Assembly: GCA_017432615.1 (NCBI GenBank) | Contig: JAFRIV010000017.1 | Span: 38,123 to 102,122, forward strand | DNA: 64,000 nucleotides | Source of the DNA: Oscillospiraceae bacterium | GTDB taxonomy: Bacteria; Bacillota; Clostridia; Oscillospirales; Oscillospiraceae | Direction: 5' to 3' | In this document: positions 1 to 64,000 of the stretch, one piece after another | Layout of the letters: each line of letters starts with the position of its first letter | Numbering within the stretch: position 1 is the stretch's first letter | Notes under the pieces: generated by a model | Database searches by the model: none | Told to the model about the DNA's origin: nothing | Seen by the model: the letters and a program-made list of their open reading frames with translations, nothing else | Made by a program: the position numbers and the translations under genes

Positions 1-22
1 GGGTTAAGAAGAATAAGGCAAC

Positions 23-1792
23 TTACTCTATGTCAGCGTATGTCCAGATAACATCGCCTGTGGCGAGACGGATGACGTCTTTCACATTGGGCTTGAGCAT
101 CTGGGCTGTGGTATAGTAGTAGAGAGGCGCAACACCGCCGGTAGCCATCAGGACCTTCTCGGCCTCGGCTGCGAGGGCAGCGCGCTCTTCAGGATCGGTT
201 GCTGCCTTTACGGCATCGACAAGAGCATCATAGGCTTCTGCCCAGGTCTTGTCACCGTCCAGACCCCAGTATGCACCAACACCGGCATCCGCAGTGACTT
301 CGCTGTTGCGCGTATAGTCACCGATGCTGCGGCCGAGACGCGGGTAGTTGTTGCCGGATGCGGAGATGAAGATTTCGAGGAAGTTGACAACATCGTTGAA
401 GTCGGCGATCCAACCCATACGAGCGGCTTCTGCGTCACCAGCTTTCAGCTTGGTCTGCAGGGTTGCCCAGGCTTCCTGGTTGACAACGCCGGTGATGCCG
501 AACTGGTTCCAGGTCTCCTGAACGTACTGGATGATAAGAGCATTGTTGCCGCTGTTGTTGAAGGCAAATTCAATGGACGGGAAGTCGGTGAAGACAATGT
601 CACCGCCCTCAATGCTGCCGGTGTACGGATAGCCGAGGTCGATGAGCGTCTGGAGCGCTTCGACCTGGTCGTAGGTGTAATCTGGATTGATGTCGGAAGG
701 ATCATTGGTGCCTGCATACCAGATGCCGTAGCCGTTGCCTTCACGCACGTTGCTGTTCAGACCGTCGGAGAGACTGTCGGGGAAGAAACCGGTAGCAGGA
801 TTTTCGCCGCCCTTGGTTACGTAGGTGACAACTTCATAACGATTGATGAGCTGACCGAGAGCGAAACGGGCAAGACTCTGTTCCTGAACGGTGAGCTGCT
901 TGGAAGAAGGGCTCATGTCTTTGTAAACATTAAAGAGGATATAATAAGTACCCTGAGTCGGCCAGAAAGCAAGTTCACCGGGATAGGTGGCATTGAGTCT
1001 GTCAAACTCTGAAGAGGAAATAGACTGAATGTACTGTACAGTGTCATTCTCATAGGCTGTCAGAATAGCAGTGTTGTCCTCGGAGAGGTAGAAGTTCAGC
1101 CCGTCGATTTTTACTGCATCAGCGTTCCAGTAGTACGGGTTCTTCTCAAAGGTGATTACATCGTCAACGGCGTATTTGGTCATCTTGAATGCGCCAAGGC
1201 CAACATAGGTATCAGGATTGGTTGCCCAGATGCCTTCATTGTCAGCAAGGTCGACGCGGACAGGATAGAAGGGAACAAATGCGCAGAGGTCGAGGAAGTA
1301 AGCACAGGGCTGCGGAAGATGCACAACAAAAGTGCGTGCGGCATCATCCACATCAATAGCAAGGGACCCATCTTCCGCGCGGTCGATTACATCGTAAAGA
1401 AATCCGTAGTCAGCACCGAGTTCTGCAGAAGCGGCGCGCTCCCAGGCTTCTTTAATCTGGGTTGCGGTGCAATCTGAGCCGTCAGACCACTTCAGGTTCT
1501 CACGGAGAACGAAGGAGTAAGTCAGACCGTCTTCAGAGACTTCGTAAGACTCAGCAATTTCCGGAGCCATAACAGGCTCTCCGCTTTCATCGTACTGGAA
1601 GCCCGTCAGACCTGCAAAAGCAGAACGGATGATGTTGGAACCAGTTGATGCACTGTTGAGTGCAGGATCCATGGACAGGGGCGTGCCGCCACCAAGAAAC
1701 ATGCTGATGATTTTGGGTTCATCCGCAGATGCGAAAGAAGCCAGACTCAGCACCATCACGAGAGCGAGCACAAGAGCGATAGTCTTTCTCAT
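23..1792 (-). CDS. dppA: Peptide ABC transporter substrate-binding protein (family 5)
   Basis: This is a 589-residue extracytoplasmic solute-binding protein of the OppA/DppA class, which delivers oligopeptides or dipeptides to the permease encoded upstream. The start is placed at the ATG at 1790-1792, because an AAAGGAG ribosome site lies just before it at 1801-1807. A further in-frame ATG at 1832-1834 would put a hydrophilic tail in front of the signal peptide. Residues 1-23 form a signal peptide ending ASA before Asp24, with no lipobox cysteine. The family-typical stretch AESYEVSEDGLTYSFVLREN follows at about residue 77. It is the last gene of the leftward B-C-D-F-A operon, 66 nt after the ATPase gene. 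The family and transport role are clear; the exact peptide preference is not. Confidence 0.9.
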   Translation of the reverse strand: MRKTIALVLALVMVLSLASFASADEPKIISMFLGGGTPLSMDPALNSASTGSNIIRSAFAGLTGFQYDESGEPVMAPEIAESYEVSEDGLTYSFVLRENLKWSDGSDCTATQIKEAWERAASAELGADYGFLYDVIDRAEDGSLAIDVDDAARTFVVHLPQPCAYFLDLCAFVPFYPVRVDLADNEGIWATNPDTYVGLGAFKMTKYAVDDVITFEKNPYYWNADAVKIDGLNFYLSEDNTAILTAYENDTVQYIQSISSSEFDRLNATYPGELAFWPTQGTYYILFNVYKDMSPSSKQLTVQEQSLARFALGQLINRYEVVTYVTKGGENPATGFFPDSLSDGLNSNVREGNGYGIWYAGTNDPSDINPDYTYDQVEALQTLIDLGYPYTGSIEGGDIVFTDFPSIEFAFNNSGNNALIIQYVQETWNQFGITGVVNQEAWATLQTKLKAGDAEAARMGWIADFNDVVNFLEIFISASGNNYPRLGRSIGDYTRNSEVTADAGVGAYWGLDGDKTWAEAYDALVDAVKAATDPEERAALAAEAEKVLMATGGVAPLYYYTTAQMLKPNVKDVIRLATGDVIWTYADIE

Positions 1793-1858
1793 TGATTTTC
1801 CTCCTTTTAGGAAAGATATAAAATTTATGTTCACGCCTTTCAGCTGTAAACACCAAAG

Positions 1859-2848
1859 TTAAACGTTGTGGCAGGCAACGAAATGACCGGAAGAAACCTC
1901 TTGCAAAGAAGGGCAGATTTCAGCGCATTTTGCCGTTGCCCTGCTACAGCGGGTGCGGAATGGACAGCCGGATGGTACATTCAGGGGACTCGGCACATCA
2001 CCCTCCAGAACGATTCTTTTTTGTTTCCGGCTCTCTTGCGGATCAGGAATAGGTACGGCGCTCATCAGAGAGATCGTATAAGGATGAAGCGGATGCCGGG
2101 TCAGTTCATTGGAACCAGCCAGCTCCATCATATGGCCAAGATACATTACAGCAATGCGATTGGAAATGTGTTTTACCACACTGATGTCATGCGCAATAAA
2201 CAAATATGTCAGGCCTAATTGGTCCTGGAGATCCTCCAGCATATTGATTACCTGTGCCTGAATAGAGACATCCAATGCAGAAACAGGCTCATCACAAACG
2301 ATAAATTCAGGGTTGGAAGCGAGAGCTCTGGCGATACCGATACGTTGCCGCTGCCCGCCGGAAAACTCGTGCGCATATCGGGTGGCATGCTCTGTGTTTA
2401 ATCCGACAAGGCTCATCAGCTCCTGCACACGTTCTTCCCGTTCCGTTCTGTCGGAACAGAGATGATGCACATCGATTGGCTCTGCCACAATGTCCGCCAC
2501 AGTCATGCGGGGATTCAGAGAAGAATACGGATCCTGAAACACCATTTGTGCACGGCGCCGGAATTCCCGCAGAGTATCTTTGTCCTTGATCAGCTTCCCG
2601 TCAAACCAGACTTCTCCGCCTGTCGGTTTATAGAGCTGCAGCATTGTGCGGCCGACGGTGGTTTTTCCGCAGCCCGATTCCCCGACAAGCCCTAATGTTT
2701 CTCCTTTCCTGATATCAAAAGAGACATCATCTACCGCTTTCAGCATGGTCGTTTTCAGAAATCCCGTCGAAATCGGAAAGTACTGTTTCAGATGGCTGAC
2801 CTGAACGAGATAGTCAGGATTCGGGATAAAAGATCCTTTTTCACTCAT
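1859..2848 (-). CDS. dppF: Peptide ABC transporter ATPase, DppF/OppF type
   Basis: This 329-residue nucleotide-binding subunit hydrolyses ATP at the inner face of the peptide permease. Visible motifs are Walker [10 protein letters not shown] near residue 56, signature [16 protein letters not shown], Walker [13 protein letters not shown], and the H-loop [11 protein letters not shown]. The C-terminal oligopeptide-transport extension carries the cysteine pattern [15 protein letters not shown]. Its start overlaps the stop of the DppD gene by four bases (ATGA), so translation is coupled. DppF and DppD would form the heterodimeric ATPase of this transporter. Confidence 0.93.
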
Positions 2849-3858
2849 GATTCCTCTTCCTCTCTTTCAGGACACTCGGCATAGCAGCAGCCATTTTTAA
2901 CATTCATCCAACAGGCAGCCAAATGATTGTGCCCGACCCAGTATTCTTTCGGCTTTTCCTGAAGACATATTTTCATGGCATTATCGCATCTGGGAGCAAA
3001 AGGACATCCGGGAGGCATATGCAGAAGGTCGATCGGGGTACCGGTAATTGGAATCAGACGGGTTTTTTCATCGTCACTCATATCCGGGATGGAGCGCATC
3101 AGACCTTTGGTGTATTCATGCATCGGATGATAGAAAACAGCGTCTGTTGTACCGCGTTCACATACACCGCCTGCGTACATTACGATCATCTCATTGCAGA
3201 TGGAAGCAATAACACCCATATCATGCGTGATCATAATGATAGCCATACCAAGCTCTTTTTGCAGATCAAGCATCAGATCCAGAATTTGAGCCTGGATAGT
3301 AACGTCCAGAGCAGTTGTCGGTTCATCCGCTATTAAAACGTCTGGTTCACAGGCCAGTGCCATTGCAATCATTACACGCTGTCGCATTCCGCCGGATAAT
3401 TCATACGGATATTGATGTATCCGTTTTTCCGGCTCAGAAATGCCGACCAGTTTCAACATTTCAACAGCCCGAGCTTCTGCCTGTTGGCGGTTGCGGTTTG
3501 TATGCAGAATAATGGCTTCCCGCAACTGATTTCCAATTGTGAAAGTCGGATTGAGCGAGGTCATAGGATCCTGGAAAATAATGCTGATCTTGTTTCCCCG
3601 GATTTCTCGCATCTCAGAATCAGTTTTTCCGACCAGTTCTTCCCCATGAAGTTTTATAGAGCCGGAAACGATTCTTCCGGGATTGGTGAGGATCTGCAGG
3701 ATGGAGTAAGCACTGACGGATTTCCCTGATCCGCTTTCCCCGACAATACCGAGGACAGAACCCTTTTCTAATGTGAAAGAAAGATCATTCACTGCTTTTA
3801 CTTCACCGGAAGGAGTGAAGAAAGAAGTATGAAGATTTTTTACCTCAAGCATGCTCAT
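2845..3858 (-). CDS. dppD: Peptide ABC transporter ATPase, DppD/OppD type
   Basis: This 337-residue ATPase is the partner of the downstream DppF. It has Walker [10 protein letters not shown], signature [16 protein letters not shown], Walker [15 protein letters not shown], and H-loop THDMGVIA. The C-terminal oligopeptide extension contains [15 protein letters not shown]. The annotated ATG follows a GGGGGAAG ribosome site; a second Met two codons later is also possible. It lies 12 nt downstream of the DppC gene. A and B loops are intact, so both sites of the heterodimer look catalytically competent. Confidence 0.93.
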
Positions 3859-3870
3859 ATTTCTTCCCCC

Positions 3871-4917
3871 TTATGAACGAAGCTTAGGATCAAATGCATC
3901 GCGCAATCCGTTTCCGAGAAGGTTGAATGCAAGGACGATCAGGAAAATCGCCAGTGCAGGGAAAAGCAGCTGGAAAGGATAGGAACGAAGCCCCGTTCGG
4001 GCATCAGAAGCAAGGGAACCAAGAGAAGGCATAGGGACGGAGACACCGAGACCGAGGAAGCTGAGGAAGCTTTCTGTAAAGATCGCGCTGGGGATCTGCA
4101 TAGCGGCGATAATGATGATAACGGAAACACAGTTGGGGATCATATGCTTGCGGATGATTCGTGCAGGGGAAGCACCGATTGCCTTGGAAGCAAGAACATA
4201 TTCCTGCTCTTTGATCGAGAGAATTTGTCCGCGCACCTGCCGTGCCATGGAAACCCAGTATAAAAGTCCGAATACGATAAAGATTGATACCATTCCTGCG
4301 CCGAGACGGGAAACAAGAGTGCTTTTTGAAGTCGAAACCCAGTCTTTGATGGCAACTGAGAGCAGGATTACAATCAACACATCTGGCAGAGAATAGATGA
4401 TATCTACAATTCTCATCATGATTAAGTCTACTTTTCCGCCAAAATAACCGGAGATTGAACCGTAGATTATGCCGATTACGATAACAATCAAGGCGGAGAA
4501 AATACCGACCAGCAAAGAAATGCGCGTTCCATAGATTACACGGATGGCATAATCCCGGCCTAAAGCATCTGTTCCCATGATGTGCGGGAAAACACTTTGC
4601 CCTCTGTCAATCTTGGCTTGCTCTTTGGCACTGTATTGGAAAGGCGCAAGGTTTTGTGCGGTCACATCCTGTTTCGTATAAGTATAGGGATAAAAATTTG
4701 GGACAATAAAGGCTATTAAAGCAATGATCAGAATAATAAAAAGAGAAATCATTGCAATATGGTTCTTGCGAAGGCGGCGCATTGCATCCTTCATAAAAGA
4801 TACAGATTCCCGCATAGAGACCTGCTGTGCCTTTTCGTCCTCGCTGGCTGGTTCGAACAGAGAGGGATCGATCTGCAGGCTGATTGGGTTTTTAAATGTT
4901 TTTTTCGTATCGGACAT
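3871..4917 (-). CDS. dppC: Peptide ABC transporter permease, DppC type
   Basis: This 348-residue inner-membrane permease has an N-terminal cytoplasmic tail of about 55 residues, a first transmembrane helix (IAMISLFIILIIALIAFIV), a long extracytoplasmic loop, and a core of five helices. The EAA loop that contacts the ATPase is visible as EYVLASKAIGASPARIIRKH. The motif HIMGTDALGRD before helix 2 is typical of DppC/OppC. An AAAAAGGAG ribosome site precedes the ATG. It pairs with the DppB permease 15 nt upstream to form the channel. Confidence 0.93.
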   Translation of the reverse strand: MSDTKKTFKNPISLQIDPSLFEPASEDEKAQQVSMRESVSFMKDAMRRLRKNHIAMISLFIILIIALIAFIVPNFYPYTYTKQDVTAQNLAPFQYSAKEQAKIDRGQSVFPHIMGTDALGRDYAIRVIYGTRISLLVGIFSALIVIVIGIIYGSISGYFGGKVDLIMMRIVDIIYSLPDVLIVILLSVAIKDWVSTSKSTLVSRLGAGMVSIFIVFGLLYWVSMARQVRGQILSIKEQEYVLASKAIGASPARIIRKHMIPNCVSVIIIIAAMQIPSAIFTESFLSFLGLGVSVPMPSLGSLASDARTGLRSYPFQLLFPALAIFLIVLAFNLLGNGLRDAFDPKLRS

Positions 4918-4932
4918 CTCGATTCTCCTTTT

Positions 4933-5859
4933 TCAGCTCAGATCGATGCGAGGATCTACCACTTTATACAGGATATCCCCAATGAAATTCATCAGAATAA
5001 TCATGGTTGCCAGAAAAATGGTCACACCCATTATCATCATGTAATCTGTGCGCAGCATACTGTTGGTAAACAGGCGGCCAAGCCCCGGAACAGAGAAAAT
5101 ATTCTCGACAACCATAGAACCTGTCAGAATATATGCCATCATCGGACCGGCATAGGTAATTACAGGCGTTAAGGTGTTTTTCAAAGCATGTTTAAAAATC
5201 ACCTTACTGTTCTTTACACCCTTGGCACGTGCAGTACGAATATAGTCCTGACCGAGCACGTCCAGCATGGAAGAACGCTGCAGACGGGTGGTATAAGCCA
5301 TCGGATAAAGGCTTAAAGAAATAATAGGAAGAATTAGCCCGCCCTTTTGATTCCCCAGAGACGGCAGCCATCCCAATTGCAGGGAAAAGACAAGCAAGAG
5401 GATCGTTGCCATGACGAAAGACGGCATAGAAACAAGTGCGGTTGTAGCGACCTGAATGATTTTATCCAGTGCTCTCCCTCGCTGTAAAGCGGCAATTGAA
5501 CCAAGTATTACCCCTAATACCAACGCCAGAATACCGGCAGTGAAACCGATTCGTGCAGAATAAGAGAATCCGCCGATAATCAGTTCAATCACAGTGTTTC
5601 CAACCCAGCCGGTAGAAAGGCCAAAGTCTCCATGAAGAATATTCTTCAGATAATTTAAAAACTGGATCGGTACGGGCTTATCAAAACCATATTTTGCTTC
5701 CAAAGCAGCTATAACGGCATCACTTTTTGCTTTCTCGGAACTGAACGGGCTGGCCGGAATTGCATGCATGACAAAAAATGTGATGGCAACTACAAGAAAA
5801 ATCGTCAGTAAAGCCATTAACAGTCGTTTTACAAGGTATGAAAGGAATTTTGCGTTCAT
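4933..5859 (-). CDS. dppB: Peptide ABC transporter permease, DppB type
   Basis: This 308-residue inner-membrane permease is the first gene of the leftward peptide transporter operon. It has the usual DppB start (YLVKRLLMALLTIFLVVAIT), the AIPASPF loop, and the EAA segment DYIRTARAKGVKNSKVIFKH. An AGGAGGAG ribosome site stands before the ATG. The -10 and -35 boxes of a strong promoter lie 42-70 nt upstream of the start. Placing the binding protein at the distal end of the operon is less usual than having it first. Confidence 0.93.
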   Translation of the reverse strand: MNAKFLSYLVKRLLMALLTIFLVVAITFFVMHAIPASPFSSEKAKSDAVIAALEAKYGFDKPVPIQFLNYLKNILHGDFGLSTGWVGNTVIELIIGGFSYSARIGFTAGILALVLGVILGSIAALQRGRALDKIIQVATTALVSMPSFVMATILLLVFSLQLGWLPSLGNQKGGLILPIISLSLYPMAYTTRLQRSSMLDVLGQDYIRTARAKGVKNSKVIFKHALKNTLTPVITYAGPMMAYILTGSMVVENIFSVPGLGRLFTNSMLRTDYMMIMGVTIFLATMIILMNFIGDILYKVVDPRIDLS

Positions 5860-5900
5860 AGACTCCTCCTGATGGAAGATTCAGATTTACATGAATAGTA

Positions 5901-5929
5901 ATTATAACGACGTTAGCAATATTCGTCAA
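5901..5929 (-). promoter_or_regulatory. Promoter of the dppBCDFA operon
   Basis: Read on the minus strand there is TTGACG, 17 bp, then a perfect TATAAT (-10 at 5901-5906, -35 at 5924-5929). Transcription would start near 5894, giving a leader of about 35 nt that holds the AGGAGGAG site of dppB. Confidence 0.85.
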
Positions 5930-5960
5930 GAAAAATATGCCAATTTAGTTCATTAAACAG

Positions 5961-5988
5961 TTTTTCCCGCCCTTTCAGGCGGGAAAAA
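5961..5988. other. GC-rich hairpin between typA and dppB
   Basis: This is an 11-bp perfect inverted repeat around a six-base loop, between the typA stop and the dpp promoter. The T run lies before and the A run after the stem on both strands, the reverse of an intrinsic terminator. It may still help end typA transcription or shield RNA ends, but it lacks a 3' U tract. Confidence 0.5.
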
Positions 5989-5998
5989 CGGAAATCTT

Positions 5999-7819
5999 TT
6001 ATCGATTTTTCATCACTGTTTTCATCCGAAGCCCATGGTCCAGAATGCTTTTACGCAGCCGAAGATTTTTGGGGGTGACTTCCAGAAGTTCATCGTCGGC
6101 GAGGAACTCCAGACACTGTTCCAGACTCATCTGACGCGGCGGTATCAAACGCAATGCTTCATCTGAACCGGAGGCACGAGTATTGGTAAGATGTTTTGTA
6201 CGGCAAACGTTGACGGTAATATCATCCTGTTTCGGGCATTCGCCTACAATCATTCCTGAATACACCTGTGTGCCCGGCGTAATAAACATGATGCCGCGAT
6301 CCTGCGCATTCCAGATCCCGTAGGCAACAGCTTCTCCCGTTTCATGGGCGATAAGAGAACCGGTGTGCCGGCGGGCAAGATCACCTTTGTACGGTTGATA
6401 GTTTTCAAATACAGAAGCAAGGATCCCCTCGCCTTTGGTATCAGTCAGGAATTCATTTCTGTATCCGAAAAGCCCTCTGGAGGGAACAAGAAATTCCATC
6501 TTCATCCGGTTGCCGACAGGAGTCATCTCCAGGAATTCCCCTTTTCGGCTGCCAAGCTTTTCCATCACGGAACCCATAGCTTCCTGAGGAACATCCACAA
6601 CAACACGCTCGATCGGTTCACAGGTTTTGCCGTCGATCTCGCGGTAAAGAACACGGGGGGGAGAGACCTGAAATTCATATCCCTCACGCCGCATGGTTTC
6701 GATCAGAATGGAAAGACTCATTTCACCGCGACCGGCGACGTTGAAGCTGTCGGTGCTGCCTTCCACCTCGGTGACTCGAAGAGAGACATCCTTCATGGTC
6801 TCACGCATCAGGCGGTCGCTGATCTGACGGGAAGTGACGAATTTTCCTTCCTTGCCGGAAAACGGGCTGTCATTGACGGAAAAAGTCATCTCCAGCGTCG
6901 GCGCACCGATTTTTACAAAGGGAAGGGGTTCTGCAAAACCGCGGGCACAGATGGTATCTCCGATAGTAACATTTCCGATGCCGGACATGGCAATGATATT
7001 GCCTGCCCCTGCTTCCGCTACAGGGACCCGGCTGAGCCCGTCAAACTGATAGAGAGAGACGGCCTTGGCCCGCAGCGGGGCAGCATTTGCACTGTGATAG
7101 TTACAGACGTCGATCTCCTGATTCTGTCTGATAATGCCTCGTTCGATTCTGCCGATGGCGATTCTGCCGACATATTCGTTATAATCAACACTGCTCACCA
7201 GCATCTGGAAGGGAGCATCTTCATCCATGCCCGGGGCAGGGATGTACTCCAGAATGGTCTCAAAAAGCGGTTTCAGGTCAGTTCCGACCACATCGGGAGA
7301 ATAACTCGCCGTACCGTTGCGCCCGGAGCAGAACAGCATAGGAGAATCAAGCTGTTCATCTGTAGCATTGAGATCAATCAGCAGTTCAAGAATCTCATCA
7401 ATAACCTCGTGGATGCGCTGATCCGGCCTGTCAATCTTATTGACGACCACGATTACCCGGTGTCCGAGTTCCAATGCTCTGCTTAACACAAAACGAGTCT
7501 GCGGCATGGGACCTTCTGCGGCATCTACAAGCAGAATAACACCGTTTACCATTTTCAGGATACGCTCCACTTCGCCGCCAAAATCGGCATGGCCCGGGGT
7601 ATCCACAATATTGATTTTTGTATCGCCATACCAAACGGCGGTGTTCTTTGCCATGATTGTGATACCACGTTCGCGCTCCAGATCATTGGAGTCCATCACG
7701 CGGTCAACAATCTCCTGATTTTCCCGATAGACACCGGACTGCTTCAGCAATTCATCCACCAGGGTGGTTTTTCCGTGGTCTACATGAGCAATAATTGCAA
7801 CATTTCTCAGCTTGTCCAT
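5999..7819 (-). CDS. typA: Ribosome-associated GTPase TypA/BipA
   Basis: This 606-residue translational GTPase of the EF-G-like family binds the ribosome and aids 50S assembly and growth under stress. G motifs are intact: [10 protein letters not shown] (G1), the RGITI switch I region (G2), [14 protein letters not shown] (G3) and [11 protein letters not shown] (G4). Domains II, III and V follow, and the length matches the family. The C-terminal region typical of TypA is complete, ending near [15 protein letters not shown]. It is monocistronic and leftward, transcribed from a promoter interlocked with that of the divergent nucleotidase gene. Confidence 0.96.
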
Positions 7820-7861
7820 AAATTCAGCTCTCTTTTCTTCAACATTTCACAACGAAAACGC

Positions 7862-7890
7862 ATTTTAACACTTGCGAATAAAAAACGCAA
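7862..7890 (-). promoter_or_regulatory. Promoter of typA
   Basis: On the minus strand: TTGCGT (7885-7890), 17 bp, TAAAAT (7862-7867). Its -35 box sits inside the spacer of the divergent yfbR-like promoter, so the two cannot be occupied by RNA polymerase together. Confidence 0.75.
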
Positions 7891-7900
7891 CAGTTATAAT
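7872..7900 (+). promoter_or_regulatory. Promoter of the yfbR-like gene
   Basis: TTGCGA (7872-7877), 17 bp, perfect TATAAT (7895-7900). The AAAAAAGGAG ribosome site of the downstream gene begins about 13 nt after the -10 box, so the leader is very short. Confidence 0.8.
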
Positions 7901-7928
7901 AAGAATGTTTTGAAAAAAGGAGTCTTCT

Positions 7929-8513
7929 ATGAGTTATCATTTTTTCGCGTATCTTTCCCGCATGCGAAACATCACCCGCTGGAGCCTGATGCGAAACGCA
8001 ATACCGGAAAATATTCAGGAGCACAGCCATATGGTCGCTGTGATTGCGCATGCCTTGGGAATTATCCGGAGAGATGTATTCGACATTCCCTGCGACCCGG
8101 AGGAATGCGCGGCGGTTGCGTTGTATCATGACTGCTCAGAGATCCTGACCGGCGATCTGCCCACGCCGATCAAATACTATAACCCTGAGATACGGAATGC
8201 TTATAAGCAGGTAGAAAAGCTCGCCAATGACAGATTGCTGTCCACATTGCCGGAAGAGATCCGGCAGTCATTTGCCCCTTTTATGGGAGGAGAGGCAGAG
8301 GCACAGGTGCATGATCTTGTAAAAGCGGCGGATAAGCTCAGCGCCTATCTTAAATGTATCGAAGAACGCCGCGCAGGAAATGACGAATTTTTGTCTGCCG
8401 AAAAGCAGACCAGAAGAGCCCTGGAAGATGGGAAGCTTCCGGAGGTGCAATATTTTTTGGAACACTTTGTTCCTGCCTTTGAGCTTACACTGGATGAGCT
8501 CGGCACGATCTGA
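7929..8513 (+). CDS. yfbR: HD-domain 5'-deoxynucleotidase, YfbR-like
   Basis: This 194-residue HD-superfamily phosphohydrolase resembles YfbR, which removes the 5'-phosphate from deoxynucleoside monophosphates in the cytoplasm. The metal ligands are visible as EHSHMVAVIAHAL, the paired HD in ALYHDCSEILTGDLPTPIKY, and a later Asp in VKAADKLSAYLKC. The start MSYHFFAYLSRMRNITRWSLM is the usual family N-terminus, with the Arg-Trp pair that reads the substrate. A good ribosome site precedes the ATG. Family membership is firm; the substrate is taken from the family. Confidence 0.88.
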   Translation: MSYHFFAYLSRMRNITRWSLMRNAIPENIQEHSHMVAVIAHALGIIRRDVFDIPCDPEECAAVALYHDCSEILTGDLPTPIKYYNPEIRNAYKQVEKLANDRLLSTLPEEIRQSFAPFMGGEAEAQVHDLVKAADKLSAYLKCIEERRAGNDEFLSAEKQTRRALEDGKLPEVQYFLEHFVPAFELTLDELGTI

Positions 8514-8548
8514 CTGCAGATTAATCTTTGCCAAAGGAGTATGATAGT

Positions 8549-9532
8549 ATGAAGAAAAGAAGCTTGAAACGGATCATCGGCGGCGCCCTGTTTATTATTG
8601 CTTTTGTTATTTTTGCTTACCTCAGCTGCAAGGTTGCTGTTCACAGCAGCGATTTGGAAAACTATGAACCCATTACCCTCAATAAAGCCTATGGATATGA
8701 CAGGAATCGCTATCTGATCAACCACGGACGCGCCAATGAGATCGTTTATGATGAGGATACACCTGCGTCAGTGACAGACGATACGGTTGAAGAGGAAGAC
8801 GATTTTACATTGCCGGTGGAGGAAGTTCCGGAGCTTTCCTTTGAACCGACACCGGAGCCGGTAGTTGAGCCAAGTGCTGCTGCATTGAAGGCTGCTTCTC
8901 TCGGCTTGCCGACGCCGCCGGATATCGATATTAACGAAGCGCAGTATGTACTGGTGAATGGCGATCATCCGATGGACCCGATTGATTATGAGCCGGCAAA
9001 TCTTGTTTATTTGAACATGGTGGCGGAAGATACCGAAATCCGCACAGCCTATGACGGAAACCGCGTACCGGTGGACGCACTGATTGCCCAGCCGCTGCTG
9101 GATATGGCTCGTGCCTGCAAGGCAACCGGGCTGCCGGTCTACCTTTCTTCCGGGTACCGGAGCTATGCGGAACAAGCGGCAAACTTCCAGCGGGTAAACG
9201 CCAACAATGGCATTTCTGACGGAAAGAATGCAGAGGGAAATTATATTACAATGCCGGCTGGCTGCAGCGAACATCAGACGGGTCTCGGCATTGATATTAC
9301 CGACTATTATCGAGAGATAAAAAACGATTCTATTGCGGAAACTGCTACAGTGCAATGGCTTGCACAGCATTGTGCCGAGTACGGCTTCATCCTGCGCTTC
9401 CCGCAGGATAAACGGGATATCACACATGTGATGGGAGAATCCTGGCATTTCCGCTATGTCGGGCAGGAGGCTGCAAGGTATATGACAGACAACAATCTTT
9501 GCCTGGAAGAATTCGTGGAACTATATGCATAA
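8549..9532 (+). CDS. Membrane-anchored D-alanyl-D-alanine carboxypeptidase, VanY/M15B type
   Basis: This 327-residue protein trims the terminal D-Ala from peptidoglycan stem peptides. The ATG at 8549 is preferred over one seven codons earlier because an AAAGGAG site (8533-8539) fits it. A basic start and one transmembrane helix (about residues 7-28) anchor it. An acidic, proline- and glutamate-rich linker follows to about residue 115. The M15 zinc domain occupies the C-terminal half, with SSGYRSYAEQA, the SEHQTGLGIDITD zinc site (His and Asp), and ESWHFRYVG with the catalytic Glu and the last zinc His. It lies 35 nt after the yfbR-like gene and ends at a strong terminator. No vanX- or vanA-like neighbour is present, so a role in resistance is not implied. 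Confidence 0.9.
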   Translation: MKKRSLKRIIGGALFIIAFVIFAYLSCKVAVHSSDLENYEPITLNKAYGYDRNRYLINHGRANEIVYDEDTPASVTDDTVEEEDDFTLPVEEVPELSFEPTPEPVVEPSAAALKAASLGLPTPPDIDINEAQYVLVNGDHPMDPIDYEPANLVYLNMVAEDTEIRTAYDGNRVPVDALIAQPLLDMARACKATGLPVYLSSGYRSYAEQAANFQRVNANNGISDGKNAEGNYITMPAGCSEHQTGLGIDITDYYREIKNDSIAETATVQWLAQHCAEYGFILRFPQDKRDITHVMGESWHFRYVGQEAARYMTDNNLCLEEFVELYA

Positions 9533-9567
9533 AAATCTCCGCCGCTAATAATTGCGGCGGAGATTTT
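9533..9567. terminator. Bidirectional intrinsic terminator
   Basis: A 13- to 15-bp near-perfect hairpin with an eight-base loop, flanked by an A run on the left and a T run on the right. It lies between the convergent carboxypeptidase and cytidine deaminase genes and can work on both strands. Confidence 0.9.
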
Positions 9568-9572
9568 TTATA

Positions 9573-9953
9573 TTAAAAGTTAAAAGTATGCGGGAGGAGT
9601 TCTGAGAGCCTGTAGCTCACATAACGGCCTCCTGCTTTTGCGCAGAGAACCTCCATATCCGGAGAGAACTCGGCCAGAAACTGGCGACAGGCGCCGCAGG
9701 GAGTGCACCAGTTTTCGCTGTCAGCATAAATAGCAACACGGCGAAAACGTCTGTGCCCTTCGCTTACAGCCTTGCAGCAGGCGGTACGTTCAGCACAGAT
9801 CGTACTGCCGAGAGCGGCGTTTTCAACATTGCAGCCTGTGAACACTGTACCGTCTTCACATTCCAGTGCGGCTCCCACTGCGAAATGAGAGTAGGGAGTA
9901 TAGGCATTCAGAGACGCCTCTTTTGCCATAGACATCAGCTGCCGATCCGTCAT
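9573..9953 (-). CDS. cdd: Cytidine deaminase
   Basis: This 126-residue enzyme deaminates cytidine and deoxycytidine to uridine forms in pyrimidine salvage. It is the short, tetrameric zinc type. The substrate site GCNVENA, the zinc/catalytic site CAERTA with its Cys and Glu, and the second zinc pair PCGACRQ are all present. Its ATG overlaps the stop of the preceding lipoprotein gene by four bases, so it is the last gene of the secA-pgeF-SBP-cdd operon. Confidence 0.95.
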   Translation of the reverse strand: MTDRQLMSMAKEASLNAYTPYSHFAVGAALECEDGTVFTGCNVENAALGSTICAERTACCKAVSEGHRRFRRVAIYADSENWCTPCGACRQFLAEFSPDMEVLCAKAGGRYVSYRLSELLPHTFNF

Positions 9954-11665
9954 GTATCAGTATCCTCCTTAAATGTAATTGTCCAGTTTGGGAAATTGTA
10001 TAGCGGATTGCCGAGATTGGCATCGATACCTCGAATAGCCTGCCGGTGCGTAATGATCTGCTGCTTCTCAAAGCCGATCACGACAAAATAAGCTGCATTC
10101 GTCAGCACATATTCCGCAAAAGTGCGATAGTTGTTTTTACGGCTTGCGTTGCCGGAAATCAGGTAATTATAAAGGTAGGTCTCATACCCGTTTCCCATGG
10201 ACCGCGTAAAGTTGACGTTGGAGGCATGATTGTTGTCTGTCCGTTCCTGCAGAAGCTGCGTGATGTCAAAATTGTTCCTGAGCTTTACCTCTGCATAGTA
10301 CATATCAAACTGGAGCGGTTCAAAATCTTCATCTTCCAATTCTTCCTTGGTAAGATTCTCATAGTCAGTAAGTGCATTATAATAATCCGTCCAAGTGAGA
10401 GCCATTACATTGACTTTGATGCCGATTGTCAGCATATCGGCGGCAAACCGGTTGGCTACACCGGCTTTTGCTGAACTGTCAGAGCAGAGAATGAAGTTGA
10501 GGACCAGATCCTCGTCATTTCCGTTCATGAGTTCCATAAATCCGTCTTCGTCATAGTCTCGAATACCGTTGTTTTCGAGAATGATTTTACAGCGGTCCAG
10601 ATTATAGGCCAGTGCGGAATTAAGGTCGGAGGGAAAGTCTGTGCAGCTCGGTACCATGGGGATAGCAGAAGCGGTTGCGTTGTTATTTAACAGCGTTTCC
10701 AGGTAAGCCCGATTGAAAGCATACTGCATGGCATACCGAAAGCCACTGATCGCACCGACTCTCGATGACTGATTGAAACCGACAAAATGCATATTCGTAG
10801 TTGCATAGGTATGAATCTCGTTGGTGCTGGCATATCCCAGGTTTGTGTAACTTGACGGGTCGTTAATACATACATCTATGTAGGAGTCTTCAAAAGCGTT
10901 GATGATATCCTCTGCCTCTGTATATTCGGTGAGGTACACCGTTTCTAATGGAAGATCTTTCACTTTGTAAAACCCGTCATATGCCTGCAAAGAGACAAGC
11001 ATTTGACCGGCTTCCGTAATTACATTGCCCTCTTCGTCCAATTCCTCCGGAATCTCTTCAAAAACATAATCATACGGACCGCTGCCGAGAGGAAACTTGT
11101 CATCATAGGAGCCATATTTGATAATGGGGATATTTAAGAGTTTGATGAATTGCGTGTCCCCAATGCTGAGTGTAATGTAGAGTTTATCGTCTCCATCCTG
11201 TGCAGCTCCCTGATAAGTGGAGAAGCGACCAAGAAAACGGTCAGAACTTACAGCACGATCAATGGAATAACGGACGTCGCGAGCGGTAACCGGGGATCCG
11301 TCGTGAAAGGTGTGAGAATTGTCGATGGTAAGCATCCAGCTGGTCGCAGCGTCGTTGCATTCCCACGCGGTGCAGACATTCGGGAGCACTTCAAAATTAT
11401 TGTCTACTTCCACCAGATTCTCGTAGACGAGAGAGCAGACCAGCTGATTGGAGTGATTGGTCGCAATCAAAGGATTAAAACTGTAGCGGCGGTTAATATT
11501 CAGGGAAAACACGCTGTCTGCTGCAGCTCCCATGGTCAGATCTTTCCCTTCGGTAGACTCGGGGATTTCATCGGCTGAAAGATTTGTACCGGGGAGTGTG
11601 CAGCCGGAAGTGGAAAGCATAGCAATTACGAGCAACAGTGCAAGGAATCGTTTTCGTTTAAACAA
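9950..11665 (-). CDS. Orphan family 5 ABC substrate-binding lipoprotein
   Basis: This is a 571-residue extracytoplasmic binding protein of the OppA/DppA family. The best start is TTG at 11663-11665, eight bases after GAGAGGGGGA, which itself overlaps the stop of pgeF. The resulting leader (MFKRKRFLALLLVIAMLSTSGC) ends in an STSGC lipobox, so the mature protein is lipid-anchored. An upstream in-frame ATG would run 57 residues into pgeF and is rejected. No permease or ATPase genes adjoin it, so it either serves a transporter elsewhere or has another role such as sensing. Family membership is visible in the SLVYENLVEVDNNFEVLPNV and DGSPVTARDVRYSIDRAV regions. Confidence 0.85.
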   Translation of the reverse strand: MFKRKRFLALLLVIAMLSTSGCTLPGTNLSADEIPESTEGKDLTMGAAADSVFSLNINRRYSFNPLIATNHSNQLVCSLVYENLVEVDNNFEVLPNVCTAWECNDAATSWMLTIDNSHTFHDGSPVTARDVRYSIDRAVSSDRFLGRFSTYQGAAQDGDDKLYITLSIGDTQFIKLLNIPIIKYGSYDDKFPLGSGPYDYVFEEIPEELDEEGNVITEAGQMLVSLQAYDGFYKVKDLPLETVYLTEYTEAEDIINAFEDSYIDVCINDPSSYTNLGYASTNEIHTYATTNMHFVGFNQSSRVGAISGFRYAMQYAFNRAYLETLLNNNATASAIPMVPSCTDFPSDLNSALAYNLDRCKIILENNGIRDYDEDGFMELMNGNDEDLVLNFILCSDSSAKAGVANRFAADMLTIGIKVNVMALTWTDYYNALTDYENLTKEELEDEDFEPLQFDMYYAEVKLRNNFDITQLLQERTDNNHASNVNFTRSMGNGYETYLYNYLISGNASRKNNYRTFAEYVLTNAAYFVVIGFEKQQIITHRQAIRGIDANLGNPLYNFPNWTITFKEDTDT

Positions 11666-11681
11666 AAGCCTGTTCCCCCTC

Positions 11682-12482
11682 TCACAGCATAATACCGGCA
11701 ACCATACTGCCGCGTACCTGATGATGACGGAACGTGTAGCGTGCTGACCAGAACTTGTCCGGGTGACACATGGTACAGGCATCTGACAGGTCGATATGTT
11801 CCGCAAGCAACCCAAGCTGAAGAAGGCGGCGGGCATTCGCTTTTCGAAGATCTACCATATATTTCCCGTCCTCACGTTTTACCCAAAGCCCTTTTGAATC
11901 ACCGTGAAGATAGGCATTTAACGCGTCAGGCACATCCTGATCTGTTTCAAAACAGCAGGAACCGATGGACGGACCAAGAGCAGCACAGATATTTTGGGGA
12001 ATTGCACCAAGTGACTGCATGGCGGTAACAGCGTTATTTAAAATATCTGCGGCGGAACTTCTCCATCCGCAGTGAACAGCACCTGCGGCATGCCCCTCCA
12101 GATCATACAGAAGCACCGGTACACAGTCAGCAGTAAAACAGAAAATCGGCAAGTGTTTTTCTCCGGTTACAAGTCCGTCCGCTCCTGTGGAAATATTAGC
12201 AAGGCAGGCATGCTTATCCTTTGAAGTTACTGTCTGGATATAATTTCCGTGCACCTGGTCAGTTACACAGCAGTCATCAACGCCGGAAGAAAACAGTGTA
12301 CACCAACGCCGATAGTTTTCTCGGACAGCGTCAGGTTCATCCCCTCGATGAACGCTGATATTGAATGTTTCAAATCCGTTTCTGCTGATACCGCCGAGCC
12401 GGGTGGAAAAAGCATGCACGGCAGGCAGCACAGAAGATGTCAGATAAACAGGACCTTCAGAGCTTGTGTGTTCAGAAAACAT
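11682..12482 (-). CDS. pgeF: Purine nucleoside phosphorylase PgeF (YfiH, laccase domain)
   Basis: This 266-residue protein belongs to the YfiH/DUF152 family, a zinc enzyme reported to phosphorolyse adenosine and other purine nucleosides and to act in peptidoglycan editing in E. coli. Conserved pieces are the VHGN histidine, TADCVPVLLYD with the catalytic Cys, VHCGWR with the zinc His, and LGPSIGSCCFE. The ATG directly follows the secA stop (TAAATG), so translation is probably coupled. The N-terminal GISRNGFETFNIS segment matches the usual GxS...NL start of the family. Confidence 0.9.
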   Translation of the reverse strand: MFSEHTSSEGPVYLTSSVLPAVHAFSTRLGGISRNGFETFNISVHRGDEPDAVRENYRRWCTLFSSGVDDCCVTDQVHGNYIQTVTSKDKHACLANISTGADGLVTGEKHLPIFCFTADCVPVLLYDLEGHAAGAVHCGWRSSAADILNNAVTAMQSLGAIPQNICAALGPSIGSCCFETDQDVPDALNAYLHGDSKGLWVKREDGKYMVDLRKANARRLLQLGLLAEHIDLSDACTMCHPDKFWSARYTFRHHQVRGSMVAGIML

Positions 12483-15254
12483 TTAATTCTCATTTCTGCC
12501 GCAGCATTCCTTGTATTTCAGTCGTCTGCTGCCGTCGGCCTTCATTTTACCACAAGGGCAAGGATCGTTGCGACCGGGTTTCGGAATCTTTTTCACCGGT
12601 TTTTTCTTCTCCGGCTCTCCGCCGGCATTTGCGGCAACATTCTTGGCAACTGCCTTCCGCTGCACTGTCTGTTCACCGCGAACACGCACAGTGAAGAGAC
12701 GGCGCACCGTCTCTTCACGGATGCCGGCAACCATAGCCTCGAACATATCAAAGCCTTCCTGCTTGTAGGCGTCGATCGGTTTTACAGAACCATATCCGCG
12801 CAAACCAATGCCGCGTTTCAGATCATCCATTGCATCAATGTGATCCATCCAGTATTCATCCACTACACGCAGCATGACCACACGCTCAAGTTCACGCATC
12901 AGAGGAGTGCCGTTCGGCATAGAGCCAAAGGCCGTTTCTCTTGCCTGATAGGCTTTCATAGCAAGGTCCTGAATGATCTCTGTCAGTTTATCCTGGGAGA
13001 CAGCCCCGTTGCCCGGCATGCGGACAGCACCTGCGGGAAGGAAGAGCTTTGTAAAAGGAGCAAGTACTTCATCCAGCTGTGCTTGCGTTTCACAACTTTC
13101 TCCATGAAGTGCATCCGATACAGAGGAAGACACAAATTCACGAATCATATTTTCAATCTGCTGCTGGAGATCTTCCCCATTGAGGACCTTCTGGCGTTCC
13201 CCGTAGATGATTTCGCGTTGTTTGTTCATCACATCATCGTATTCCAACACGGTTTTACGGGTCTGGAAGTTACGGGATTCTACGGTTTTCTGCGCCTGCT
13301 CAATGGCATTGGACAGCATTTTGTGATCGAGCGGGGTGTCATCATCCACATTCAGCGCTTCCATCATCCCCATAATGCGCTCAGAGCCGAAGAGACGCAT
13401 AATGTCATCCGTCAGCGCAAGATAGAAGCGGCTTTCACCGGGATCGCCCTGCCGGCCGGATCGTCCACGCAGCTGGTTATCGATACGGCGGGACTCATGG
13501 CGTTCGGTGCCGAGGATGAAAAGACCGCCGGAGGCGCGCACCAGCTCGGCTTCAGCATCCGTCTCCTTTTTGTGCTCGGCTAACTTTTCCGCAAAAAGGG
13601 AGCGTGCCTGAAGAATATCTTCATTGGTTGTTTCGGCAAAACCGGTGGCTTCTGCAATTACCTCATCGGCAAAGCCTTTTTTTCGAAGATCCTGCCGAGC
13701 CATAAACTCCGGGTTGCCGCCCAGAACAATATCTGTACCACGCCCGGCCATATTCGTAGCAATTGTTACTGCCCCCACACGCCCGGCCTGTGCAACAATC
13801 TCTGCCTCTTTTTCATGGTATTTTGCGTTGAGCACAGTGTGGGCGACACCGCGCCGTTTCAGCAAGGAAGAAATATATTCACTTTTTTCAATGGATACTG
13901 TGCCCACCAGGACAGGCTGACCCTTTTCGTGGCAGGCTACGATCTGCTCAATGATGGCACGGTTTTTTCCTGCGTCGTTTTTATATACGACATCCGGATT
14001 ATCTTTACGGATGACCGGCTTGTTTGTAGGGATCTCAATAATATCAAGATTATAAATTGCCTGGAATTCCTCCGCTTCTGTTGCGGCAGTACCCGTCATG
14101 CCAGAGAGCTTGCTGTAAAGACGGAAGTAGTTTTGGAAGGTGATGGTAGCAAGGGTCTTGTTTTCTTTTTGGACATCCACATGTTCTTTGGCTTCAATAG
14201 CCTGATGGAGCCCTTCGGAATAGCGCCGGCCAAGCATCAGACGGCCGGTAAATTCATCAACGATGATAATCTCTCCGTCTTTTACAATATAATCTATATC
14301 CCGCTTCATAATTCCATGTGCTTTCAGCGCTTGGTTAATATGGTGGCTGAGAGTGGCATTTTCCATATCCGCGAGATTTTCCAGCGCAAAGGCTTTTTCA
14401 GCCTTTGCAATGCCGCGTGCAGTCAGAGTGGCCGTTTTTGCCTTCTCATCTACCACATAATCGGCATCGAGATCTTCCTGCTCCTCTTCTTTTTCATCTA
14501 CAGATGCATAAACGATTTTTTTCAAACCGCTGACAAAAATATCAGCCTGGCGATAGAGGTCTGTGCTTTCATCACCTTGCCCGGAGATGATGAGCGGGGT
14601 ACGCGCTTCATCGATAAGAATAGAGTCCACTTCATCGACGATGGCAAAGCTGTGTCCGCGTTGAACCATATTTTCTTTATAGAGGGCCATGTTATCACGC
14701 AGATAATCAAATCCCATCTCATTATTGGTGCCATAAGTAATATCACAGGCATAAGCCTGTTTGCGCTGAGAAGAATCCAGATCGTGGACAATCAGACCGA
14801 CGGAAAGACCGAGGAAACGGTGTATCTTTCCCATCCATTCACTGTCACGCCGGGCAAGATAATCATTTACCGTAACAATATGAACTCCTTCTCCGGCCAG
14901 TGCATTAAGATAGGAAGGAAGAACGGCAACAAGTGTTTTGCCCTCGCCTGTTTTCATTTCGGCGATGCGGCCCTGATGAAGCACGATACCGCCGATTACC
15001 TGTACATAGAAAGGCTTCATGCCGAGAACACGCCATGCGGCTTCCCGTGCAGTGGCAAATGCTTCCGGAAGAAGATCGTCTAATGTTTCACCGGCGGAAA
15101 GACGATTCTTGAACGCTGCTGTTTTTCCGCGGAGCTGTTCATCACTCAGAGAGGAATACTCCTCTTCCAGTGCCATGACAGATTTTGCAATCGGAACTAT
15201 TTTTTTCAATTCACGGTCAGAATAACTGCCGAAAATCTTATCTAAAAAACCCAT
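12483..15254 (-). CDS. secA: Preprotein translocase ATPase SecA
   Basis: This 923-residue motor drives unfolded preproteins through SecYEG. The DEAD motor is complete: [14 protein letters not shown] (Walker A, about residue 100), [20 protein letters not shown] (Walker B), and the second motor half with [17 protein letters not shown] and [20 protein letters not shown]. The C-terminal zinc tail [19 protein letters not shown]...CC is present, which binds SecB or ribosomes in relatives. The length is ordinary, with no large insertions. It heads a leftward operon with pgeF, an SBP lipoprotein and cdd. Confidence 0.98.
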
Positions 15255-15297
15255 TTTGTACCTTCTTCAAGAAATAATTGATAAAACAACATTTTAC

Positions 15298-15306
15298 AGT
15301 ATAACA
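15298..15306 (-). promoter_or_regulatory. Extended -10 promoter of secA
   Basis: On the minus strand TGTTATACT forms an extended -10 element about 45 nt upstream of the secA ATG. No good -35 box is seen at the matching distance, which is common for extended -10 promoters. Confidence 0.55.
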
Positions 15307-15360
15307 CAGGAGAGACAAGAAAAAAATAGCCTGTTTGTAAAGTTTTCTCTTAAATCTTTC

Positions 15361-15389
15361 TTGCTGTTTCCAATCTGGTATGGTAAACT
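15361..15389 (+). promoter_or_regulatory. Promoter of the DUF1846 gene
   Basis: TTGCTG (15361-15366), 17 bp, TAAACT (15384-15389). It lies 43-71 nt upstream of the ATG and is followed by an ACGGAGG ribosome site. Confidence 0.65.
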
Positions 15390-15431
15390 GTCTAACGATT
15401 TTTTAGTTCTACACGGAGGCAAAAGGAAACC

Positions 15432-16916
15432 ATGCGTAAACTCGGCTTTGACAGTGTAAAATATAATGCTTTACAGTCGCAAAGCATCAAGGACAGGATT
15501 TCCCGCTTTGGTGGAAAACTGTATCTGGAATTTGGAGGGAAGCTGTTTGATGACTATCATGCATCCCGCGTTTTTCCCGGATTCCAGCCGGACAGCAAAG
15601 TTCGAATGCTTCTGGAAATGAAGGATGTGGCGGAGATTGTACTTGCTATCTCTGCGGACGATATTGAACGCTCCAAGCGGCGTGGGGATCTGGGTATTAC
15701 ATACGACGAGGATACGCTGCGCCTGATTGATTCCTTTCGGAGCATAGGGCTGTATGTAGGAAGTGTTGTAATCACGCATTACCGTGGACAGAAAGCAGCC
15801 GATAAATTTTATGCACGGTTGGAAGCGCTGGGGATCAAAGCTTATCACCACTACATCATTCCGGAATATCCGTCCAATGTGCCGCTGATCATCTCGGAAG
15901 AGGGCTTTGGCAGGAATGATTATATTGAAACTTCAAGGCCTCTTGTGATCGTAACGGCTCCTGGACCGGGAAGCGGGAAAATGGCTACCTGTCTTTCCCA
16001 GCTTTATCAGGAGCATAAGCGCGGCATCAATGCAGGGTATGCAAAGTTTGAAACTTTCCCCGTGTGGAACCTGCCTCTGAAGCACCCGGTGAATCTTGCC
16101 TATGAAGCGGCGACAGCGGATCTCAATGATGTGAATATGATCGATCCTTTCCATCTGGAAGCATATGGGGAGACGACAGTCAATTATAATCGTGATGTAG
16201 AGATCTTCCCGGTGCTGGAAGCCATGTTTCGGGAAATCTATGGGGAAAGTCCATATAAAAGCCCGACGGATATGGGTGTCAATCAGATCGGTTTTTGTAT
16301 TCTGGACGAAGAAGTTTGCTGTGAAGCTTCCAGGCAGGAGATTATCCGGCGTTATTATGCTACGGCCTGCAGCGTAAAGCAGGGATTATCCGACCCTATG
16401 GAATTGCGTAAGATCGAACTTCTGATGAAGTCTACCGGTATTACGCCGGCAGACAGAAAGGTAGCGGTTGCAGCGCTTCAGCGTGCAGAAGAAACTGACG
16501 GTCCGGCTGTGGCCATTGAATTGAATGACGGAAGAATGATTACCGGCAAGACGACGGATCTTTTGGGGGCGGCATCAGCCTGTCTGATCAACTCGATGAA
16601 AGCCATCTCCGGTATTCGAAAGAAAACGAAACTGATTCCCAAAAATATCATTCAGCCGATCCAGCACCTGAAAGTGGAACATCTCGGCAACCGCAACCCG
16701 TTGCTGCACATCGATGAGATTTTGATCGCACTTTCTGTCTGTGCTGTGACGAATCCGGTGGTGGAGGAAGCTTTGGATGCACTGGGTGAACTTCGCGGTT
16801 GTGAAGCACATTCTTCAGTGATTCTCTCCCATCAGGATGAAGAGATTTTCAAGCGCCTGGGTATGAATATCACATTGGAACCCCGTTATCAGACGGAAAA
16901 ACTGTATCACGCCTGA
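15432..16916 (+). CDS. DUF1846 family protein
   Basis: This 494-residue cytoplasmic protein matches the DUF1846 family in length and in its start (GFDSVKYNALQSQSIKDRI). A nucleotide-binding-like loop, TAPGPGSGKMATCLSQLY, lies near residue 175. The biochemical role of the family is not established. The ribosome site ACGGAGG sits about 10 nt before the ATG. The gene is divergent from secA and is followed eight bases later by a LysR regulator in the same direction, so the two are probably co-transcribed. Confidence 0.85.
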   Translation: MRKLGFDSVKYNALQSQSIKDRISRFGGKLYLEFGGKLFDDYHASRVFPGFQPDSKVRMLLEMKDVAEIVLAISADDIERSKRRGDLGITYDEDTLRLIDSFRSIGLYVGSVVITHYRGQKAADKFYARLEALGIKAYHHYIIPEYPSNVPLIISEEGFGRNDYIETSRPLVIVTAPGPGSGKMATCLSQLYQEHKRGINAGYAKFETFPVWNLPLKHPVNLAYEAATADLNDVNMIDPFHLEAYGETTVNYNRDVEIFPVLEAMFREIYGESPYKSPTDMGVNQIGFCILDEEVCCEASRQEIIRRYYATACSVKQGLSDPMELRKIELLMKSTGITPADRKVAVAALQRAEETDGPAVAIELNDGRMITGKTTDLLGAASACLINSMKAISGIRKKTKLIPKNIIQPIQHLKVEHLGNRNPLLHIDEILIALSVCAVTNPVVEEALDALGELRGCEAHSSVILSHQDEEIFKRLGMNITLEPRYQTEKLYHA

Positions 16917-16924
16917 GATGCAGA

Positions 16925-17797
16925 ATGCAGAATAAAGATATAGAAATATTCCTCGACCTTGTTCAGGCGAGGAATATTACAAAGACAGCGGAACATCTGT
17001 TTCTTGCCCAGTCGGTGGTCAGTACCAGACTAAAACGGCTGGAGGAAGAACTGGGTTATGAGCTTTTCACCCGATCTAAGGGAGTTCGGGAGATGGAACT
17101 GACCAGGCAGGGCAGAGAATTTGTCGGCATCGCTACACGATGGAAAAACCTTTTTGAAGAGGCTGATCTGCTGAGGGAACGCGCCCAGGTGTTGTTGCGC
17201 ATCGCCGCTCCGGAGAGCGTATATTACGATTTTCTGGAGCCGATTGTGGTATCTACGATACATCGAAACCAGGCGTTGAAGCTGTCCGTGCAGATCAGTG
17301 ATTCCTCCGGCATTTACGATATGATGGAAAACAACAGTATCGATTTCGGGTTTGCCTCCTACGAATCTTCCCGGGCAAATATCATCCATCAGCATGTCTA
17401 CGATCAGACCTTTTGTGTAGTGAGCTATACAAAACTGGCAGAAGGGGAGAACCTTTCCCCGCTTGTGCTGGATCCCGGCAAAGAGGTACAGCTTTCCGGC
17501 GGAAACTTTTCCAGTTTGACACTCTGGAGAGAAAAATGGTTTTCTGAGCACAATAATTGCCGTGTTGAGGTCAACTCTCCGCATATGATGGTGAGCCTCT
17601 TGAAGGAGGAGGGAACGTGGGCGTTATTGCCGTCTATCTCAGCAGGACATATTGCATCTCTGTATGGCATGCGCATCTACGAACTCACGGACGCGCCAGA
17701 GAAGAGAAAAATCTATCTGCTGCGCCATGAAGGGGCTGCCTTTATGCAGACAGAAGCAGCGGCGATCTTCTCGGAAATGCTGGAAAAAACAAGATAA
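16925..17797 (+). CDS. LysR family transcriptional regulator
   Basis: This 290-residue regulator has an N-terminal winged helix-turn-helix (about residues 4-62; FLDLVQARNITKTAEHLFLAQ then SVVSTRLKRLEEELGYELF). A LysR-type effector-binding domain runs from about residue 90 to the end. The gene begins eight bases after the DUF1846 stop with only a weak ribosome site, suggesting coupled translation. LysR proteins usually control a divergent or adjacent operon, but none of the neighbouring genes is an obvious target. The effector is unknown. Confidence 0.88.
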   Translation: MQNKDIEIFLDLVQARNITKTAEHLFLAQSVVSTRLKRLEEELGYELFTRSKGVREMELTRQGREFVGIATRWKNLFEEADLLRERAQVLLRIAAPESVYYDFLEPIVVSTIHRNQALKLSVQISDSSGIYDMMENNSIDFGFASYESSRANIIHQHVYDQTFCVVSYTKLAEGENLSPLVLDPGKEVQLSGGNFSSLTLWREKWFSEHNNCRVEVNSPHMMVSLLKEEGTWALLPSISAGHIASLYGMRIYELTDAPEKRKIYLLRHEGAAFMQTEAAAIFSEMLEKTR

Positions 17798-17812
17798 GCG
17801 TTTCCTGAAATC

Positions 17813-18682
17813 TCAGGAGTCTGTTCCCTGCATCAGCAATTCAAGAATTGTTTTTCCGACGCCTGCGGCATTATTGTCGCAGGCGGTTATTCTGTCTGCA
17901 GCGGAGCGAACAACAGCATCCCCATTGCACATGGCTATGCCGGTACCGGCGGTCTGAATCATAGCCAGATCATTGGAATTGTCTCCAAAAGCAACGGAAC
18001 ACTCAACCGGGATTCCGAGAAGATGACAGAGCGTATTGAGGGCATGACCTTTATCAGCATCGGCAGCATTGATCTCAATGTTGGAAGCCATGGAGGAAGT
18101 GGCTTTAACAGCGGGAAAAAGCCTGGGCAAAAGATCAATCTGGCTGAGACGGATTGCATTGTCCTTGTCCTGAAAGAAATACTGAATCTTCTGAACGGCT
18201 TCTCCATTTTTCTGGACGTACTGTGGAAGATTCGGAACAGGGCGGCGGATACGCTTCATATACTGGACGTAATGCGCATCAGAAACATAGTCCTGCAGAC
18301 AGTCATACATGGACTGCGTCATGAGACCTTCATCCTGCATATAACAATCATACAGACAATCGAGTGTTTCAGCATATCGGAAAAGATCCAGTGCCAGAGT
18401 GTTGGAGAGATCTGCCGAAAAAAGCACACGATTCTCCTTTGCGTCGTATATACTGGCCCCGTTAATTAGAATAAAATATCGCAAATAGGGTAATGAGCGG
18501 AATTCCTGCGGCAAACCGGCATAGAGCCTGCCCGTGGCAGGAACCGGGATGATGCCATGCGCTGCTGCGGCTTCAAGCGCCTGAAGATTTTGTGCGGGGA
18601 TATGTTTTTCGTCATCTAAAAAGGTGCCGTCCAGATCAAAAGCGACCAGGCGGATCTCCGGAAGATTTCCTTGCTGTTTCAT
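17813..18682 (-). CDS. Cof-type HAD phosphatase
   Basis: This 289-residue haloacid-dehalogenase-fold hydrolase of the Cof (IIB) type dephosphorylates sugar phosphates or cofactors in the cytoplasm. Motif I is FDLDGTFLDD near the N-terminus, motif II lies at PVPATGRL, and motifs III/IV are DKGHALNTLC and AFGDNSNDLAMI. The ATG at 18680-18682 is chosen because an AAAAGGAG site precedes it; an upstream in-frame ATG nine codons earlier lacks one. It is convergent with the LysR gene, 15 nt apart. Cof proteins have overlapping substrate ranges, so no specific substrate is given. Confidence 0.88.
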   Translation of the reverse strand: MKQQGNLPEIRLVAFDLDGTFLDDEKHIPAQNLQALEAAAAHGIIPVPATGRLYAGLPQEFRSLPYLRYFILINGASIYDAKENRVLFSADLSNTLALDLFRYAETLDCLYDCYMQDEGLMTQSMYDCLQDYVSDAHYVQYMKRIRRPVPNLPQYVQKNGEAVQKIQYFFQDKDNAIRLSQIDLLPRLFPAVKATSSMASNIEINAADADKGHALNTLCHLLGIPVECSVAFGDNSNDLAMIQTAGTGIAMCNGDAVVRSAADRITACDNNAAGVGKTILELLMQGTDS

Positions 18683-18711
18683 GCTTTGCACACTCCTTTT
18701 TGCTGCCACTC

Positions 18712-18740
18712 ATGATAGAACAAACTGGAAAAAAACGCAA
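18712..18740 (-). promoter_or_regulatory. Promoter of the HAD phosphatase gene
   Basis: On the minus strand: TTGCGT (18735-18740), 17 bp, TATCAT (18712-18717). The leader would be about 25 nt. Confidence 0.65.
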
Positions 18741-18852
18741 CAGATTTGTGTAAAATATCCAAAGAGAAACGCTGTCTCCATTAATATTTCGTTTTATTGC
18801 CAATAATTCATAAAAATATCAAAAATCATGATAATTTATGTTTTTTCCGTAT

Positions 18853-18881
18853 TTTACTTTTTTAAGGGATTATCGTATTAT
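18853..18881 (+). promoter_or_regulatory. Promoter of the TAXI-TRAP operon
   Basis: TTTACT (18853-18858), 17 bp, TATTAT (18876-18881), in a very AT-rich stretch 39 nt before the ATG. Confidence 0.65.
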
Positions 18882-18919
18882 TAAACCTGCAAAATTTTAA
18901 GAAAAGTGAGGAATTATCC

Positions 18920-19894
18920 ATGAAAAAGGTACTTTCCATTCTTTTGGCACTTTGCCTGGTTCTCTCTGTAGCGGCTGTTGCATTCGCTGATGCAGCGGCA
19001 AAAGACGGTGGATCGAAAATCATCTTTACGACTGGCGGCGAAGCCGGGACCTATTTTGGATTTGGTGGTGTTCTGGCACAGAAGGTCAGCGAGGTTACCA
19101 GCACAAATGTAACAGCCACTGCCTCCGGTGGGTCTGCGGCTAACATTGATGCTCTGGATATGGGTGATGCACAGCTCGGTTTTTCCCAGTCTGACGTTCT
19201 GTCCTATGCGTATGAAGGTGTGCGTTCCTTTGAAGATCTCGGCGCGATTAACAATTTCTCCATCGTGGCACCTCTTTATATGGAGCAGGTTCAGGTGGTC
19301 ACCATGAATCCGGATATTAAAACGGTTGCTGATCTGAAGGGAAAGGCAGTTTCTATCGGAGCGGCAGGTTCCGGTGTTTACTTTAATGCAATCGATGTTC
19401 TGGGTGTTTATGGCCTGACAGAGGAAGATATCAAGCCTACCTACCAGTCCTTTGCCGACAGTGCAGAAGCCCTTCAGGATGGCCAGATCGACGCTGCTTT
19501 CATCGTAGCCGGGGCACCGACTACCGCAGTAACTTCTCTTGCTACAACAAACAATGTCTATCTTGTCAGCCTGGATGATGAGCACATCAATGCTTTGATT
19601 GAGGAATCTCCCTTCTATGCAAAAGCTGTGATTCCGGCAGAAACCTATAAAATGCCTGAGGATGCTACTACCGTTGCGGTCAGCGCAGTGGTGATTGCAG
19701 CGGATGATGTGGCAGATGCGGATGTGTACAACTTCCTGTTTGGCGTGTTTGAGAATCTTGATGCACTTGCTCAGATCCATGATAAGGCAAACGAACTCAG
19801 CCTTGAGTTTGCTTCCTCTTTCTCCGGTGTTCCGTATCACAGTGGCGCTGTTGCCTACTTTGCCGACAAGGGGATTACGGTTGAAGGCAAATAA
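18920..19894 (+). CDS. TAXI family TRAP transporter solute-binding protein
   Basis: This 324-residue extracytoplasmic binding protein belongs to the TAXI group of TRAP transporters, which feed a sodium- or proton-driven importer rather than an ATPase. Residues 1-24 form a signal peptide ending AFA before Asp; the only cysteine lies inside the hydrophobic core, so there is no lipobox. The family hallmark TTGGEAGTYFGFGGVLAQ and the SGGSAANIDALDMGDAQLGF stretch follow directly. The fused permease is encoded 95 nt downstream, after a hairpin. Ligands of TAXI proteins are often glutamate or other dicarboxylates, but this one cannot be assigned. Confidence 0.92.
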   Translation: MKKVLSILLALCLVLSVAAVAFADAAAKDGGSKIIFTTGGEAGTYFGFGGVLAQKVSEVTSTNVTATASGGSAANIDALDMGDAQLGFSQSDVLSYAYEGVRSFEDLGAINNFSIVAPLYMEQVQVVTMNPDIKTVADLKGKAVSIGAAGSGVYFNAIDVLGVYGLTEEDIKPTYQSFADSAEALQDGQIDAAFIVAGAPTTAVTSLATTNNVYLVSLDDEHINALIEESPFYAKAVIPAETYKMPEDATTVAVSAVVIAADDVADADVYNFLFGVFENLDALAQIHDKANELSLEFASSFSGVPYHSGAVAYFADKGITVEGK

Positions 19895-19920
19895 GATCTG
19901 ATCCCCTAAATCATGCGGAA

Positions 19921-19959
19921 GCCCGCATCCTCTGTGGATGCGGGCAGCGTGATTTTTTT
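19921..19959 (+). terminator. Intercistronic hairpin/partial terminator (TAXI)
   Basis: A perfect 10-bp GC-rich stem with a five-base loop, followed six bases later by a seven-base T run. It lies between the binding-protein and permease genes and would end most transcripts after the former. Confidence 0.75.
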
Positions 19960-19989
19960 GCTTCATTCTTTCGTAAAGGAGATCGTTTT

Positions 19990-21945
19990 GTGGCTAACAA
20001 AAATCCGGCAATCAACAATGAAACTGCCAGTGCAGAAGAACTGATGAAGAAATATGACAGGGAATCCAACGTCCGTATCTGGGAGGGCATTCCCGCCAAA
20101 ATCATCCGGACTATCTGTGCTGCTTTTTCCGTGTACTGCATCTGGGTGACGCTGTTTAGCACCATGATGCCGGAGGAGAAGCTGAATCTCTTCCTCGGGC
20201 TGATTCTGGTCATCGGATATCTGAATTATCCGGTCAGCAAGAAACATGTCCGGGCTAATTATATCCCATGGTACGATATTGTAATTATGATAGCGGGTGC
20301 AATACCCTTCTTCTACTGTGCATTGCATGCACACTCTATTATCAAACTGGCAGCCCGTGTGACCAGAGATCCGAAAATGGTTGTTATGGCAATTGTTGCT
20401 ATCCTTGCCTATATGGAACTTTGCAGAAGATGCGTCGGGATTCCAATCCTTTGCGTTGTAGGTGTTTTGCTGGCCTATGCTTTCGCCAATGTGCGTTTCG
20501 GAAAAGTAATCTATGATCTTTTCTATACGACAACGGGGATCATGAGCACACCGATCAACGTCTGCGCGAAGTATATCGTAGTATTTATTATCTTCGGGGC
20601 TTTCTTGGAACGAACCGGGATATCAAACTTCTTTATCAATCTGGCCAATTCCATGGCTGGGGCGTCCTCCGGCGGTCCGGCAAAGGTAGCGGTGATTTCC
20701 TCGGCACTGTGCGGTATGGTTTCCGGATCGTCTGTAGGAAACACGGTAACAACAGGTTCTGTGACGATCCCAATGATGAAGAAGACGGGATATAAGCCGG
20801 AATTTGCCGGAGCAGTGGAAGCTGCTGCTTCCACCGGCGGGCAGATTATGCCGCCGATCATGGGCGCAGCTGCGTTTTTGATGGCAGAGTATATGGGCAT
20901 CCCATACGGGCAGGTCGCGTTGAAGGCTGTCCTGCCGGCGGTTCTCTATTTTGCGGGGATTTACATTGCTGTCCATCTGGAAGCAAAAAAACTGGGGTTG
21001 AAAGGAATTCCCAGAGACGAACTGCCAAAGTTCCGGCAGCTTCTGCCTAAGATCTATCTGCTTTTGCCCCTGGTGATCTTGGTATATCTGGTGGCTACCA
21101 ATAAACGGACGATGCAGTTTTCAGCTGCTGTGGCAATCGGGGCAACGATTTTAGTCGGGCTTTACAACAATCTGATTACTATTGCAACAAAAAGCCAGGA
21201 CAAAAGTGATAATCTGACACTGGAGCGTTTTGTCGATGCACTGGAAGCAGGCGCAAAAAGCACGGTTACCGTTGCGGTTGCCTGTGCTATGGCAGGACTT
21301 GTAGCAGGTTCCATCACCACAACCGGGCTCGCTTCCAAATTGATCACTGCCATTGTTACGATCTCCGGAGGGCGTGTTCTGATTGCACTTGTGCTGACAA
21401 TGCTCTGCTGCATCGTACTTGGCATGGGTGTACCGACAACGGCGAACTATTGCATTATGGCATCTACCTGTGCACCGATTCTGATCACCATTGGGGTCCC
21501 GCAGGTTGCGGCACATTTCTTTGTGTTTTATTTCGGTATCGTGGCGGATATCACACCTCCAGTCGCGCTGGCTGCATATGCGGGGTCTGCCATTGCAAAG
21601 GCGCCTCCAATGAAAACAGCTTTTAATGCAACAAAACTGGCTATCGCAGCATTCATCGTACCTTATATTTTTGCCATGAACCCTGCCATGCTGCTGATCG
21701 ATACGACAGCAATCCAGGTCGTTCTGGTGGTGGTCTCTTCTATCATCGGAATTTTTGGAGTTGCCGCCGGATTGAACGGTTATCTGTTCCGGCCTCTAAA
21801 TTTTCTTTTCAGAGGAATGTTGATAATTGCCGGACTGCTGATGATGGATCCGAACCCTGTGACGGATGTAATTGGTTTAGCGTTGATGGCAGTTGTATTT
21901 GCACTGCAGTATTTTGGAGCAAAAAAGTCAGATACAGCAGGCTGA
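19990..21945 (+). CDS. TRAP transporter fused permease (4TM/12TM)
   Basis: This 651-residue membrane protein fuses the small (DctQ-like) and large (DctM-like) TRAP subunits, as usual for TAXI systems. Translation starts at GTG (19990-19992) after an AAAGGAG site. The DctM-like core has the hallmark EAAASTGGQIMPPIMGAAAF and a second half with GMGVPTTANYCIMASTCAP and DITPPVALAAYAGSAIAKA. Many hydrophobic helices span the protein. It pairs with the TAXI binding protein upstream to form a secondary, ion-driven importer. Confidence 0.93.
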   Translation: MANKNPAINNETASAEELMKKYDRESNVRIWEGIPAKIIRTICAAFSVYCIWVTLFSTMMPEEKLNLFLGLILVIGYLNYPVSKKHVRANYIPWYDIVIMIAGAIPFFYCALHAHSIIKLAARVTRDPKMVVMAIVAILAYMELCRRCVGIPILCVVGVLLAYAFANVRFGKVIYDLFYTTTGIMSTPINVCAKYIVVFIIFGAFLERTGISNFFINLANSMAGASSGGPAKVAVISSALCGMVSGSSVGNTVTTGSVTIPMMKKTGYKPEFAGAVEAAASTGGQIMPPIMGAAAFLMAEYMGIPYGQVALKAVLPAVLYFAGIYIAVHLEAKKLGLKGIPRDELPKFRQLLPKIYLLLPLVILVYLVATNKRTMQFSAAVAIGATILVGLYNNLITIATKSQDKSDNLTLERFVDALEAGAKSTVTVAVACAMAGLVAGSITTTGLASKLITAIVTISGGRVLIALVLTMLCCIVLGMGVPTTANYCIMASTCAPILITIGVPQVAAHFFVFYFGIVADITPPVALAAYAGSAIAKAPPMKTAFNATKLAIAAFIVPYIFAMNPAMLLIDTTAIQVVLVVVSSIIGIFGVAAGLNGYLFRPLNFLFRGMLIIAGLLMMDPNPVTDVIGLALMAVVFALQYFGAKKSDTAG

Positions 21946-21968
21946 TTATGAGCAATGATGAATAAAAC

Positions 21969-22004
21969 CTGGCGGTTTCCTGTAAAATCAAAGGAAACCG
22001 CCAG
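21969..22004. other. Inverted repeat downstream of the TRAP permease
   Basis: A perfect 12-bp inverted repeat with a 12-base loop. No T run follows on the plus strand; the minus strand reads into GTTTTATT. It ends 24 nt before the next gene and may separate the two transcription units, though it is not a textbook terminator for the plus strand. Confidence 0.5.
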
Positions 22005-22027
22005 ATTGACTATATAAAAGGAGAGAT

Positions 22028-22870
22028 ATGAAACGAACTGTCGCTGCAGTTATTATGCTGCTGTTTTTTCTGCTTTCCTGTTGTGCTTATGCGGAGATTA
22101 AACCGGCTTATCCCATTCTTTTTACCTATTATCGGCAGATCGGCTGGGGAGACCGGGTTGAGGTCGGCTATATTGACAGTCAGGGAGAACTCTGGGGATT
22201 GAGCGGGTATGATTCTCAGCTTCACTGGCCTTACAGCACGGATGCACAGTTTATGTTCCTGCAGGAAAATCAATTTAAAAATCTTGGTAAACTGGGACAT
22301 GATGACCTGTTCGACCTGAAAAGCCTTATCAATGCTGTTGAAGTATTTGACGGAAAAACAAGTCATACAGCTAACGATGCCGGAATTGAGCGCACCTATG
22401 CGATCCGGTACAGCACTGAAGGGGAACCGGAGTTCATTCTTCTTGGTATGTCAGGCGATAATATGTTTGAGAATCCGGATCCGAATGCACAGGGCCTCTA
22501 CCTCGCTGTTCACAGGATGTTTCCGAATGTTACTCATTATGCCGGCCTCATGGGACCGTCTGGATTTATCCCTGTAAGTCTCACTTCGTTTTGCCATCTC
22601 GGTGACCTTAACGGTGCGACGGTCAAAGCCTTTTACATGGACTGTGAAGGGGGGCCGGTGGAGAGAGAGCTCAGTGCTGACGAGCAGGCAAAGATCCTAT
22701 ACACGGTTATGAACAGTGTGGTAACCGGAAAAGTCAGCGCAGCTGACACTACCGGCGGCTATACAGATTATGGATTTTATAAGGGAGAGGAATATCTGGG
22801 GCATATCAGCATATACAATGAGTATTGCTATCATTCTGACGGAATGTATTCAATTGAAATAAGAAAATAA
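22028..22870 (+). CDS. Secreted protein of unknown function
   Basis: This is a 280-residue protein I do not recognise. It starts with a signal peptide (MKRTVAAVIMLLFFLLSCCAYAE). Cleavage could be at AYA before Glu by signal peptidase I, or before a cysteine in LLSCC by the lipoprotein enzyme. The mature part is rich in aromatic residues and acidic patches with no cofactor motif. An AAAAGGAGAG site stands before the ATG. No promoter is obvious, since only 82 nt separate it from the TRAP permease. It ends convergent to fhs. Confidence 0.75.
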   Translation: MKRTVAAVIMLLFFLLSCCAYAEIKPAYPILFTYYRQIGWGDRVEVGYIDSQGELWGLSGYDSQLHWPYSTDAQFMFLQENQFKNLGKLGHDDLFDLKSLINAVEVFDGKTSHTANDAGIERTYAIRYSTEGEPEFILLGMSGDNMFENPDPNAQGLYLAVHRMFPNVTHYAGLMGPSGFIPVSLTSFCHLGDLNGATVKAFYMDCEGGPVERELSADEQAKILYTVMNSVVTGKVSAADTTGGYTDYGFYKGEEYLGHISIYNEYCYHSDGMYSIEIRK

Positions 22871-22939
22871 AGGAAGCAATTGTATCTGATCATGCTGTAG
22901 TGTTCAGTTCACTTGGCTCATTGGCATTGGCCTTCCTTT

Positions 22940-24700
22940 TCAGAAAAGCCCGGTGACTTCGCCTGTTTCGGTGTTTATATCGACTCGGCGATAAGCCGGG
23001 TTGCTGCCGGTACCGGGCATCATGCTGATGTCACCTGCAACTGGGCAGAGGAATTCTGCCCCCCTGTATTCCAGCACATCCCGCACCGGCAGACGCCATC
23101 CTTTCGGAACCCCCTTGCATTTCGGGTCGTGAGAAAGAGAGAGATGGGTTTTCACCATCATCGTGTGAAAACGAGAATAAAGGGGATCGGCTTCAAAACG
23201 GCGAGCCTTCTCAAGAGCGAGCGGCGCCCAGTCGACCCCTTCAGCACCGTATACTTCTGCAGCAATACGCTGTACGCGCTCACGAAACGGTGTTTCAGGG
23301 GAATATAACGGATGTAATTCGGATGTCTCTTCGCAAGCATCCATAACTGTCCGGGCAAGCTCAACTGCCCCTGCCCCGCCATACTGCCAGTGTTCGGAAA
23401 GCGCGCAGCGAACTCCGTGCTCTTCACACCTCCGTCGAAGAAGGCGGACTTCATTTTCTGTATCTGTTGCAAAACGATTGATGCAGACCACCGGCGTGAT
23501 ACCGGATTTCTTAACGGTATTGACATGATGAAAAAGGTTCTCACATCCCTTTTCCAACAGAGAAAGATCCTCTTTCTGATAGGCATCCGGGATTGGCCTT
23601 CCCGGAGCAACTTCCGGGCCGCCGCCGTGGTTTTTCAGCGCACGGACGGTTGCAACGATGACGGAACAATCCGGTTTCAGGCCGGAAAGCGCACATTTGA
23701 CATTCCAGAATTTTTCAAACCCGATATCTGCGGCAAAGCCCGATTCCGTGACATGGTAGTCAAAAAGCTTCAGGCCAAGGCGGTCACCAATGATAGAAGA
23801 CTGGCCGATGGCAATATTGGCGAAAGGACCGGCATGCACGAGACAGGGCTGGTGTTCAGTTGTATAGCAAAGAGTCGGATGAATGGTATCGCGCATCCAG
23901 GCCGTCATGGCACCGGCTACTTCCAGATCTTCAGTAGTAACAGGAACGCCATGTTTATCATAGGCAAGGACAATCTTTCCGATACGGCTGCGCAGATCAT
24001 TCAGGTCCTGAACGATGGCGAGAATTGCCATGAGTTCAGAAGATACGGCAATGTTTGCCTGTGTTTGCATTCGGAACCCGGACATCGTCCCCTCGCCAAG
24101 GCCGATTTCCATTTTTCGCAGTGCCTGACAGCAGAAATCCAGAACAAAACTCCATTCGATTCGGGCAGGATCGATGTCCAGACGGCGCAGCCCAATGGAA
24201 GCAAGCTTCTCGTCGGAATAGTTTCGCTCGTGCTGCATACGGGCATTCAGGGCTGTCATGGCGAGATTGTGCGCGTTCATGATGGCATTGATATCCCCCG
24301 TCAGGCCGAGAGAAAACTCCGTCATCGGAATGAGAAGAGCATTGCCGCCGCCGGCAGCAGAACCTTTCACGTTCATGGTAGGTCCGCCGGAAGGCTGACG
24401 AAGACAGCCGCCGGCTTTCAAGCCAAGTTTTCCAAGCCCTTCCATGAGACCGATGGAGGTGGTCGATTTCCCCTCCCCAAGCGGCGTCGGGGTAATAGCG
24501 GTCACTTCAATATACTTGCCGTTGGGCTTATCTTTAAGACGGTCCAGAATACGGAGGGCATGCAGCTTCGGCGTTTTGCCGTAGGGGAGGATCTCTTCCG
24601 GCAGCAGACCAAGTTCTTTTTGATAAACATCGATGGAAGGCAGGGAAGCCTCGGCAGCACGTGCAATTTCCCAGTCTTTATAGATACATGGATCGAGCAT
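22940..24700 (-). CDS. fhs: Formate--tetrahydrofolate ligase
   Basis: This 586-residue enzyme makes 10-formyl-tetrahydrofolate from formate, THF and ATP, feeding purine synthesis and, in acetogens, the methyl branch of the Wood-Ljungdahl pathway. The P-loop region [17 protein letters not shown] and the [20 protein letters not shown] stretch are intact, as are [15 protein letters not shown] and [15 protein letters not shown]. The ATG at 24698-24700 follows AGAAGGAG; an earlier in-frame ATG lacks a site. Clostridial enzymes are usually about 556 residues, so this one is about 30 longer. No folD, fchA or other C1 gene is adjacent. Confidence 0.96.
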
Positions 24701-24733
24701 ATACGATTCTCCTTCTGTCACTGGTTGCCTACC

Positions 24734-24754
24734 AGTATAACATAACCCATGGGT
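24734..24754 (-). promoter_or_regulatory. Promoter of fhs with an overlapping palindrome
   Basis: On the minus strand TGTTATACT gives an extended -10 (TATACT at 24734-24739). Just upstream is the perfect palindrome ACCCATGGGT (24745-24754), where a repressor could compete with RNA polymerase. No clear -35 box is seen. Confidence 0.55.
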
Positions 24755-24760
24755 ATTTAA

Positions 24761-24788
24761 AAGATTTCTGCAATAAGATTTCTGCAAT
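24761..24788. repeat. Tandem 14-bp direct repeat
   Basis: AAGATTTCTGCAAT occurs twice with no gap (24761-24774 and 24775-24788). It lies upstream of the fhs promoter and between the divergent fhs and secreted-protein genes, so it may be a regulator site or a recent slippage duplication. Confidence 0.85.
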
Positions 24789-24847
24789 CGGTTTCGGATG
24801 GTGTTTGTAAAAAATGATGAAAAAGCATGAAAAAACAGAGATTTTTA

Positions 24848-24876
24848 TTGCAGATAGATGTTTTTTCTATTATACT
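24848..24876 (+). promoter_or_regulatory. Promoter of the 205-residue secreted protein
   Basis: TTGCAG (24848-24853), 17 bp, TATACT (24871-24876), 44 nt before the ATG. Confidence 0.75.
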
Positions 24877-24919
24877 GTTTTCAGGGTCATCCCATAAAAA
24901 ACAGAAAGGAAGTTTTCCG

Positions 24920-25537
24920 ATGAAAAAACTGATATCCGTATTTCTTGTACTGGCACTTGTTTTTGCAGCTGCGGGAACCACAGCTCTTGCTGCATCGAGC
25001 AAATTTGACCGTTCTATTTTTGAAAACAGCACGAAATTTTCCAAAGAAGGTTTTGGATGGAAACTGATCGGCGGGTATGTTGAGCGCTTTAACGAGGGTA
25101 CAGTTTCCGTAAGAGCGATGCTGTTTGATAATTACATCAAACAGGGATGGGGGCCGGAACTGAGAGTTGAGTTTTATAATCCCGGAATCAGAGATTATGA
25201 GGAAGTAACGGCCTTCCGGGCCAATGTGGACGACGTCCTGTATTCTTTTGATAATCTGGAGTATAATGACGCAGAGGATGTGCACGGAGGCAGTGTGTTC
25301 GGAGGAACGGTTTATCCGGCGTTCCTGCAGGCGATTCTTGATGCCAAGAATGTTGCATTTCAGATCGAATATGAAGATATGTACGGCAGAACGAACACGC
25401 TGACGATCGAACATGTTCATACCGGCGATCTTTCTGAGCTGAAAGATATGGCAACCTATCTGTTCCGTTCCAAGGCCTTTTCCGTGGATACGGATCCGGA
25501 AGGGAACGACAAGTATTACGGGGCATCCATTTCCTGA
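24920..25537 (+). CDS. Small secreted protein of unknown function
   Basis: This is a 205-residue protein I do not recognise. The start is the ATG at 24920 after an AAAGGAAG site; it gives a clean signal peptide (residues 1-25, ending ALA before Ala-Ser-Ser) with no lipobox. The mature part looks like a single beta-rich domain with many Tyr, Phe and Asp residues, and no metal or catalytic motif is apparent. It has its own promoter and its own terminator, so it is monocistronic. Confidence 0.75.
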   Translation: MKKLISVFLVLALVFAAAGTTALAASSKFDRSIFENSTKFSKEGFGWKLIGGYVERFNEGTVSVRAMLFDNYIKQGWGPELRVEFYNPGIRDYEEVTAFRANVDDVLYSFDNLEYNDAEDVHGGSVFGGTVYPAFLQAILDAKNVAFQIEYEDMYGRTNTLTIEHVHTGDLSELKDMATYLFRSKAFSVDTDPEGNDKYYGASIS

Positions 25538-25569
25538 GCGAGGAGTTACAGAGCATAGACAGAATAATG

Positions 25570-25598
25570 GCGGGAGCTGAAAAAAGCTTCCGCTTTTT
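25570..25598 (+). terminator. Intrinsic terminator
   Basis: A nine-bp stem (one G-T pair) with a six-base loop and a five-base T run, closing the secreted-protein transcript. Confidence 0.88.
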
Positions 25599-25619
25599 AT
25601 ACTTGTGAGAGAAAATTAT

Positions 25620-25648
25620 TTGACAAGTCGGCCGGTATCTTTTACAAT
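25620..25648 (+). promoter_or_regulatory. Promoter of the NYN-XpaC-galK-pepT-glgB operon
   Basis: A consensus TTGACA (25620-25625), 17 bp, TACAAT (25643-25648). The leader to the TTG start is about 97 nt and contains short inverted repeats (GGCC...GGCC near 25674 and GGAAC...GTTCC near 25700). Confidence 0.85.
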
Positions 25649-25752
25649 AAAAAGTTGCATAGGGAGAGGAAACGGCCAGGCGGCCAGTTGCCCGAGAAAG
25701 GAACATCAAGTTCCATTTTACCCAAATTGAAGGAAATAAAAGGAGATTTTCA

Positions 25753-26448
25753 TTGGAAAACAGACAAAGTGAGAATAAAATCGGCAGGATTTATTTGATA
25801 GATTTTGAAAATGTGCATGAGCAGGGACTGATAGGAATTGCCAAACTCCCTCCGGAGGATACGGTGCATCTTTTCTATACAAAAAATGCGGCCAAGATCA
25901 GCCTGGACATTTTAAGCGAAGTGAAAGCCAAACTTTGCTTTCATAAAGTAAATGTAGGCAAGCAGTCACTGGATATGCAGCTGGTAAGCTACCTGGGATT
26001 TTTGATTGGAACTGTCGGGCATGAACCGGAATACATTATCGTAAGCAATGACCTCGGTTTTACCAACACCCTTGCCTTCTGGGGGGAGAAAAATACCCGG
26101 CTCAGCCAGATGCCTTCTATTGTTTTTGAAGAGGCTGTTGCAACAACAGAAGAAAAAGAGACCGTTTCTCCGGCGGAAGGGTTGACACGCCCGGCAACGT
26201 CGCGCGGCGCTACTGGAAAAACACAGATGAACAACAGGATCACTGTCGCTCTGCGAGACAAAAAGGTTGAGGGGGAGAAAATCGGAAAGGTGACGGCGAC
26301 AGTGATGAAACTCTACGGTTATCGAAACTTCCGCCAGGCTGCTTACCGCGACATCATCAAGAATTTTGGCCAGAAGGAAGGGCTGGAACTCTACAATATT
26401 ATCAAACCGGTATTGACGGATAAATCGGAAAAGGGAGAAAAACAATGA
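25753..26448 (+). CDS. NYN/PIN-like domain protein
   Basis: This 231-residue protein starts at TTG (25753-25755) after AAAAGGAGAT. The N-terminal half resembles NYN/PIN-like nucleases. It has beta-strand plus acidic residues in IYLIDFENVHEQGL (Asp17), SLDMQLVSYLGFLIG (Asp74) and YIIVSNDLGFTNTL (Asp100), the usual placement of metal-binding carboxylates. After a Ser/Thr/Pro-rich linker (about 125-165), a basic C-terminal segment of about 65 residues may bind RNA. Its stop overlaps the next gene's ATG by four bases, tying it to the XpaC-like membrane protein. An RNase role is an inference from the fold. Confidence 0.75.
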   Translation: MENRQSENKIGRIYLIDFENVHEQGLIGIAKLPPEDTVHLFYTKNAAKISLDILSEVKAKLCFHKVNVGKQSLDMQLVSYLGFLIGTVGHEPEYIIVSNDLGFTNTLAFWGEKNTRLSQMPSIVFEEAVATTEEKETVSPAEGLTRPATSRGATGKTQMNNRITVALRDKKVEGEKIGKVTATVMKLYGYRNFRQAAYRDIIKNFGQKEGLELYNIIKPVLTDKSEKGEKQ

Positions 26449-27635
26449 ATAACGATGGAGGCGGTCGGGAAGGACTTTCATGGTTTTTAATTATTTTTTT
26501 GTTTGCTGTGGGTGCATGGCCGATTGCGCTGTTTCTGCTGATCCGCAAACTGTTTGCTTCCGATGTGCCTAAAACTGCACGCCGGGAGGCTCCGTTTCTC
26601 TCCCGTGAGGAGGAGCTGAAGCGCCAGGAAGCGGAACTGGAGCGGATGAAGAAAAAATTTCAGCAGGAGAAGGCTACAGCAAAAGCAAAAGAAACGATCC
26701 GATCCCTTGTAAAATCTCCCAAGGATGACAATAAAAATGCGCTCTTTCTCATGATTGCCGGAGCGCTCGTAATGGTCGGAGCGGCGATGATACTTGTGGG
26801 CGGCGCTCACCAGATTACAACGTATGCCATAGCTTCTGCTGTGGCGGCTTTACTCGGCGGCGGATGCATGCTGACGAGCGGGATCCTTATGAAACGCGCA
26901 ATGCAGCGGTATGCCTCTTACCTCGCAATTATCGGACCGAACGAGGCAATGGAGATCGACACGATTGCCAAGAAAGCAGGGGTATCACGCCGCAAAGCGG
27001 AGCGTGACCTGCAGAAGATGATCGATAAAGGCTTTTTTGGCAGTACCGCATATATCAATAAGGAACTGGGCTATATCTTTATGAGCAGTCGGGCAGATGA
27101 GGAACTCACCATGGCACGAGCTGCCGCCATGCAGAAAACCCGGGAGGCAACGAAAAAAGAGGCGGCAAAGCAGAATGCGGTTGCGTATGATCAGATCCTT
27201 GCACAGATCCGGGATGTAAACGACAGGATCCCGGACAAAATGATGACGGACAAGATCAACGAAATCGAATCGATAACACGGCAGATTTTTCTCACAGTGG
27301 AGCAGCAGCCGGAAAAACGTGGCAAGATCGACAAATTTATGAGTTATTTCCTTCCGACAACGCTGAAACTGCTGGAATCCTATGCCAATCTTGAGAATAC
27401 CAGCTTTGACGGGAAGAATATCAGCCAGAGCAAGCATTCCATTGAAGTGGCAATGGATACTATTGTGGATGGGTTTAAGCACCAGCTGGATGAGCTTTAT
27501 AAAACGGATGCCGTTTCCATTGAAACGGAAATCGATGTGCTGACCAAAATGCTCAATCGTGAAACATTGACAACGCAGCAGGAATTTGGACTCGGCGGAC
27601 AGGCGGTACAGACTGCCCCTGAGAAAAAAGGATAA
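26445..27635 (+). CDS. XpaC-like membrane protein
   Basis: This 396-residue protein has a first transmembrane helix at about 12-35, an acidic/basic coiled segment (about 52-90), and two more helices at about 100-148. A winged-helix-like region follows (IDTIAKKAGVSRRKAERDLQKMIDKG, about 171-196). The C-terminal third resembles the 5-bromo-4-chloroindolyl phosphate hydrolysis (XpaC) family, whose true function is not known. It is translationally coupled to the NYN/PIN-like gene, so the two probably act together at the membrane. Confidence 0.7.
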   Translation: MNNDGGGREGLSWFLIIFLFAVGAWPIALFLLIRKLFASDVPKTARREAPFLSREEELKRQEAELERMKKKFQQEKATAKAKETIRSLVKSPKDDNKNALFLMIAGALVMVGAAMILVGGAHQITTYAIASAVAALLGGGCMLTSGILMKRAMQRYASYLAIIGPNEAMEIDTIAKKAGVSRRKAERDLQKMIDKGFFGSTAYINKELGYIFMSSRADEELTMARAAAMQKTREATKKEAAKQNAVAYDQILAQIRDVNDRIPDKMMTDKINEIESITRQIFLTVEQQPEKRGKIDKFMSYFLPTTLKLLESYANLENTSFDGKNISQSKHSIEVAMDTIVDGFKHQLDELYKTDAVSIETEIDVLTKMLNRETLTTQQEFGLGGQAVQTAPEKKG

Positions 27636-27659
27636 ATACCAGAAAGGGACGATAGAACC

Positions 27660-28739
27660 ATGAAAAAAACCATTTTCACTCCAGGCAGGACGGAACTTGC
27701 AGGCAACCACACTGATCATCAAAAAGGCAGGATCCTGGCGGCCGGTGTGTCGCTTGGTCTTACGGCGGTATTTGAAGAAAATGAAAGTGGCGTTGTCACA
27801 ATCCACTCAGAAGGATATGAACAGTTTGAAGTAAAACTGGCACAGCTTACCCCAATGCCTGCGGAATTTGGAAGCAGTAAGGCCTTAACGCGCGGCATGC
27901 TTTCGGTATTTAAAGATTGGGGGCTCAATATAGGTTCTTTCCATGCAGAGATCCGCAGCACACTGCCTGCAGGCTCCGGGCTGAGTTCTTCTGCGGCTTT
28001 TTCTGTGCTGATCGGCAAGATCCTCAGCACACTTTATAATGATAGCCGTGTAGACCCTGTTGTGATAGCACGTGCAGCACAGGAGGCGGAAAACCGGTTC
28101 TTTGGAAAACCGTGCGGGCTGATGGATCAGCTTGCCTGCTCCCTGGGCCATTGCGTGTATGTGGATTTCAGCACTAATGAGATCACACCTATCGAAGCAG
28201 ATTTCAGCGAAATGGGACTGACGCTTTGCCTCACTGATACAGGGGGCAGTCATGCCGGATTGGATTCTTCGTATGCACGCATTCCGAACGATATGGTATA
28301 CATTGCCAATCTTTTTGATCGGGGGGTGCTTGCGGATGTAGATCCTGCTGCATTCTGGGCAAAAGGCTGGTCGAAGGAGGATCGTCCTGTACGGCGCGCC
28401 ATGCACTTTTTTGGAGAAAACGAACGGGTTCCCAAAATGCGGGATGCCCTTATTGCCAAAGACGGGGAGACATATATGAAGCTGATGAATGAATCAGGCC
28501 GGTCTTCTGAAGAGCTGTTGAATAATATCGTCACGAGCGCTACGGGAGATACCAAGCTTGCGGAAGGCCTTGCTTACAGCCGTACGCTACTGGAAGGCAA
28601 GGGGGCCTGGCGCGTACACGGCGGCGGATTTGCCGGGTGCGTACAGGCATTGATGCCGACGGAATTTTTCCCTGTCTATCAGAAAGAGATGGAAATGAAA
28701 TTCGGTGAAGGAAAATGCTGGGAGATCAAACTGGCATAA
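27660..28739 (+). CDS. galK: Galactokinase family protein (GHMP kinase)
   Basis: This 359-residue GHMP kinase phosphorylates galactose or a related sugar at C1. Motif 1 is PGRTELAGNHTDHQKG, the galactokinase signature in a variant form. Motif 2, the ATP-binding loop, is LPAGSGLSSSAAFSVLIG; motif 3 is RVHGGGFAGCVQALM. The catalytic Asp is likely that in GKPCGLMDQLAC. It is some 30 residues shorter than E. coli GalK. No galT or galE is adjacent, so entry into the Leloir pathway would rely on genes elsewhere. An AAAGGGA site precedes the ATG. Confidence 0.88.
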   Translation: MKKTIFTPGRTELAGNHTDHQKGRILAAGVSLGLTAVFEENESGVVTIHSEGYEQFEVKLAQLTPMPAEFGSSKALTRGMLSVFKDWGLNIGSFHAEIRSTLPAGSGLSSSAAFSVLIGKILSTLYNDSRVDPVVIARAAQEAENRFFGKPCGLMDQLACSLGHCVYVDFSTNEITPIEADFSEMGLTLCLTDTGGSHAGLDSSYARIPNDMVYIANLFDRGVLADVDPAAFWAKGWSKEDRPVRRAMHFFGENERVPKMRDALIAKDGETYMKLMNESGRSSEELLNNIVTSATGDTKLAEGLAYSRTLLEGKGAWRVHGGGFAGCVQALMPTEFFPVYQKEMEMKFGEGKCWEIKLA

Positions 28740-28749
28740 GTGTTTATAG

Positions 28750-29967
28750 ATGGAAAAGGTTAAAGATAAATTTTTACGGTATGTTGCCGTGGACACGCAG
28801 TCTGCTGATGGGATGGAGCAGGTGCCAAGTACGGAAAAGCAGTTTCACCTGGCAAAGATGCTTTGCGCAGAGCTTCAGGCAATGGGGGCGGAAAACGTTC
28901 GGATGGATGAAGAGCATGCGTATGTCTATGCTTTTCTGCCCGGCAATACAGAACAGCCCTTTCCTGCCATCGGTCTGATTGCCCATATGGATACTTCACC
29001 TGCCATGTCGGGAAAAAATGTAAGGCCGCGCTGTATTCCTGACTATGATGGGAAAGATATCTGCCTTAACCGGGACAAAGATATATGGATGAAAGTGGAA
29101 GATTTCCCGGCGCTTGTCAACTATACAGGGAAGGAACTGATCGTAACCGACGGCACTACACTTCTCGGGGCAGATGACAAAGCCGGTGTGGCAGAAATCA
29201 TGACGATGGCGGAAATGTTGCTGACACATCCGGAGATAAGCCATCGCCCTGTTGCCATCGGTTTTACGCCGGACGAGGAAGTCGGACGCGGGGTGGATTT
29301 TTTTGATATCCCCAACTTCGGCGCAAAAGAAGCATATACTGTGGACGGTGGAGCACTTGGCGGAATTGAATATGAAACCTTTAATGCCGCCTCCGCGCAG
29401 GTGACAATAAATGGAAAGAGCATCCACCCGGGAGATGCAAAAAACAAAATGCGCAATGCCATGCGTGTGGCATTTGAACTGGATGCCCTTCTGCCGGAAG
29501 AGCAGCGCCCGGAGCATACGGAAGGATATGAAGGATTCTACCATCTCGACCGGATGGAAGGTACAGTAGAGAGTGCCAGAATGGATTATATTCTGCGTGA
29601 TCACGACCGCAGCAAGTTTGAGGCAAAGAAAACATATTTTGCGGCCTGCTGTAATTTCCTCAACGAAAAATACGGGGAGGGAACGGTTCTTGCGGAGATC
29701 AAGGATACTTATTATAATCTGAAAGATGCACTGTCTGAACACATGGACCTGATTGAACGGGCATGTGATGCTATGCGTGCGGTTGGCGTGGAACCGGTAA
29801 TTTCTCCGATCCGTGGAGGAACGGACGGGTGTCACCTGTCTTATGCGGGGCTTCCGTGCCCGAATTTGTGCACTGGAGGGCATAATTACCATGGGAAATA
29901 TGAGTATATAGTACGGGAATCTATGGAAAAAGTAGTCGAACTACTTCTGACCCTGGCAAAAGTGTAA
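28750..29967 (+). CDS. pepT: Peptidase T (tripeptide aminopeptidase)
   Basis: This 405-residue cytoplasmic M20B metallopeptidase removes the N-terminal residue from tripeptides. The two-zinc site is visible: [29 protein letters not shown] with the catalytic Glu, VDGG, and the final His in [11 protein letters not shown]. The length is as in the family. It begins 10 nt after the galK stop with no clear ribosome site, so it depends on re-initiation or coupling. Confidence 0.94.
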
Positions 29968-29994
29968 CCCAAAAAATTATAAAGGAGAACGAAA

Positions 29995-31974
29995 ATGCTT
30001 CCTATACTGGAAAAAATGCCTGAACTGCGCCCCTTTGAAGGGGATCTGAATCTCCGGATGGATCTTTACCGGCAAAAGAAGTCGCAGATCCTGGGTGGAA
30101 ACCAGAGACTGATCGATTTTGCCAATGCCTATGCGTGGTATGGATTTCACAAAGAAAGTGACGGCTGGGTCTACAGAGAGTGGGCTCCCGGTGCGGACGA
30201 GGTATATCTGACCGGTGATTTTAATAATTGGCAGTGGACAGCAACACCTCTCACACGGCTTGAAAACGGGAACTGGGAAGTACATCTTTCGGGCGAAACC
30301 GTCCATCACGGAAGCAGAGTACTCACCGTTGTAAGAAACGGGGACAGGCTGACACAGCATGTGCCGCTTTATGCTCGACGCGTTACACAGGATTGGGTTA
30401 CGCAAAGCTGGTGCTGTGAAGTGCAGGATGATACTGTTTCTTATCCCTGGACAGATCAGGATTTCCGCAGTGAGGAAGCCCCTTTGATTTATGAGACGCA
30501 TATCGGTATGTCCGGCGAGGATCACCGTATCTCAACGTATCGGGAGTTTGCCGATCATGTGCTGCCGCACGTACAGGATCTTGGCTATAACACAATTCAG
30601 CTGATGGCTGTGATGGAACACCCGTTCTACGGATCCTTCGGTTATCAGGTGAGTAATTTCTATGCAGCATCCAGCCGGTTTGGTTATCCGGAAGATCTGA
30701 AATATCTGATCAACAAAGCCCATGAGATGGGGATTCGGGTATTGCTGGACGTGGTACATTCTCATGCAGTTGGAAACACGCTGGAGGGGATTAATCTTTT
30801 TGACGGGACAGCTTATCAGTTTTTCCATGAAGGAGGAAGAGGCAATCATTCTGCTTGGGGAACCAAGTGCTTCAATTACGGGAAACCGGAAGTACTGCAT
30901 TTTCTCTTGAGCAATCTGAAGTTCTGGCTCGAGGAGTATCATTTTGATGGATTTCGTTTTGACGGAGTGACATCGATGCTTTATCTGGATCATGCTCTCG
31001 GCACGGATTTCAGTTCGCTCAGTCAGTATTTTACCATGAACACAGATGTGGATGCTGTAACGTACCTTCAATTGGCCAATGAACTGATCCAGGAAGTAAA
31101 ACCGACAGCGATTACTGTAGCAGAAGATATGTCAGGCATGCCGGGAATGTGTGAAAAGGTAGCGGACGGCGGAATCGGATTTAATTACCGCCTTGGCATG
31201 GGGATCCCGGATCTGTGGATCAAACTGGCCAAGGAAACACGGGATGAAGACTGGAATCTGGGAAATCTGTGGTATCAGCTTACCTTCCGCAATGCACCGA
31301 CTATTGCCTATGTAGAAAGCCACGATCAGGCACTTGTCGGAGATAAGACGATGATCTTCCGCTTTGCCGATGCTGCCATGTATGACCAGATGGAAAAAGA
31401 CTGCCATACACAAGTCATTGATCGTGCCGTCGCACTGCATAAAATGATCCGCCTGCTGACAATGGCAGCCGGCGGTGCAGGTTATCTGACTTTTATGGGG
31501 AATGAATTCGGCCATCCGGAATGGATCGATTTTCCGCGTCCGGGCAACGGAAACAGCTTTCAATACTGTCGCCGGCAGTGGAGCCTGCTGAGTAATCCTT
31601 CGCTGAAATATGAGTGCCTGAATGCTTTTGACAGGGATATGGTGCATACAGCAAAGTACTACCATATTTTTGATGAGGTCTATCCGGAACTGCAGTGGGT
31701 GCATGAGGATGATCATGTTCTGGCATTTGAACGCGGAGGGCTGCTGTTTGTGTTCAACTTCTCTCCGGACCGCAGTTATACCGACTATACTATTCCGGTA
31801 AGCCGCGGGGAGGATTACCGTGTGCTCTTCAGCAGCGACGATTACTGCTATAATGGCTATGGTCGAGTGGCGAGAGAACAGGTGAGTGCATATACACCCG
31901 GCCTCGAGGGCAACTATGTCCGCCTTTATCTGCCGGCTCGTACATGCATTGTCCTTTGCCCTGCAGGCTTATAA
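29995..31974 (+). CDS. glgB: Glycogen branching enzyme, eukaryotic-type (GH13)
   Basis: This 659-residue enzyme forms alpha-1,6 branches in glycogen. An N-terminal CBM48 domain (YREWAPGADEVYLTGDFNNW, about 60-80) precedes a GH13 barrel. Active-site regions are DVVHSHA, GFRFDGVTSMLY (nucleophile Asp), TVAEDMSGMP (acid/base Glu) and ESHDQALVGDKT (third Asp). These blocks, including FGYQVSNFYAASSRFGYPED, match the eukaryotic/GH13_8 type rather than the usual bacterial GlgB. A strong AAAGGAG site precedes the ATG. No glgA or glgC lies nearby. Confidence 0.9.
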   Translation: MLPILEKMPELRPFEGDLNLRMDLYRQKKSQILGGNQRLIDFANAYAWYGFHKESDGWVYREWAPGADEVYLTGDFNNWQWTATPLTRLENGNWEVHLSGETVHHGSRVLTVVRNGDRLTQHVPLYARRVTQDWVTQSWCCEVQDDTVSYPWTDQDFRSEEAPLIYETHIGMSGEDHRISTYREFADHVLPHVQDLGYNTIQLMAVMEHPFYGSFGYQVSNFYAASSRFGYPEDLKYLINKAHEMGIRVLLDVVHSHAVGNTLEGINLFDGTAYQFFHEGGRGNHSAWGTKCFNYGKPEVLHFLLSNLKFWLEEYHFDGFRFDGVTSMLYLDHALGTDFSSLSQYFTMNTDVDAVTYLQLANELIQEVKPTAITVAEDMSGMPGMCEKVADGGIGFNYRLGMGIPDLWIKLAKETRDEDWNLGNLWYQLTFRNAPTIAYVESHDQALVGDKTMIFRFADAAMYDQMEKDCHTQVIDRAVALHKMIRLLTMAAGGAGYLTFMGNEFGHPEWIDFPRPGNGNSFQYCRRQWSLLSNPSLKYECLNAFDRDMVHTAKYYHIFDEVYPELQWVHEDDHVLAFERGGLLFVFNFSPDRSYTDYTIPVSRGEDYRVLFSSDDYCYNGYGRVAREQVSAYTPGLEGNYVRLYLPARTCIVLCPAGL

Positions 31975-32002
31975 AGAAAATCCTAAAAAGAGAATAATAA
32001 AG

Positions 32003-32054
32003 AGACGAGAGCTCAACTGTGTAAATAATCAGGGCTGAGCTCTCGTCTTTTTTT
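32003..32054 (+). terminator. Intrinsic terminator after glgB
   Basis: A 13-bp perfect stem with a 20-base loop followed by seven T. It ends the glgB operon and separates it from the convergent VWA gene. Confidence 0.9.
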
Positions 32055-32065
32055 GAATTGCTATT

Positions 32066-33787
32066 TTACAGATTTCGGATCTGGCTTCGGATCAGGGCAC
32101 CTACTGTGTCGGCCAGGCGGTCAAAGCGCTGGATACGAACAAAATCCTTCCCGTAGACCAGTTTGGCGGAAGGAAGGTCTTCCTCTTCACCGGTAAAAAT
32201 ACACATGACAGCGATTCCGTCAGCACGGGCACGCCGGACTTCCATTGCGGTATCACGTATGCCGGTGAGTGCTTCATAAGGGATTGGTTCTCCATCGGAA
32301 ACAGGACGGATCTTCACAACATCATTGGGCTTGACATCAGACAGAATAATGAGAAGCTTGTTTTGATAGGGAGAAGAGTTGATCAGATGATGGGCAGCCC
32401 GAACAGCCAGACCGTCACGGTTGCAGCCGTTGGACACATATTCAAAAATGTTGCGGTTGTCGTTCGGCTTGTGATAATCACGGAAAATGCGGAGAATGGT
32501 ATAACCCGTCATTGAACAGAAGGACAATACCCTGCAGGGAATACCGCATCGGGTGAGACTCTCGGCAATGATGTAGCCTTGGGTTGAAATGATTTCCTGC
32601 CGGTTTTTCTGCGAGGTGGAAGCGTCCAGAAGGAGATCGACACAAAGATCGCCGATGTCATCGTTTTCATTTTTCAGAAAAACGGATTCTTCTTTCAGTA
32701 CAGCAGCACGCCAGATACGAAGGGGATCGAGAAAGCCGTGATAAGATCTGACGGGAGAAGGCTGCAGATACATCAGCACAGAGTTACGAATATTGGCAGA
32801 CAGCCGGGAGATGGCGATGCGATTTCGTGCCATTTCTTCGCGATAGTAGTTTCGGTTTTTTTCTACCTGCGCGGCTTCGCGCTGGCGGGAGAGGGCTTCA
32901 AACGCATTCCGCATTCCAGCAGAACTTTCCCGTTTGCCGTAGGTAAAATGCAAATGGCAAAGTGCATGGTTATCAATACAAAGAGCTTTTTCCAGATCGG
33001 CCGTCTGACGCGGCGAATACAAAGAACTGCCGAATTTTGCCTCCATGAATTCCCTCAGTTCGGAGGCGGAAAGCGTTGTTTTGATTTCTCGCTGTCCATC
33101 AGTATATCCGGCAGATGCCCCGCCGTAAAGATTCTCGGGATGATCGGCAAATCCGATACCAAATTTTCGATAACGTGGCCTGCTGTTCCGTTTTGCATGA
33201 GGAACAAAGGGAGGAAAAAACAGATGATGTCCGGAATGTTTTTTTTCTTCGGCGATAAGCTGGAACCATTGCAGATACAGTGATTTGGCCTGTGCAACAA
33301 GCTCATCAGTACTCAATTCAGGAGAAAACTCCAGCATATCAAGCAGTTTCCGGCTGGCGGCGTCCAAGTCATCGGGGCGGTTGAGGACGCGTGCCCAGTG
33401 AGCAGAGGAAAGTGTGGTGAGCAGATCCCGGTCAATGCTGTGGTGGCGAGCGTTTTCCGCGATATAAGCAGCAGCATAATTATTCCGAAGGGTAGCAAGG
33501 ACAGGGCGAAGCGGAACTTCCCGAAAAAAAACACAGTTTTCCAGTCCCAGCCATAGCAGTCCTTCATAAGTGTCAGCCTCTTCTTCAGCAGAAAAACTGC
33601 GGAAAACCGATTCAATTTTTGGATATTCATAGTGCTTTCGCACGGCACCGATAATACAATTCCAGTAAACATCAGCCTGACCGGAAGAATCATATGCCTT
33701 GAAATCGGGAGTAAAGGAATAGCTGTCCGCACAGCTCCAGATCAGGTTTTCAGCACGTTTTTTCTGAAGCTCGGAAATTTCAATCAT
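32066..33787 (-). CDS. VWA-domain protein, partner of a MoxR-type ATPase
   Basis: This 573-residue protein has a C-terminal von Willebrand A domain (about 380-573) with the metal-ion-dependent adhesion site DASTS at about residue 388. The N-terminal two-thirds is helical with charged segments, in the style of NorD/CoxE/CobT-type proteins. These act with MoxR ATPases to insert metals or remodel target proteins. It overlaps the upstream AAA gene by one base (TAATG). Neither a nitric-oxide reductase, a CO dehydrogenase nor a chelatase lies nearby, so the client protein is unknown. Confidence 0.8.
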   Translation of the reverse strand: MIEISELQKKRAENLIWSCADSYSFTPDFKAYDSSGQADVYWNCIIGAVRKHYEYPKIESVFRSFSAEEEADTYEGLLWLGLENCVFFREVPLRPVLATLRNNYAAAYIAENARHHSIDRDLLTTLSSAHWARVLNRPDDLDAASRKLLDMLEFSPELSTDELVAQAKSLYLQWFQLIAEEKKHSGHHLFFPPFVPHAKRNSRPRYRKFGIGFADHPENLYGGASAGYTDGQREIKTTLSASELREFMEAKFGSSLYSPRQTADLEKALCIDNHALCHLHFTYGKRESSAGMRNAFEALSRQREAAQVEKNRNYYREEMARNRIAISRLSANIRNSVLMYLQPSPVRSYHGFLDPLRIWRAAVLKEESVFLKNENDDIGDLCVDLLLDASTSQKNRQEIISTQGYIIAESLTRCGIPCRVLSFCSMTGYTILRIFRDYHKPNDNRNIFEYVSNGCNRDGLAVRAAHHLINSSPYQNKLLIILSDVKPNDVVKIRPVSDGEPIPYEALTGIRDTAMEVRRARADGIAVMCIFTGEEEDLPSAKLVYGKDFVRIQRFDRLADTVGALIRSQIRNL

Positions 33788-34707
33788 TAAAGGAACATCT
33801 CTTCTCTTGTGAGCGAGGAATCGATTCTGGAGACGATCAGATCGTCCACCAACTGCCGTTCATAGGTGTCAAAGCACTTATTGACAATGCTGATCTCCAA
33901 TGCCTGACCGAGCGTGAGAGAATTACGTACCAGCAGAACAGCTGCCATAAGACCGCGCAGATCCAACGCTTTGGTTGAAATTTCGCTGCTGTCGCATTTT
34001 TTCCGAATATCCTGGAAGAGAGAGGCAAGCTGCTCTGAATACTCCTCTTTCAGTTGCGGATACTGAGCCTTCAGCAGGCGCTGTACTTCCTCTTCCCCAA
34101 TGATTGGCATATTCAGTACAACAAAGCGGGAGGCTAAGGCTTCATTTAACTCGCGTGTGCCTGCATACCCGTAATTCATGGTGCCGATAAAACGCGTACC
34201 GGGAGCAAGAGTGATGCGTTCATAGCCGGGAACATCAATGATACGGCGGAAATCCAACGTGGCATGGAGCACCGCAAGAGACTCATTTTTTGCCATATTG
34301 ATTTCATCCAGAATTCCGAAACCGCCGTGCAAAGCACAGCAGGTAATCGGACCCTGCCGAAAATGCACCTCTCCATTTCGGAACGTATCAGCGCCGATTA
34401 AAGTAGAAGCATCGGTATTCAGGTAGAAAGAGATATCCCATTCCGGACGGGAAAATACAGCTGCAAGGTTTTCCGCAAGCACGTTTTTCCCGGTCGCCTT
34501 CGGGCCGACCAGAAGAAGATTCTCCCCCGCAAGAATAGCCGTAAGAGCTTCTTCCCATACGGCTTTCCCATAATAATGAATCTTTGGGTCTGGAATGCGG
34601 TGGACAAGTTCCTCCGGGCATGAATGTTCACGGCGAAAAGAAACGATACGGGTGAGAATTTCTTCCCGTATCCCCTCCTGACGCAGAAACTCCAACAGAT
34701 CGTTCAT
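33787..34707 (-). CDS. MoxR-type AAA+ ATPase
   Basis: This 306-residue AAA+ ATPase has Walker A GPKATGKN (about 68-75), Walker B GILDEINMAK (about 131-140), sensor 1 in FIGTMNYGYAGTRELNEALA, and an arginine-finger region at ASRFVVLNMP. It belongs to the MoxR/NorQ/CbbQ group, which forms hexameric rings and works with VWA proteins. An AGGAGGT site precedes the ATG. It has its own promoter, and the two-gene operon is divergent from the CARF nuclease. Confidence 0.88.
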   Translation of the reverse strand: MNDLLEFLRQEGIREEILTRIVSFRREHSCPEELVHRIPDPKIHYYGKAVWEEALTAILAGENLLLVGPKATGKNVLAENLAAVFSRPEWDISFYLNTDASTLIGADTFRNGEVHFRQGPITCCALHGGFGILDEINMAKNESLAVLHATLDFRRIIDVPGYERITLAPGTRFIGTMNYGYAGTRELNEALASRFVVLNMPIIGEEEVQRLLKAQYPQLKEEYSEQLASLFQDIRKKCDSSEISTKALDLRGLMAAVLLVRNSLTLGQALEISIVNKCFDTYERQLVDDLIVSRIDSSLTREEMFL

Positions 34708-34754
34708 GCTGTACCTCCTGTACTGTAAAAAGCAGCGTATTTTTTAATAAGCAC

Positions 34755-34783
34755 ATTATACAACGGGGAAACCTGCAAGGCAA
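34755..34783 (-). promoter_or_regulatory. Promoter of the MoxR-VWA operon
   Basis: On the minus strand: TTGCCT (34778-34783), 17 bp, perfect TATAAT (34755-34760). Confidence 0.78.
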
Positions 34784-34795
34784 GCACAGAAAATG

Positions 34796-34829
34796 TTGCC
34801 AGTGGACGAAAAGTGATGTAAAATCACTT
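34796..34829 (+). promoter_or_regulatory. Promoter of the CARF nuclease with operator-like dyad
   Basis: TTGCCA (34796-34801), 17 bp, TAAAAT (34819-34824). The -10 box is embedded in the inverted repeat AAGTGAT...ATCACTT (34811-34829, seven-bp arms, five-base centre), which is well placed for a repressor. The ribosome site GGAGGAG follows. Confidence 0.75.
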
Positions 34830-34851
34830 CTATCAAGCAGGAGGAGAAAAA

Positions 34852-36027
34852 ATGAAAACGCTGATAGAACTCTATGATGATTCACCGATTGAGAATGTCC
34901 TTGCGGCGGATACTTTTCTGCCGGAAAGGATCGTATATCTGTGTCCTACGGAGATTGCACAGGATAAAGACAAACAGCAGAAATTGAAGGAATACTTTTC
35001 TCACCGTGGTTTGGAGACGGAACTGCTTTTTTTCGAAACAAGTCTTTTTTATGCCGGAAAAGTAGAAAAACAGCTTCGCCAGGTGACGGAGACTTATCCG
35101 GACTGTGCCATTGATATTGCAGGCGGCAGTGATGCAGCTCTGTTTGCATCCGGAGCACTGAGCCGGGAAAGGAATGTGGCAGTATTCACGCACAGCCGGA
35201 AAAAGAAGCGGTTTTTTGAAATCTGTAACGCACCTTTTGCAGATCATCTGCCGATCGATGTAAAATATACGGTAGAAGACTTTTTCCTGATGGCCTATGG
35301 AGCCTCAAAAGCAGGGCGTGTGGAAAATCAGACACTGGAACGATATATAGATAGAATTGATGCTTTTTTTCGTGTTTTTCTCCGATTTCGGAAAAAATGG
35401 AATTCTATCACCAACTGGTTTCAGCGCGCTTCCAGGGCAGACAAAAACGGATATTTTACTTTGGATGTTTCCTGCGATTATACGCTGAAAGGGGAACGCT
35501 CTTCCAGAATCCCGGCAGATGAGGAGGCTTTGAGGGAACTGGAACAGCTTGGCTTTTTGAAAGATCTGGTGATTCGAAGAGATGAGAGGGTCAGTTTTCA
35601 ATTTGAAGATGAGCAGATCCGCACCTGGCTGCGTGATCAGGGGAGTGTACTGGAGATCTATACCTGGAAGGCCTGCCGGGATGCGGGGATTTTTCAGGAT
35701 GTACATTGCAGTATCATTGTGCAGTGGGAACGAGGTAAAGGCGAAGAAATCGTCTCCAATGAGATTGATGTGATCGCAGTACAGGAAGCAACACCGGTTT
35801 TTATTTCCTGTAAGACCTGCCCGATTGATACGGATGCCATCAACGAACTTGCCATTTTGCGCGACCGTTTTGGAGGGGATGCGGCAAGAGCTCTTCTTGT
35901 CTCTACAGAAAATTGCCGTGCTATTACCCGTCGTCGCGCTGACGCCCTTGATATTGATGTCATTACCTGGCAGGAACTGCGTAACTGTTCTCTGCGGGAA
36001 CAGATCCGGTCACTGATGAAAAAATAA
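34852..36027 (+). CDS. Card1/Can2-like CARF-nuclease (DUF1887)
   Basis: This 391-residue protein combines an N-terminal CARF-like Rossmann domain with a C-terminal PD-(D/E)XK nuclease fold, the architecture of Card1/Can2 (DUF1887). In type III CRISPR systems such proteins cut nucleic acid when bound by cyclic oligoadenylate. CARF elements are PERIVYLCPTE and DIAGGSDAALFASGAL, where GGSD replaces the more common GGTK. The nuclease site shows NEIDV (Asp306) and FISCKT (Lys321); the position that usually holds the catalytic Glu is Ser319. No CRISPR array or cas gene is seen in the window. The gene is single, with its own promoter and terminator. Family assignment is firm; activity is uncertain. 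Confidence 0.82.
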   Translation: MKTLIELYDDSPIENVLAADTFLPERIVYLCPTEIAQDKDKQQKLKEYFSHRGLETELLFFETSLFYAGKVEKQLRQVTETYPDCAIDIAGGSDAALFASGALSRERNVAVFTHSRKKKRFFEICNAPFADHLPIDVKYTVEDFFLMAYGASKAGRVENQTLERYIDRIDAFFRVFLRFRKKWNSITNWFQRASRADKNGYFTLDVSCDYTLKGERSSRIPADEEALRELEQLGFLKDLVIRRDERVSFQFEDEQIRTWLRDQGSVLEIYTWKACRDAGIFQDVHCSIIVQWERGKGEEIVSNEIDVIAVQEATPVFISCKTCPIDTDAINELAILRDRFGGDAARALLVSTENCRAITRRRADALDIDVITWQELRNCSLREQIRSLMKK

Positions 36028-36061
36028 CAGACAGTGCAGGAAATGCACAAAGTCTGCTTTT
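36028..36061 (+). terminator. Probable terminator of the CARF nuclease gene
   Basis: A two-part hairpin (CAGAC/GTCTG and GTGCA/TGCAC with small bulges) followed by CTTTTC. It begins immediately after the stop codon. Confidence 0.55.
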
Positions 36062-36094
36062 CTCAAAAACCATCTGAAAAGCTTCACAAAAGAA

Positions 36095-36123
36095 TTGACA
36101 AGCCTGCTTTCAAATGATAAAAT
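36095..36123 (+). promoter_or_regulatory. Promoter of the tctCBA-SDR operon
   Basis: Consensus TTGACA (36095-36100), 17 bp, TAAAAT (36118-36123). The leader is about 85 nt. Confidence 0.85.
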
Positions 36124-36151
36124 TTTCCTAACTTTTCGCGGAAGTATACGC

Positions 36152-36165
36152 TGAAAGCGCTTGGC
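36152..36165 (+). promoter_or_regulatory. Possible cre-like operator
   Basis: TGAAAGCGCTTGGC lies about 30 nt after the -10 box. The left half fits a catabolite-responsive (CcpA) or LacI-type half site and the centre AAGCGCTT is palindromic, but the right half has two mismatches. A downstream position would act as a roadblock to transcription. Confidence 0.4.
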
Positions 36166-36215
36166 GCAGAAAGCGGAACCTGACGCAAAAGAACAAATTA
36201 AAAAAGGAGAAAGAT

Positions 36216-37190
36216 ATGAAGAAATTTCTTGCGATTCTGCTCGCCATGGTCATGGTATGCAGCCTGTCCGCAGCTGCATTTGCGGACTATCCCGACAAGC
36301 CGATCCTTGCAATCAACCCCTGGGGCGCCGGCGGCGGCACGGACAACTGCCTGCGGGCATTCTGCGCGGCACTGGAGAAGCAGCTGGGAGTTACGATTAC
36401 GGTCGATAACCGTACCGGCGCTTCCGGTGTTACTGGACATGAGGCTATTGCAGATGCAGAGCCTGATGGCTATACTATCGGAATGATTACCTGGGAGCTC
36501 GCTTCCTATCTCCCGATGGATATGTCTGAGTATACTTACGAAAACTATATCCCACTCTGCCGCGTAAATACGGATGCTGCTGCTATCACAGTCAACACCG
36601 CTTGGGCGAAAGAGAATAACATCACAGATCTTGCTTCCTTTATTGACTACTGCAAGGATCATCCGGGTGAGGTAAAAATGGGCGGTTCTTCCGCTGGTTC
36701 TGTGTGGCATGTTGCAGGTGGCTATCTGATGAATGCTACCGGCATTGAGATTCAGATGGTTGCTTATCCGGATGGCGCTGCATCTGCTGTTAAGGCAGCT
36801 GCTCAGAATGAGATTAATGGTGTTACGGTTTCTGCTGCTGAGGCTCGTTCCTTCGTTGAGTCCGGTGATCTGACGATGCTTGGTATTATGGACACTGTCC
36901 GGAATTCTGTGTTCCCTGATGTTCCAACCTGTGAAGAACAGGGCTTTGATTGCCTCTATGCTACACAGCGTGGTATGGGTCTGCCTCTCGGTGTAGACGA
37001 AGCGAAGGTCGAGGTCCTTTCCAAGGCCTGCGCAGCTGCAATTGAAGATCCTGACTTTGTGGCAGCTATGGAAGCTCTTGGCCAGAAGATCGACTACATG
37101 GATGGCCCCACCTATGGTGAGTATCTCGCACAGGCTGCTGTTGATGTTCCTGCAGCTATGGCTGTTGTCGGTTTGATCGACGAAGAGTAA
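36216..37190 (+). CDS. tctC: Tripartite tricarboxylate transporter binding protein (TctC/Bug family)
   Basis: This 324-residue extracytoplasmic binding protein captures a carboxylate for the TctAB permease. Residues 1-23 are a signal peptide ending AFA before Asp; the cysteine at 15 is not in a lipobox context. Bug-family marks are YPDKPILAINPWGAGGGTDN at the mature start, then DNRTGASGVTGHEAIADAEPDGYT. An AAAAAGGAG site precedes the ATG. A strong hairpin separates it from tctB, which would favour excess binding protein. Its ligand could be a gluconate-like sugar acid given the SDR at the end of the operon, but this is inference. Confidence 0.92.
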   Translation: MKKFLAILLAMVMVCSLSAAAFADYPDKPILAINPWGAGGGTDNCLRAFCAALEKQLGVTITVDNRTGASGVTGHEAIADAEPDGYTIGMITWELASYLPMDMSEYTYENYIPLCRVNTDAAAITVNTAWAKENNITDLASFIDYCKDHPGEVKMGGSSAGSVWHVAGGYLMNATGIEIQMVAYPDGAASAVKAAAQNEINGVTVSAAEARSFVESGDLTMLGIMDTVRNSVFPDVPTCEEQGFDCLYATQRGMGLPLGVDEAKVEVLSKACAAAIEDPDFVAAMEALGQKIDYMDGPTYGEYLAQAAVDVPAAMAVVGLIDEE

Positions 37191-37220
37191 TTGTATTGGG
37201 GTTTAAAAGGTAATGCTTCA

Positions 37221-37249
37221 GGGGCAGGCAGAAATGCCTGTCCCTTTTT
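37221..37249 (+). terminator. Intercistronic terminator-like hairpin (tctC-tctB)
   Basis: A 10-bp stem with one G-T pair, a GAAA tetraloop and a five-base T run, between tctC and tctB. It has all the parts of an intrinsic terminator, so read-through must supply the permease genes. Confidence 0.82.
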
Positions 37250-37282
37250 CGAGCGTAAAACTAAAAAAGGATGTGATACTTT

Positions 37283-37816
37283 TTGGAAGTAAAAAAGACG
37301 CAGACCAAAGCTTTTTCCAATCTGATTGCTTCATTTGTTCTGATTGCCTTTGAAATCTGGGCATGGCTCCAGACCAACGCCATCAAAACAGCAAAAAATG
37401 CAGCAGTTCAGCCTTCCACTTTCCCTCGCATCATGATTATCGGGATGGCGGTCTTTACGGTGATCCTGCTGATTCAGTCACTTATTAAACTCGGCAGCAT
37501 GAAACCGGACGACCCATTGGCAGAGAAGGCGGAAACACTGAACATTTTCAAAGACAGGGGCGTTCTGGCAGCGCTCGGTGTGATTGCACTCTGCGCGCTG
37601 TATGTTTATTTTTTCAAGAGTCTCGGATATGTAGTGGTGAGCTTTTTCCTCTGCGGCATCATCATGTGGATCATTGGTTTAAGAAACCCGGTCAAATTGA
37701 TTTTGATTTCGCTGCTGGTTCCCCTCGGAATGTGGCTGATTTTTTACAAGATGCTTCAGGTCAACATCCCCATGGGATGGCTCCAGTTCCTGAAGGATCT
37801 GGTGGATAAAATTTAA
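37283..37816 (+). CDS. tctB: Tripartite tricarboxylate transporter small permease TctB
   Basis: This 177-residue membrane protein has about four hydrophobic helices (starting LIASFVLIAFEIWAWL, and IMIIGMAVFTVILLIQSLI) and is the small permease subunit of the TctABC importer. Translation starts at TTG (37283-37285) after AAAAAAGGA; the nearby ATG at 37271 runs into a stop at once. The weak start and the hairpin before it both point to low expression compared with tctC. Confidence 0.88.
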   Translation: MEVKKTQTKAFSNLIASFVLIAFEIWAWLQTNAIKTAKNAAVQPSTFPRIMIIGMAVFTVILLIQSLIKLGSMKPDDPLAEKAETLNIFKDRGVLAALGVIALCALYVYFFKSLGYVVVSFFLCGIIMWIIGLRNPVKLILISLLVPLGMWLIFYKMLQVNIPMGWLQFLKDLVDKI

Positions 37817-37833
37817 GGAAGGAGAACAGTTTT

Positions 37834-39363
37834 ATGGATTGGAATTTACTGTTTTCCAGCTATTCAAACGTGTTTCTGGATCCTACCACGCTGCTGATGA
37901 CATTGCTCGGCGCAGCGGGCGGTGTGCTGCTCGGTGCAATTCCGGGAATGACAGCTACCATGGGAGTTGCTCTGCTGATCCCCTTCTCTTTCGGAATGGA
38001 TCTGATCCCCTCCATCGGCCTGCTGCTTGGCATTTACTGCGGCGGTATGTATGGCGGTTCGATATCTGCCATTCTGATCCATGCCCCGGGTACGCCCTCT
38101 GCAGCGGCAACTTTGCTGGACGGCTATCCCATGGCACAGAAAGGAGAAGCAGGCAAGGCTTTGTCGGTGGCAATGTTCTCCTCCTTCTGCGGCGGCGTGA
38201 TCGGCGCCCTGATTATGACATTCCTTTCTCCGCTGGTGGCAAAAGTCGCCATGAAGTTCACTTCGGCGGAAATGCTGATGCTGGCTGTTTTTGGTCTGTC
38301 GGTTATTATTTCTATTTCCGGCAAGTCCATTGCAAAGGGATTGATCAGTGCTTTTTTTGGCATGCTGCTGTGCACTATCGGCCTCGATCCGACGTATTCC
38401 AAGCAGCGCTTCACCTTTGGCGTGACAAGCCTGAAGGGCGGGCTGAGCTTTATCCCGGTGCTGATAGGCCTGTTTGCTGTGGCGGAAGTGATTGCCGGGG
38501 TAGAACGGATTATTGCCGGGCGTGAAAGCGCACAGGCAAAATCCAGCGAAAAGATCACACGCGTCCTGCCGGACGGGAAGACGATCGGTCAGATCATGCC
38601 CAACATTTTCTCCGGCGGTATTATCGGTACGTTTATCGGGGCCATCCCCGGAGCGGGCGGAGACATCGCGGTGTTTGTCTCCTATGCTTTCAACAAGGGC
38701 GTCAGCAAGCATCCGGAGAAGTGGGGCACCGGAATCCCGAACGGTGTCGCGGCAACGGAATCGGCCAATAACGGTTGTTCCGGCGGGGCAATGATCCCGC
38801 TCCTGTCCCTCGGCGTTCCCGGTGACTCGGTCACAGCGATCCTTCTGGGTGCCTTCATCATGAAGGGCATCCAGCCCGGGCCGATGATGTACGTTTCTGA
38901 ACTGCCGACGGTATATAAGGTTTTCGCAGCGCTGATGCTGGCTAACCTTGCTATGCTGCTGGTGGGATGCGCCGGCGTACGCGTCTTTGCCAAGATCGTA
39001 TCCCTGGAAAAGAGAATGTTGTATCCGATTATTTTGGTGGTGTCACTGCTTGGCGCATTTTCCATCAATAAAAATGTGTTTGACATCGGTGTGTGCGTAC
39101 TTTTTGGTGTGATCGGCTGGCTGATGAACAAGTATGAATTCCCGCTTTCTCCGATCCTGCTTGCACTGATCCTCGGCCCGATGTGCGAACAGAATTTTGT
39201 CCGCTTTATGGATCTCAACGGCGGAAACTTCGGCGCGATCCGCAACTATCCGATTGCTATCGGCTTCTTCGTGGTAGCGGTTGGTGTCGTAGTCTTCTCC
39301 CTGATCAATCAGCAGAAAATCAACAAACGTGAGGCAGCCAACAAAGCCTCAGCGGTAGAGTAA
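37834..39363 (+). CDS. tctA: Tripartite tricarboxylate transporter large permease TctA
   Basis: This 509-residue inner-membrane protein with about 12 helices carries the solute across, driven by an ion gradient. Family motifs are GAIPGMTATMGVALLIPFSF near residue 40 and the related repeat IGAIPGAGGDIAVFVSYAF near residue 270, followed by GVAATESANNGCSGGAMIPLL. The sequence GMYGGSISAILIHAPGTPSA is typical. AAGGAAGGAG precedes the ATG, 17 nt after tctB. Confidence 0.95.
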   Translation: MDWNLLFSSYSNVFLDPTTLLMTLLGAAGGVLLGAIPGMTATMGVALLIPFSFGMDLIPSIGLLLGIYCGGMYGGSISAILIHAPGTPSAAATLLDGYPMAQKGEAGKALSVAMFSSFCGGVIGALIMTFLSPLVAKVAMKFTSAEMLMLAVFGLSVIISISGKSIAKGLISAFFGMLLCTIGLDPTYSKQRFTFGVTSLKGGLSFIPVLIGLFAVAEVIAGVERIIAGRESAQAKSSEKITRVLPDGKTIGQIMPNIFSGGIIGTFIGAIPGAGGDIAVFVSYAFNKGVSKHPEKWGTGIPNGVAATESANNGCSGGAMIPLLSLGVPGDSVTAILLGAFIMKGIQPGPMMYVSELPTVYKVFAALMLANLAMLLVGCAGVRVFAKIVSLEKRMLYPIILVVSLLGAFSINKNVFDIGVCVLFGVIGWLMNKYEFPLSPILLALILGPMCEQNFVRFMDLNGGNFGAIRNYPIAIGFFVVAVGVVVFSLINQQKINKREAANKASAVE

Positions 39364-39385
39364 TACGCAGAAAGGACAAATAAAA

Positions 39386-40189
39386 ATGAATTTTGACATG
39401 AACGCTTTTTCTCTTGAGGGTAAGGTGGCGCTGATTACCGGTGCTTCTCATGGCATCGGCATGGCAATCGCTGAGGCTTTTGCCGCAGCAGGGGCAACGA
39501 TCTGCTTCAACTGCAGCAGCGAGAACTCCAGAGACAGAGCACTGAAAGCATACAAGGAAGACGGCGTGGATGCGCACGGCTATGTATGCGATGTGACGGA
39601 TGAGACACAGGTACAGGCACTGGTCAAACAAATCAAGGAAGAGGTCGGCGTGATTGATATTCTCGTCAACAATGCCGGTATCATCAAGCGTATCCCCATG
39701 ACAGAAATGACAGCAGAGGAATTCCGTCAGGTCATTGATGTCGACCTGAATGCACCGTTTATCTGCTCAAAGGCCGTTATCCCCGATATGATTGAGAAAG
39801 GCCACGGCAAGATTATCAATATCTGCTCCATGATGTCTGAACTCGGGCGTGAGACAGTTTCCGCCTATGCTGCTGCGAAGGGCGGATTGAAGATGCTGAC
39901 CCGCAACATCTGCTCGGAATATGGCAAATACAACATCCAGTGCAACGGCATTGGGCCGGGGTATATTGCCACCTCTCAGACGGCACCGCTGCGGGAGCGT
40001 CAGCCGGATGGCAGCCGTCATCCGTTTGACGCGTTTATCGTCGCCAAGACGCCTGCAGAACGTTGGGGCGTTACGGAAGATCTGATGGGACCGGCAGTGT
40101 TCCTTGCTTCCGATGCTTCCAATTTCGTAAACGGCCATGTATTGTATGTAGATGGCGGTATCCTTGCCTACATTGGCAAACAGCCGTAA
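39386..40189 (+). CDS. SDR oxidoreductase, gluconate 5-dehydrogenase-like
   Basis: This 267-residue short-chain dehydrogenase has the NAD(P) motif TGASHGIG (about 20-27), NNAG, and the catalytic Ser...Tyr-X3-Lys in ICSMMSELGRETVSAYAAAK. The C-terminal half, with the CNGIGPGYIATSQTAPL stretch and RHPFDAFIVAKTPAERWG, matches the IdnO/KduD group, which interconverts 5-keto-gluconate and gluconate or similar keto acids. It lies 22 nt after tctA, so the transporter and enzyme probably serve the same sugar acid. Confidence 0.85.
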   Translation: MNFDMNAFSLEGKVALITGASHGIGMAIAEAFAAAGATICFNCSSENSRDRALKAYKEDGVDAHGYVCDVTDETQVQALVKQIKEEVGVIDILVNNAGIIKRIPMTEMTAEEFRQVIDVDLNAPFICSKAVIPDMIEKGHGKIINICSMMSELGRETVSAYAAAKGGLKMLTRNICSEYGKYNIQCNGIGPGYIATSQTAPLRERQPDGSRHPFDAFIVAKTPAERWGVTEDLMGPAVFLASDASNFVNGHVLYVDGGILAYIGKQP

Positions 40190-40207
40190 AACAATCGGCG
40201 ACAGGAA

Positions 40208-40259
40208 AGGGGCTGTGAAGATCAGGAGATTGTTAATTCTCCTTTTCTTCACAGCCCCT
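40208..40259. terminator. Hairpin between convergent SDR and hisD genes
   Basis: A 14-bp outer stem (40208-40221 with 40246-40259) closes over a smaller inner one. T runs are short on both sides, so termination efficiency is uncertain, but its place between convergent genes fits a shared terminator. Confidence 0.65.
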
Positions 40260-40293
40260 GAAATGTTATTGGGGAATAATAGGTGCTGTATGA

Positions 40294-41562
40294 TTATAGG
40301 AAACGAACTTTTGCTGAACGGGCGTGACCTTCCAGGCCTTCCGCTTCAGCCAGAGTAATCAGTTTGTCCTTTACACTGTACAGCGCCTCGCGGGAATAAT
40401 AGGTGAAGCTGATCTTCTTGACAAAATCATCCACGGAAAGAGGGCTTCCGTAGCGGGCGGTACCTGCTGTAGGAAGTGTGTGGTTAGTACCGGAGAAATA
40501 ATCTCCCAATGCTTCCGGACAGCTCCCCCCAAGGAAAACGGAACCTGCTTTTTTGATCTTGCAGATATAATCAAACGCATTCCGGACACACAACCCCAGC
40601 AATTCCGGCGCCATCCGGTTTGCGAGGGAGATGGCCTCGTCAATCGTATCGACGATCAGGATCATGCCGTTGTTTGCGATGGATGCCTGTGCAATCTCCC
40701 TGCGCGGAAGCGTGGTGAGCTGGACTTCAATCTCTGCAGCGACCTCATTGGCAAGTTCCGCTGACGGAGTGATAAGCACAGCTGAGGCCATCGGATCATG
40801 TTCTGCCTGAGCAAGCATATCGGCTGCCAGTACCACAGGAGAATTGGCTTCGTCTGCAATAATCAGGATCTCGCTCGGGCCGCCGATCAGTTCAATACCG
40901 ACCTGCCCGTAAACCTGCCGTTTGGCCTCGGCCACATAAGCATTCCCCGGACCAATGATTTTGCAAACGGCGGGGATGCTCTCTGTCCCATAAGCAAGTG
41001 CTGCGATAGCCTGAGCCCCGCCGACCTGAAATACACGGTTTACTCCCGCCACATAGGCAGCGGCAAGGATAATTGGAGCGATACTACCGTTGCAGGTAGG
41101 GGGAGACACCATTATGATTTCTTCGACTCCGGCCAGAGAGGCGGGGATCACATTCATCAGCACGGAAGACGGATAGGGTGCCGTACCGCCGGGCACATAT
41201 ACGCCGACACTTTCCAACGGTACGATACGCTCCATCAGCATAGTGCCTTCACCATTTAAAACAAACCCTCTGCGAATTTGCGCTGCGTGGTATCGGCGGA
41301 TATTCTCTGCCGCCTCCTGCAAAGTCCGCAGGAGCTTCGGGTCCAGTTTTTCGGCGGCGTCTTTCAGCATAGCAGGATCAAGTTCCAGAGTTTCCGGGCA
41401 ACTGCCGTCAAAACGAGTGGAAAACTCCCTTAAGGCGGCATCGCCTTTCTCACGGACGGCGGAAATGATAGCGGAAACACTCGCCTGTACGTCTGTGCGT
41501 CCGGCATTGCCGGGGCGGAAGAGGATGGGTTGCTTTGCTGCGTTTTCAATGATGCGGATCAT
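40294..41562 (-). CDS. hisD: Histidinol dehydrogenase
   Basis: This 422-residue zinc enzyme oxidises L-histidinol to L-histidine with NAD in two steps. Family blocks are VPGGTAPYPSSVLMNVIPA, GGAQAIAALAYGT, IGPGNAYVAEAKRQVYG, GGPSEILIIAD, the zinc/catalytic AQAEHDP, and NHTLPTAGTARYGSPLSVDDF. No other his gene is near. It is the last gene of a leftward operon with an NMT1/SsuA-type ABC importer. HisD homologs such as HpsN oxidise sulfopropanediol, so a sulfonate alcohol substrate is possible, but the C-terminal blocks look like true HisD. Confidence 0.88.
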   Translation of the reverse strand: MIRIIENAAKQPILFRPGNAGRTDVQASVSAIISAVREKGDAALREFSTRFDGSCPETLELDPAMLKDAAEKLDPKLLRTLQEAAENIRRYHAAQIRRGFVLNGEGTMLMERIVPLESVGVYVPGGTAPYPSSVLMNVIPASLAGVEEIIMVSPPTCNGSIAPIILAAAYVAGVNRVFQVGGAQAIAALAYGTESIPAVCKIIGPGNAYVAEAKRQVYGQVGIELIGGPSEILIIADEANSPVVLAADMLAQAEHDPMASAVLITPSAELANEVAAEIEVQLTTLPRREIAQASIANNGMILIVDTIDEAISLANRMAPELLGLCVRNAFDYICKIKKAGSVFLGGSCPEALGDYFSGTNHTLPTAGTARYGSPLSVDDFVKKISFTYYSREALYSVKDKLITLAEAEGLEGHARSAKVRFL

Positions 41563-41578
41563 ATATTACGATGCTCCT

Positions 41579-42559
41579 TCAAGCGGCATTTGCCTGAAAA
41601 TTGAGGGTAGGGAAGAATCCGGACAGTTCGGTGCTCTTCATATAGCCCTTTTCTACCCAGAAGTTTGCGGCCATAAGTGCAATATCGTAGACGTTGTCCT
41701 CCGTGTTGAGATCATTGAATTCCTGATTCATGGCGTCATCGAAGAAAGTAATGCCGGCACATTCCTCCATCACTTCTTCTGTCTCAAGATCCAGTCCTGC
41801 GGCCATAATGGCGCAGCCTTCCTCAAAATTGGCATTCAGGTAGTCAACGGCCTGGCACCAGGCAGTGTACAGCACATCATAGACTTCCGGGTTTTTGTCA
41901 GCAAAAGTGGAAGAGACGGTCAGCACATCGATGATGGCTTTGGGGTATTCTGCTGAGGAGACCAGAATATGCCCGCCTTCACGATCAGAGCAATTGGATA
42001 GCGCGGGTTCCCAGGTTACGGCAGCATCGACGCGCCCTGCCAGAAAAGCTTCTCCCGCTTCATCGTTGCCCATCTCCACTATATTGATCTGATCCTCCGT
42101 GATACTGCTGTCTGCAAGAGCCTGAAGGAAGAAGAAATAAGAGGTAGCAGATTTATCCAGGGCAACGGTCTTGCCTTTCAAATCATCCATGGTTTTGATT
42201 TCCTCTGTGGCAATCAGGCCGTCCCCTCCGGTGGAAGCGTCCATAGTGCAGACATACTGCTCTGGTGCACCGGCATCAAATTGTATGATGTCACGGTCAA
42301 GTACCTGACCGAGAGCCTGTATGGAGTTCGATACGAAAGCAGCACCGTAAGTGGATTCGTCTTCTATGATTACGATTTCCACATCATATCCCTGGTCGGC
42401 AAAATAGCCGTTCTCTTTTGCGATAAACAAAGGGGCATACCCTGCCCAGGTGCAAAAGGCAATCTTCATTTTTTTGGGGCTGTCTGCCGCGGAGGCTGAA
42501 GCTGCAGCAAGTGAAAATACCAGAGCGAGTGCGAGGATCAGGGAAAGCATTTTTTTCAT
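41579..42559 (-). CDS. ABC transporter substrate-binding protein, NMT1/SsuA type
   Basis: This 326-residue extracytoplasmic binding protein has a signal peptide at 1-24 (ending ASA before Ala-Asp) with no lipobox. The mature start KKMKIAFCTWAGYAPLFIAKENGYF is the typical SsuA/TauA/NMT1 opening, and the LAGRVDAAVTWEPALS segment is family-typical. Such proteins bind sulfonates, nitrate, pyrimidine precursors or other small nitrogen compounds. An AAAGGAG site precedes the ATG. The pairing with hisD suggests a histidinol- or imidazole-like or sulfonated alcohol ligand; this is inference. Confidence 0.88.
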   Translation of the reverse strand: MKKMLSLILALALVFSLAAASASAADSPKKMKIAFCTWAGYAPLFIAKENGYFADQGYDVEIVIIEDESTYGAAFVSNSIQALGQVLDRDIIQFDAGAPEQYVCTMDASTGGDGLIATEEIKTMDDLKGKTVALDKSATSYFFFLQALADSSITEDQINIVEMGNDEAGEAFLAGRVDAAVTWEPALSNCSDREGGHILVSSAEYPKAIIDVLTVSSTFADKNPEVYDVLYTAWCQAVDYLNANFEEGCAIMAAGLDLETEEVMEECAGITFFDDAMNQEFNDLNTEDNVYDIALMAANFWVEKGYMKSTELSGFFPTLNFQANAA

Positions 42560-42590
42560 GTTCTTTTTCTCCTTTTCTTTTTTTGGTTCG

Positions 42591-43355
42591 CTAAAGTACC
42601 TGTTCCGTCCACAGAAGATCCATGATCTCCCTCTTCAGGGCAAGGAATTCCGGGGAAGTAAGCGCTGTATGATCCCTTTTACCGGGGAGGGACACCGGCA
42701 GAATCTTCTGTACTGTGCCGGGGCGTCTGCTCATAACCAGGATTCGGGTTCCAAGCAGAATGGCTTCATCAATATCGTGCGTGATAAACAGTACGGTGCT
42801 GCCGGTTTCGCGGGAGACGCGGGCAAGCAGTTCCTGCATCACAATTCTTGTCTGGGCATCCAGTGCACCGAAAGGCTCATCCATCAGCAGGATCTCCGGA
42901 GCATTTGCAAGAGTGCGCGCAATAGCGGCGCGCTGCTTCATTCCGCCCGAGAGGGCATCCGGAAGAGTATCGGCAAATCCCTCCAGACCGACCAGAGAGA
43001 CATATTTACGGGCAGTTTCCGCGCGCGTTTTTGCATCGATGCCGCGCATTTTGAGGCCGAACTCTACATTTTTCTGTACTGTGAGCCAGGGGAAAAGACT
43101 GTAACCCTGAAATACCATGCCCCTGTCCGGACCGGGGCCGGTCACTTCCTGTCCGGAAACCCGGATGCTGCCTTCTGTTTTTTCTTCCAGCCCTCCGATC
43201 ATATTGAGAAGGGAAGTTTTCCCACAGCCTGAATTCCCAACGATGACAACAAATTCTCCCTCCTCCACCGTAAAGGACACATCCTTTACGGCAAGGAGAC
43301 TGCCGTTTGGTGTGTTATAGATTTTGGAAACGTGTTCTACTGTAAGTTTTTCCAT
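42591..43355 (-). CDS. ABC transporter ATPase, SsuB/TauB type
   Basis: This 254-residue ATPase has Walker A GNSGCGKTS, signature LSGGMKQRAAIARTLA, Walker B ILLMDEPFGALD and H-loop THDIDEAILLG. The TauB/SsuB-like order and length are normal. The ATG is two bases after the permease stop with only a weak ribosome site, so it is translationally coupled. Confidence 0.93.
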   Translation of the reverse strand: MEKLTVEHVSKIYNTPNGSLLAVKDVSFTVEEGEFVVIVGNSGCGKTSLLNMIGGLEEKTEGSIRVSGQEVTGPGPDRGMVFQGYSLFPWLTVQKNVEFGLKMRGIDAKTRAETARKYVSLVGLEGFADTLPDALSGGMKQRAAIARTLANAPEILLMDEPFGALDAQTRIVMQELLARVSRETGSTVLFITHDIDEAILLGTRILVMSRRPGTVQKILPVSLPGKRDHTALTSPEFLALKREIMDLLWTEQVL

Positions 43356-43357
43356 CG

Positions 43358-44140
43358 TTACGTATCGCCCAGCCGTTTATACCAGGGCACCAGAAGTCTT
43401 GTCAGCATCCGCAAAAGAAAATCCGTCAGAAGTCCAATCAGACCGATCAGGATCAGCCCCATAAAGATGGTGTCGGTGGCGAGGAATCGCTGACTTTTGA
43501 GAATAATATACCCAAGCCCTTCGCTGGAGGCAACCATTTCTGCTACCACCAGGTATGTCCAAGCCCACCCGATGGTCAGGCGGAAATCATCCAGCAGACC
43601 GGGCAGGGAAGCAGGAAAGATCACTTCCTTGTAAAGCTGCCACCGGTCAGCGCCGAGCGTTCTTGCAGCATTAAGATAATTTCTGTCAACAGAGGAGACG
43701 GTGTCGCATACCATCAAAACCAGCTGGAAAAAAGTTCCGAGCCAGATCACCATGTATTTTTGCGTTTCGCCGATGCCGAGATAAAGGATTGTCAGCGGAA
43801 CAAGAGCAACCACCGGCAGGTAACGCACAAACTCGATCAGCGGCTGCAGCAGGGCGGTAAATTTTTTGGATCTTGCCATCAGCATGCCGCCGGGCAGTGC
43901 CGCCAAAGCAGAGAAAAACCACCCGATCATCACACGTCTGGTAGAAGCCCAGCAGTGCGTAAGTAAGGATCCGTCTTTCAATCCTGAGAATATCTTTTCC
44001 AGCACAGCGGTGGGGGAAGGAACAAACAGCGGACCTACCAGCCCGCCGTAAGTGATGACGCACCAGGCGGTGGCTATCACCAGAAAAGAAATTGCCGGTA
44101 AAGACCGGGTCAGATTAAAAGGTTTGGCGGCCGTTTTCAT
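43358..44140 (-). CDS. ABC transporter permease, SsuC/TauC type
   Basis: This 260-residue inner-membrane permease has about six helices, with the EAA loop visible as NYLNAARTLGADRWQLYKEVIFPA. The start is set at the ATG at 44138-44140, preceded by GTGAGG; an upstream in-frame GTG at 44170 would add ten residues without a ribosome site. It is the first gene of the permease-ATPase-SBP-hisD operon. Confidence 0.92.
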   Translation of the reverse strand: MKTAAKPFNLTRSLPAISFLVIATAWCVITYGGLVGPLFVPSPTAVLEKIFSGLKDGSLLTHCWASTRRVMIGWFFSALAALPGGMLMARSKKFTALLQPLIEFVRYLPVVALVPLTILYLGIGETQKYMVIWLGTFFQLVLMVCDTVSSVDRNYLNAARTLGADRWQLYKEVIFPASLPGLLDDFRLTIGWAWTYLVVAEMVASSEGLGYIILKSQRFLATDTIFMGLILIGLIGLLTDFLLRMLTRLLVPWYKRLGDT

Positions 44141-44171
44141 ATCGTAAAACCTCACAGTAAAATTCAACACA

Positions 44172-44229
44172 TTAGTTCACTAAATCATTAGCACGGAAGA
44201 ATCTTACTGCAAATTCGGTGCTTTGTCAA
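44172..44229 (-). promoter_or_regulatory. Promoter and dyad of the ABC-hisD operon
   Basis: On the minus strand: TTGACA (44224-44229), 17 bp, TAAGAT (44201-44206). Downstream, in the leader, TTAGT-AC-ACTAA-like symmetry (44172-44183) forms a short imperfect palindrome that might bind a regulator. Confidence 0.7.
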
Positions 44230-44341
44230 CAGAATATTTATTCTTTCTGCACTTTTCACAAAACAATGGCGGGAATAAAATGTTTTTGTATAGAGAATTT
44301 GGAGAATTCATCGTTTAGCCATTTATTCTTTTCTTCGGGTG

Positions 44342-44350
44342 TGTTAAAAT
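44342..44350 (+). promoter_or_regulatory. Extended -10 promoter of the parvulin gene
   Basis: TGTTAAAAT forms an extended -10 about 80 nt upstream of the ATG; the -35 region is poor. The 289-nt gap between the ABC operon and this gene otherwise holds only the divergent promoter at 44201-44229. Confidence 0.5.
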
Positions 44351-44429
44351 AAAAAACAGCAGTTCTTTGCCGGAGAAATGTGCATGGCTGCGCAACAATA
44401 ATGAATAGAAAACAGAAAGGAATTTATCC

Positions 44430-45569
44430 ATGAAACGGTTAATATCCGTACTGCTTGCCCTCATGCTGATGTTCAGCGTTATGTCTGCAGCAATGGCGGA
44501 AGAGGCAGCTCCTCTCACAGCAGAGGAGATCCGCTCTATGATTGCTGACGGTACGCTGGACCTGAATCTGATTGACCTGAGTGACTTTTATACGCAAACA
44601 ACAGCTGTATCCATCGGAGACCGTTCTGTTTCCCCGGCGTTGCTGAATTACAGCTATGTGACGCAGTATTACACTTTTCTGCGTTCCTACGGCAGCTATG
44701 CGGCATATTTCGGGCTGGATACTTCCCTGGGAATCCCTTCTCTGGCCGGGCAGGCCTGCGGGATTGCCGAGAGTGGATCCTGGAGGGATTATTTCCTTTC
44801 CGGGGCAATTGAATCCCTGTGGTCGAATACGGCACTTTGCGACTATGCAAGGGCAAATGGGATAGAACTCACAGAAGAGGAAGAGGCAAACGCCCTGAAC
44901 GGGATGGATACGCTTGAAGAAACGGCGGTAGAGAACGGTTTTGAGAATGCCGATGCTTTTTTGGCGGCAACATACGGAACAGGTTCTTCCGCAGAACTCC
45001 TCAAAGAGTATACATTGGAGCATGCCCTGGCAACCAAAGCTTATCAGCAGATCTATCATTCCGTTGAGATCACGGATGAGGAGGTCCGTGCGGAGTATCC
45101 TACAATTGCGGTCCGGCATATACTCGTGAAAGCGGAAGCTGCTGAGGACGGTTCATATTCTGAAGAGGCAAAAGCTGCTGCGAAAGCTCGTGCGGAAGAA
45201 ATCCTGGCTGAGTGGCAGGCCGGAGAAGCTACGGAAGACAGTTTCGCCGCTCTGGCAGAACAGTACAGTGAAGACGGCGGCTCCAACACAAACGGGGGAC
45301 TGTATGACAGTGTCACACAGGGACAGATGGTTGAAGAATTTGATGCATTCTGCTTTGATGAGAATCGTCTTCCGGGAGATACCGGCATTGTCTATGGAGA
45401 AAGCGGTGCCTATGCCGGCTATCATGTGATGTATTTCGTCGGGGAAGGAGATTTGGAAACCGGGCGTACAGCTCTGGTGGAAAAATCTGTGGATGAACAG
45501 CTGAATACGATGATGGAACCCTATGAGGTGGTTTACGGCCCCGCCATTTCTTTTGCAGGTGTCCTGTAA
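44430..45569 (+). CDS. Secreted peptidyl-prolyl isomerase, parvulin (PrsA/SurA-like)
   Basis: This 379-residue extracytoplasmic foldase has a signal peptide (residues 1-23, ending AMA before Glu-Glu) and no lipobox, unlike the lipoprotein PrsA of Bacillus. A helical N-terminal chaperone-like region spans about 30-220. The parvulin domain runs from about 226 to 345: AVRHILVKAEA, FAALAEQYSEDGGSNTNGGLYD, and GYHVMYFVGEGD. It would help fold exported proteins. An AAAGGAA site precedes the ATG, and it is monocistronic. Confidence 0.88.
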   Translation: MKRLISVLLALMLMFSVMSAAMAEEAAPLTAEEIRSMIADGTLDLNLIDLSDFYTQTTAVSIGDRSVSPALLNYSYVTQYYTFLRSYGSYAAYFGLDTSLGIPSLAGQACGIAESGSWRDYFLSGAIESLWSNTALCDYARANGIELTEEEEANALNGMDTLEETAVENGFENADAFLAATYGTGSSAELLKEYTLEHALATKAYQQIYHSVEITDEEVRAEYPTIAVRHILVKAEAAEDGSYSEEAKAAAKARAEEILAEWQAGEATEDSFAALAEQYSEDGGSNTNGGLYDSVTQGQMVEEFDAFCFDENRLPGDTGIVYGESGAYAGYHVMYFVGEGDLETGRTALVEKSVDEQLNTMMEPYEVVYGPAISFAGVL

Positions 45570-45597
45570 GGAGAATCGTCGGTTCCTTATCATAATT

Positions 45598-45651
45598 GCA
45601 GTTAAGGCAGATAGAGCCGGGCAAACGCCCGGCTCTATCTGCCTTAACTGC
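45598..45651. terminator. Perfect 25-bp inverted repeat between convergent genes
   Basis: Two 25-base arms (45598-45622 and 45627-45651) match without error around the loop AAAC. It lies between the convergent parvulin and larA genes. It is unusually long for a terminator and lacks a T run on either side, but would strongly stall polymerase or protect both 3' ends. Confidence 0.8.
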
Positions 45652-45662
45652 TGTCAACAAGA

Positions 45663-46922
45663 TTATTTTGTACTTCTTACAATGACGGAAATGCCGTTGG
45701 GGATGACGGTAACTGACTGCCCGCCAAAAGAGCGAGCCAGGGAAAGCGCTTCTTCGACAGAAGAAGCATAAAGCATCTTCATTTCTTCAATGATCTGCCG
45801 CATCTCCGGGCGGGTAACGAAGATGACCCGATGATGCATCAGGATGCGGGCGAGGATCTGACTTTCCCATTGGTCGGGAAGCGTTTGGTCCTGAGGAGTT
45901 GCCATCTGTTCAGCATACAGAGCTTCCGGAGAAGTGCAGTCTCTGAGAGAATGATAAAATCCTTCTCCGCCATGTCCGTCAGCGCATTCTGCACAAAGAA
46001 TAATCGTCCCGCCTTCCAGGCATGTTGCTTCTGCAGCAGTCATGCTTTTGACGCACTGATAGAGATTCTGATCCAGCGGCGCTCCGCCGTTTCCGGTGAT
46101 GACAATGTCTGCCATTGCCGGAGATACCTGTGCATAAGAAAACAGAAAATCACAACCGGAACGATGCGCCAGAATGGGATCTCCGGCGAAAGCAGCCACT
46201 GTCCGTTTCTGCTCGTCAATAACAACATTGACGATATAGGCAAGTTTCGCGAGCTTTGCCGCGGCAACCATGTCTTCATGGATCGGGTTGCCGTCCAGAA
46301 TACCGGTGCGGCTGAAGGGAGAGTCAATAAAGCGGCTGCAATGGTTGCCTAAAACAGTAACCTGATCACATACACCGGGAAGTACGCTTTTGCGTCCGCC
46401 TGAAAATCCGGCAAAGAAATGCGGCTCAATAAACCCCTCTGCTATCAGCAGATCGGTTTCCACCGCGAGGCGATCCAGAACAAGAGGGGCCCCGGATGGG
46501 AGCGTCCCGACCGGTACATTGCTTTTCGCATCCCGACAGTCATGCACAGCGATGCGACAGGAATCCATGATCTCCCTTCCAAGCTTTGCCTTCAGTTCAT
46601 CGGCCGTTGTGAGGCGATGGAAACCGGTAGCAACGAGCAGTGTAACGGAGATATCCGGATTTCCCTCACGCAGTTCCCGGAGCATGCCGGGAAGGATGTC
46701 TTTGCTGGGGACGGGACGGGTATGATCGGAAATGATAATGGTACACGTCCTTTTTCCCTTTGCCAGTTCACGGAGGTGCGGGGAGGCAATTGGATTGTCC
46801 ATCGCTTTTTGAACGATAGATGCCCCGCTGTCCTCTGCTTTTAGCTCTCCTATTTTTGACTGGAGGATTGAAAATCCCTCTGCGTCAAAGGAGAGAAAGG
46901 TTCTTCCGTAAGGGATTCTCAT
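45663..46922 (-). CDS. larA: LarA-type nickel-dependent 2-hydroxyacid racemase
   Basis: This 419-residue protein belongs to the lactate racemase LarA family, which interconverts D- and L-2-hydroxyacids using a nickel-pincer cofactor. Key family residues are visible: the acid/base His in ATGFHRL and in GFIEPHFFAGFSGG, the cofactor-bound Lys in GGRKSVLPG, and the nickel His in LGNHCSRF. The SDHTRPVPS substrate loop is also present. It overlaps etfA by four bases, the last gene of the lct-like operon. The cofactor genes larB, larC and larE are not in the window. Lactate is the default substrate, but LarA homologs act on other hydroxyacids. Confidence 0.88.
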   Translation of the reverse strand: MRIPYGRTFLSFDAEGFSILQSKIGELKAEDSGASIVQKAMDNPIASPHLRELAKGKRTCTIIISDHTRPVPSKDILPGMLRELREGNPDISVTLLVATGFHRLTTADELKAKLGREIMDSCRIAVHDCRDAKSNVPVGTLPSGAPLVLDRLAVETDLLIAEGFIEPHFFAGFSGGRKSVLPGVCDQVTVLGNHCSRFIDSPFSRTGILDGNPIHEDMVAAAKLAKLAYIVNVVIDEQKRTVAAFAGDPILAHRSGCDFLFSYAQVSPAMADIVITGNGGAPLDQNLYQCVKSMTAAEATCLEGGTIILCAECADGHGGEGFYHSLRDCTSPEALYAEQMATPQDQTLPDQWESQILARILMHHRVIFVTRPEMRQIIEEMKMLYASSVEEALSLARSFGGQSVTVIPNGISVIVRSTK

Positions 46923-47935
46923 ACTGCCGCCTCTGCTTCAGCAGCCTCGAGACGACGGATCATCAGATCACAGATCTCATCCATATCCCCGATGATACCA
47001 TAGTCACAATAGTGAAAGATGGCGGCATCCGGATCCTTGTTGATCGCCACTACTTTCTCGCTGTCTGCAAATCCCGTCACATGGTTGACTGCTCCGGATA
47101 CTCCGAAAGCGAGATAGAGCTTTGGTTTTACAACTATTCCGGACTGCCCGATCACAAGTTTGAAAGGAAGGATCCCTCTGTCAAAGACCGGCCTTGTACA
47201 TCCGAGTTTTCCTCCGAGCAGAGAGGCGAGTTTTCGATACCGCGGAAGGGAATCCGCTCCTTTGATACCGCTCCCTACGCAGACGATTACTTCCGCATCG
47301 GCAATGTTGAGACTGTCATCCGCTTCGTCCGGAGTAAAGGAGAGAATTTTCGTTCGGATCTGATCCGGCGGAAAATCAACAGTTTCCCGGATGATCTCCG
47401 GCTCTCTCCGACCGGTCGGCTGGTATTTGAAAGTACCGGGACGGATTGTGCCGACCTGCGGACGCATGAAAGGAACGGTGATAACAGCCATCATTTTTCC
47501 GCCCACAGCAGGTTCAATGAATTCAATGTCTCCGCTTTCCGGGTTATAAACAAGCTGTGTTGCATCCGATGTACAGCCGGTAGGCAGCCGGCAGGCAAAC
47601 CGCGGCGCAAAGTCTCTGCCGTTGATGGTCCCGCCGACAAAAACAGCGGACGGTCGATATTTCCTGCACAGAACGGTAAACAGATGTGTATAGGCATCCA
47701 CGTTAAAGGGCTCATAACCTGTGCCCGACACGATGATCAGCTTATCGATTCCGGCGTCAAAAATTTTATCCAGTTCACTCTGGGGAAGACCGGAAATAAC
47801 GACTGCTGCAAGTTTTTCACCGGAGGCATCACAGAGCTTTCGGACCTCCGAGCAGAGTTCCAGAGAGACCGTCTGGATCGTCTTGCCGTCATGTTCGATA
47901 TAGACCCACATGTCTCTGTAGTCTGTTTTGTTCAT
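46919..47935 (-). CDS. etfA: Electron transfer flavoprotein alpha subunit
   Basis: This 338-residue Etf alpha subunit has the N-terminal form MWVYIEHDGKTIQTVSLELC common in Etf linked to dehydrogenases of anaerobes. The C-terminal FAD-binding region is VCVGSGIKGADSLPRYRKLA, SRP-like GCTRPVFDRGILPF, IGQSGIVVKPKLYLAFGVSGAVNH and AINKDPDAAIFHYCDYGIIGD. No N-terminal ferredoxin domain is present, unlike LctC of Acetobacterium. It forms a complex with EtfB and probably takes electrons from the GlcD-like subunit. AAAGGAGG precedes the ATG. Confidence 0.93.
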   Translation of the reverse strand: MNKTDYRDMWVYIEHDGKTIQTVSLELCSEVRKLCDASGEKLAAVVISGLPQSELDKIFDAGIDKLIIVSGTGYEPFNVDAYTHLFTVLCRKYRPSAVFVGGTINGRDFAPRFACRLPTGCTSDATQLVYNPESGDIEFIEPAVGGKMMAVITVPFMRPQVGTIRPGTFKYQPTGRREPEIIRETVDFPPDQIRTKILSFTPDEADDSLNIADAEVIVCVGSGIKGADSLPRYRKLASLLGGKLGCTRPVFDRGILPFKLVIGQSGIVVKPKLYLAFGVSGAVNHVTGFADSEKVVAINKDPDAAIFHYCDYGIIGDMDEICDLMIRRLEAAEAEAAV

Positions 47936-47946
47936 GGTATCCTCCT

Positions 47947-48741
47947 TTACAAAACGTCTTTCAACAGGGAGAAGAGCCTGTCAACATCTTTTTCCGGACT
48001 CCCTTCCTGAAGGATCAGGCCGGATTCCCCAACTTCCGGAGGATATGTTCTCGGAACTTTTGTCGGAGAACCAGGATCTCCAATCTGCGAGGGATCAAGT
48101 TCGGGGATCGTATGGGAATTGAAGCGGAGGATCTCTGCCGTCCTGGAATTCTTCCAGCTTTTCAGGTTGGGAATACGCGGATGGAAGTTGGTTTTCTCAA
48201 CGGTAATAAGACAGGGCAGCGTAGCTTCTGTCTTTTCAATCCCGTTTTCCAGTTCCCGCTCCGCAAGGACGGTTTTCTGTTCTTCACAGATGTCACAGAT
48301 ATTTAGGACACCGCTGAGGAGAGAGGCATCAAAACGTTCAGCAAGCTGACTTGCCATCTGGCCGGTAGCGCCGTCCAGGGATTCCTTCCCGCAGAAAATA
48401 AGATCGAATTGACCCAATTGCCTTGCGGCGGAACAAATCACATAGCTTGTTGCAAGGGTATCTGCATTCGCAAAAGCCCTGTCGGAGAGGAGAACTGCAT
48501 GATCAGCTCCAGCAGCCAGGCATTCCCGCAATGCCTCTTCGGCCATATCGGGGCCCATGGTGATGCAGGTAACTTCCCCGCCAAGCTGCTCCTTTACAGA
48601 TACCGCTGCCTCCAGGGCATTGGTATCGAGCGGGTTGAGAATGGAGGGAACGCCCTGCCGGATCAGGCTTCCGGTCTCCGGGTCGATTTTGACCAGATTC
48701 ACATCAGGGACCTGTTTGATGCAGCACAGAATTTTCAGCAT
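47947..48741 (-). CDS. etfB: Electron transfer flavoprotein beta subunit
   Basis: This 264-residue Etf beta subunit has the usual start KILCCIKQVPDVNLVKIDPETGSL, with INPLD-like ILNPLDTNALEAAVSVKEQ and the nucleotide-binding block LIFCGKESLDGATGQMASQLAE. Its ATG lies seven bases inside the end of the dehydrogenase gene, so the two are coupled. In the LctBCD complex the Etf pair links NAD reduction, ferredoxin and lactate oxidation. Confidence 0.93.
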   Translation of the reverse strand: MLKILCCIKQVPDVNLVKIDPETGSLIRQGVPSILNPLDTNALEAAVSVKEQLGGEVTCITMGPDMAEEALRECLAAGADHAVLLSDRAFANADTLATSYVICSAARQLGQFDLIFCGKESLDGATGQMASQLAERFDASLLSGVLNICDICEEQKTVLAERELENGIEKTEATLPCLITVEKTNFHPRIPNLKSWKNSRTAEILRFNSHTIPELDPSQIGDPGSPTKVPRTYPPEVGESGLILQEGSPEKDVDRLFSLLKDVL

Positions 48742-50180
48742 GATTCTGCACCTCCTTCAAGGTCGTGGCACACTTTTCCGGGATTCAGGATAGCGTCCGG
48801 ATCAAACACGGTTTTGATCTGCGTCATAAGGCCGTAAACCGTCTCGCCGACAGACTCGCGGAGATATTGCTTTTTTGCATGGCCGATGGCATGTTCACCC
48901 GATACCTGGCCGCCGAATTCAGCGCACTTGGCATAACTGGCATCCATCAGCTTTTTTACGCGCTTTTTAAATTCATCTTCTTCAAGATCGTTGGAACAGC
49001 AGTAGATGTGCAGGTTGCCGTCGCCTGCATGCCCGAAGGATTTGATATAGACGCCGTATTGATCGGCTTGTTCATGGACAAAGACAAGGAAAGGAGCAAT
49101 CTTATCAACAGGGACGACCACGTCCATTTCATCCAGAAGTTTGGACTGTGCTTCAATCACCGTCAGGAAGGCGCTTCTGGCGGCCCACACATCCTTTTTC
49201 AGAGTATCCGTCCAGATTACAAGGGTATCGTAAGCACCTGTCTGCTCTGCAATTTTACCCAGCCGGTCCATCTTTGGCACAAGCTCCTGCTCGCTGTTTC
49301 CGACCAGCGTTACCAGAATATAAGCACCGGCTTCTTTTCCGTTGACAACAGTGGGAAAGATGTGATTCCCCGTAAATTCCGCAGAGGAATCGATCACGTC
49401 CCGTTCGGCAAATTCTATAGACTGGGGATCCAGATTGGCAAGCTTGATGGAAGGAACTGCTGCGATCGCAGTGGCAATATCATGGAAAGGCAGCATAAGG
49501 GTAACGTCTTTCTCCGGTTTGGGAATCAGCTTTAAAGTAAGTTCCGTGATAATGCCAAGTGTTCCTTCGGAACCGATCATCAGATGGAGAAGATTGTATC
49601 CGGAGGAGGTCTTGCAGACACTCTTTCCCAACTGTATGACTTCCCCGCTTGGAAGAACAACTGTCATAGCCAGAACGTAATCCCTGGTAACGCCGTATTT
49701 TACGGCGCGCATCCCGCCTGCGTTGGTGCTCACATTTCCTCCGACGGTTGCGGTTTTTTCACCGGGATCGGGCGGGTACATGACGCCATGAGCCAGGGCA
49801 TCCGCAGCGAGATCACACAGCAGCACACCCGGCTGGATCCGCACGCAGAGATTGCGCATGTCATATTCCAGGATCCGATTCATTTTTTCGGTGGAAAGCA
49901 CGATCCCTCCACAGACCGGAACACACCCGCCTACAAGCCCGGTGCCCGCACCCCGCACTGTGACAGGAATCTTTTCCCGGCTGCATACTTTCATAATAGC
50001 AGCGATCTCTTCGGTGCTTTCCGCAAGACAGACAGCTTCCGGCAGCACCTTCCCGTAGATCGGCATCTCATCGTGGGCATAGTCCGGCTTGATGGAATCA
50101 CCGGCTGAGAACCGCTGCTTCCCGACGATTGCCTGCAGCTCTTCCGCAACCACCTGTGTCAGTTTGTTGTATTTGGCCAT
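48735..50180 (-). CDS. FAD-linked 2-hydroxyacid dehydrogenase (LctD/GlcD type)
   Basis: This 481-residue flavoenzyme of the GlcD/LctD family oxidises a 2-hydroxyacid such as D-lactate to the 2-keto acid. The FAD-binding PCMH domain shows VTVRGAGTGLVGGCVPVCGG, PPDPGEKTATVGGNVSTNAGG, and GSEGTLGIITELTLKL. The C-terminal domain carries GHAGDGNLHIYC and GGQVSGEHAIGHAKK, with the metal/substrate histidines. A strong AAAGGAGG site precedes the ATG. Together with EtfB and EtfA it gives an electron-confurcating-type dehydrogenase. The real hydroxyacid may not be lactate. Confidence 0.9.
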   Translation of the reverse strand: MAKYNKLTQVVAEELQAIVGKQRFSAGDSIKPDYAHDEMPIYGKVLPEAVCLAESTEEIAAIMKVCSREKIPVTVRGAGTGLVGGCVPVCGGIVLSTEKMNRILEYDMRNLCVRIQPGVLLCDLAADALAHGVMYPPDPGEKTATVGGNVSTNAGGMRAVKYGVTRDYVLAMTVVLPSGEVIQLGKSVCKTSSGYNLLHLMIGSEGTLGIITELTLKLIPKPEKDVTLMLPFHDIATAIAAVPSIKLANLDPQSIEFAERDVIDSSAEFTGNHIFPTVVNGKEAGAYILVTLVGNSEQELVPKMDRLGKIAEQTGAYDTLVIWTDTLKKDVWAARSAFLTVIEAQSKLLDEMDVVVPVDKIAPFLVFVHEQADQYGVYIKSFGHAGDGNLHIYCCSNDLEEDEFKKRVKKLMDASYAKCAEFGGQVSGEHAIGHAKKQYLRESVGETVYGLMTQIKTVFDPDAILNPGKVCHDLEGGAESC

Positions 50181-50207
50181 AGGTCCTCCTTTACTTGTTT
50201 ATAGAGA

Positions 50208-51140
50208 TTATAAAGCGGATTGAGTATCGTTCGGATCTCCGTTGCGCGCAAGGTCATATTCGTGGCTCCAGTCGATGTCACGATAAGGGATGCCCCGGGG
50301 ATCGGTCCGTATAAATTCGGTCAGCAGATCAAGCATCTCTTCCGTCCAGGTGTTCAGGTCGATCTGGGCAGTTGTAAAGCGGTTGGCCGTGATCATTTCA
50401 AATCCGAAAATGTCCTTGATCTGGGTCTTTGCACCGTTTTCTACCACTTCCACGACCAGCTGGGGAGGAATAAACAGTACGCCCCCGCTGCATCCGTATA
50501 CGATGTCGCCCGGAAGACATAGCGCCGCATGCTCTCCGTCTCCCATTCTTACCGGGGCGTTGAAACTGAGCATGGCAAAATCCCGGATGGGAGTGGGGTC
50601 GATACCGCGGTAATAGACGTTGATGCCGTCTACCTTCTGCATCTGTTCAATATCCCGGATCCCGCCCCAGATGACCGCTCCGCCGGTATGCGTTTTCGTC
50701 TTGATGGCAGTCGTCAGATTTCCGCCGACAAAGGTACCTTTATAGATCTTGTCATACATATCGATAACCGCGACATCCCGATCTCTCAAAGAGTCGATGA
50801 CCCACTGGTTCGGCGTGCCGGTATATCCCTGGCTCTTGGCCTGGGCCATGGAAGCTTCATAATAATCTGGCCGTTTCGGACCGTAGGAGGCAGTGACTGC
50901 CCGACCGATCATTTTGCAGTTCAACTCCCCGTTTTCCCGGAATTCCGGGTGAAGAGATTTCATTGCGAGGAACTGGTTTTCATAGCCCTGAACAAAAATG
51001 GGCTTCCAGAGTTCTTCCAGAGTCATTTTGCGGATCTCTTCGAGATACTTGTCTGCGACATACGGCCGTCCGTCCGGCAGCCGCTCTCCCTTCCATTCAG
51101 GGGTCAGTGCGATAACATCTTCCGGATTGTTAAAATACAT
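50208..51140 (-). CDS. RraA-like family protein (aldolase/decarboxylase fold), paralog 1
   Basis: This 310-residue protein is an RraA/demethylmenaquinone-methyltransferase-like enzyme. Characterised relatives cleave 4-hydroxy-4-methyl-2-oxoglutarate or decarboxylate oxaloacetate. The catalytic Arg-Asp pair is visible in VIWGGIRDIEQM. The later loop reads GDIVYGCSGGVLFIP, where most members have an Asp-rich DxDG, so metal or substrate binding may differ. It also has a long N-terminal extension of about 60 residues. It sits between the YcxB-like gene and the dehydrogenase. The substrate is unknown. Confidence 0.82.
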   Translation of the reverse strand: MYFNNPEDVIALTPEWKGERLPDGRPYVADKYLEEIRKMTLEELWKPIFVQGYENQFLAMKSLHPEFRENGELNCKMIGRAVTASYGPKRPDYYEASMAQAKSQGYTGTPNQWVIDSLRDRDVAVIDMYDKIYKGTFVGGNLTTAIKTKTHTGGAVIWGGIRDIEQMQKVDGINVYYRGIDPTPIRDFAMLSFNAPVRMGDGEHAALCLPGDIVYGCSGGVLFIPPQLVVEVVENGAKTQIKDIFGFEMITANRFTTAQIDLNTWTEEMLDLLTEFIRTDPRGIPYRDIDWSHEYDLARNGDPNDTQSAL

Positions 51141-51160
51141 TTTTCACTCCCTCTTTTATG

Positions 51161-51754
51161 TTAGAATCTGTGATGATCATTCAGTCGTTCCCCTTCAAAA
51201 CCGGAGCTCCTGCTTCCCAGCAGTTCCCGCAGGCTGTTGATGTTGAAGTTCCAGAAAGTGGAGGGGCTTGACCATTTTTGCCCTGATTTTTCTGAAAGCA
51301 GTTCTTTCAGACCGTCCAACCCTCCTTCTCCGTAGACAGAGGAATTATTGACCATATAGGCGGACTCTTTGGTAATATACAGATATAAATATTTTCTGTC
51401 GTCAATAAGCCGGATCAGGTTGGAATAAGGGATTTCTCCGCTCTTCTTGCTGTCCCGAAAGCCTGCTTCCGAAAAATAATATTCGGAGGAAGGGTACTTC
51501 CCGCTGAGTTGAGCAAGGATCTTTCGGGCGTTGCTTTTTGCACGCACGTTCAGCCCGGCTATCATTACACAGCCAAGGAACAGACAGAAATACGAAGTAA
51601 TCATGCCGGTATGAAAAGTAAACACACCGTACAGGATCATGGCAATGGATAGGAGAATGCTCACAATTTTGCGCCGGATCTGAAAAGTATTATACTGCAT
51701 CAGCACAAGTTTTTCGATGGTTTCGGCATTGTGTTTCATCAGGGCAGTATACAT
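51161..51754 (-). CDS. YcxB-like membrane protein
   Basis: This small membrane protein has two helices (about IRRKIVSILLSIAMILYGVF and MITSYFCLFLGCVMIAGL) and a C-terminal YcxB-like domain (SEAGFRDSKKSGEIPYSNLI...DRKYLYLYITKESAYMV). The frame opens at 51844 inside the dehydratase gene, but the start is uncertain. The ATG at 51752-51754 gives 197 residues and the expected N-terminus; another follows at 51739. No clear ribosome site is seen, so translation probably depends on the upstream gene. Its role in a catabolic operon is not obvious. Confidence 0.6.
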   Translation of the reverse strand: MYTALMKHNAETIEKLVLMQYNTFQIRRKIVSILLSIAMILYGVFTFHTGMITSYFCLFLGCVMIAGLNVRAKSNARKILAQLSGKYPSSEYYFSEAGFRDSKKSGEIPYSNLIRLIDDRKYLYLYITKESAYMVNNSSVYGEGGLDGLKELLSEKSGQKWSSPSTFWNFNINSLRELLGSRSSGFEGERLNDHHRF

Positions 51755-51800
51755 GATCGCAGGCGGATGCGCGGAAGCGGCATTCCCCTGATTTGGTAAC

Positions 51801-53147
51801 TCAGCTCCAGATCCTGTCATTGGAAAACTCACGGTTCCATTCATCGGTCGGTTCCCACATGCCGGGTATATTGGGATTGATATGCTCTGCCAGGAGTTCT
51901 TCGTTCAGGCTTTCTATCCCGAGCCCCGGTCCGTCCGGAACGTTGTAATACCCGTTTTCCATGATGGGCTTTTCGCCGACAAGGTGTACCATATCTTTCC
52001 ACCATGGGACTTCCACAGAGTGATATTCTGCTGCAAGGACATTGTGCATGGCGGCAGCGGTATGGATTGCAGCCAGGCATCCTACAGGACTCTCCGCCAT
52101 ATGCACAGCGACGGCCACACCGTTTTCATCCGCCATGTCGGCGATTTTTTTCAGTTCCAAAGCACCGCCGCAGGTAAGGATATCCGGATGAATAACAGAC
52201 ACACCGCCTCCTTTGATCAGCGGCTCAAAACCTTCTTTGAGATAGATATCTTCTCCGGTGCATACAGGGATCGCGGTTGCGCAACGCAGACGCTGATACT
52301 GCTCGGTATACATCCACGGCGTGAGATCTTCGACCCAGGCGAGGTTGTATTTTTCCATCCGGCGGCAGAAGCGTATACAGCTTTCAAGCTGCACGTGGCC
52401 AAAGTGGTCCACCGCAAGCGGTATTTCATACCCGATTACTTCACGTACTTCCTTCAGGTAGTCTTCCAGATAATCCAGCCCTTTTTCCGTAATTTGGATG
52501 CCGGTGTTCGGATGGCTTGTGGTGACGATCTGATAACTCCTCTGGTGCTTTACCATATCCGGAGTGACGGATCCGCCCTGCACATTGAGAATATGGGAGG
52601 CATACTGTTTCATTTCATCGAGGAAGCCGAGAGGAGCACAAAGAGCACCGGGAACATCCATCAGAAGCCCGATTCCGAGATCCATTTTCAGAAAGGTAAA
52701 TCCCATTTCCATCCTGCGCTTGAGAGCCAGCCCCATCGCATGTCCGGAGTTGTCCTTGCCGTCCACGTCGGTGTCACAGTAGACACGGATCCTGTCGCGA
52801 TATTTTCCGCCAAGCAGCTGCCACACGGGAACCCCCCACGCTTTTCCCGCCAGATCCCATAGCGCTATTTCAATGCCGCTTACGCCGCCGCCCTGCCGGG
52901 AAGGACCGCCGAACTGTTTGATTTTATGAAAGATCCGGTCTACATCGCAGGGGTTTTCTCCCAGGATCCTGCTCTTGAGCATGAGCGCATAGGTTTTCGA
53001 GGATGCGTCGCGGACTTCTCCATAACCCACCAAACCCTGATTGGTATACAGTTTCAGCAATGTGCAGCGCTTCGGGGCACCGTCAATATCGCAGAAACGC
53101 ATATCGGTAATGCGCAGCGTAGAAGGGTCAATTGTTCTGTTATCCAT
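51801..53147 (-). CDS. Enolase-superfamily sugar-acid dehydratase (mandelate racemase-like)
   Basis: This 448-residue enzyme has the N-terminal capping domain and C-terminal barrel of the mandelate racemase group, whose members dehydrate sugar acids such as fuconate, rhamnonate, galactonate or mannonate. Likely metal ligands and catalytic residues lie in FLKMDLG (Lys), AVDHFGHVQ (Asp), WVEDLTPW (Glu), CTGEDIY (Glu) and VHMAESP (His). The ATG at 53145-53147 is preferred because AAGGAAG precedes it; an earlier in-frame start lacks one. It is the first gene of the leftward island operon. The substrate cannot be read from sequence alone. Confidence 0.85.
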   Translation of the reverse strand: MDNRTIDPSTLRITDMRFCDIDGAPKRCTLLKLYTNQGLVGYGEVRDASSKTYALMLKSRILGENPCDVDRIFHKIKQFGGPSRQGGGVSGIEIALWDLAGKAWGVPVWQLLGGKYRDRIRVYCDTDVDGKDNSGHAMGLALKRRMEMGFTFLKMDLGIGLLMDVPGALCAPLGFLDEMKQYASHILNVQGGSVTPDMVKHQRSYQIVTTSHPNTGIQITEKGLDYLEDYLKEVREVIGYEIPLAVDHFGHVQLESCIRFCRRMEKYNLAWVEDLTPWMYTEQYQRLRCATAIPVCTGEDIYLKEGFEPLIKGGGVSVIHPDILTCGGALELKKIADMADENGVAVAVHMAESPVGCLAAIHTAAAMHNVLAAEYHSVEVPWWKDMVHLVGEKPIMENGYYNVPDGPGLGIESLNEELLAEHINPNIPGMWEPTDEWNREFSNDRIWS

Positions 53148-53231
53148 TATGAAAGACTTCCTTTCCTGCTGCCGGAACTGTGAATCCGGCAATTTGTACA
53201 ATTTGGGGGATATTTATACCAGGTATTTTAT

Positions 53232-53260
53232 ATATTATTGTGATTAATTGCGGTTGTCAA
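53232..53260 (-). promoter_or_regulatory. Promoter of the dehydratase-lct operon
   Basis: On the minus strand: consensus TTGACA (53255-53260), 17 bp, TAATAT (53232-53237). Its leader of about 80 nt contains the palindrome TTGTACAA. Confidence 0.8.
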
Positions 53261-53314
53261 TATATTTCCTATGGTGAAATATCCTGCAAAGATCGTTTCC
53301 GATCACGAAAAAGA

Positions 53315-53342
53315 TTGACTAAAGATCCTGCAATGATAAAAT
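53315..53342 (+). promoter_or_regulatory. Promoter of the SDR-lactonase operon
   Basis: TTGACT (53315-53320), 16 bp, TAAAAT (53337-53342). The word ATCCTGCAA occurs in the spacer (53325) and again 44 bp upstream (53281), about four helical turns apart. Confidence 0.72.
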
Positions 53343-53380
53343 AAGCAATATCAGCAATATGGGAAAGCGAGGGAAAGAAT

Positions 53381-54133
53381 ATGTTTGACCTTCACGGAAA
53401 AACCGCTCTGATCACGGGCGCAAGCCGCGGGATCGGCAGGTCGATCCTGCTGGCCTATGCGGATCATGGCGCAGATGTGATCCTTCATTGCCGAAAGCCG
53501 GGTGAGCGTTCTGATCAGGTGATTCGGCAGGCGGAAGCCAGTGGCGTCAGATGCTATGCAGTCTACGCAGATATGGCCGAACGGAGCGGACCGCAGAAAC
53601 TGATCGACGGCGTCAAAGCCCTTGGCCTGCAGGTGGATATCCTGGTGCTGGGGGCATCTGTTGAGATCCGAAATTCCTGGACAGAGATTACCGACGAACA
53701 GTTCGACCTGCAGATGGATACCAATCTCCGTGCACCGATGAAGCTGATGCAGCAGTTTATTCCGGAGATGCAGAAGAGGCATTGGGGGCGTGTAATCACG
53801 ATGGGAAGCGTACAGCAGGTGAAACCGATCCCGCCTTTGCTGGTCTATTCCGCAATCAAGGCGGCACAGTATAATATGGTGCTTTCCCTGGCTCCTCAGA
53901 TCGCCCCTGACGGGGTAACGATCAACAATCTCGCTCCCGGCGCTATCCGCACAGACCGGAATGCCGAAGCTCTGTCAGACCCTGCCTATGAAAAACATGT
54001 GGAATCGCTGATCCCTGTGCGGTATATCGGGCAGCCGGACGACATTGCGGCAATTGCCGTTTATCTGGCAAGCGAAGAAAGCAAATATATGACAGGGCAG
54101 AATATCATCATTGCAGGAGGCAAGGACCTCTGA
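53381..54133 (+). CDS. SDR oxidoreductase, paralog 2
   Basis: This 250-residue short-chain dehydrogenase has TGASRGIG near the N-terminus, a variant LVLGAS where most have NNAG, and the catalytic Ser, Tyr and Lys in GSVQQVKPIPPLLVYSAIK. A PGAIRTDRNAE segment follows the active site. It overlaps the lactonase gene by one base (TGATG), so the pair is coupled. Together they resemble a sugar dehydrogenase plus lactonase that convert an aldose to the aldonic acid. Confidence 0.85.
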   Translation: MFDLHGKTALITGASRGIGRSILLAYADHGADVILHCRKPGERSDQVIRQAEASGVRCYAVYADMAERSGPQKLIDGVKALGLQVDILVLGASVEIRNSWTEITDEQFDLQMDTNLRAPMKLMQQFIPEMQKRHWGRVITMGSVQQVKPIPPLLVYSAIKAAQYNMVLSLAPQIAPDGVTINNLAPGAIRTDRNAEALSDPAYEKHVESLIPVRYIGQPDDIAAIAVYLASEESKYMTGQNIIIAGGKDL

Positions 54134-55119
54134 TGATCATTTACATTGCCTCCAGGTCAGAAGACAGGATTCTGCGATGCACGCTGACGGAAGAAGGAAA
54201 ACTTGTGCTTTTGGATCAGACACCTGCTGATCAGCCTGCCTGGCTCTGCAGAGAAGGAAATCTTCTGTATGCGCTTTTGCGGGAACCCTTTCAGCTGATG
54301 AGCGGAGTGGAAATCTATCGAATAGAGCAGGGCGGTGCACTGACGCTCCTCTCGAAAACAAGGAGCACGCACGGGCTCTATTCCGCGCATCTCTATGCGG
54401 AAAACGGGAATATCTGGATTGCCAATTATATCGAAGGGACTGTTGCTCTGCTGTACCGGGACGCCGGGAGGGAAGCTTTTATACAGGATAAGATTGTGGC
54501 TTTCACCGGCTCCGGCCCGGATCGGGAACGACAGAAAAGCTCTCATCCGCACTGTATCACACCGACGCCTGACAGAAGATATCTCTGCGTAAACGACCTT
54601 GGAACAGACAGGATCTATCTTCTCACAAAGGACCTCGAACCGGTATCCAATTGTGAGCTCCCCGCTGGTTGCGGTCCGCGGCACCTTGTGTTTTCTCCGG
54701 GCGGGAGGTTCGGATATTCCGTAAACGAAATGGGGTCTTCCGTTTCCGTCCTGAAATATGACGATGGAAAACTGAACATTATAAAAACGGTTTCTTCATT
54801 GCCGGCCGGCATTTCCGTGCCCAATACGGCATCGGGGATCCAGCTTTCAGAGGACGGCAGCAGGCTGTATGTCTCCAACCGCGGGCATGACAGCGTTTCC
54901 GTTTTTCGGGTGGAAGGGTCGGAGCTCTCGCTCCTCGGCTCTTTCTCTGCCGGAGGTGTTTCGCCTCGGGTGATAACACTGGCGGGGGATTTTCTTCTTT
55001 GCGCCAATGAGCTTTCCGACAATGTCACGGTGTTTCCTCTGAAACATGGTATTCCGAATGCATTCGCTGACTGTTTAACGGTGAAAATGCCGTGGGGGAT
55101 CCTTGCAGCAGAAATATAA
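54133..55119 (+). CDS. Lactonase, 6-phosphogluconolactonase (Pgl/YbhE) family
   Basis: This 328-residue protein has the seven-bladed beta-propeller of the lactonase family. The metal/substrate blocks HPHCITPTPDRRYLCVNDLG and AGCGPRHLVFSPGGRF are present, along with the repeated SxDGxxLYVSNRGHDSVSVF blade ends. Members hydrolyse sugar lactones or 3-carboxy-muconolactone. It is coupled to the SDR upstream. With no glucose-6-phosphate dehydrogenase nearby, a non-phosphorylated sugar lactone is more likely than 6-phosphogluconolactone. Confidence 0.85.
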   Translation: MIIYIASRSEDRILRCTLTEEGKLVLLDQTPADQPAWLCREGNLLYALLREPFQLMSGVEIYRIEQGGALTLLSKTRSTHGLYSAHLYAENGNIWIANYIEGTVALLYRDAGREAFIQDKIVAFTGSGPDRERQKSSHPHCITPTPDRRYLCVNDLGTDRIYLLTKDLEPVSNCELPAGCGPRHLVFSPGGRFGYSVNEMGSSVSVLKYDDGKLNIIKTVSSLPAGISVPNTASGIQLSEDGSRLYVSNRGHDSVSVFRVEGSELSLLGSFSAGGVSPRVITLAGDFLLCANELSDNVTVFPLKHGIPNAFADCLTVKMPWGILAAEI

Positions 55120-55176
55120 GCAGACAGGGCAGTTATCTGCAATCTAAAGAATATCCGTGCAGAAGGGATCTTGCGG

Positions 55177-55962
55177 TCATTCTGCAGTATCGGGCAGTTC
55201 TTCCAACCGCTTTGCAGCGTTACTTGCAACGGCGATTTGAGGGGCTGCTTTTGCCACTTCCGAATAATAGGCACGGGCGAAGGCAATCTCCCCAAGCTGT
55301 TCGTTGAACCGGCCAAGGAGATACTTGACGGTTAACTGATAATACCGTGTAGCCGTGGGGGAGAGAAGGCCTCGGACAACTTCGTAATCCTCTTTTGTCG
55401 CTTTTCCTTCGAGCAGATGGATTTTAACCTGTAGCAGATCAAGGATCGGCTTCTGGGAGACTTCACCTGCGGAAACCAGTTCTTCCAATTTTAGATATTC
55501 CTCCCTGGCAGCGCCGGGCATTTCCTGAGCACAGTAGAGTTCACAGCGATTCCCAGCAAGAATCGCTTCACATTGCCTCCGTTTTTTTCCGGTAAACACA
55601 GGTACGGAATCCAGAACGGCAAGTGCCTTCTGATATTGACCTTCAGCGGCATAGGCATTGCTGAGATAGCATTTCATGGTAAAAAGAATGTTTTTTCGAA
55701 TGTTTGCTTTGCGAAGGAGCGGCTGATAGACAGCAATAAAGTCGTGAGGGTTTAATTGCGCATAAAACAGGTTAAGGATCCTCCTGTGGAGCATAAATGC
55801 GGATATGGAAGCAATCAGCCAGGAGAGGAATACGCCTGTGAGGGTGATGGCCAGTATCGCATACCATGGCTTGTGGTCATGAAGCAACCCTGCGGCAACC
55901 AGAAAGCAGAGGCTCAGACCGGCTGTAAAATACCCTTTGGATTTGGAAAAAAGATTGATCAT
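55177..55962 (-). CDS. TPR-like membrane protein of unknown function
   Basis: This 261-residue protein has two N-terminal hydrophobic helices (about 10-28 and 35-58). A helical repeat region follows that looks like tetratricopeptide repeats: AYAAEGQYQKALAVLDSV and LLGRFNEQLGEIAFARAYYS. It may be a membrane-tethered scaffold. It is monocistronic, convergent to the lactonase, and unlike the catabolic neighbours. The ribosome site is weak (GGGGA). Confidence 0.7.
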   Translation of the reverse strand: MINLFSKSKGYFTAGLSLCFLVAAGLLHDHKPWYAILAITLTGVFLSWLIASISAFMLHRRILNLFYAQLNPHDFIAVYQPLLRKANIRKNILFTMKCYLSNAYAAEGQYQKALAVLDSVPVFTGKKRRQCEAILAGNRCELYCAQEMPGAAREEYLKLEELVSAGEVSQKPILDLLQVKIHLLEGKATKEDYEVVRGLLSPTATRYYQLTVKYLLGRFNEQLGEIAFARAYYSEVAKAAPQIAVASNAAKRLEELPDTAE

Positions 55963-56000
55963 GATAGTTCTATCCCCACAGCTGTCTCATTTCTAATATG

Positions 56001-56030
56001 AATATATCCCTGCATAGCGCGGGAAAGCAA
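56001..56030 (-). promoter_or_regulatory. Promoter of the TPR-like gene
   Basis: On the minus strand: TTGCTT (56025-56030), 18 bp, TATATT (56001-56006). Confidence 0.6.
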
Positions 56031-56055
56031 GAAAATTCGGCAGGAAAACACCTTC

Positions 56056-56120
56056 GCAAAATGCACAAAAATCTTCTCCTCTTTTTGTGCACTTTGCATA
56101 GAGAGACCGCAGAAATGCGG
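56056..56120. other. Two hairpins in the 314-nt intergenic region
   Basis: The region 55963-56276 holds no gene. It contains a 16-bp arm pair with one mismatch and a 10-base loop (56056-56071 with 56082-56097), and a short CCGCA/TGCGG hairpin closed by a GAAA tetraloop (56107-56120). They lie between the divergent promoters and are not followed by T runs. Confidence 0.6.
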
Positions 56121-56190
56121 AAATACTGTCATTTTATACAATTTCATGGATTTTCCCGGTGATTTTGGAATTTCATATTGTGAATTTTCG

Positions 56191-56219
56191 TTGCGGCAGC
56201 AGACGGGATATGGTATTCT
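56191..56219 (+). promoter_or_regulatory. Promoter of the kinase-RraA operon
   Basis: TTGCGG (56191-56196), 17 bp, TATTCT (56214-56219), with a TG at the extended -10 position. Confidence 0.65.
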
Positions 56220-56276
56220 CGTTTTGTCAGACAATAAAGGAAAGATACCGTTATTTTGCAGAAAGGTGCGTACAGG

Positions 56277-57320
56277 ATGGAAAGAGGGGCTTATTCAAAA
56301 GGGACGATCGTTGGGTTTGGCGATCTTTTGGTTTCCTTCTCGCCGGAAGGCTACAGACGCTTTCTCCAGGCCGATCGAATGACTGTAAACTATACCGGAG
56401 CGGAAGCAAATGTGCTTGCCTCCCTCAGCTGTTTCGGAATGAAAACGCAGCTGGTAACGCGCCTTCCCGAAAACCCGATCAGCACCTGTGCGGTGGCTTT
56501 CCTGAAAAAATACGGGATCGGGACGGATTTTATTGCTTACGGCGGGGACAGGATCGGTGTCATTTACACGGAACGAGGTGCCTCACAGAGAGCTTCCGAT
56601 GTGGTATATGACAGGAAAAACACCGCGATCTGTACAGCAGTTCCGGAGGACTTTGACTGGGACGGGATTTTTCGGGAGGCCGAATGGTTTCATTTTACGG
56701 GGATCTCCGCCGGGCTGAGTGAAAACATGGCCGCATGCTGCCTTGCCGCTTGTAAAGCGGCAAAGGGAAAAGGCGTTTCCGTTTCCTGCGATCTGAATTA
56801 CCGGAAAAAACTGTGGACACCCCAGAAAGCAAAATCGGTGATGGAGGAGTTTTTGCAGTATGTGGATGTTCTCATTGCCAATGAGGAGGATGCGGATAAA
56901 GTGTTGGGGATCCGCGCTTCTGATACCAATGTGGAGACCGGAAGACTGAACAGGGAAGGCTATCGTCAGGTTGCGGAAAAAATCTGCAGCCAATATGGGA
57001 TCAGACAGACAGCAATAACGCTTCGGGAGAGTATTTCCGCATCGGATAATATCTGGAGTGCGATGCTGTTTGACGGGAAGGAAGCATTTTATTCCCGTAC
57101 GTATCCTGTCCATATAGTCAACCGTGTCGGGGCAGGAGATTCTTTTGCCGCCGGAATAATTTACGCTCTGATGAACGACTATCCGCCGCAGAAAACCGTT
57201 GAGTATGCCGCGGCTGCCTCTTGCCTGAAGCACAGCATTGAGGAGGACTTCAATCTTGTTACAGTGGAGGAAGTCCTTTCTCTTGTCACGGGAAGCGGAT
57301 CCGGAAGGGTCCAAAGATAG
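56277..57320 (+). CDS. PfkB family sugar kinase (2-keto-3-deoxygluconate kinase-like)
   Basis: This 347-residue ribokinase-fold kinase has the KDG-kinase-like opening GFGDLLVSFSPEGY and the sugar-binding block YTGAEANVLASLSCFGM. The phosphate/anion-hole and catalytic base are in NRVGAGDSFAAGIIYAL. The ATG at 56277 follows GAAAGGTG; an earlier in-frame TTG would add seven residues. It would phosphorylate a 2-keto-3-deoxy sugar acid, the expected product of the nearby enolase-type dehydratase. It has its own promoter and is followed by an RraA-like gene 28 nt later. Confidence 0.85.
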   Translation: MERGAYSKGTIVGFGDLLVSFSPEGYRRFLQADRMTVNYTGAEANVLASLSCFGMKTQLVTRLPENPISTCAVAFLKKYGIGTDFIAYGGDRIGVIYTERGASQRASDVVYDRKNTAICTAVPEDFDWDGIFREAEWFHFTGISAGLSENMAACCLAACKAAKGKGVSVSCDLNYRKKLWTPQKAKSVMEEFLQYVDVLIANEEDADKVLGIRASDTNVETGRLNREGYRQVAEKICSQYGIRQTAITLRESISASDNIWSAMLFDGKEAFYSRTYPVHIVNRVGAGDSFAAGIIYALMNDYPPQKTVEYAAAASCLKHSIEEDFNLVTVEEVLSLVTGSGSGRVQR

Positions 57321-57348
57321 ATATTTTTCATTTGGAAAGGAGCTGCCT

Positions 57349-58095
57349 ATGAGTGAAATGATCCACGATACCTATGAAGTGAGACCTCTTTATGAAGCTT
57401 GTCCGGAAGTGTGGAGAGACCGGATCGAAGAGCTGGCACAGCGCTATAAAAAACTGTATACTGCTCTCATATACGATATTATGGCGGAGCAGTATCATCT
57501 GCCCGGCCGTTCTCTGAAACCCGGGATCGGACCGCTGGAGAGAGGCGAGCGCAACGGAAAGCTGGCCGGGCCGGCATTCACTTCCCGAAGATGCACGACC
57601 CCGAATACTGACCCTGTTGTCCACAACATTCGTCTGGGGCAGATGAAAAGCATGTGCAAAGGCTGCGTGTTTGTATCGGATGTTCAGGGAAACCGGAATT
57701 GTGGGCAGTTCGGAGAGATTACGGCTACCGCCATGAGAGCTGCAGGCTGTGTAGGCGCAGTGATTGACGGTTCAACGAGAGATTCGGACTATCTGATTGC
57801 AATGGGGTTTCCGACCTTCGTCCGCTGGTGCAGTCCGGTGGAAGGGCTTACCCGGTCTATGATTGTTGACTACATGATCCCTATTTATGTGGATGGCGTG
57901 GATGGAATGCTTCGCATAGATCCGGGAGACTGGATCTTTGGGGATGGGGATGGAGTTGTTGTGGTCCCAAAGGATCTGGTTATCCCGGTGCTGGAAAAGG
58001 CGGAGAAGAATTTTAACGACGAGAAGCTGAGCCGTCAGGCAATGGCAGACGGAATGGATCCGTTTGATGTTTACAATCGATACGGCAGATTCTGA
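57349..58095 (+). CDS. RraA-like family protein, paralog 2
   Basis: This 248-residue RraA-fold protein has the catalytic Arg-Asp in AVIDGSTRDSDYL and the full Asp-rich loop GDWIFGDGDGVVVVPKDL, so it looks like an active aldolase or decarboxylase. The ATG is chosen for its AAAGGAG site (57336-57342). It follows the kinase and precedes the TRAP genes. Together with paralogs 1 and 3 it makes three RraA-type enzymes in 12 kb. Confidence 0.85.
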   Translation: MSEMIHDTYEVRPLYEACPEVWRDRIEELAQRYKKLYTALIYDIMAEQYHLPGRSLKPGIGPLERGERNGKLAGPAFTSRRCTTPNTDPVVHNIRLGQMKSMCKGCVFVSDVQGNRNCGQFGEITATAMRAAGCVGAVIDGSTRDSDYLIAMGFPTFVRWCSPVEGLTRSMIVDYMIPIYVDGVDGMLRIDPGDWIFGDGDGVVVVPKDLVIPVLEKAEKNFNDEKLSRQAMADGMDPFDVYNRYGRF

Positions 58096-58104
58096 TTTCT
58101 GCCG
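58083..58104 (+). other. Small hairpin over the RraA stop
   Basis: A seven-bp stem CGGCAGA/TCTGCCG overlaps the stop codon of the second RraA gene. No T run follows, so it is not called a terminator. Confidence 0.4.
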
Positions 58105-58171
58105 TCTGCCGGCAGGGATCCGCCCTTTCGTTCAGAGGCAAAAAAAGATGGAAATTATCAAGTTTTTTCTC

Positions 58172-58200
58172 TTTCCATTTTTTTGAGGTTGTAGTATTAT
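58172..58200 (+). promoter_or_regulatory. Probable internal promoter before dctP
   Basis: TTTCCA (58172-58177), 17 bp, TATTAT (58195-58200). The 156-nt gap and the AT-rich run here support separate transcription of the TRAP genes. Confidence 0.5.
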
Positions 58201-58251
58201 GAATACAGATTAGTCGCAAACCAAAAATGAATTTTGAAAGGAGAAACAATC

Positions 58252-59241
58252 ATGAAAAAGTATTTTGCGATGATCCTCGCACTCGTCATGGTTTTTGCAC
58301 TTGCTGCATCTGCATCTGCAGACTTTGACAAGATCACCCTGAAATTCGGCACATCCTCCGGAGAAACCAGCCTGACTGCAATTGCTTTCAATGAATGGGG
58401 CAAACGGCTCAGCGAAGCTTCTGACGGCGCAGTGAAAGTTGACGTTTACTGCTCCTCTGTCCTTGGCAACAACACGGAAATGACACAGGGCGCACAGCTT
58501 GGTACGATTGATGTCGTTGTCATTCAGCCTGCCGGCATTGCGGATATGGGCGCCAAAAAGATGAATCTTCTTTCTTTGCCGTACCTCTTCAAGAATTACG
58601 ATCAGTACTATAACACCCTGTTCTCTGAAATCGGCGATGAGCTTCTGCAGGATGTTACAGACAATGTTTCCGGGCTGATCGGATTCTCCTATCTCCCTGA
58701 CGGCGGTCGTGATTACTTCACGAAAGGGAAAGCAATCACAAGCATTGATGATATCAAGGGCATGAAGCTCCGCGTCCAGACCTATGCAATTGACAGCGCA
58801 ACCGCCGAAGCGATCGGATTCTCCGCAACACCGACGGCATTCTCCGAACTCTACTCCGCCCTGCAGACGGGCGTTGTGGAAGGCGCTGAGCAGCCTCTCT
58901 CCGGCATTGACGGAAATGCATTCTATGAAGTGTGCGACAACCTCACCCTGGACAATCATACCTATAACATTCCTGTCCTTCTCGTCAGTGAGAAGACGTG
59001 GAACAAGCTGAACGAAGAGACACAGACCCTCCTTCGCGAGAAATGGACGGAGACCGTAGAGGAATTCTACCGGCCGCAGCTTGCCGACTATGAAGCCGGT
59101 CTGCTTGAAAAGTTCCAGGAGAAGGGTATGTCTGTCCACGAAATTACAGACTATGAAAAATGGGTCGAGGCCGTTGAGCCTGTTTGGGCGGAATTCGGAG
59201 CCGGTCTTGAAGACCTCATTGCTGAGGTTCAGGCAAAGTAA
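58252..59241 (+). CDS. dctP: TRAP transporter solute-binding protein DctP
   Basis: This 329-residue periplasm-type binding protein (DctP family) has a signal peptide at 1-23 (ending ASA before Asp) with no lipobox. Family marks are LKFGTSSGETSLTAIAFNEW, GKAITSIDDIKGMKLRVQ with the carboxylate-binding Arg, and ALQTGVVEGAEQPLSGI. The ATG at 58252 follows AAAGGAG; an earlier in-frame ATG is rejected. It binds an organic acid, probably the sugar acid degraded by the island. A stem-loop separates it from dctQ. Confidence 0.93.
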   Translation: MKKYFAMILALVMVFALAASASADFDKITLKFGTSSGETSLTAIAFNEWGKRLSEASDGAVKVDVYCSSVLGNNTEMTQGAQLGTIDVVVIQPAGIADMGAKKMNLLSLPYLFKNYDQYYNTLFSEIGDELLQDVTDNVSGLIGFSYLPDGGRDYFTKGKAITSIDDIKGMKLRVQTYAIDSATAEAIGFSATPTAFSELYSALQTGVVEGAEQPLSGIDGNAFYEVCDNLTLDNHTYNIPVLLVSEKTWNKLNEETQTLLREKWTETVEEFYRPQLADYEAGLLEKFQEKGMSVHEITDYEKWVEAVEPVWAEFGAGLEDLIAEVQAK

Positions 59242-59267
59242 ATCACAAGGTAATCAGACAGTTTCAG

Positions 59268-59294
59268 CGGGGGATACGGTTCCTGTATCCCCCG
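59268..59294 (+). terminator. Intercistronic hairpin (dctP-dctQ)
   Basis: A perfect 10-bp GC-rich stem with a seven-base loop, followed by TTCG and, further on, a five-base T run. It resembles the hairpins after the TAXI and TctC genes. Confidence 0.6.
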
Positions 59295-59354
59295 TTCGTA
59301 ATACAATTCGTTTTTGTGAAAAGGAGAGAAACTGTTTGGAGAGGAGTGAATCAA

Positions 59355-59885
59355 ATGATTTGTGAAAAGCCGTGGTATAAAGCAGTGCTGAAAACAGCAG
59401 AGATTTACAACAGAATCATTAATTTTCTGTGTGTTATCCTGCTCACAGCGCAGACGATCTCCATCCTGATCATGGTTTTCGGAAGATACATTTTCAACCG
59501 CGTTCCGAAGTGGAGTGAACAATTTGCCCTCTTCTGTATGATCTGGTTTGCTATGTTCAGCATTGCCCTTGCCGTTCGGGACGATTCTCACGTCAAAATG
59601 GAAGTGATTGATAATTTCGTCAGCGAAAAAACATTGCTGTTTTTTAAGCTGTTCGGAATGCTCTGCAATTCGGTATTCGGCTTTGTGATGCTCTTCTGGG
59701 GAATGAGGCTTGTGATTCTGACCTGGCCGACCAAGCTGTCCGCATTTCGGATCTCTACGGGGATCCAGTATTTCTCGGCAGTTGCAGGAGGATTCTTCAT
59801 TATTACCAATGCCATTGTTTTCTGTATTGAAATGTTTGTAAAGTATCATGACAAGCAGCTGGAAGTGAAGGAGGAACAGCCATGA
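59355..59885 (+). CDS. dctQ: TRAP transporter small permease DctQ
   Basis: This 176-residue membrane protein has four hydrophobic helices with the DctQ pattern: FGRYIFNRVPKWSEQFALF, then VRDDSHVKMEVID. The ATG at 59355 has a GAGGAG site eight bases before it; a GTG at 59316 also opens the frame but is less favoured. Its end overlaps dctM by four bases. Confidence 0.9.
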   Translation: MICEKPWYKAVLKTAEIYNRIINFLCVILLTAQTISILIMVFGRYIFNRVPKWSEQFALFCMIWFAMFSIALAVRDDSHVKMEVIDNFVSEKTLLFFKLFGMLCNSVFGFVMLFWGMRLVILTWPTKLSAFRISTGIQYFSAVAGGFFIITNAIVFCIEMFVKYHDKQLEVKEEQP

Positions 59886-61168
59886 CGACAGAAGCGGTTG
59901 CCATTACCATCCTTGTCGGTGTTTTCCTTGTTCTCCTTTTCCTGCGGGTCAGTGTTGCGGTCGCTATGGGAATTGCAGCCATTTGTACCTATCTCTATTT
60001 GCAGCTGCCGCTGGAACTCGTCGTCCAGTATACGGTGGGCGGCGTGAATAACTTTACCTTTATGGCCGTTCCGTTCTTCATCCTTGGCGGTGAGCTGATT
60101 AATCAGGGAGGTATCGGCGACAGGCTGATCAAACTGGCAGATGAATTGGTCGGATGGATCCACGGCGGGGCTGCAATGGTCAACGTCCTGGCTTCGATGT
60201 TTTTTGGGGGGATCTCCGGGTCTCCGAATGCGGACATTGCGGCACTCGGACCGATCGAAATCAAACTGATGGAGAGTCAGGGTTTTTCAACGGATTATGC
60301 CACCGGGCTTACCTGTGCGACAGCTGTTCAGGGAATGCTGATCCCGCCGAGCCATAACCTGGTAATTTATGCGGTAGCGGCTGGAAATGTTTCTATTGGC
60401 GCGCTGTTTCTGGCAGGCCTGCCGGCCGGTGTTTTCCTGGGCATTATGCTGGGAATCTATTCCTTTGTTTATGCAAGACGCCGCGGATATGCCTGCGGGC
60501 ATCAATTCCACCTCAAAAAAGCGGGGAAGGCGTTTCTCTCTGCTTTTGGAGGTCTGATGACGATCATCATCATCTTTGCGGGTGTCTCCTTCGGCATCAT
60601 GACAGCCACGGAATCAGCAGCGGTTGCGGCCCTCTGGAGTTTCATTTGTGCATTCTTTATTTACCGGGAAGTACCGCTGAAAAGGTACTACAGTATTGCT
60701 TCGGCATCGATCAAAACACTCTCCACTATCATGGTTTTACTGGCCATTGCCAATGCGTTCGGCTGGGTAGTCGCTTACCTTCGCATCCCGAATAAAATAG
60801 CTATGGCAATCCTCGGCCTCACGGAAAATAAATTCGTGATTGTCCTGCTGTTGAATCTGGTGGTGCTGTTCCTCGGCTGTATCATGTCTATCAGCTCGAT
60901 CCTCCTGATCCTGACGCCGATTGTAGTACCGATTCTGAATAAGATCGGGTTCAATCTGGTGCAGTGGGGAATCGTAATGATCCTGAATCTCGGTATTGGC
61001 CTTTTGACGCCGCCTGTCGGGGCAGCGTTATATGTAGGTTCGGCGGTATCCGGGCTTGGCGTAGGACGAACGGCAAAGGCATTGCTGCCGTTTTACCTGA
61101 TGATGATCCTTACACTGATCCTGCTCGCTTTTATCCCGGGGCTGACGCGTGTTCTTGGCGCATGGTAG
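59882..61168 (+). CDS. dctM: TRAP transporter large permease DctM
   Basis: This 428-residue membrane subunit has about 12 helices. DctM marks are FMAVPFFILGGELINQGGI, GGISGSPNADIAALGPIEIKLM, IPPSHNLVIYAVAA and GLLTPPVGAALYVGSAVSG. It forms the ion-driven channel with DctQ; coupling is by a four-base overlap. It would import the ligand captured by DctP. Confidence 0.94.
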   Translation: MTTEAVAITILVGVFLVLLFLRVSVAVAMGIAAICTYLYLQLPLELVVQYTVGGVNNFTFMAVPFFILGGELINQGGIGDRLIKLADELVGWIHGGAAMVNVLASMFFGGISGSPNADIAALGPIEIKLMESQGFSTDYATGLTCATAVQGMLIPPSHNLVIYAVAAGNVSIGALFLAGLPAGVFLGIMLGIYSFVYARRRGYACGHQFHLKKAGKAFLSAFGGLMTIIIIFAGVSFGIMTATESAAVAALWSFICAFFIYREVPLKRYYSIASASIKTLSTIMVLLAIANAFGWVVAYLRIPNKIAMAILGLTENKFVIVLLLNLVVLFLGCIMSISSILLILTPIVVPILNKIGFNLVQWGIVMILNLGIGLLTPPVGAALYVGSAVSGLGVGRTAKALLPFYLMMILTLILLAFIPGLTRVLGAW

Positions 61169-61192
61169 CATCACGCAGAAAGGGCTGTTGTT

Positions 61193-61903
61193 ATGGATCT
61201 CAGAAAATATGAAAAGATTATGGCAGACGCTATGGAGCAATGTCCCTTCCCGATCTCCACGGAAGAGCTGTGCAGAAGGTATGAAGGCGTTTTTACTGCA
61301 GCGGTCAATGATGTGCTCCGGGAGGAGGGGCTGATAGCCCGGACGCTTCCCAACGACATCATGCCTCTGAAAGATGAGATGAAAGTATGCGGCATCGCTT
61401 TCACGGTCACCGGCTGTCAAAGCCTTTCCATCAAAAACGAAATGGAAGAGCGGGCCAGAATGCTGGAGGAGATTCAGCCCGGAAATGTAGTGGTATGGGA
61501 TACCGGACGGGATACGATCTCAGCCCAGTGGGGCGAGATGATGACCAAAGTCTCAAAAAACCGCGGATGCCGGGGCGCAGTGATCGACGGAGGTGTACGC
61601 GATACAGGCAGGGTGCTTGAACAGCAGTTTCCGGTATTTTGCAGGTACAGAAGTTCAAACGGAATGCTTGGCCGGTTTCGGATCACTTCCTGGCAGGTCC
61701 CCATCATGATCGGAGAAGTGCGGATTTATCCGGGCGATGTTGTTTTTGGGGATATAGACGGGGTGATCGTGATCCCGAGAAAACTTGCGTACGATGTCCT
61801 GCTCCGTGCAGAAGAAGTCTGCCGGAAGGAAAACGGAATAACAGACATGATCAACGAAGGAAAAACTCCGTCGGAGATTGTAGACGGCGGTGGATATTTC
61901 TGA
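61193..61903 (+). CDS. RraA-like family protein, paralog 3
   Basis: This 236-residue RraA-fold protein has the Arg-Asp pair in AVIDGGVRDTGRV and the loop GDVVFGDIDGVIVIP. It differs strongly from paralogs 1 and 2 in its N-terminal third, which suggests a different substrate. AAAGGG lies before the ATG. It begins 24 nt after dctM. Confidence 0.85.
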   Translation: MDLRKYEKIMADAMEQCPFPISTEELCRRYEGVFTAAVNDVLREEGLIARTLPNDIMPLKDEMKVCGIAFTVTGCQSLSIKNEMEERARMLEEIQPGNVVVWDTGRDTISAQWGEMMTKVSKNRGCRGAVIDGGVRDTGRVLEQQFPVFCRYRSSNGMLGRFRITSWQVPIMIGEVRIYPGDVVFGDIDGVIVIPRKLAYDVLLRAEEVCRKENGITDMINEGKTPSEIVDGGGYF

Positions 61904-61936
61904 TTTTGAACAGCTTGAGATGGGAGAGAATCACTT

Positions 61937-62659
61937 ATGAGAAATCTTGAAGGTCTTACCATTGTTATGATGGGCGCAACAGGCGGGATGGGAACGGCAA
62001 CAGCCCGGCTCCTTGCCCGTCCGGGCGTTAACCTCGCATTCAGTTCTTCCAGACAGGAGCGGGTGGACGCCCTTGCCGATGTGTTGTCCGGTACGGGTGC
62101 CTCAGTTCTCGGAAGAGTCGTTGATGTCACGGACAGCAGACAGGTCGATGCTTTTATGGAGGAAGTCCATACAAAATTCGGAAGGTTGGATGTGCTGATC
62201 AATTTCGCGGGGCTGTCAATCACCTCAAAACTGGATGCTTTCACAGTTGAACAGTATGAGACTGTGATGGATGTAAATGTGAAGGGAATGGTTTTTTCCA
62301 CGAAAGCATTTGCTTCCCGTACGGATGAAGAAACGGGGGCACTGGTGATCAATATCGGTTCCATGGCGGCAAAACGTGCCAACCCGAATGCCCCGCATTA
62401 CAGCGCGGCGAAGGCGGCTGTCAATATGTTTACCGATGGATTTGCACAGCAGCTGAAAAGTAAAAATATCCGCTTTACCGTTCTGAACCCCGGCCCGACG
62501 GATACTACTTTCTTTGAGGGCAGGATCCCTCCTGAGAAAAGAACGGATTTTATGCAGGCCTCGGACATTGCCGAAGTGATAGAATTCATCATTACCAGAG
62601 ACTCCCGCATCAACTTTCACGACATTTCCTTTGACAGCTTTGCCTTTTTCAAAAGGTAA
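61937..62659 (+). CDS. SDR oxidoreductase, paralog 3
   Basis: This 240-residue short-chain dehydrogenase has an altered cofactor loop, GATGGMG in place of TGxxxGIG, NFAG in place of NNAG, and an intact active site in IGSMAAKRANPNAPHYSAAK. Such changes are seen in divergent SDRs that keep NAD(P) binding. It sits between RraA paralog 3 and the toroid protein in the same direction, 33 nt after the former, and would reduce or oxidise an intermediate of the pathway. Confidence 0.82.
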   Translation: MRNLEGLTIVMMGATGGMGTATARLLARPGVNLAFSSSRQERVDALADVLSGTGASVLGRVVDVTDSRQVDAFMEEVHTKFGRLDVLINFAGLSITSKLDAFTVEQYETVMDVNVKGMVFSTKAFASRTDEETGALVINIGSMAAKRANPNAPHYSAAKAAVNMFTDGFAQQLKSKNIRFTVLNPGPTDTTFFEGRIPPEKRTDFMQASDIAEVIEFIITRDSRINFHDISFDSFAFFKR

Positions 62660-62677
62660 GATGCGGAGGGAAGTATT

Positions 62678-63835
62678 ATGGTCTATCGTGAAATACCAAC
62701 AGCGGGTTATACCACGCTGAAAACAATGGCGCTTGCCTTTGTTGATCGAATGAAAGTCGGGGAAGAACCCGGCGCTTATCGAAAAGAGGCATCCGAGACC
62801 GGGCCGAGCACCTATGGCGCCTATCATGCGGCCATTATTTACTCCCTGTTTGACGAACTGGCCGGATTCAGCAGCAGCGACATCGACCGATGGGCACAAA
62901 GGATCAACATGCTGCAGTGCGCCAACGGTTATTATTCAAACCGGACGGAAGACCAAAACAGGGCACGGGGAATGGAGGAGTTGAATTCTGTCTGGCATTT
63001 TACCCGCGGAATGCTTTGGACGCTCTATGTACTGGGCAGAAAGCCGGAGAAAGATCTGCTTTTCCTGGAGCCGTTTCTGGATAAAAAGACGCTCTATCGG
63101 TATGTCAAAGCATATGACTGGAGCAACTCCTGGGCTGCGGGGAATCAAATCTGCGCCTTGAGTACAGCGCTGTTTGCACTGCGTGATTTTTACCATGTTC
63201 CCTATGTGGATGAAGTACTGGAATACGGAATGTTCCCTGCGCTGGAAGAACTGCTGGATGAGAAGACCGGCTATTGGGGATGCCAGTTCGGGGCGGATCT
63301 GCGTAATGGGCAGTTTGGCACCATCCATGTGCTGCCGACGTATTTTGCTCAGGGCTGGGAATACCGGCATGTCGAACGCAGCGTTGATTCGACCCTTGCC
63401 TGTCAGAATCCGGATGGCTCTTTCTGGCCGCGCGGCTCTGACTGTCCGGATTTCGACGGAGCCTATATGCTTTATAATCTGAACCTTTTGACGGATTATC
63501 GCAAAGAGGATATGGAAAAGTCAGCCAGGCTTTATCTGGAACATGCAAAGATGCACTTCCCTGATGACGGCATCGGTTTTCTGATCCACCGAAAGGACAG
63601 CATCCCGTCACAGTGGATCTCAAGGCCGCATTTTATCTGGAAAGACGGAGAAAACAACGCCCGGGAAGAGATCCGCGATGAAGACCCTGCAAGAGACAAG
63701 ATTATGCTTGGCAGCTGGTTTTATCCCCAGTCCATCGCGCTGATAGCGGGAATGCTGGGAGATACCGGCTTTGAAGGTCCCTGGAGACTGACAAGGGGAT
63801 GTCTTCACGAATGCAACGTGGACAGAGAACCTTGA
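62678..63835 (+). CDS. Alpha/alpha-toroid-like protein of unknown function
   Basis: This is a 385-residue soluble protein with no signal peptide. I do not recognise the family. It resembles alpha/alpha-barrel proteins of the terpenoid-cyclase/prenyltransferase-like type, with repeated QxxxGyxxx and QNPDGSFW patterns: LQCANGYYSN, GYWGCQFGA and ACQNPDGSFWPRGSDCPDFDG. Such folds also occur in glycoside hydrolases and epimerases. It is the last gene of the island operon, 18 nt after the SDR, before a long hairpin. A sugar-acid or glycan role is suggested by position only. Confidence 0.65.
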   Translation: MVYREIPTAGYTTLKTMALAFVDRMKVGEEPGAYRKEASETGPSTYGAYHAAIIYSLFDELAGFSSSDIDRWAQRINMLQCANGYYSNRTEDQNRARGMEELNSVWHFTRGMLWTLYVLGRKPEKDLLFLEPFLDKKTLYRYVKAYDWSNSWAAGNQICALSTALFALRDFYHVPYVDEVLEYGMFPALEELLDEKTGYWGCQFGADLRNGQFGTIHVLPTYFAQGWEYRHVERSVDSTLACQNPDGSFWPRGSDCPDFDGAYMLYNLNLLTDYRKEDMEKSARLYLEHAKMHFPDDGIGFLIHRKDSIPSQWISRPHFIWKDGENNAREEIRDEDPARDKIMLGSWFYPQSIALIAGMLGDTGFEGPWRLTRGCLHECNVDREP

Positions 63836-63860
63836 AAAAGAACGCAGGAACATGTACAAT

Positions 63861-63902
63861 AAGGAGCTGTAGCAAAATAAGAATTTTGCACAGCTCCTTT
63901 TC
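63861..63902 (+). terminator. Terminator of the island operon
   Basis: A 10-bp outer stem (63861-63870 with 63890-63899) encloses a seven-bp inner stem with an AAGA loop; TTTC follows. The remaining 98 bases to the window end show no supported gene. Confidence 0.8.
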
Positions 63903-64000
63903 TACGGCCAAAAACGTGAAAAAAGCGATAGAATTCGCGCTTTCAGCGAAAACTACCGCGACTTTACCCAGAGCACGCTAAAACCAGCCTGCCCCTGAAC

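Follow-up and report, generated by a model that had tools for sequence, protein, structure and literature searches.

Among the closest described relatives of the protein studied here are Can2 (7bdv), Card1 (6wxw) and Cdn1 (8z4i/9u49), which are cA4-activated effectors of type III CRISPR systems. In Can2, the residues contacting cA4 include Ser19, Thr42, Lys99 and Tyr118, the four conserved with Can1, of which Lys99 binds a cA4 phosphate (PMC7969007). In Cdn1, the substitutions T9A, K104A and Y124A lose most of the cA4-induced activity, and upon ligand binding both the dimer of CARF domains and the nuclease domains close (PMC12825302). Orphan CARF proteins are already known as a concept (PMC4012209, PMC7969007), and the nearest solved one, VC1899 of Vibrio cholerae (PDB 1XMX; CARF/DUF1887), is described as possessing weak residual RNase activity only, which is not regulated by cA4 (PMC7969007). 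RtcR, a CARF-controlled activator of RNA repair, represents a CRISPR-independent family of CARF sensors (PMC4012209, PMC9650030, PMC7790460). Compared to the signature [DN]x[ST]xxx[RK] of Makarova et al. 2014, the RtcR and Rv2818 CARF families mostly lack the basic residue after strand 4, and they might bind other ligands (PMC4012209).

The window (the whole stretch of 64,000 nucleotides that was analysed, from a gut bacterium) contains a gene which we read as a CRISPR-independent member of the Can2/Card1 family (CARF4, PF09002), in which a CARF ligand other than cA4 would switch on a nuclease formed by E304, D306, K321 and Glu332. We give this reading a probability of roughly 0.6. The features of the gene and its surroundings are the following.

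34852..36027, plus strand: CARF-PD-(D/E)XK nuclease gene encoding 391 aa, from ATG to TAA
34852..35262, plus strand: CARF domain, Rossmann-like, about residues 1-137 (the model matches CARF proteins over 1-125 to 1-137)
35113..35133, plus strand: strand-4 motif D-I-A-G-G-S-D, residues 88-94, with D94 at the position of Can2 Lys99 in alignments
35638..36003, plus strand: PD-(D/E)XK nuclease domain, residues 263-384 (PF09002)
35653..35655, plus strand: E268, a helix Glu, invariant among close relatives
35758..35769, plus strand: N-E-I-D, residues 303-306, with E304 and D306 corresponding to Can2 E276 and D278
35806..35814, plus strand: S319-C320-K321, with Ser where ExK usually has Glu
35845..35847, plus strand: E332 on helix 327-340, putative relocated catalytic carboxylate
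34796..34824, plus strand: weak promoter-like site, TTGCCA-17-TAAAAT
34811..34829, plus strand: inverted repeat with perfect 7-bp arms, AAGTGAT-gtaaa-ATCACTT, that overlaps the -10 box, possible operator or repressor site
36028..36056, plus strand: terminator-like hairpin followed by CTTTTCT (-12.9 kcal/mol, z -3.1)
32066-34707, minus strand: pair of MoxR-like AAA_5 ATPase and CobT-like VWA genes, upstream of the nuclease gene and divergent from it

The CARF plus PD-(D/E)XK layout of Card1/Can2, which the initial annotation had recognised from the sequence, was recovered at the level of profile as well as structure. Pfam returned a single family, the Card1-like endonuclease PF09002 (residues 263-384, 50.8 bits), PADLOC assigned CARF4--CARF_PDDEXK across residues 1-377, and a structure model built from a 55-sequence alignment (mean pLDDT 94.1, pTM 0.90) had VC1899, Can2, Cdn1, the Dysgonamonadaceae Can2 and Card1 as its best solved matches, over its full length. 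The profile match and the full-length fold together place the protein among the PD-(D/E)XK nucleases of PF09002/CARF4. Proteins of the RtcR family consist of a CARF domain fused to a sigma-54 AAA+ activator. PF09002 being its sole Pfam family, the nuclease protein falls outside that family, and its predicted output is a nuclease whereas that of RtcR is a transcription activator. With Can2, Card1 and Cdn1 the window protein shares the domain layout, the fold, NE-x-D and the nuclease Lys, but those three serve type III CRISPR systems whereas no CRISPR partner was found for the window protein, which also has a different residue at each of the four positions given as cA4 contacts in Can2. The active sites differ as well: Can2 (7bdv) and Card1 (6wxw) combine the Glu with a helix Lys, and Cdn1 has Glu-x-Lys according to its paper, whereas the window protein has Ser319-x-Lys321 together with Glu332. 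VC1899, at 18% identity, reads Glu-Cys-Lys with a helix Lys where the window protein has Ser-Cys-Lys and Glu332, and its Arg96 occupies the position of D94.

An alignment of 110 rows, representing 86 distinct genes at a mean pairwise identity of 57%, has D88, G91, G92, D94, T113, S115, E268, N303, E304, D306, S319, C320, K321, N331 and E332 unchanged throughout, and D9 is kept in 109 rows. The early assignment of Asp306 and Lys321 to the nuclease motif is upheld by this invariance and by the coincidence of D306 with Can2 D278. The Ser at 319, where a Glu is usual, is equally real, as all 110 rows read S-C-K at 319-321 and the orthodox D...(D/E)-x-K sheet motif is missing. What found no support is the suggestion that this Ser, as a peculiarity or a defect, makes for an altered nuclease. 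We collected 11 relatives with a readable motif situated within 20 kb of a Cas10 match (L044, L046, L047, L049, L050, L051, L053, L054, L056, L058, L059; the Cas10 match of L049 is below the cut-off), and Ser occupies position 319 in ten of them, L049 having Glu. The same Ser is present in TbrCan2 of Thermoanaerobacter brockii, solved with cA4 (8q3y, 8q3z), which reads Ser-Leu-Thr and has the Glu in the following helix. Glu-Cys-Lys is the reading in the other four solved relatives covered (Can2 7bdv, VC1899, 8bao and Card1), and Glu is also found in L055, whose Cas10 lies about 30 kb away.

The residue at 319 goes together with the one at 332. Counting the genus once and including TbrCan2, Glu is present at 332 in 26 of 29 Ser lines compared to 0 of 7 Glu lines (three loci and four solved chains), an association with a Fisher value of 1.4e-5 that ignores phylogeny and stays about the same when near-duplicates are collapsed. 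L060, which has internal stops, was dropped. The three remaining Ser lines (L069, L070, L072) have Lys332 and share a Glu at 329, one helix turn earlier. Six of the seven Glu lines have Lys at 332; L057, the remaining one, has His there, at a residue that two alignments place differently. The helix Lys of VC1899 lines up directly with Glu in L041. E332 lies on helix 327-340 of the model, and its covariation with Ser319 resembles the 'PD-XXK-E' pattern of the Cfr10I type, in which the carboxylate is relocated and the Lys stays, as in Cfr10I, NgoMIV, Ecl18kI, SsoII and PspGI (PMC551604). From the swap and this precedent we infer that Glu332 may stand in for the Glu usual at 319. The initial annotation had named a Glu reaching the active site from elsewhere as the observation that would overturn its altered nuclease, and covariation between sequences, as distinct from measured geometry, points to such a Glu.

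TbrCan2 has the same Ser and Glu as the window protein at positions 319 and 332, but it keeps GGTK in its CARF domain where the window protein has GGSD, and it has Thr at the position of Lys321. TbrCan2 is reportedly an active nuclease. According to the titles of its PDB entries (8q3y series) it binds cA4. A different reading of Ser319 is that the protein is a sensor with a dead nuclease, acting by binding or scaffolding, as might be expected from Cdn1, where E323A, which replaces the Glu of ExK, abolishes activity (PMC12825302). We consider this quite unlikely in view of the Ser shared by the Cas10-linked relatives, the Ser-Leu-Thr and helix Glu of cA4-bound TbrCan2, the invariance of the remaining active-site residues, and the crystallisation of TbrCan2 E341A (the E304 position) with DNA, as is done with inactivated enzymes (entry titles). 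Two of the Cas10-linked relatives, L054 and L058, read Ser-Cys-Ser and Ser-Cys-Thr and are, like TbrCan2, without the motif Lys. A second clade of CARF nucleases without Cas10 (L042, L045, L048, L052) has Ser-Cys-Lys plus Glu332, and LSNGNP or LSNGHP replaces GGTK.

Regarding CRISPR partners, a search of the whole window genome (87% complete) yielded no Cas10 with either of two models (PF22335, PDLC01529), no Cas1, and, in the CD-NTase search that the initial annotation had proposed, no SMODS nucleotidyltransferase (PF18144), in line with its remark that no CRISPR array or cas gene occurs in the 64 kb. A CD-NTase was rejected as signal maker, as PF18144 matches occur in only 4 of 169 genomes, one of them a weak match in a carrier of the gene (G018). 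Of 61 genomes of the same genus (G000-G060), 31 are carriers of the gene. Cas1 was detected in 4 of the 61 (G003, G008, G012, G035), all non-carriers (0/31 vs 4/30, p 0.05), and Cas10-like genes are rare among carriers (two, G015 and G024), so neither was seen in 29 of the 31, a soft count since the genomes are mostly incomplete MAGs. The linkage to or coexistence with Cas10 that characterises the Can2/Card1 type III effectors is thus not observed for the window protein. The sole genome of the genus with a full Csm1, including domain B and the palm domain, is G029, which has no CARF gene. Eleven weak PF22335 matches in the genus and in more distant genomes (L033, L037, L040, L036, L188, L189, L190, L191, L193, L194, L195) turned out to be GGDEF proteins and were discarded as Cas10 look-alikes; beyond those eleven, weak matches in the genus are found in G065, G096, G068 (contig C3) and G015 (contig C1).

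In G024 (L213:3710-6996) and G015 (L214:6165-9514), a Cas10d-like gene (~530 aa) and a Cas5/Csx10-like gene (~580 aa) form a two-gene unit. Inspection of the adjoining ORFs showed no other evident cas gene, and the orphan CARF nuclease of both genomes is located elsewhere.

In the sensor pocket, by a profile alignment, Ser19, Thr42, Lys99 and Tyr118 of Can2 correspond to D9, P32, D94 and T113, so all four cA4 contacts common to Can1 and Can2 are lost. In the replacement of GGTK by GGSD in the ring-nucleotide motif, noticed at the outset, D94 takes the place of the phosphate-binding Lys, and it is invariant in all 110 rows. D88 alone is not unusual, since the published signature permits D or N there (PMC4012209). 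In the family as a whole, 9 of 11 Cas10-bearing lines have Lys or Arg at 94, compared to 1 of the 17 remaining lines (the genus enters once; L049, L057 and L071, the last with a misaligned CARF domain, stand outside the count), which gives p 7e-5 without phylogeny, but on the tree the association comes down to 2-3 independent pairs and is not significant. The exceptions are L059 (Thr) and L056 (Glu), both near Cas10, and the orphan L041 (Arg). In this 40-row tree, which leaves aside L049 and L057, a single clade (SH-aLRT 97, by a quick method) unites the orphans of the order and also contains L056.

A rival reading makes the protein a regular type III effector activated by cA4, with its gene apart from the CRISPR locus or serving a Cas10 that the species has acquired and lost again. 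It would agree with the 11 Cas10-linked members of the phylum sample and with the Cas10d-like genes in G015 and G024, but we regard it as improbable, given the window genome without Cas10, the 29 of 31 carriers without it, the Csm1-bearing G029 without the CARF gene, and the invariant Asp where Cdn1 has the Lys needed for cA4 activation. Because the lineage is mostly without CRISPR and its sensing pocket has been rebuilt, the ligand of the window protein is probably not cA4 but another signal, which accords with the host-encoded sensor for another signal that the initial annotation had proposed.

The gene is widespread in this mostly Cas10-free genus, being present in 55 of 100 genomes (G000-G099), with four fragmented or partial copies (G004, G005, G014, G079) and an in-frame TGA in the copy of G009. 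Over the whole draw of relatives it occurs in 66 of 199 genomes. A scan of GTDB species gave 274 relatives, and among the best 80 of these the titles name MAGs of Oscillospiraceae, Ruminococcaceae and Clostridia, many from ruminants, next to the isolates Pseudoflavonifractor phocaeensis and Merdimmobilis hominis. A further sample of 309 genomes from the phylum added no match to the family. The clade gene is under purifying selection, with dN/dS of 0.03-0.28 in 12 close pairs, and this, together with 15 motif positions unchanged across 86 distinct genes, argues against the decay that has been the reading for VC1899 and that we consider improbable here. An origin from phage or plasmid was likewise rejected: tblastn at E 1e-5 gave no match in 50,697 phage and 72,556 plasmid records, two queries found no relative in viral contigs, and none of six viral fold matches (E up to 0.001) exceeded TM 0.24 by query length.

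The window gene is probably a single transcription unit, as indicated by the promoter-like site, the hairpin past the stop, the divergent pair upstream and a TctC-type transporter gene (Pfam) downstream. Of the promoter and terminator of its own with which it had been credited, the hairpin after the stop is terminator-like and the promoter-like site is weak. No counterpart of the inverted repeat at the -10 box appeared upstream of the gene in the relatives inspected, and a conserved operator was therefore rejected. A conserved gene partner was sought by clustering the ORFs within 8 kb in 81 loci (the window and 80 others), setting aside the nuclease gene itself and antisense ORFs over it. None emerged, the commonest neighbour family reaching 10 loci, in a scan where 21 loci lost the target to a longer overlapping antisense ORF and many contigs end early. 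VWA and MoxR-type genes like those beside the window gene recur in 5 and 3 loci respectively, the window included, and only in a few near relatives. Of twenty adjacent genes listed from ten loci, ten, drawn from seven loci, were compared with Pfam: none belongs to a defence family, and five gave no match. Without a conserved neighbour, nothing in the surroundings indicates a producer of the signal. The patchy presence and changing neighbourhoods suggest that the gene is accessory and often lost or moved.

Under the CRISPR-independent reading, the protein would act as a dimer whose CARF domains bind a host- or phage-derived ligand other than cA4, in a pocket that offers D9 and D94 where Can2 has Ser19 and Lys99. 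By analogy with Cdn1, binding would close the CARF dimer and both nuclease domains, and this closure would turn on metal-dependent cleavage of nucleic acid at a site where E304 and D306 would hold the metal, with Lys321 as motif lysine and with the next helix contributing Glu332, which probably replaces the Glu at 319. Its role would most likely be in defence or stress response. Among the observations that run counter to this reading are the absence of a conserved gene neighbour, the pair of Cas10d-like and Cas5-like genes in carriers G015 and G024, the Ser lines L069, L070 and L072 with Glu at 329 and not at 332, the weak RNase of VC1899 that cA4 does not regulate, and L056 (L197:13218-14387, G514), a relative with the acidic pocket whose gene directly precedes those for CorA, Cmr1 and Cas10 in a type III-B operon.

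L056 also provides a lead to the ligand. CorA receives SAM-AMP in Bacteroides, and the Cas10s that make SAM-AMP use acidic residues near its methionine part (PMC10600005). It is possible that L056 is a SAM-AMP-responsive CARF nuclease. The acidic-pocket clade of Oscillospirales might then be the receiver in a CRISPR-independent second-messenger pathway, with a positively charged messenger that is not an oligoadenylate, such as SAM-AMP or a related molecule made by host or phage; we regard this extension, a lead drawn from the adjacency of L056 to CorA, as rather unlikely.

In the titles and opening lines of abstracts in the open-licence literature, we found no description of this clade, of an unvarying Asp at the site of the phosphate-binding Lys, or of the Ser/Glu swap in Can2-like enzymes. 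Within one genus, 29 of 31 carriers (a soft figure, from MAGs) have neither cas1 nor cas10, compared to just 9 of 145 CARF-bearing genomes in the 2014 survey (PMC4012209). The Ser-x-Lys...Glu pattern implies that Ser at the Glu of ExK is, by itself, no ground to call Can2-like enzymes dead. For CARF sensing outside CRISPR, the question of the ligand can be put to a direct test in this large and conserved clade of stand-alone genes, whose pocket is altered.
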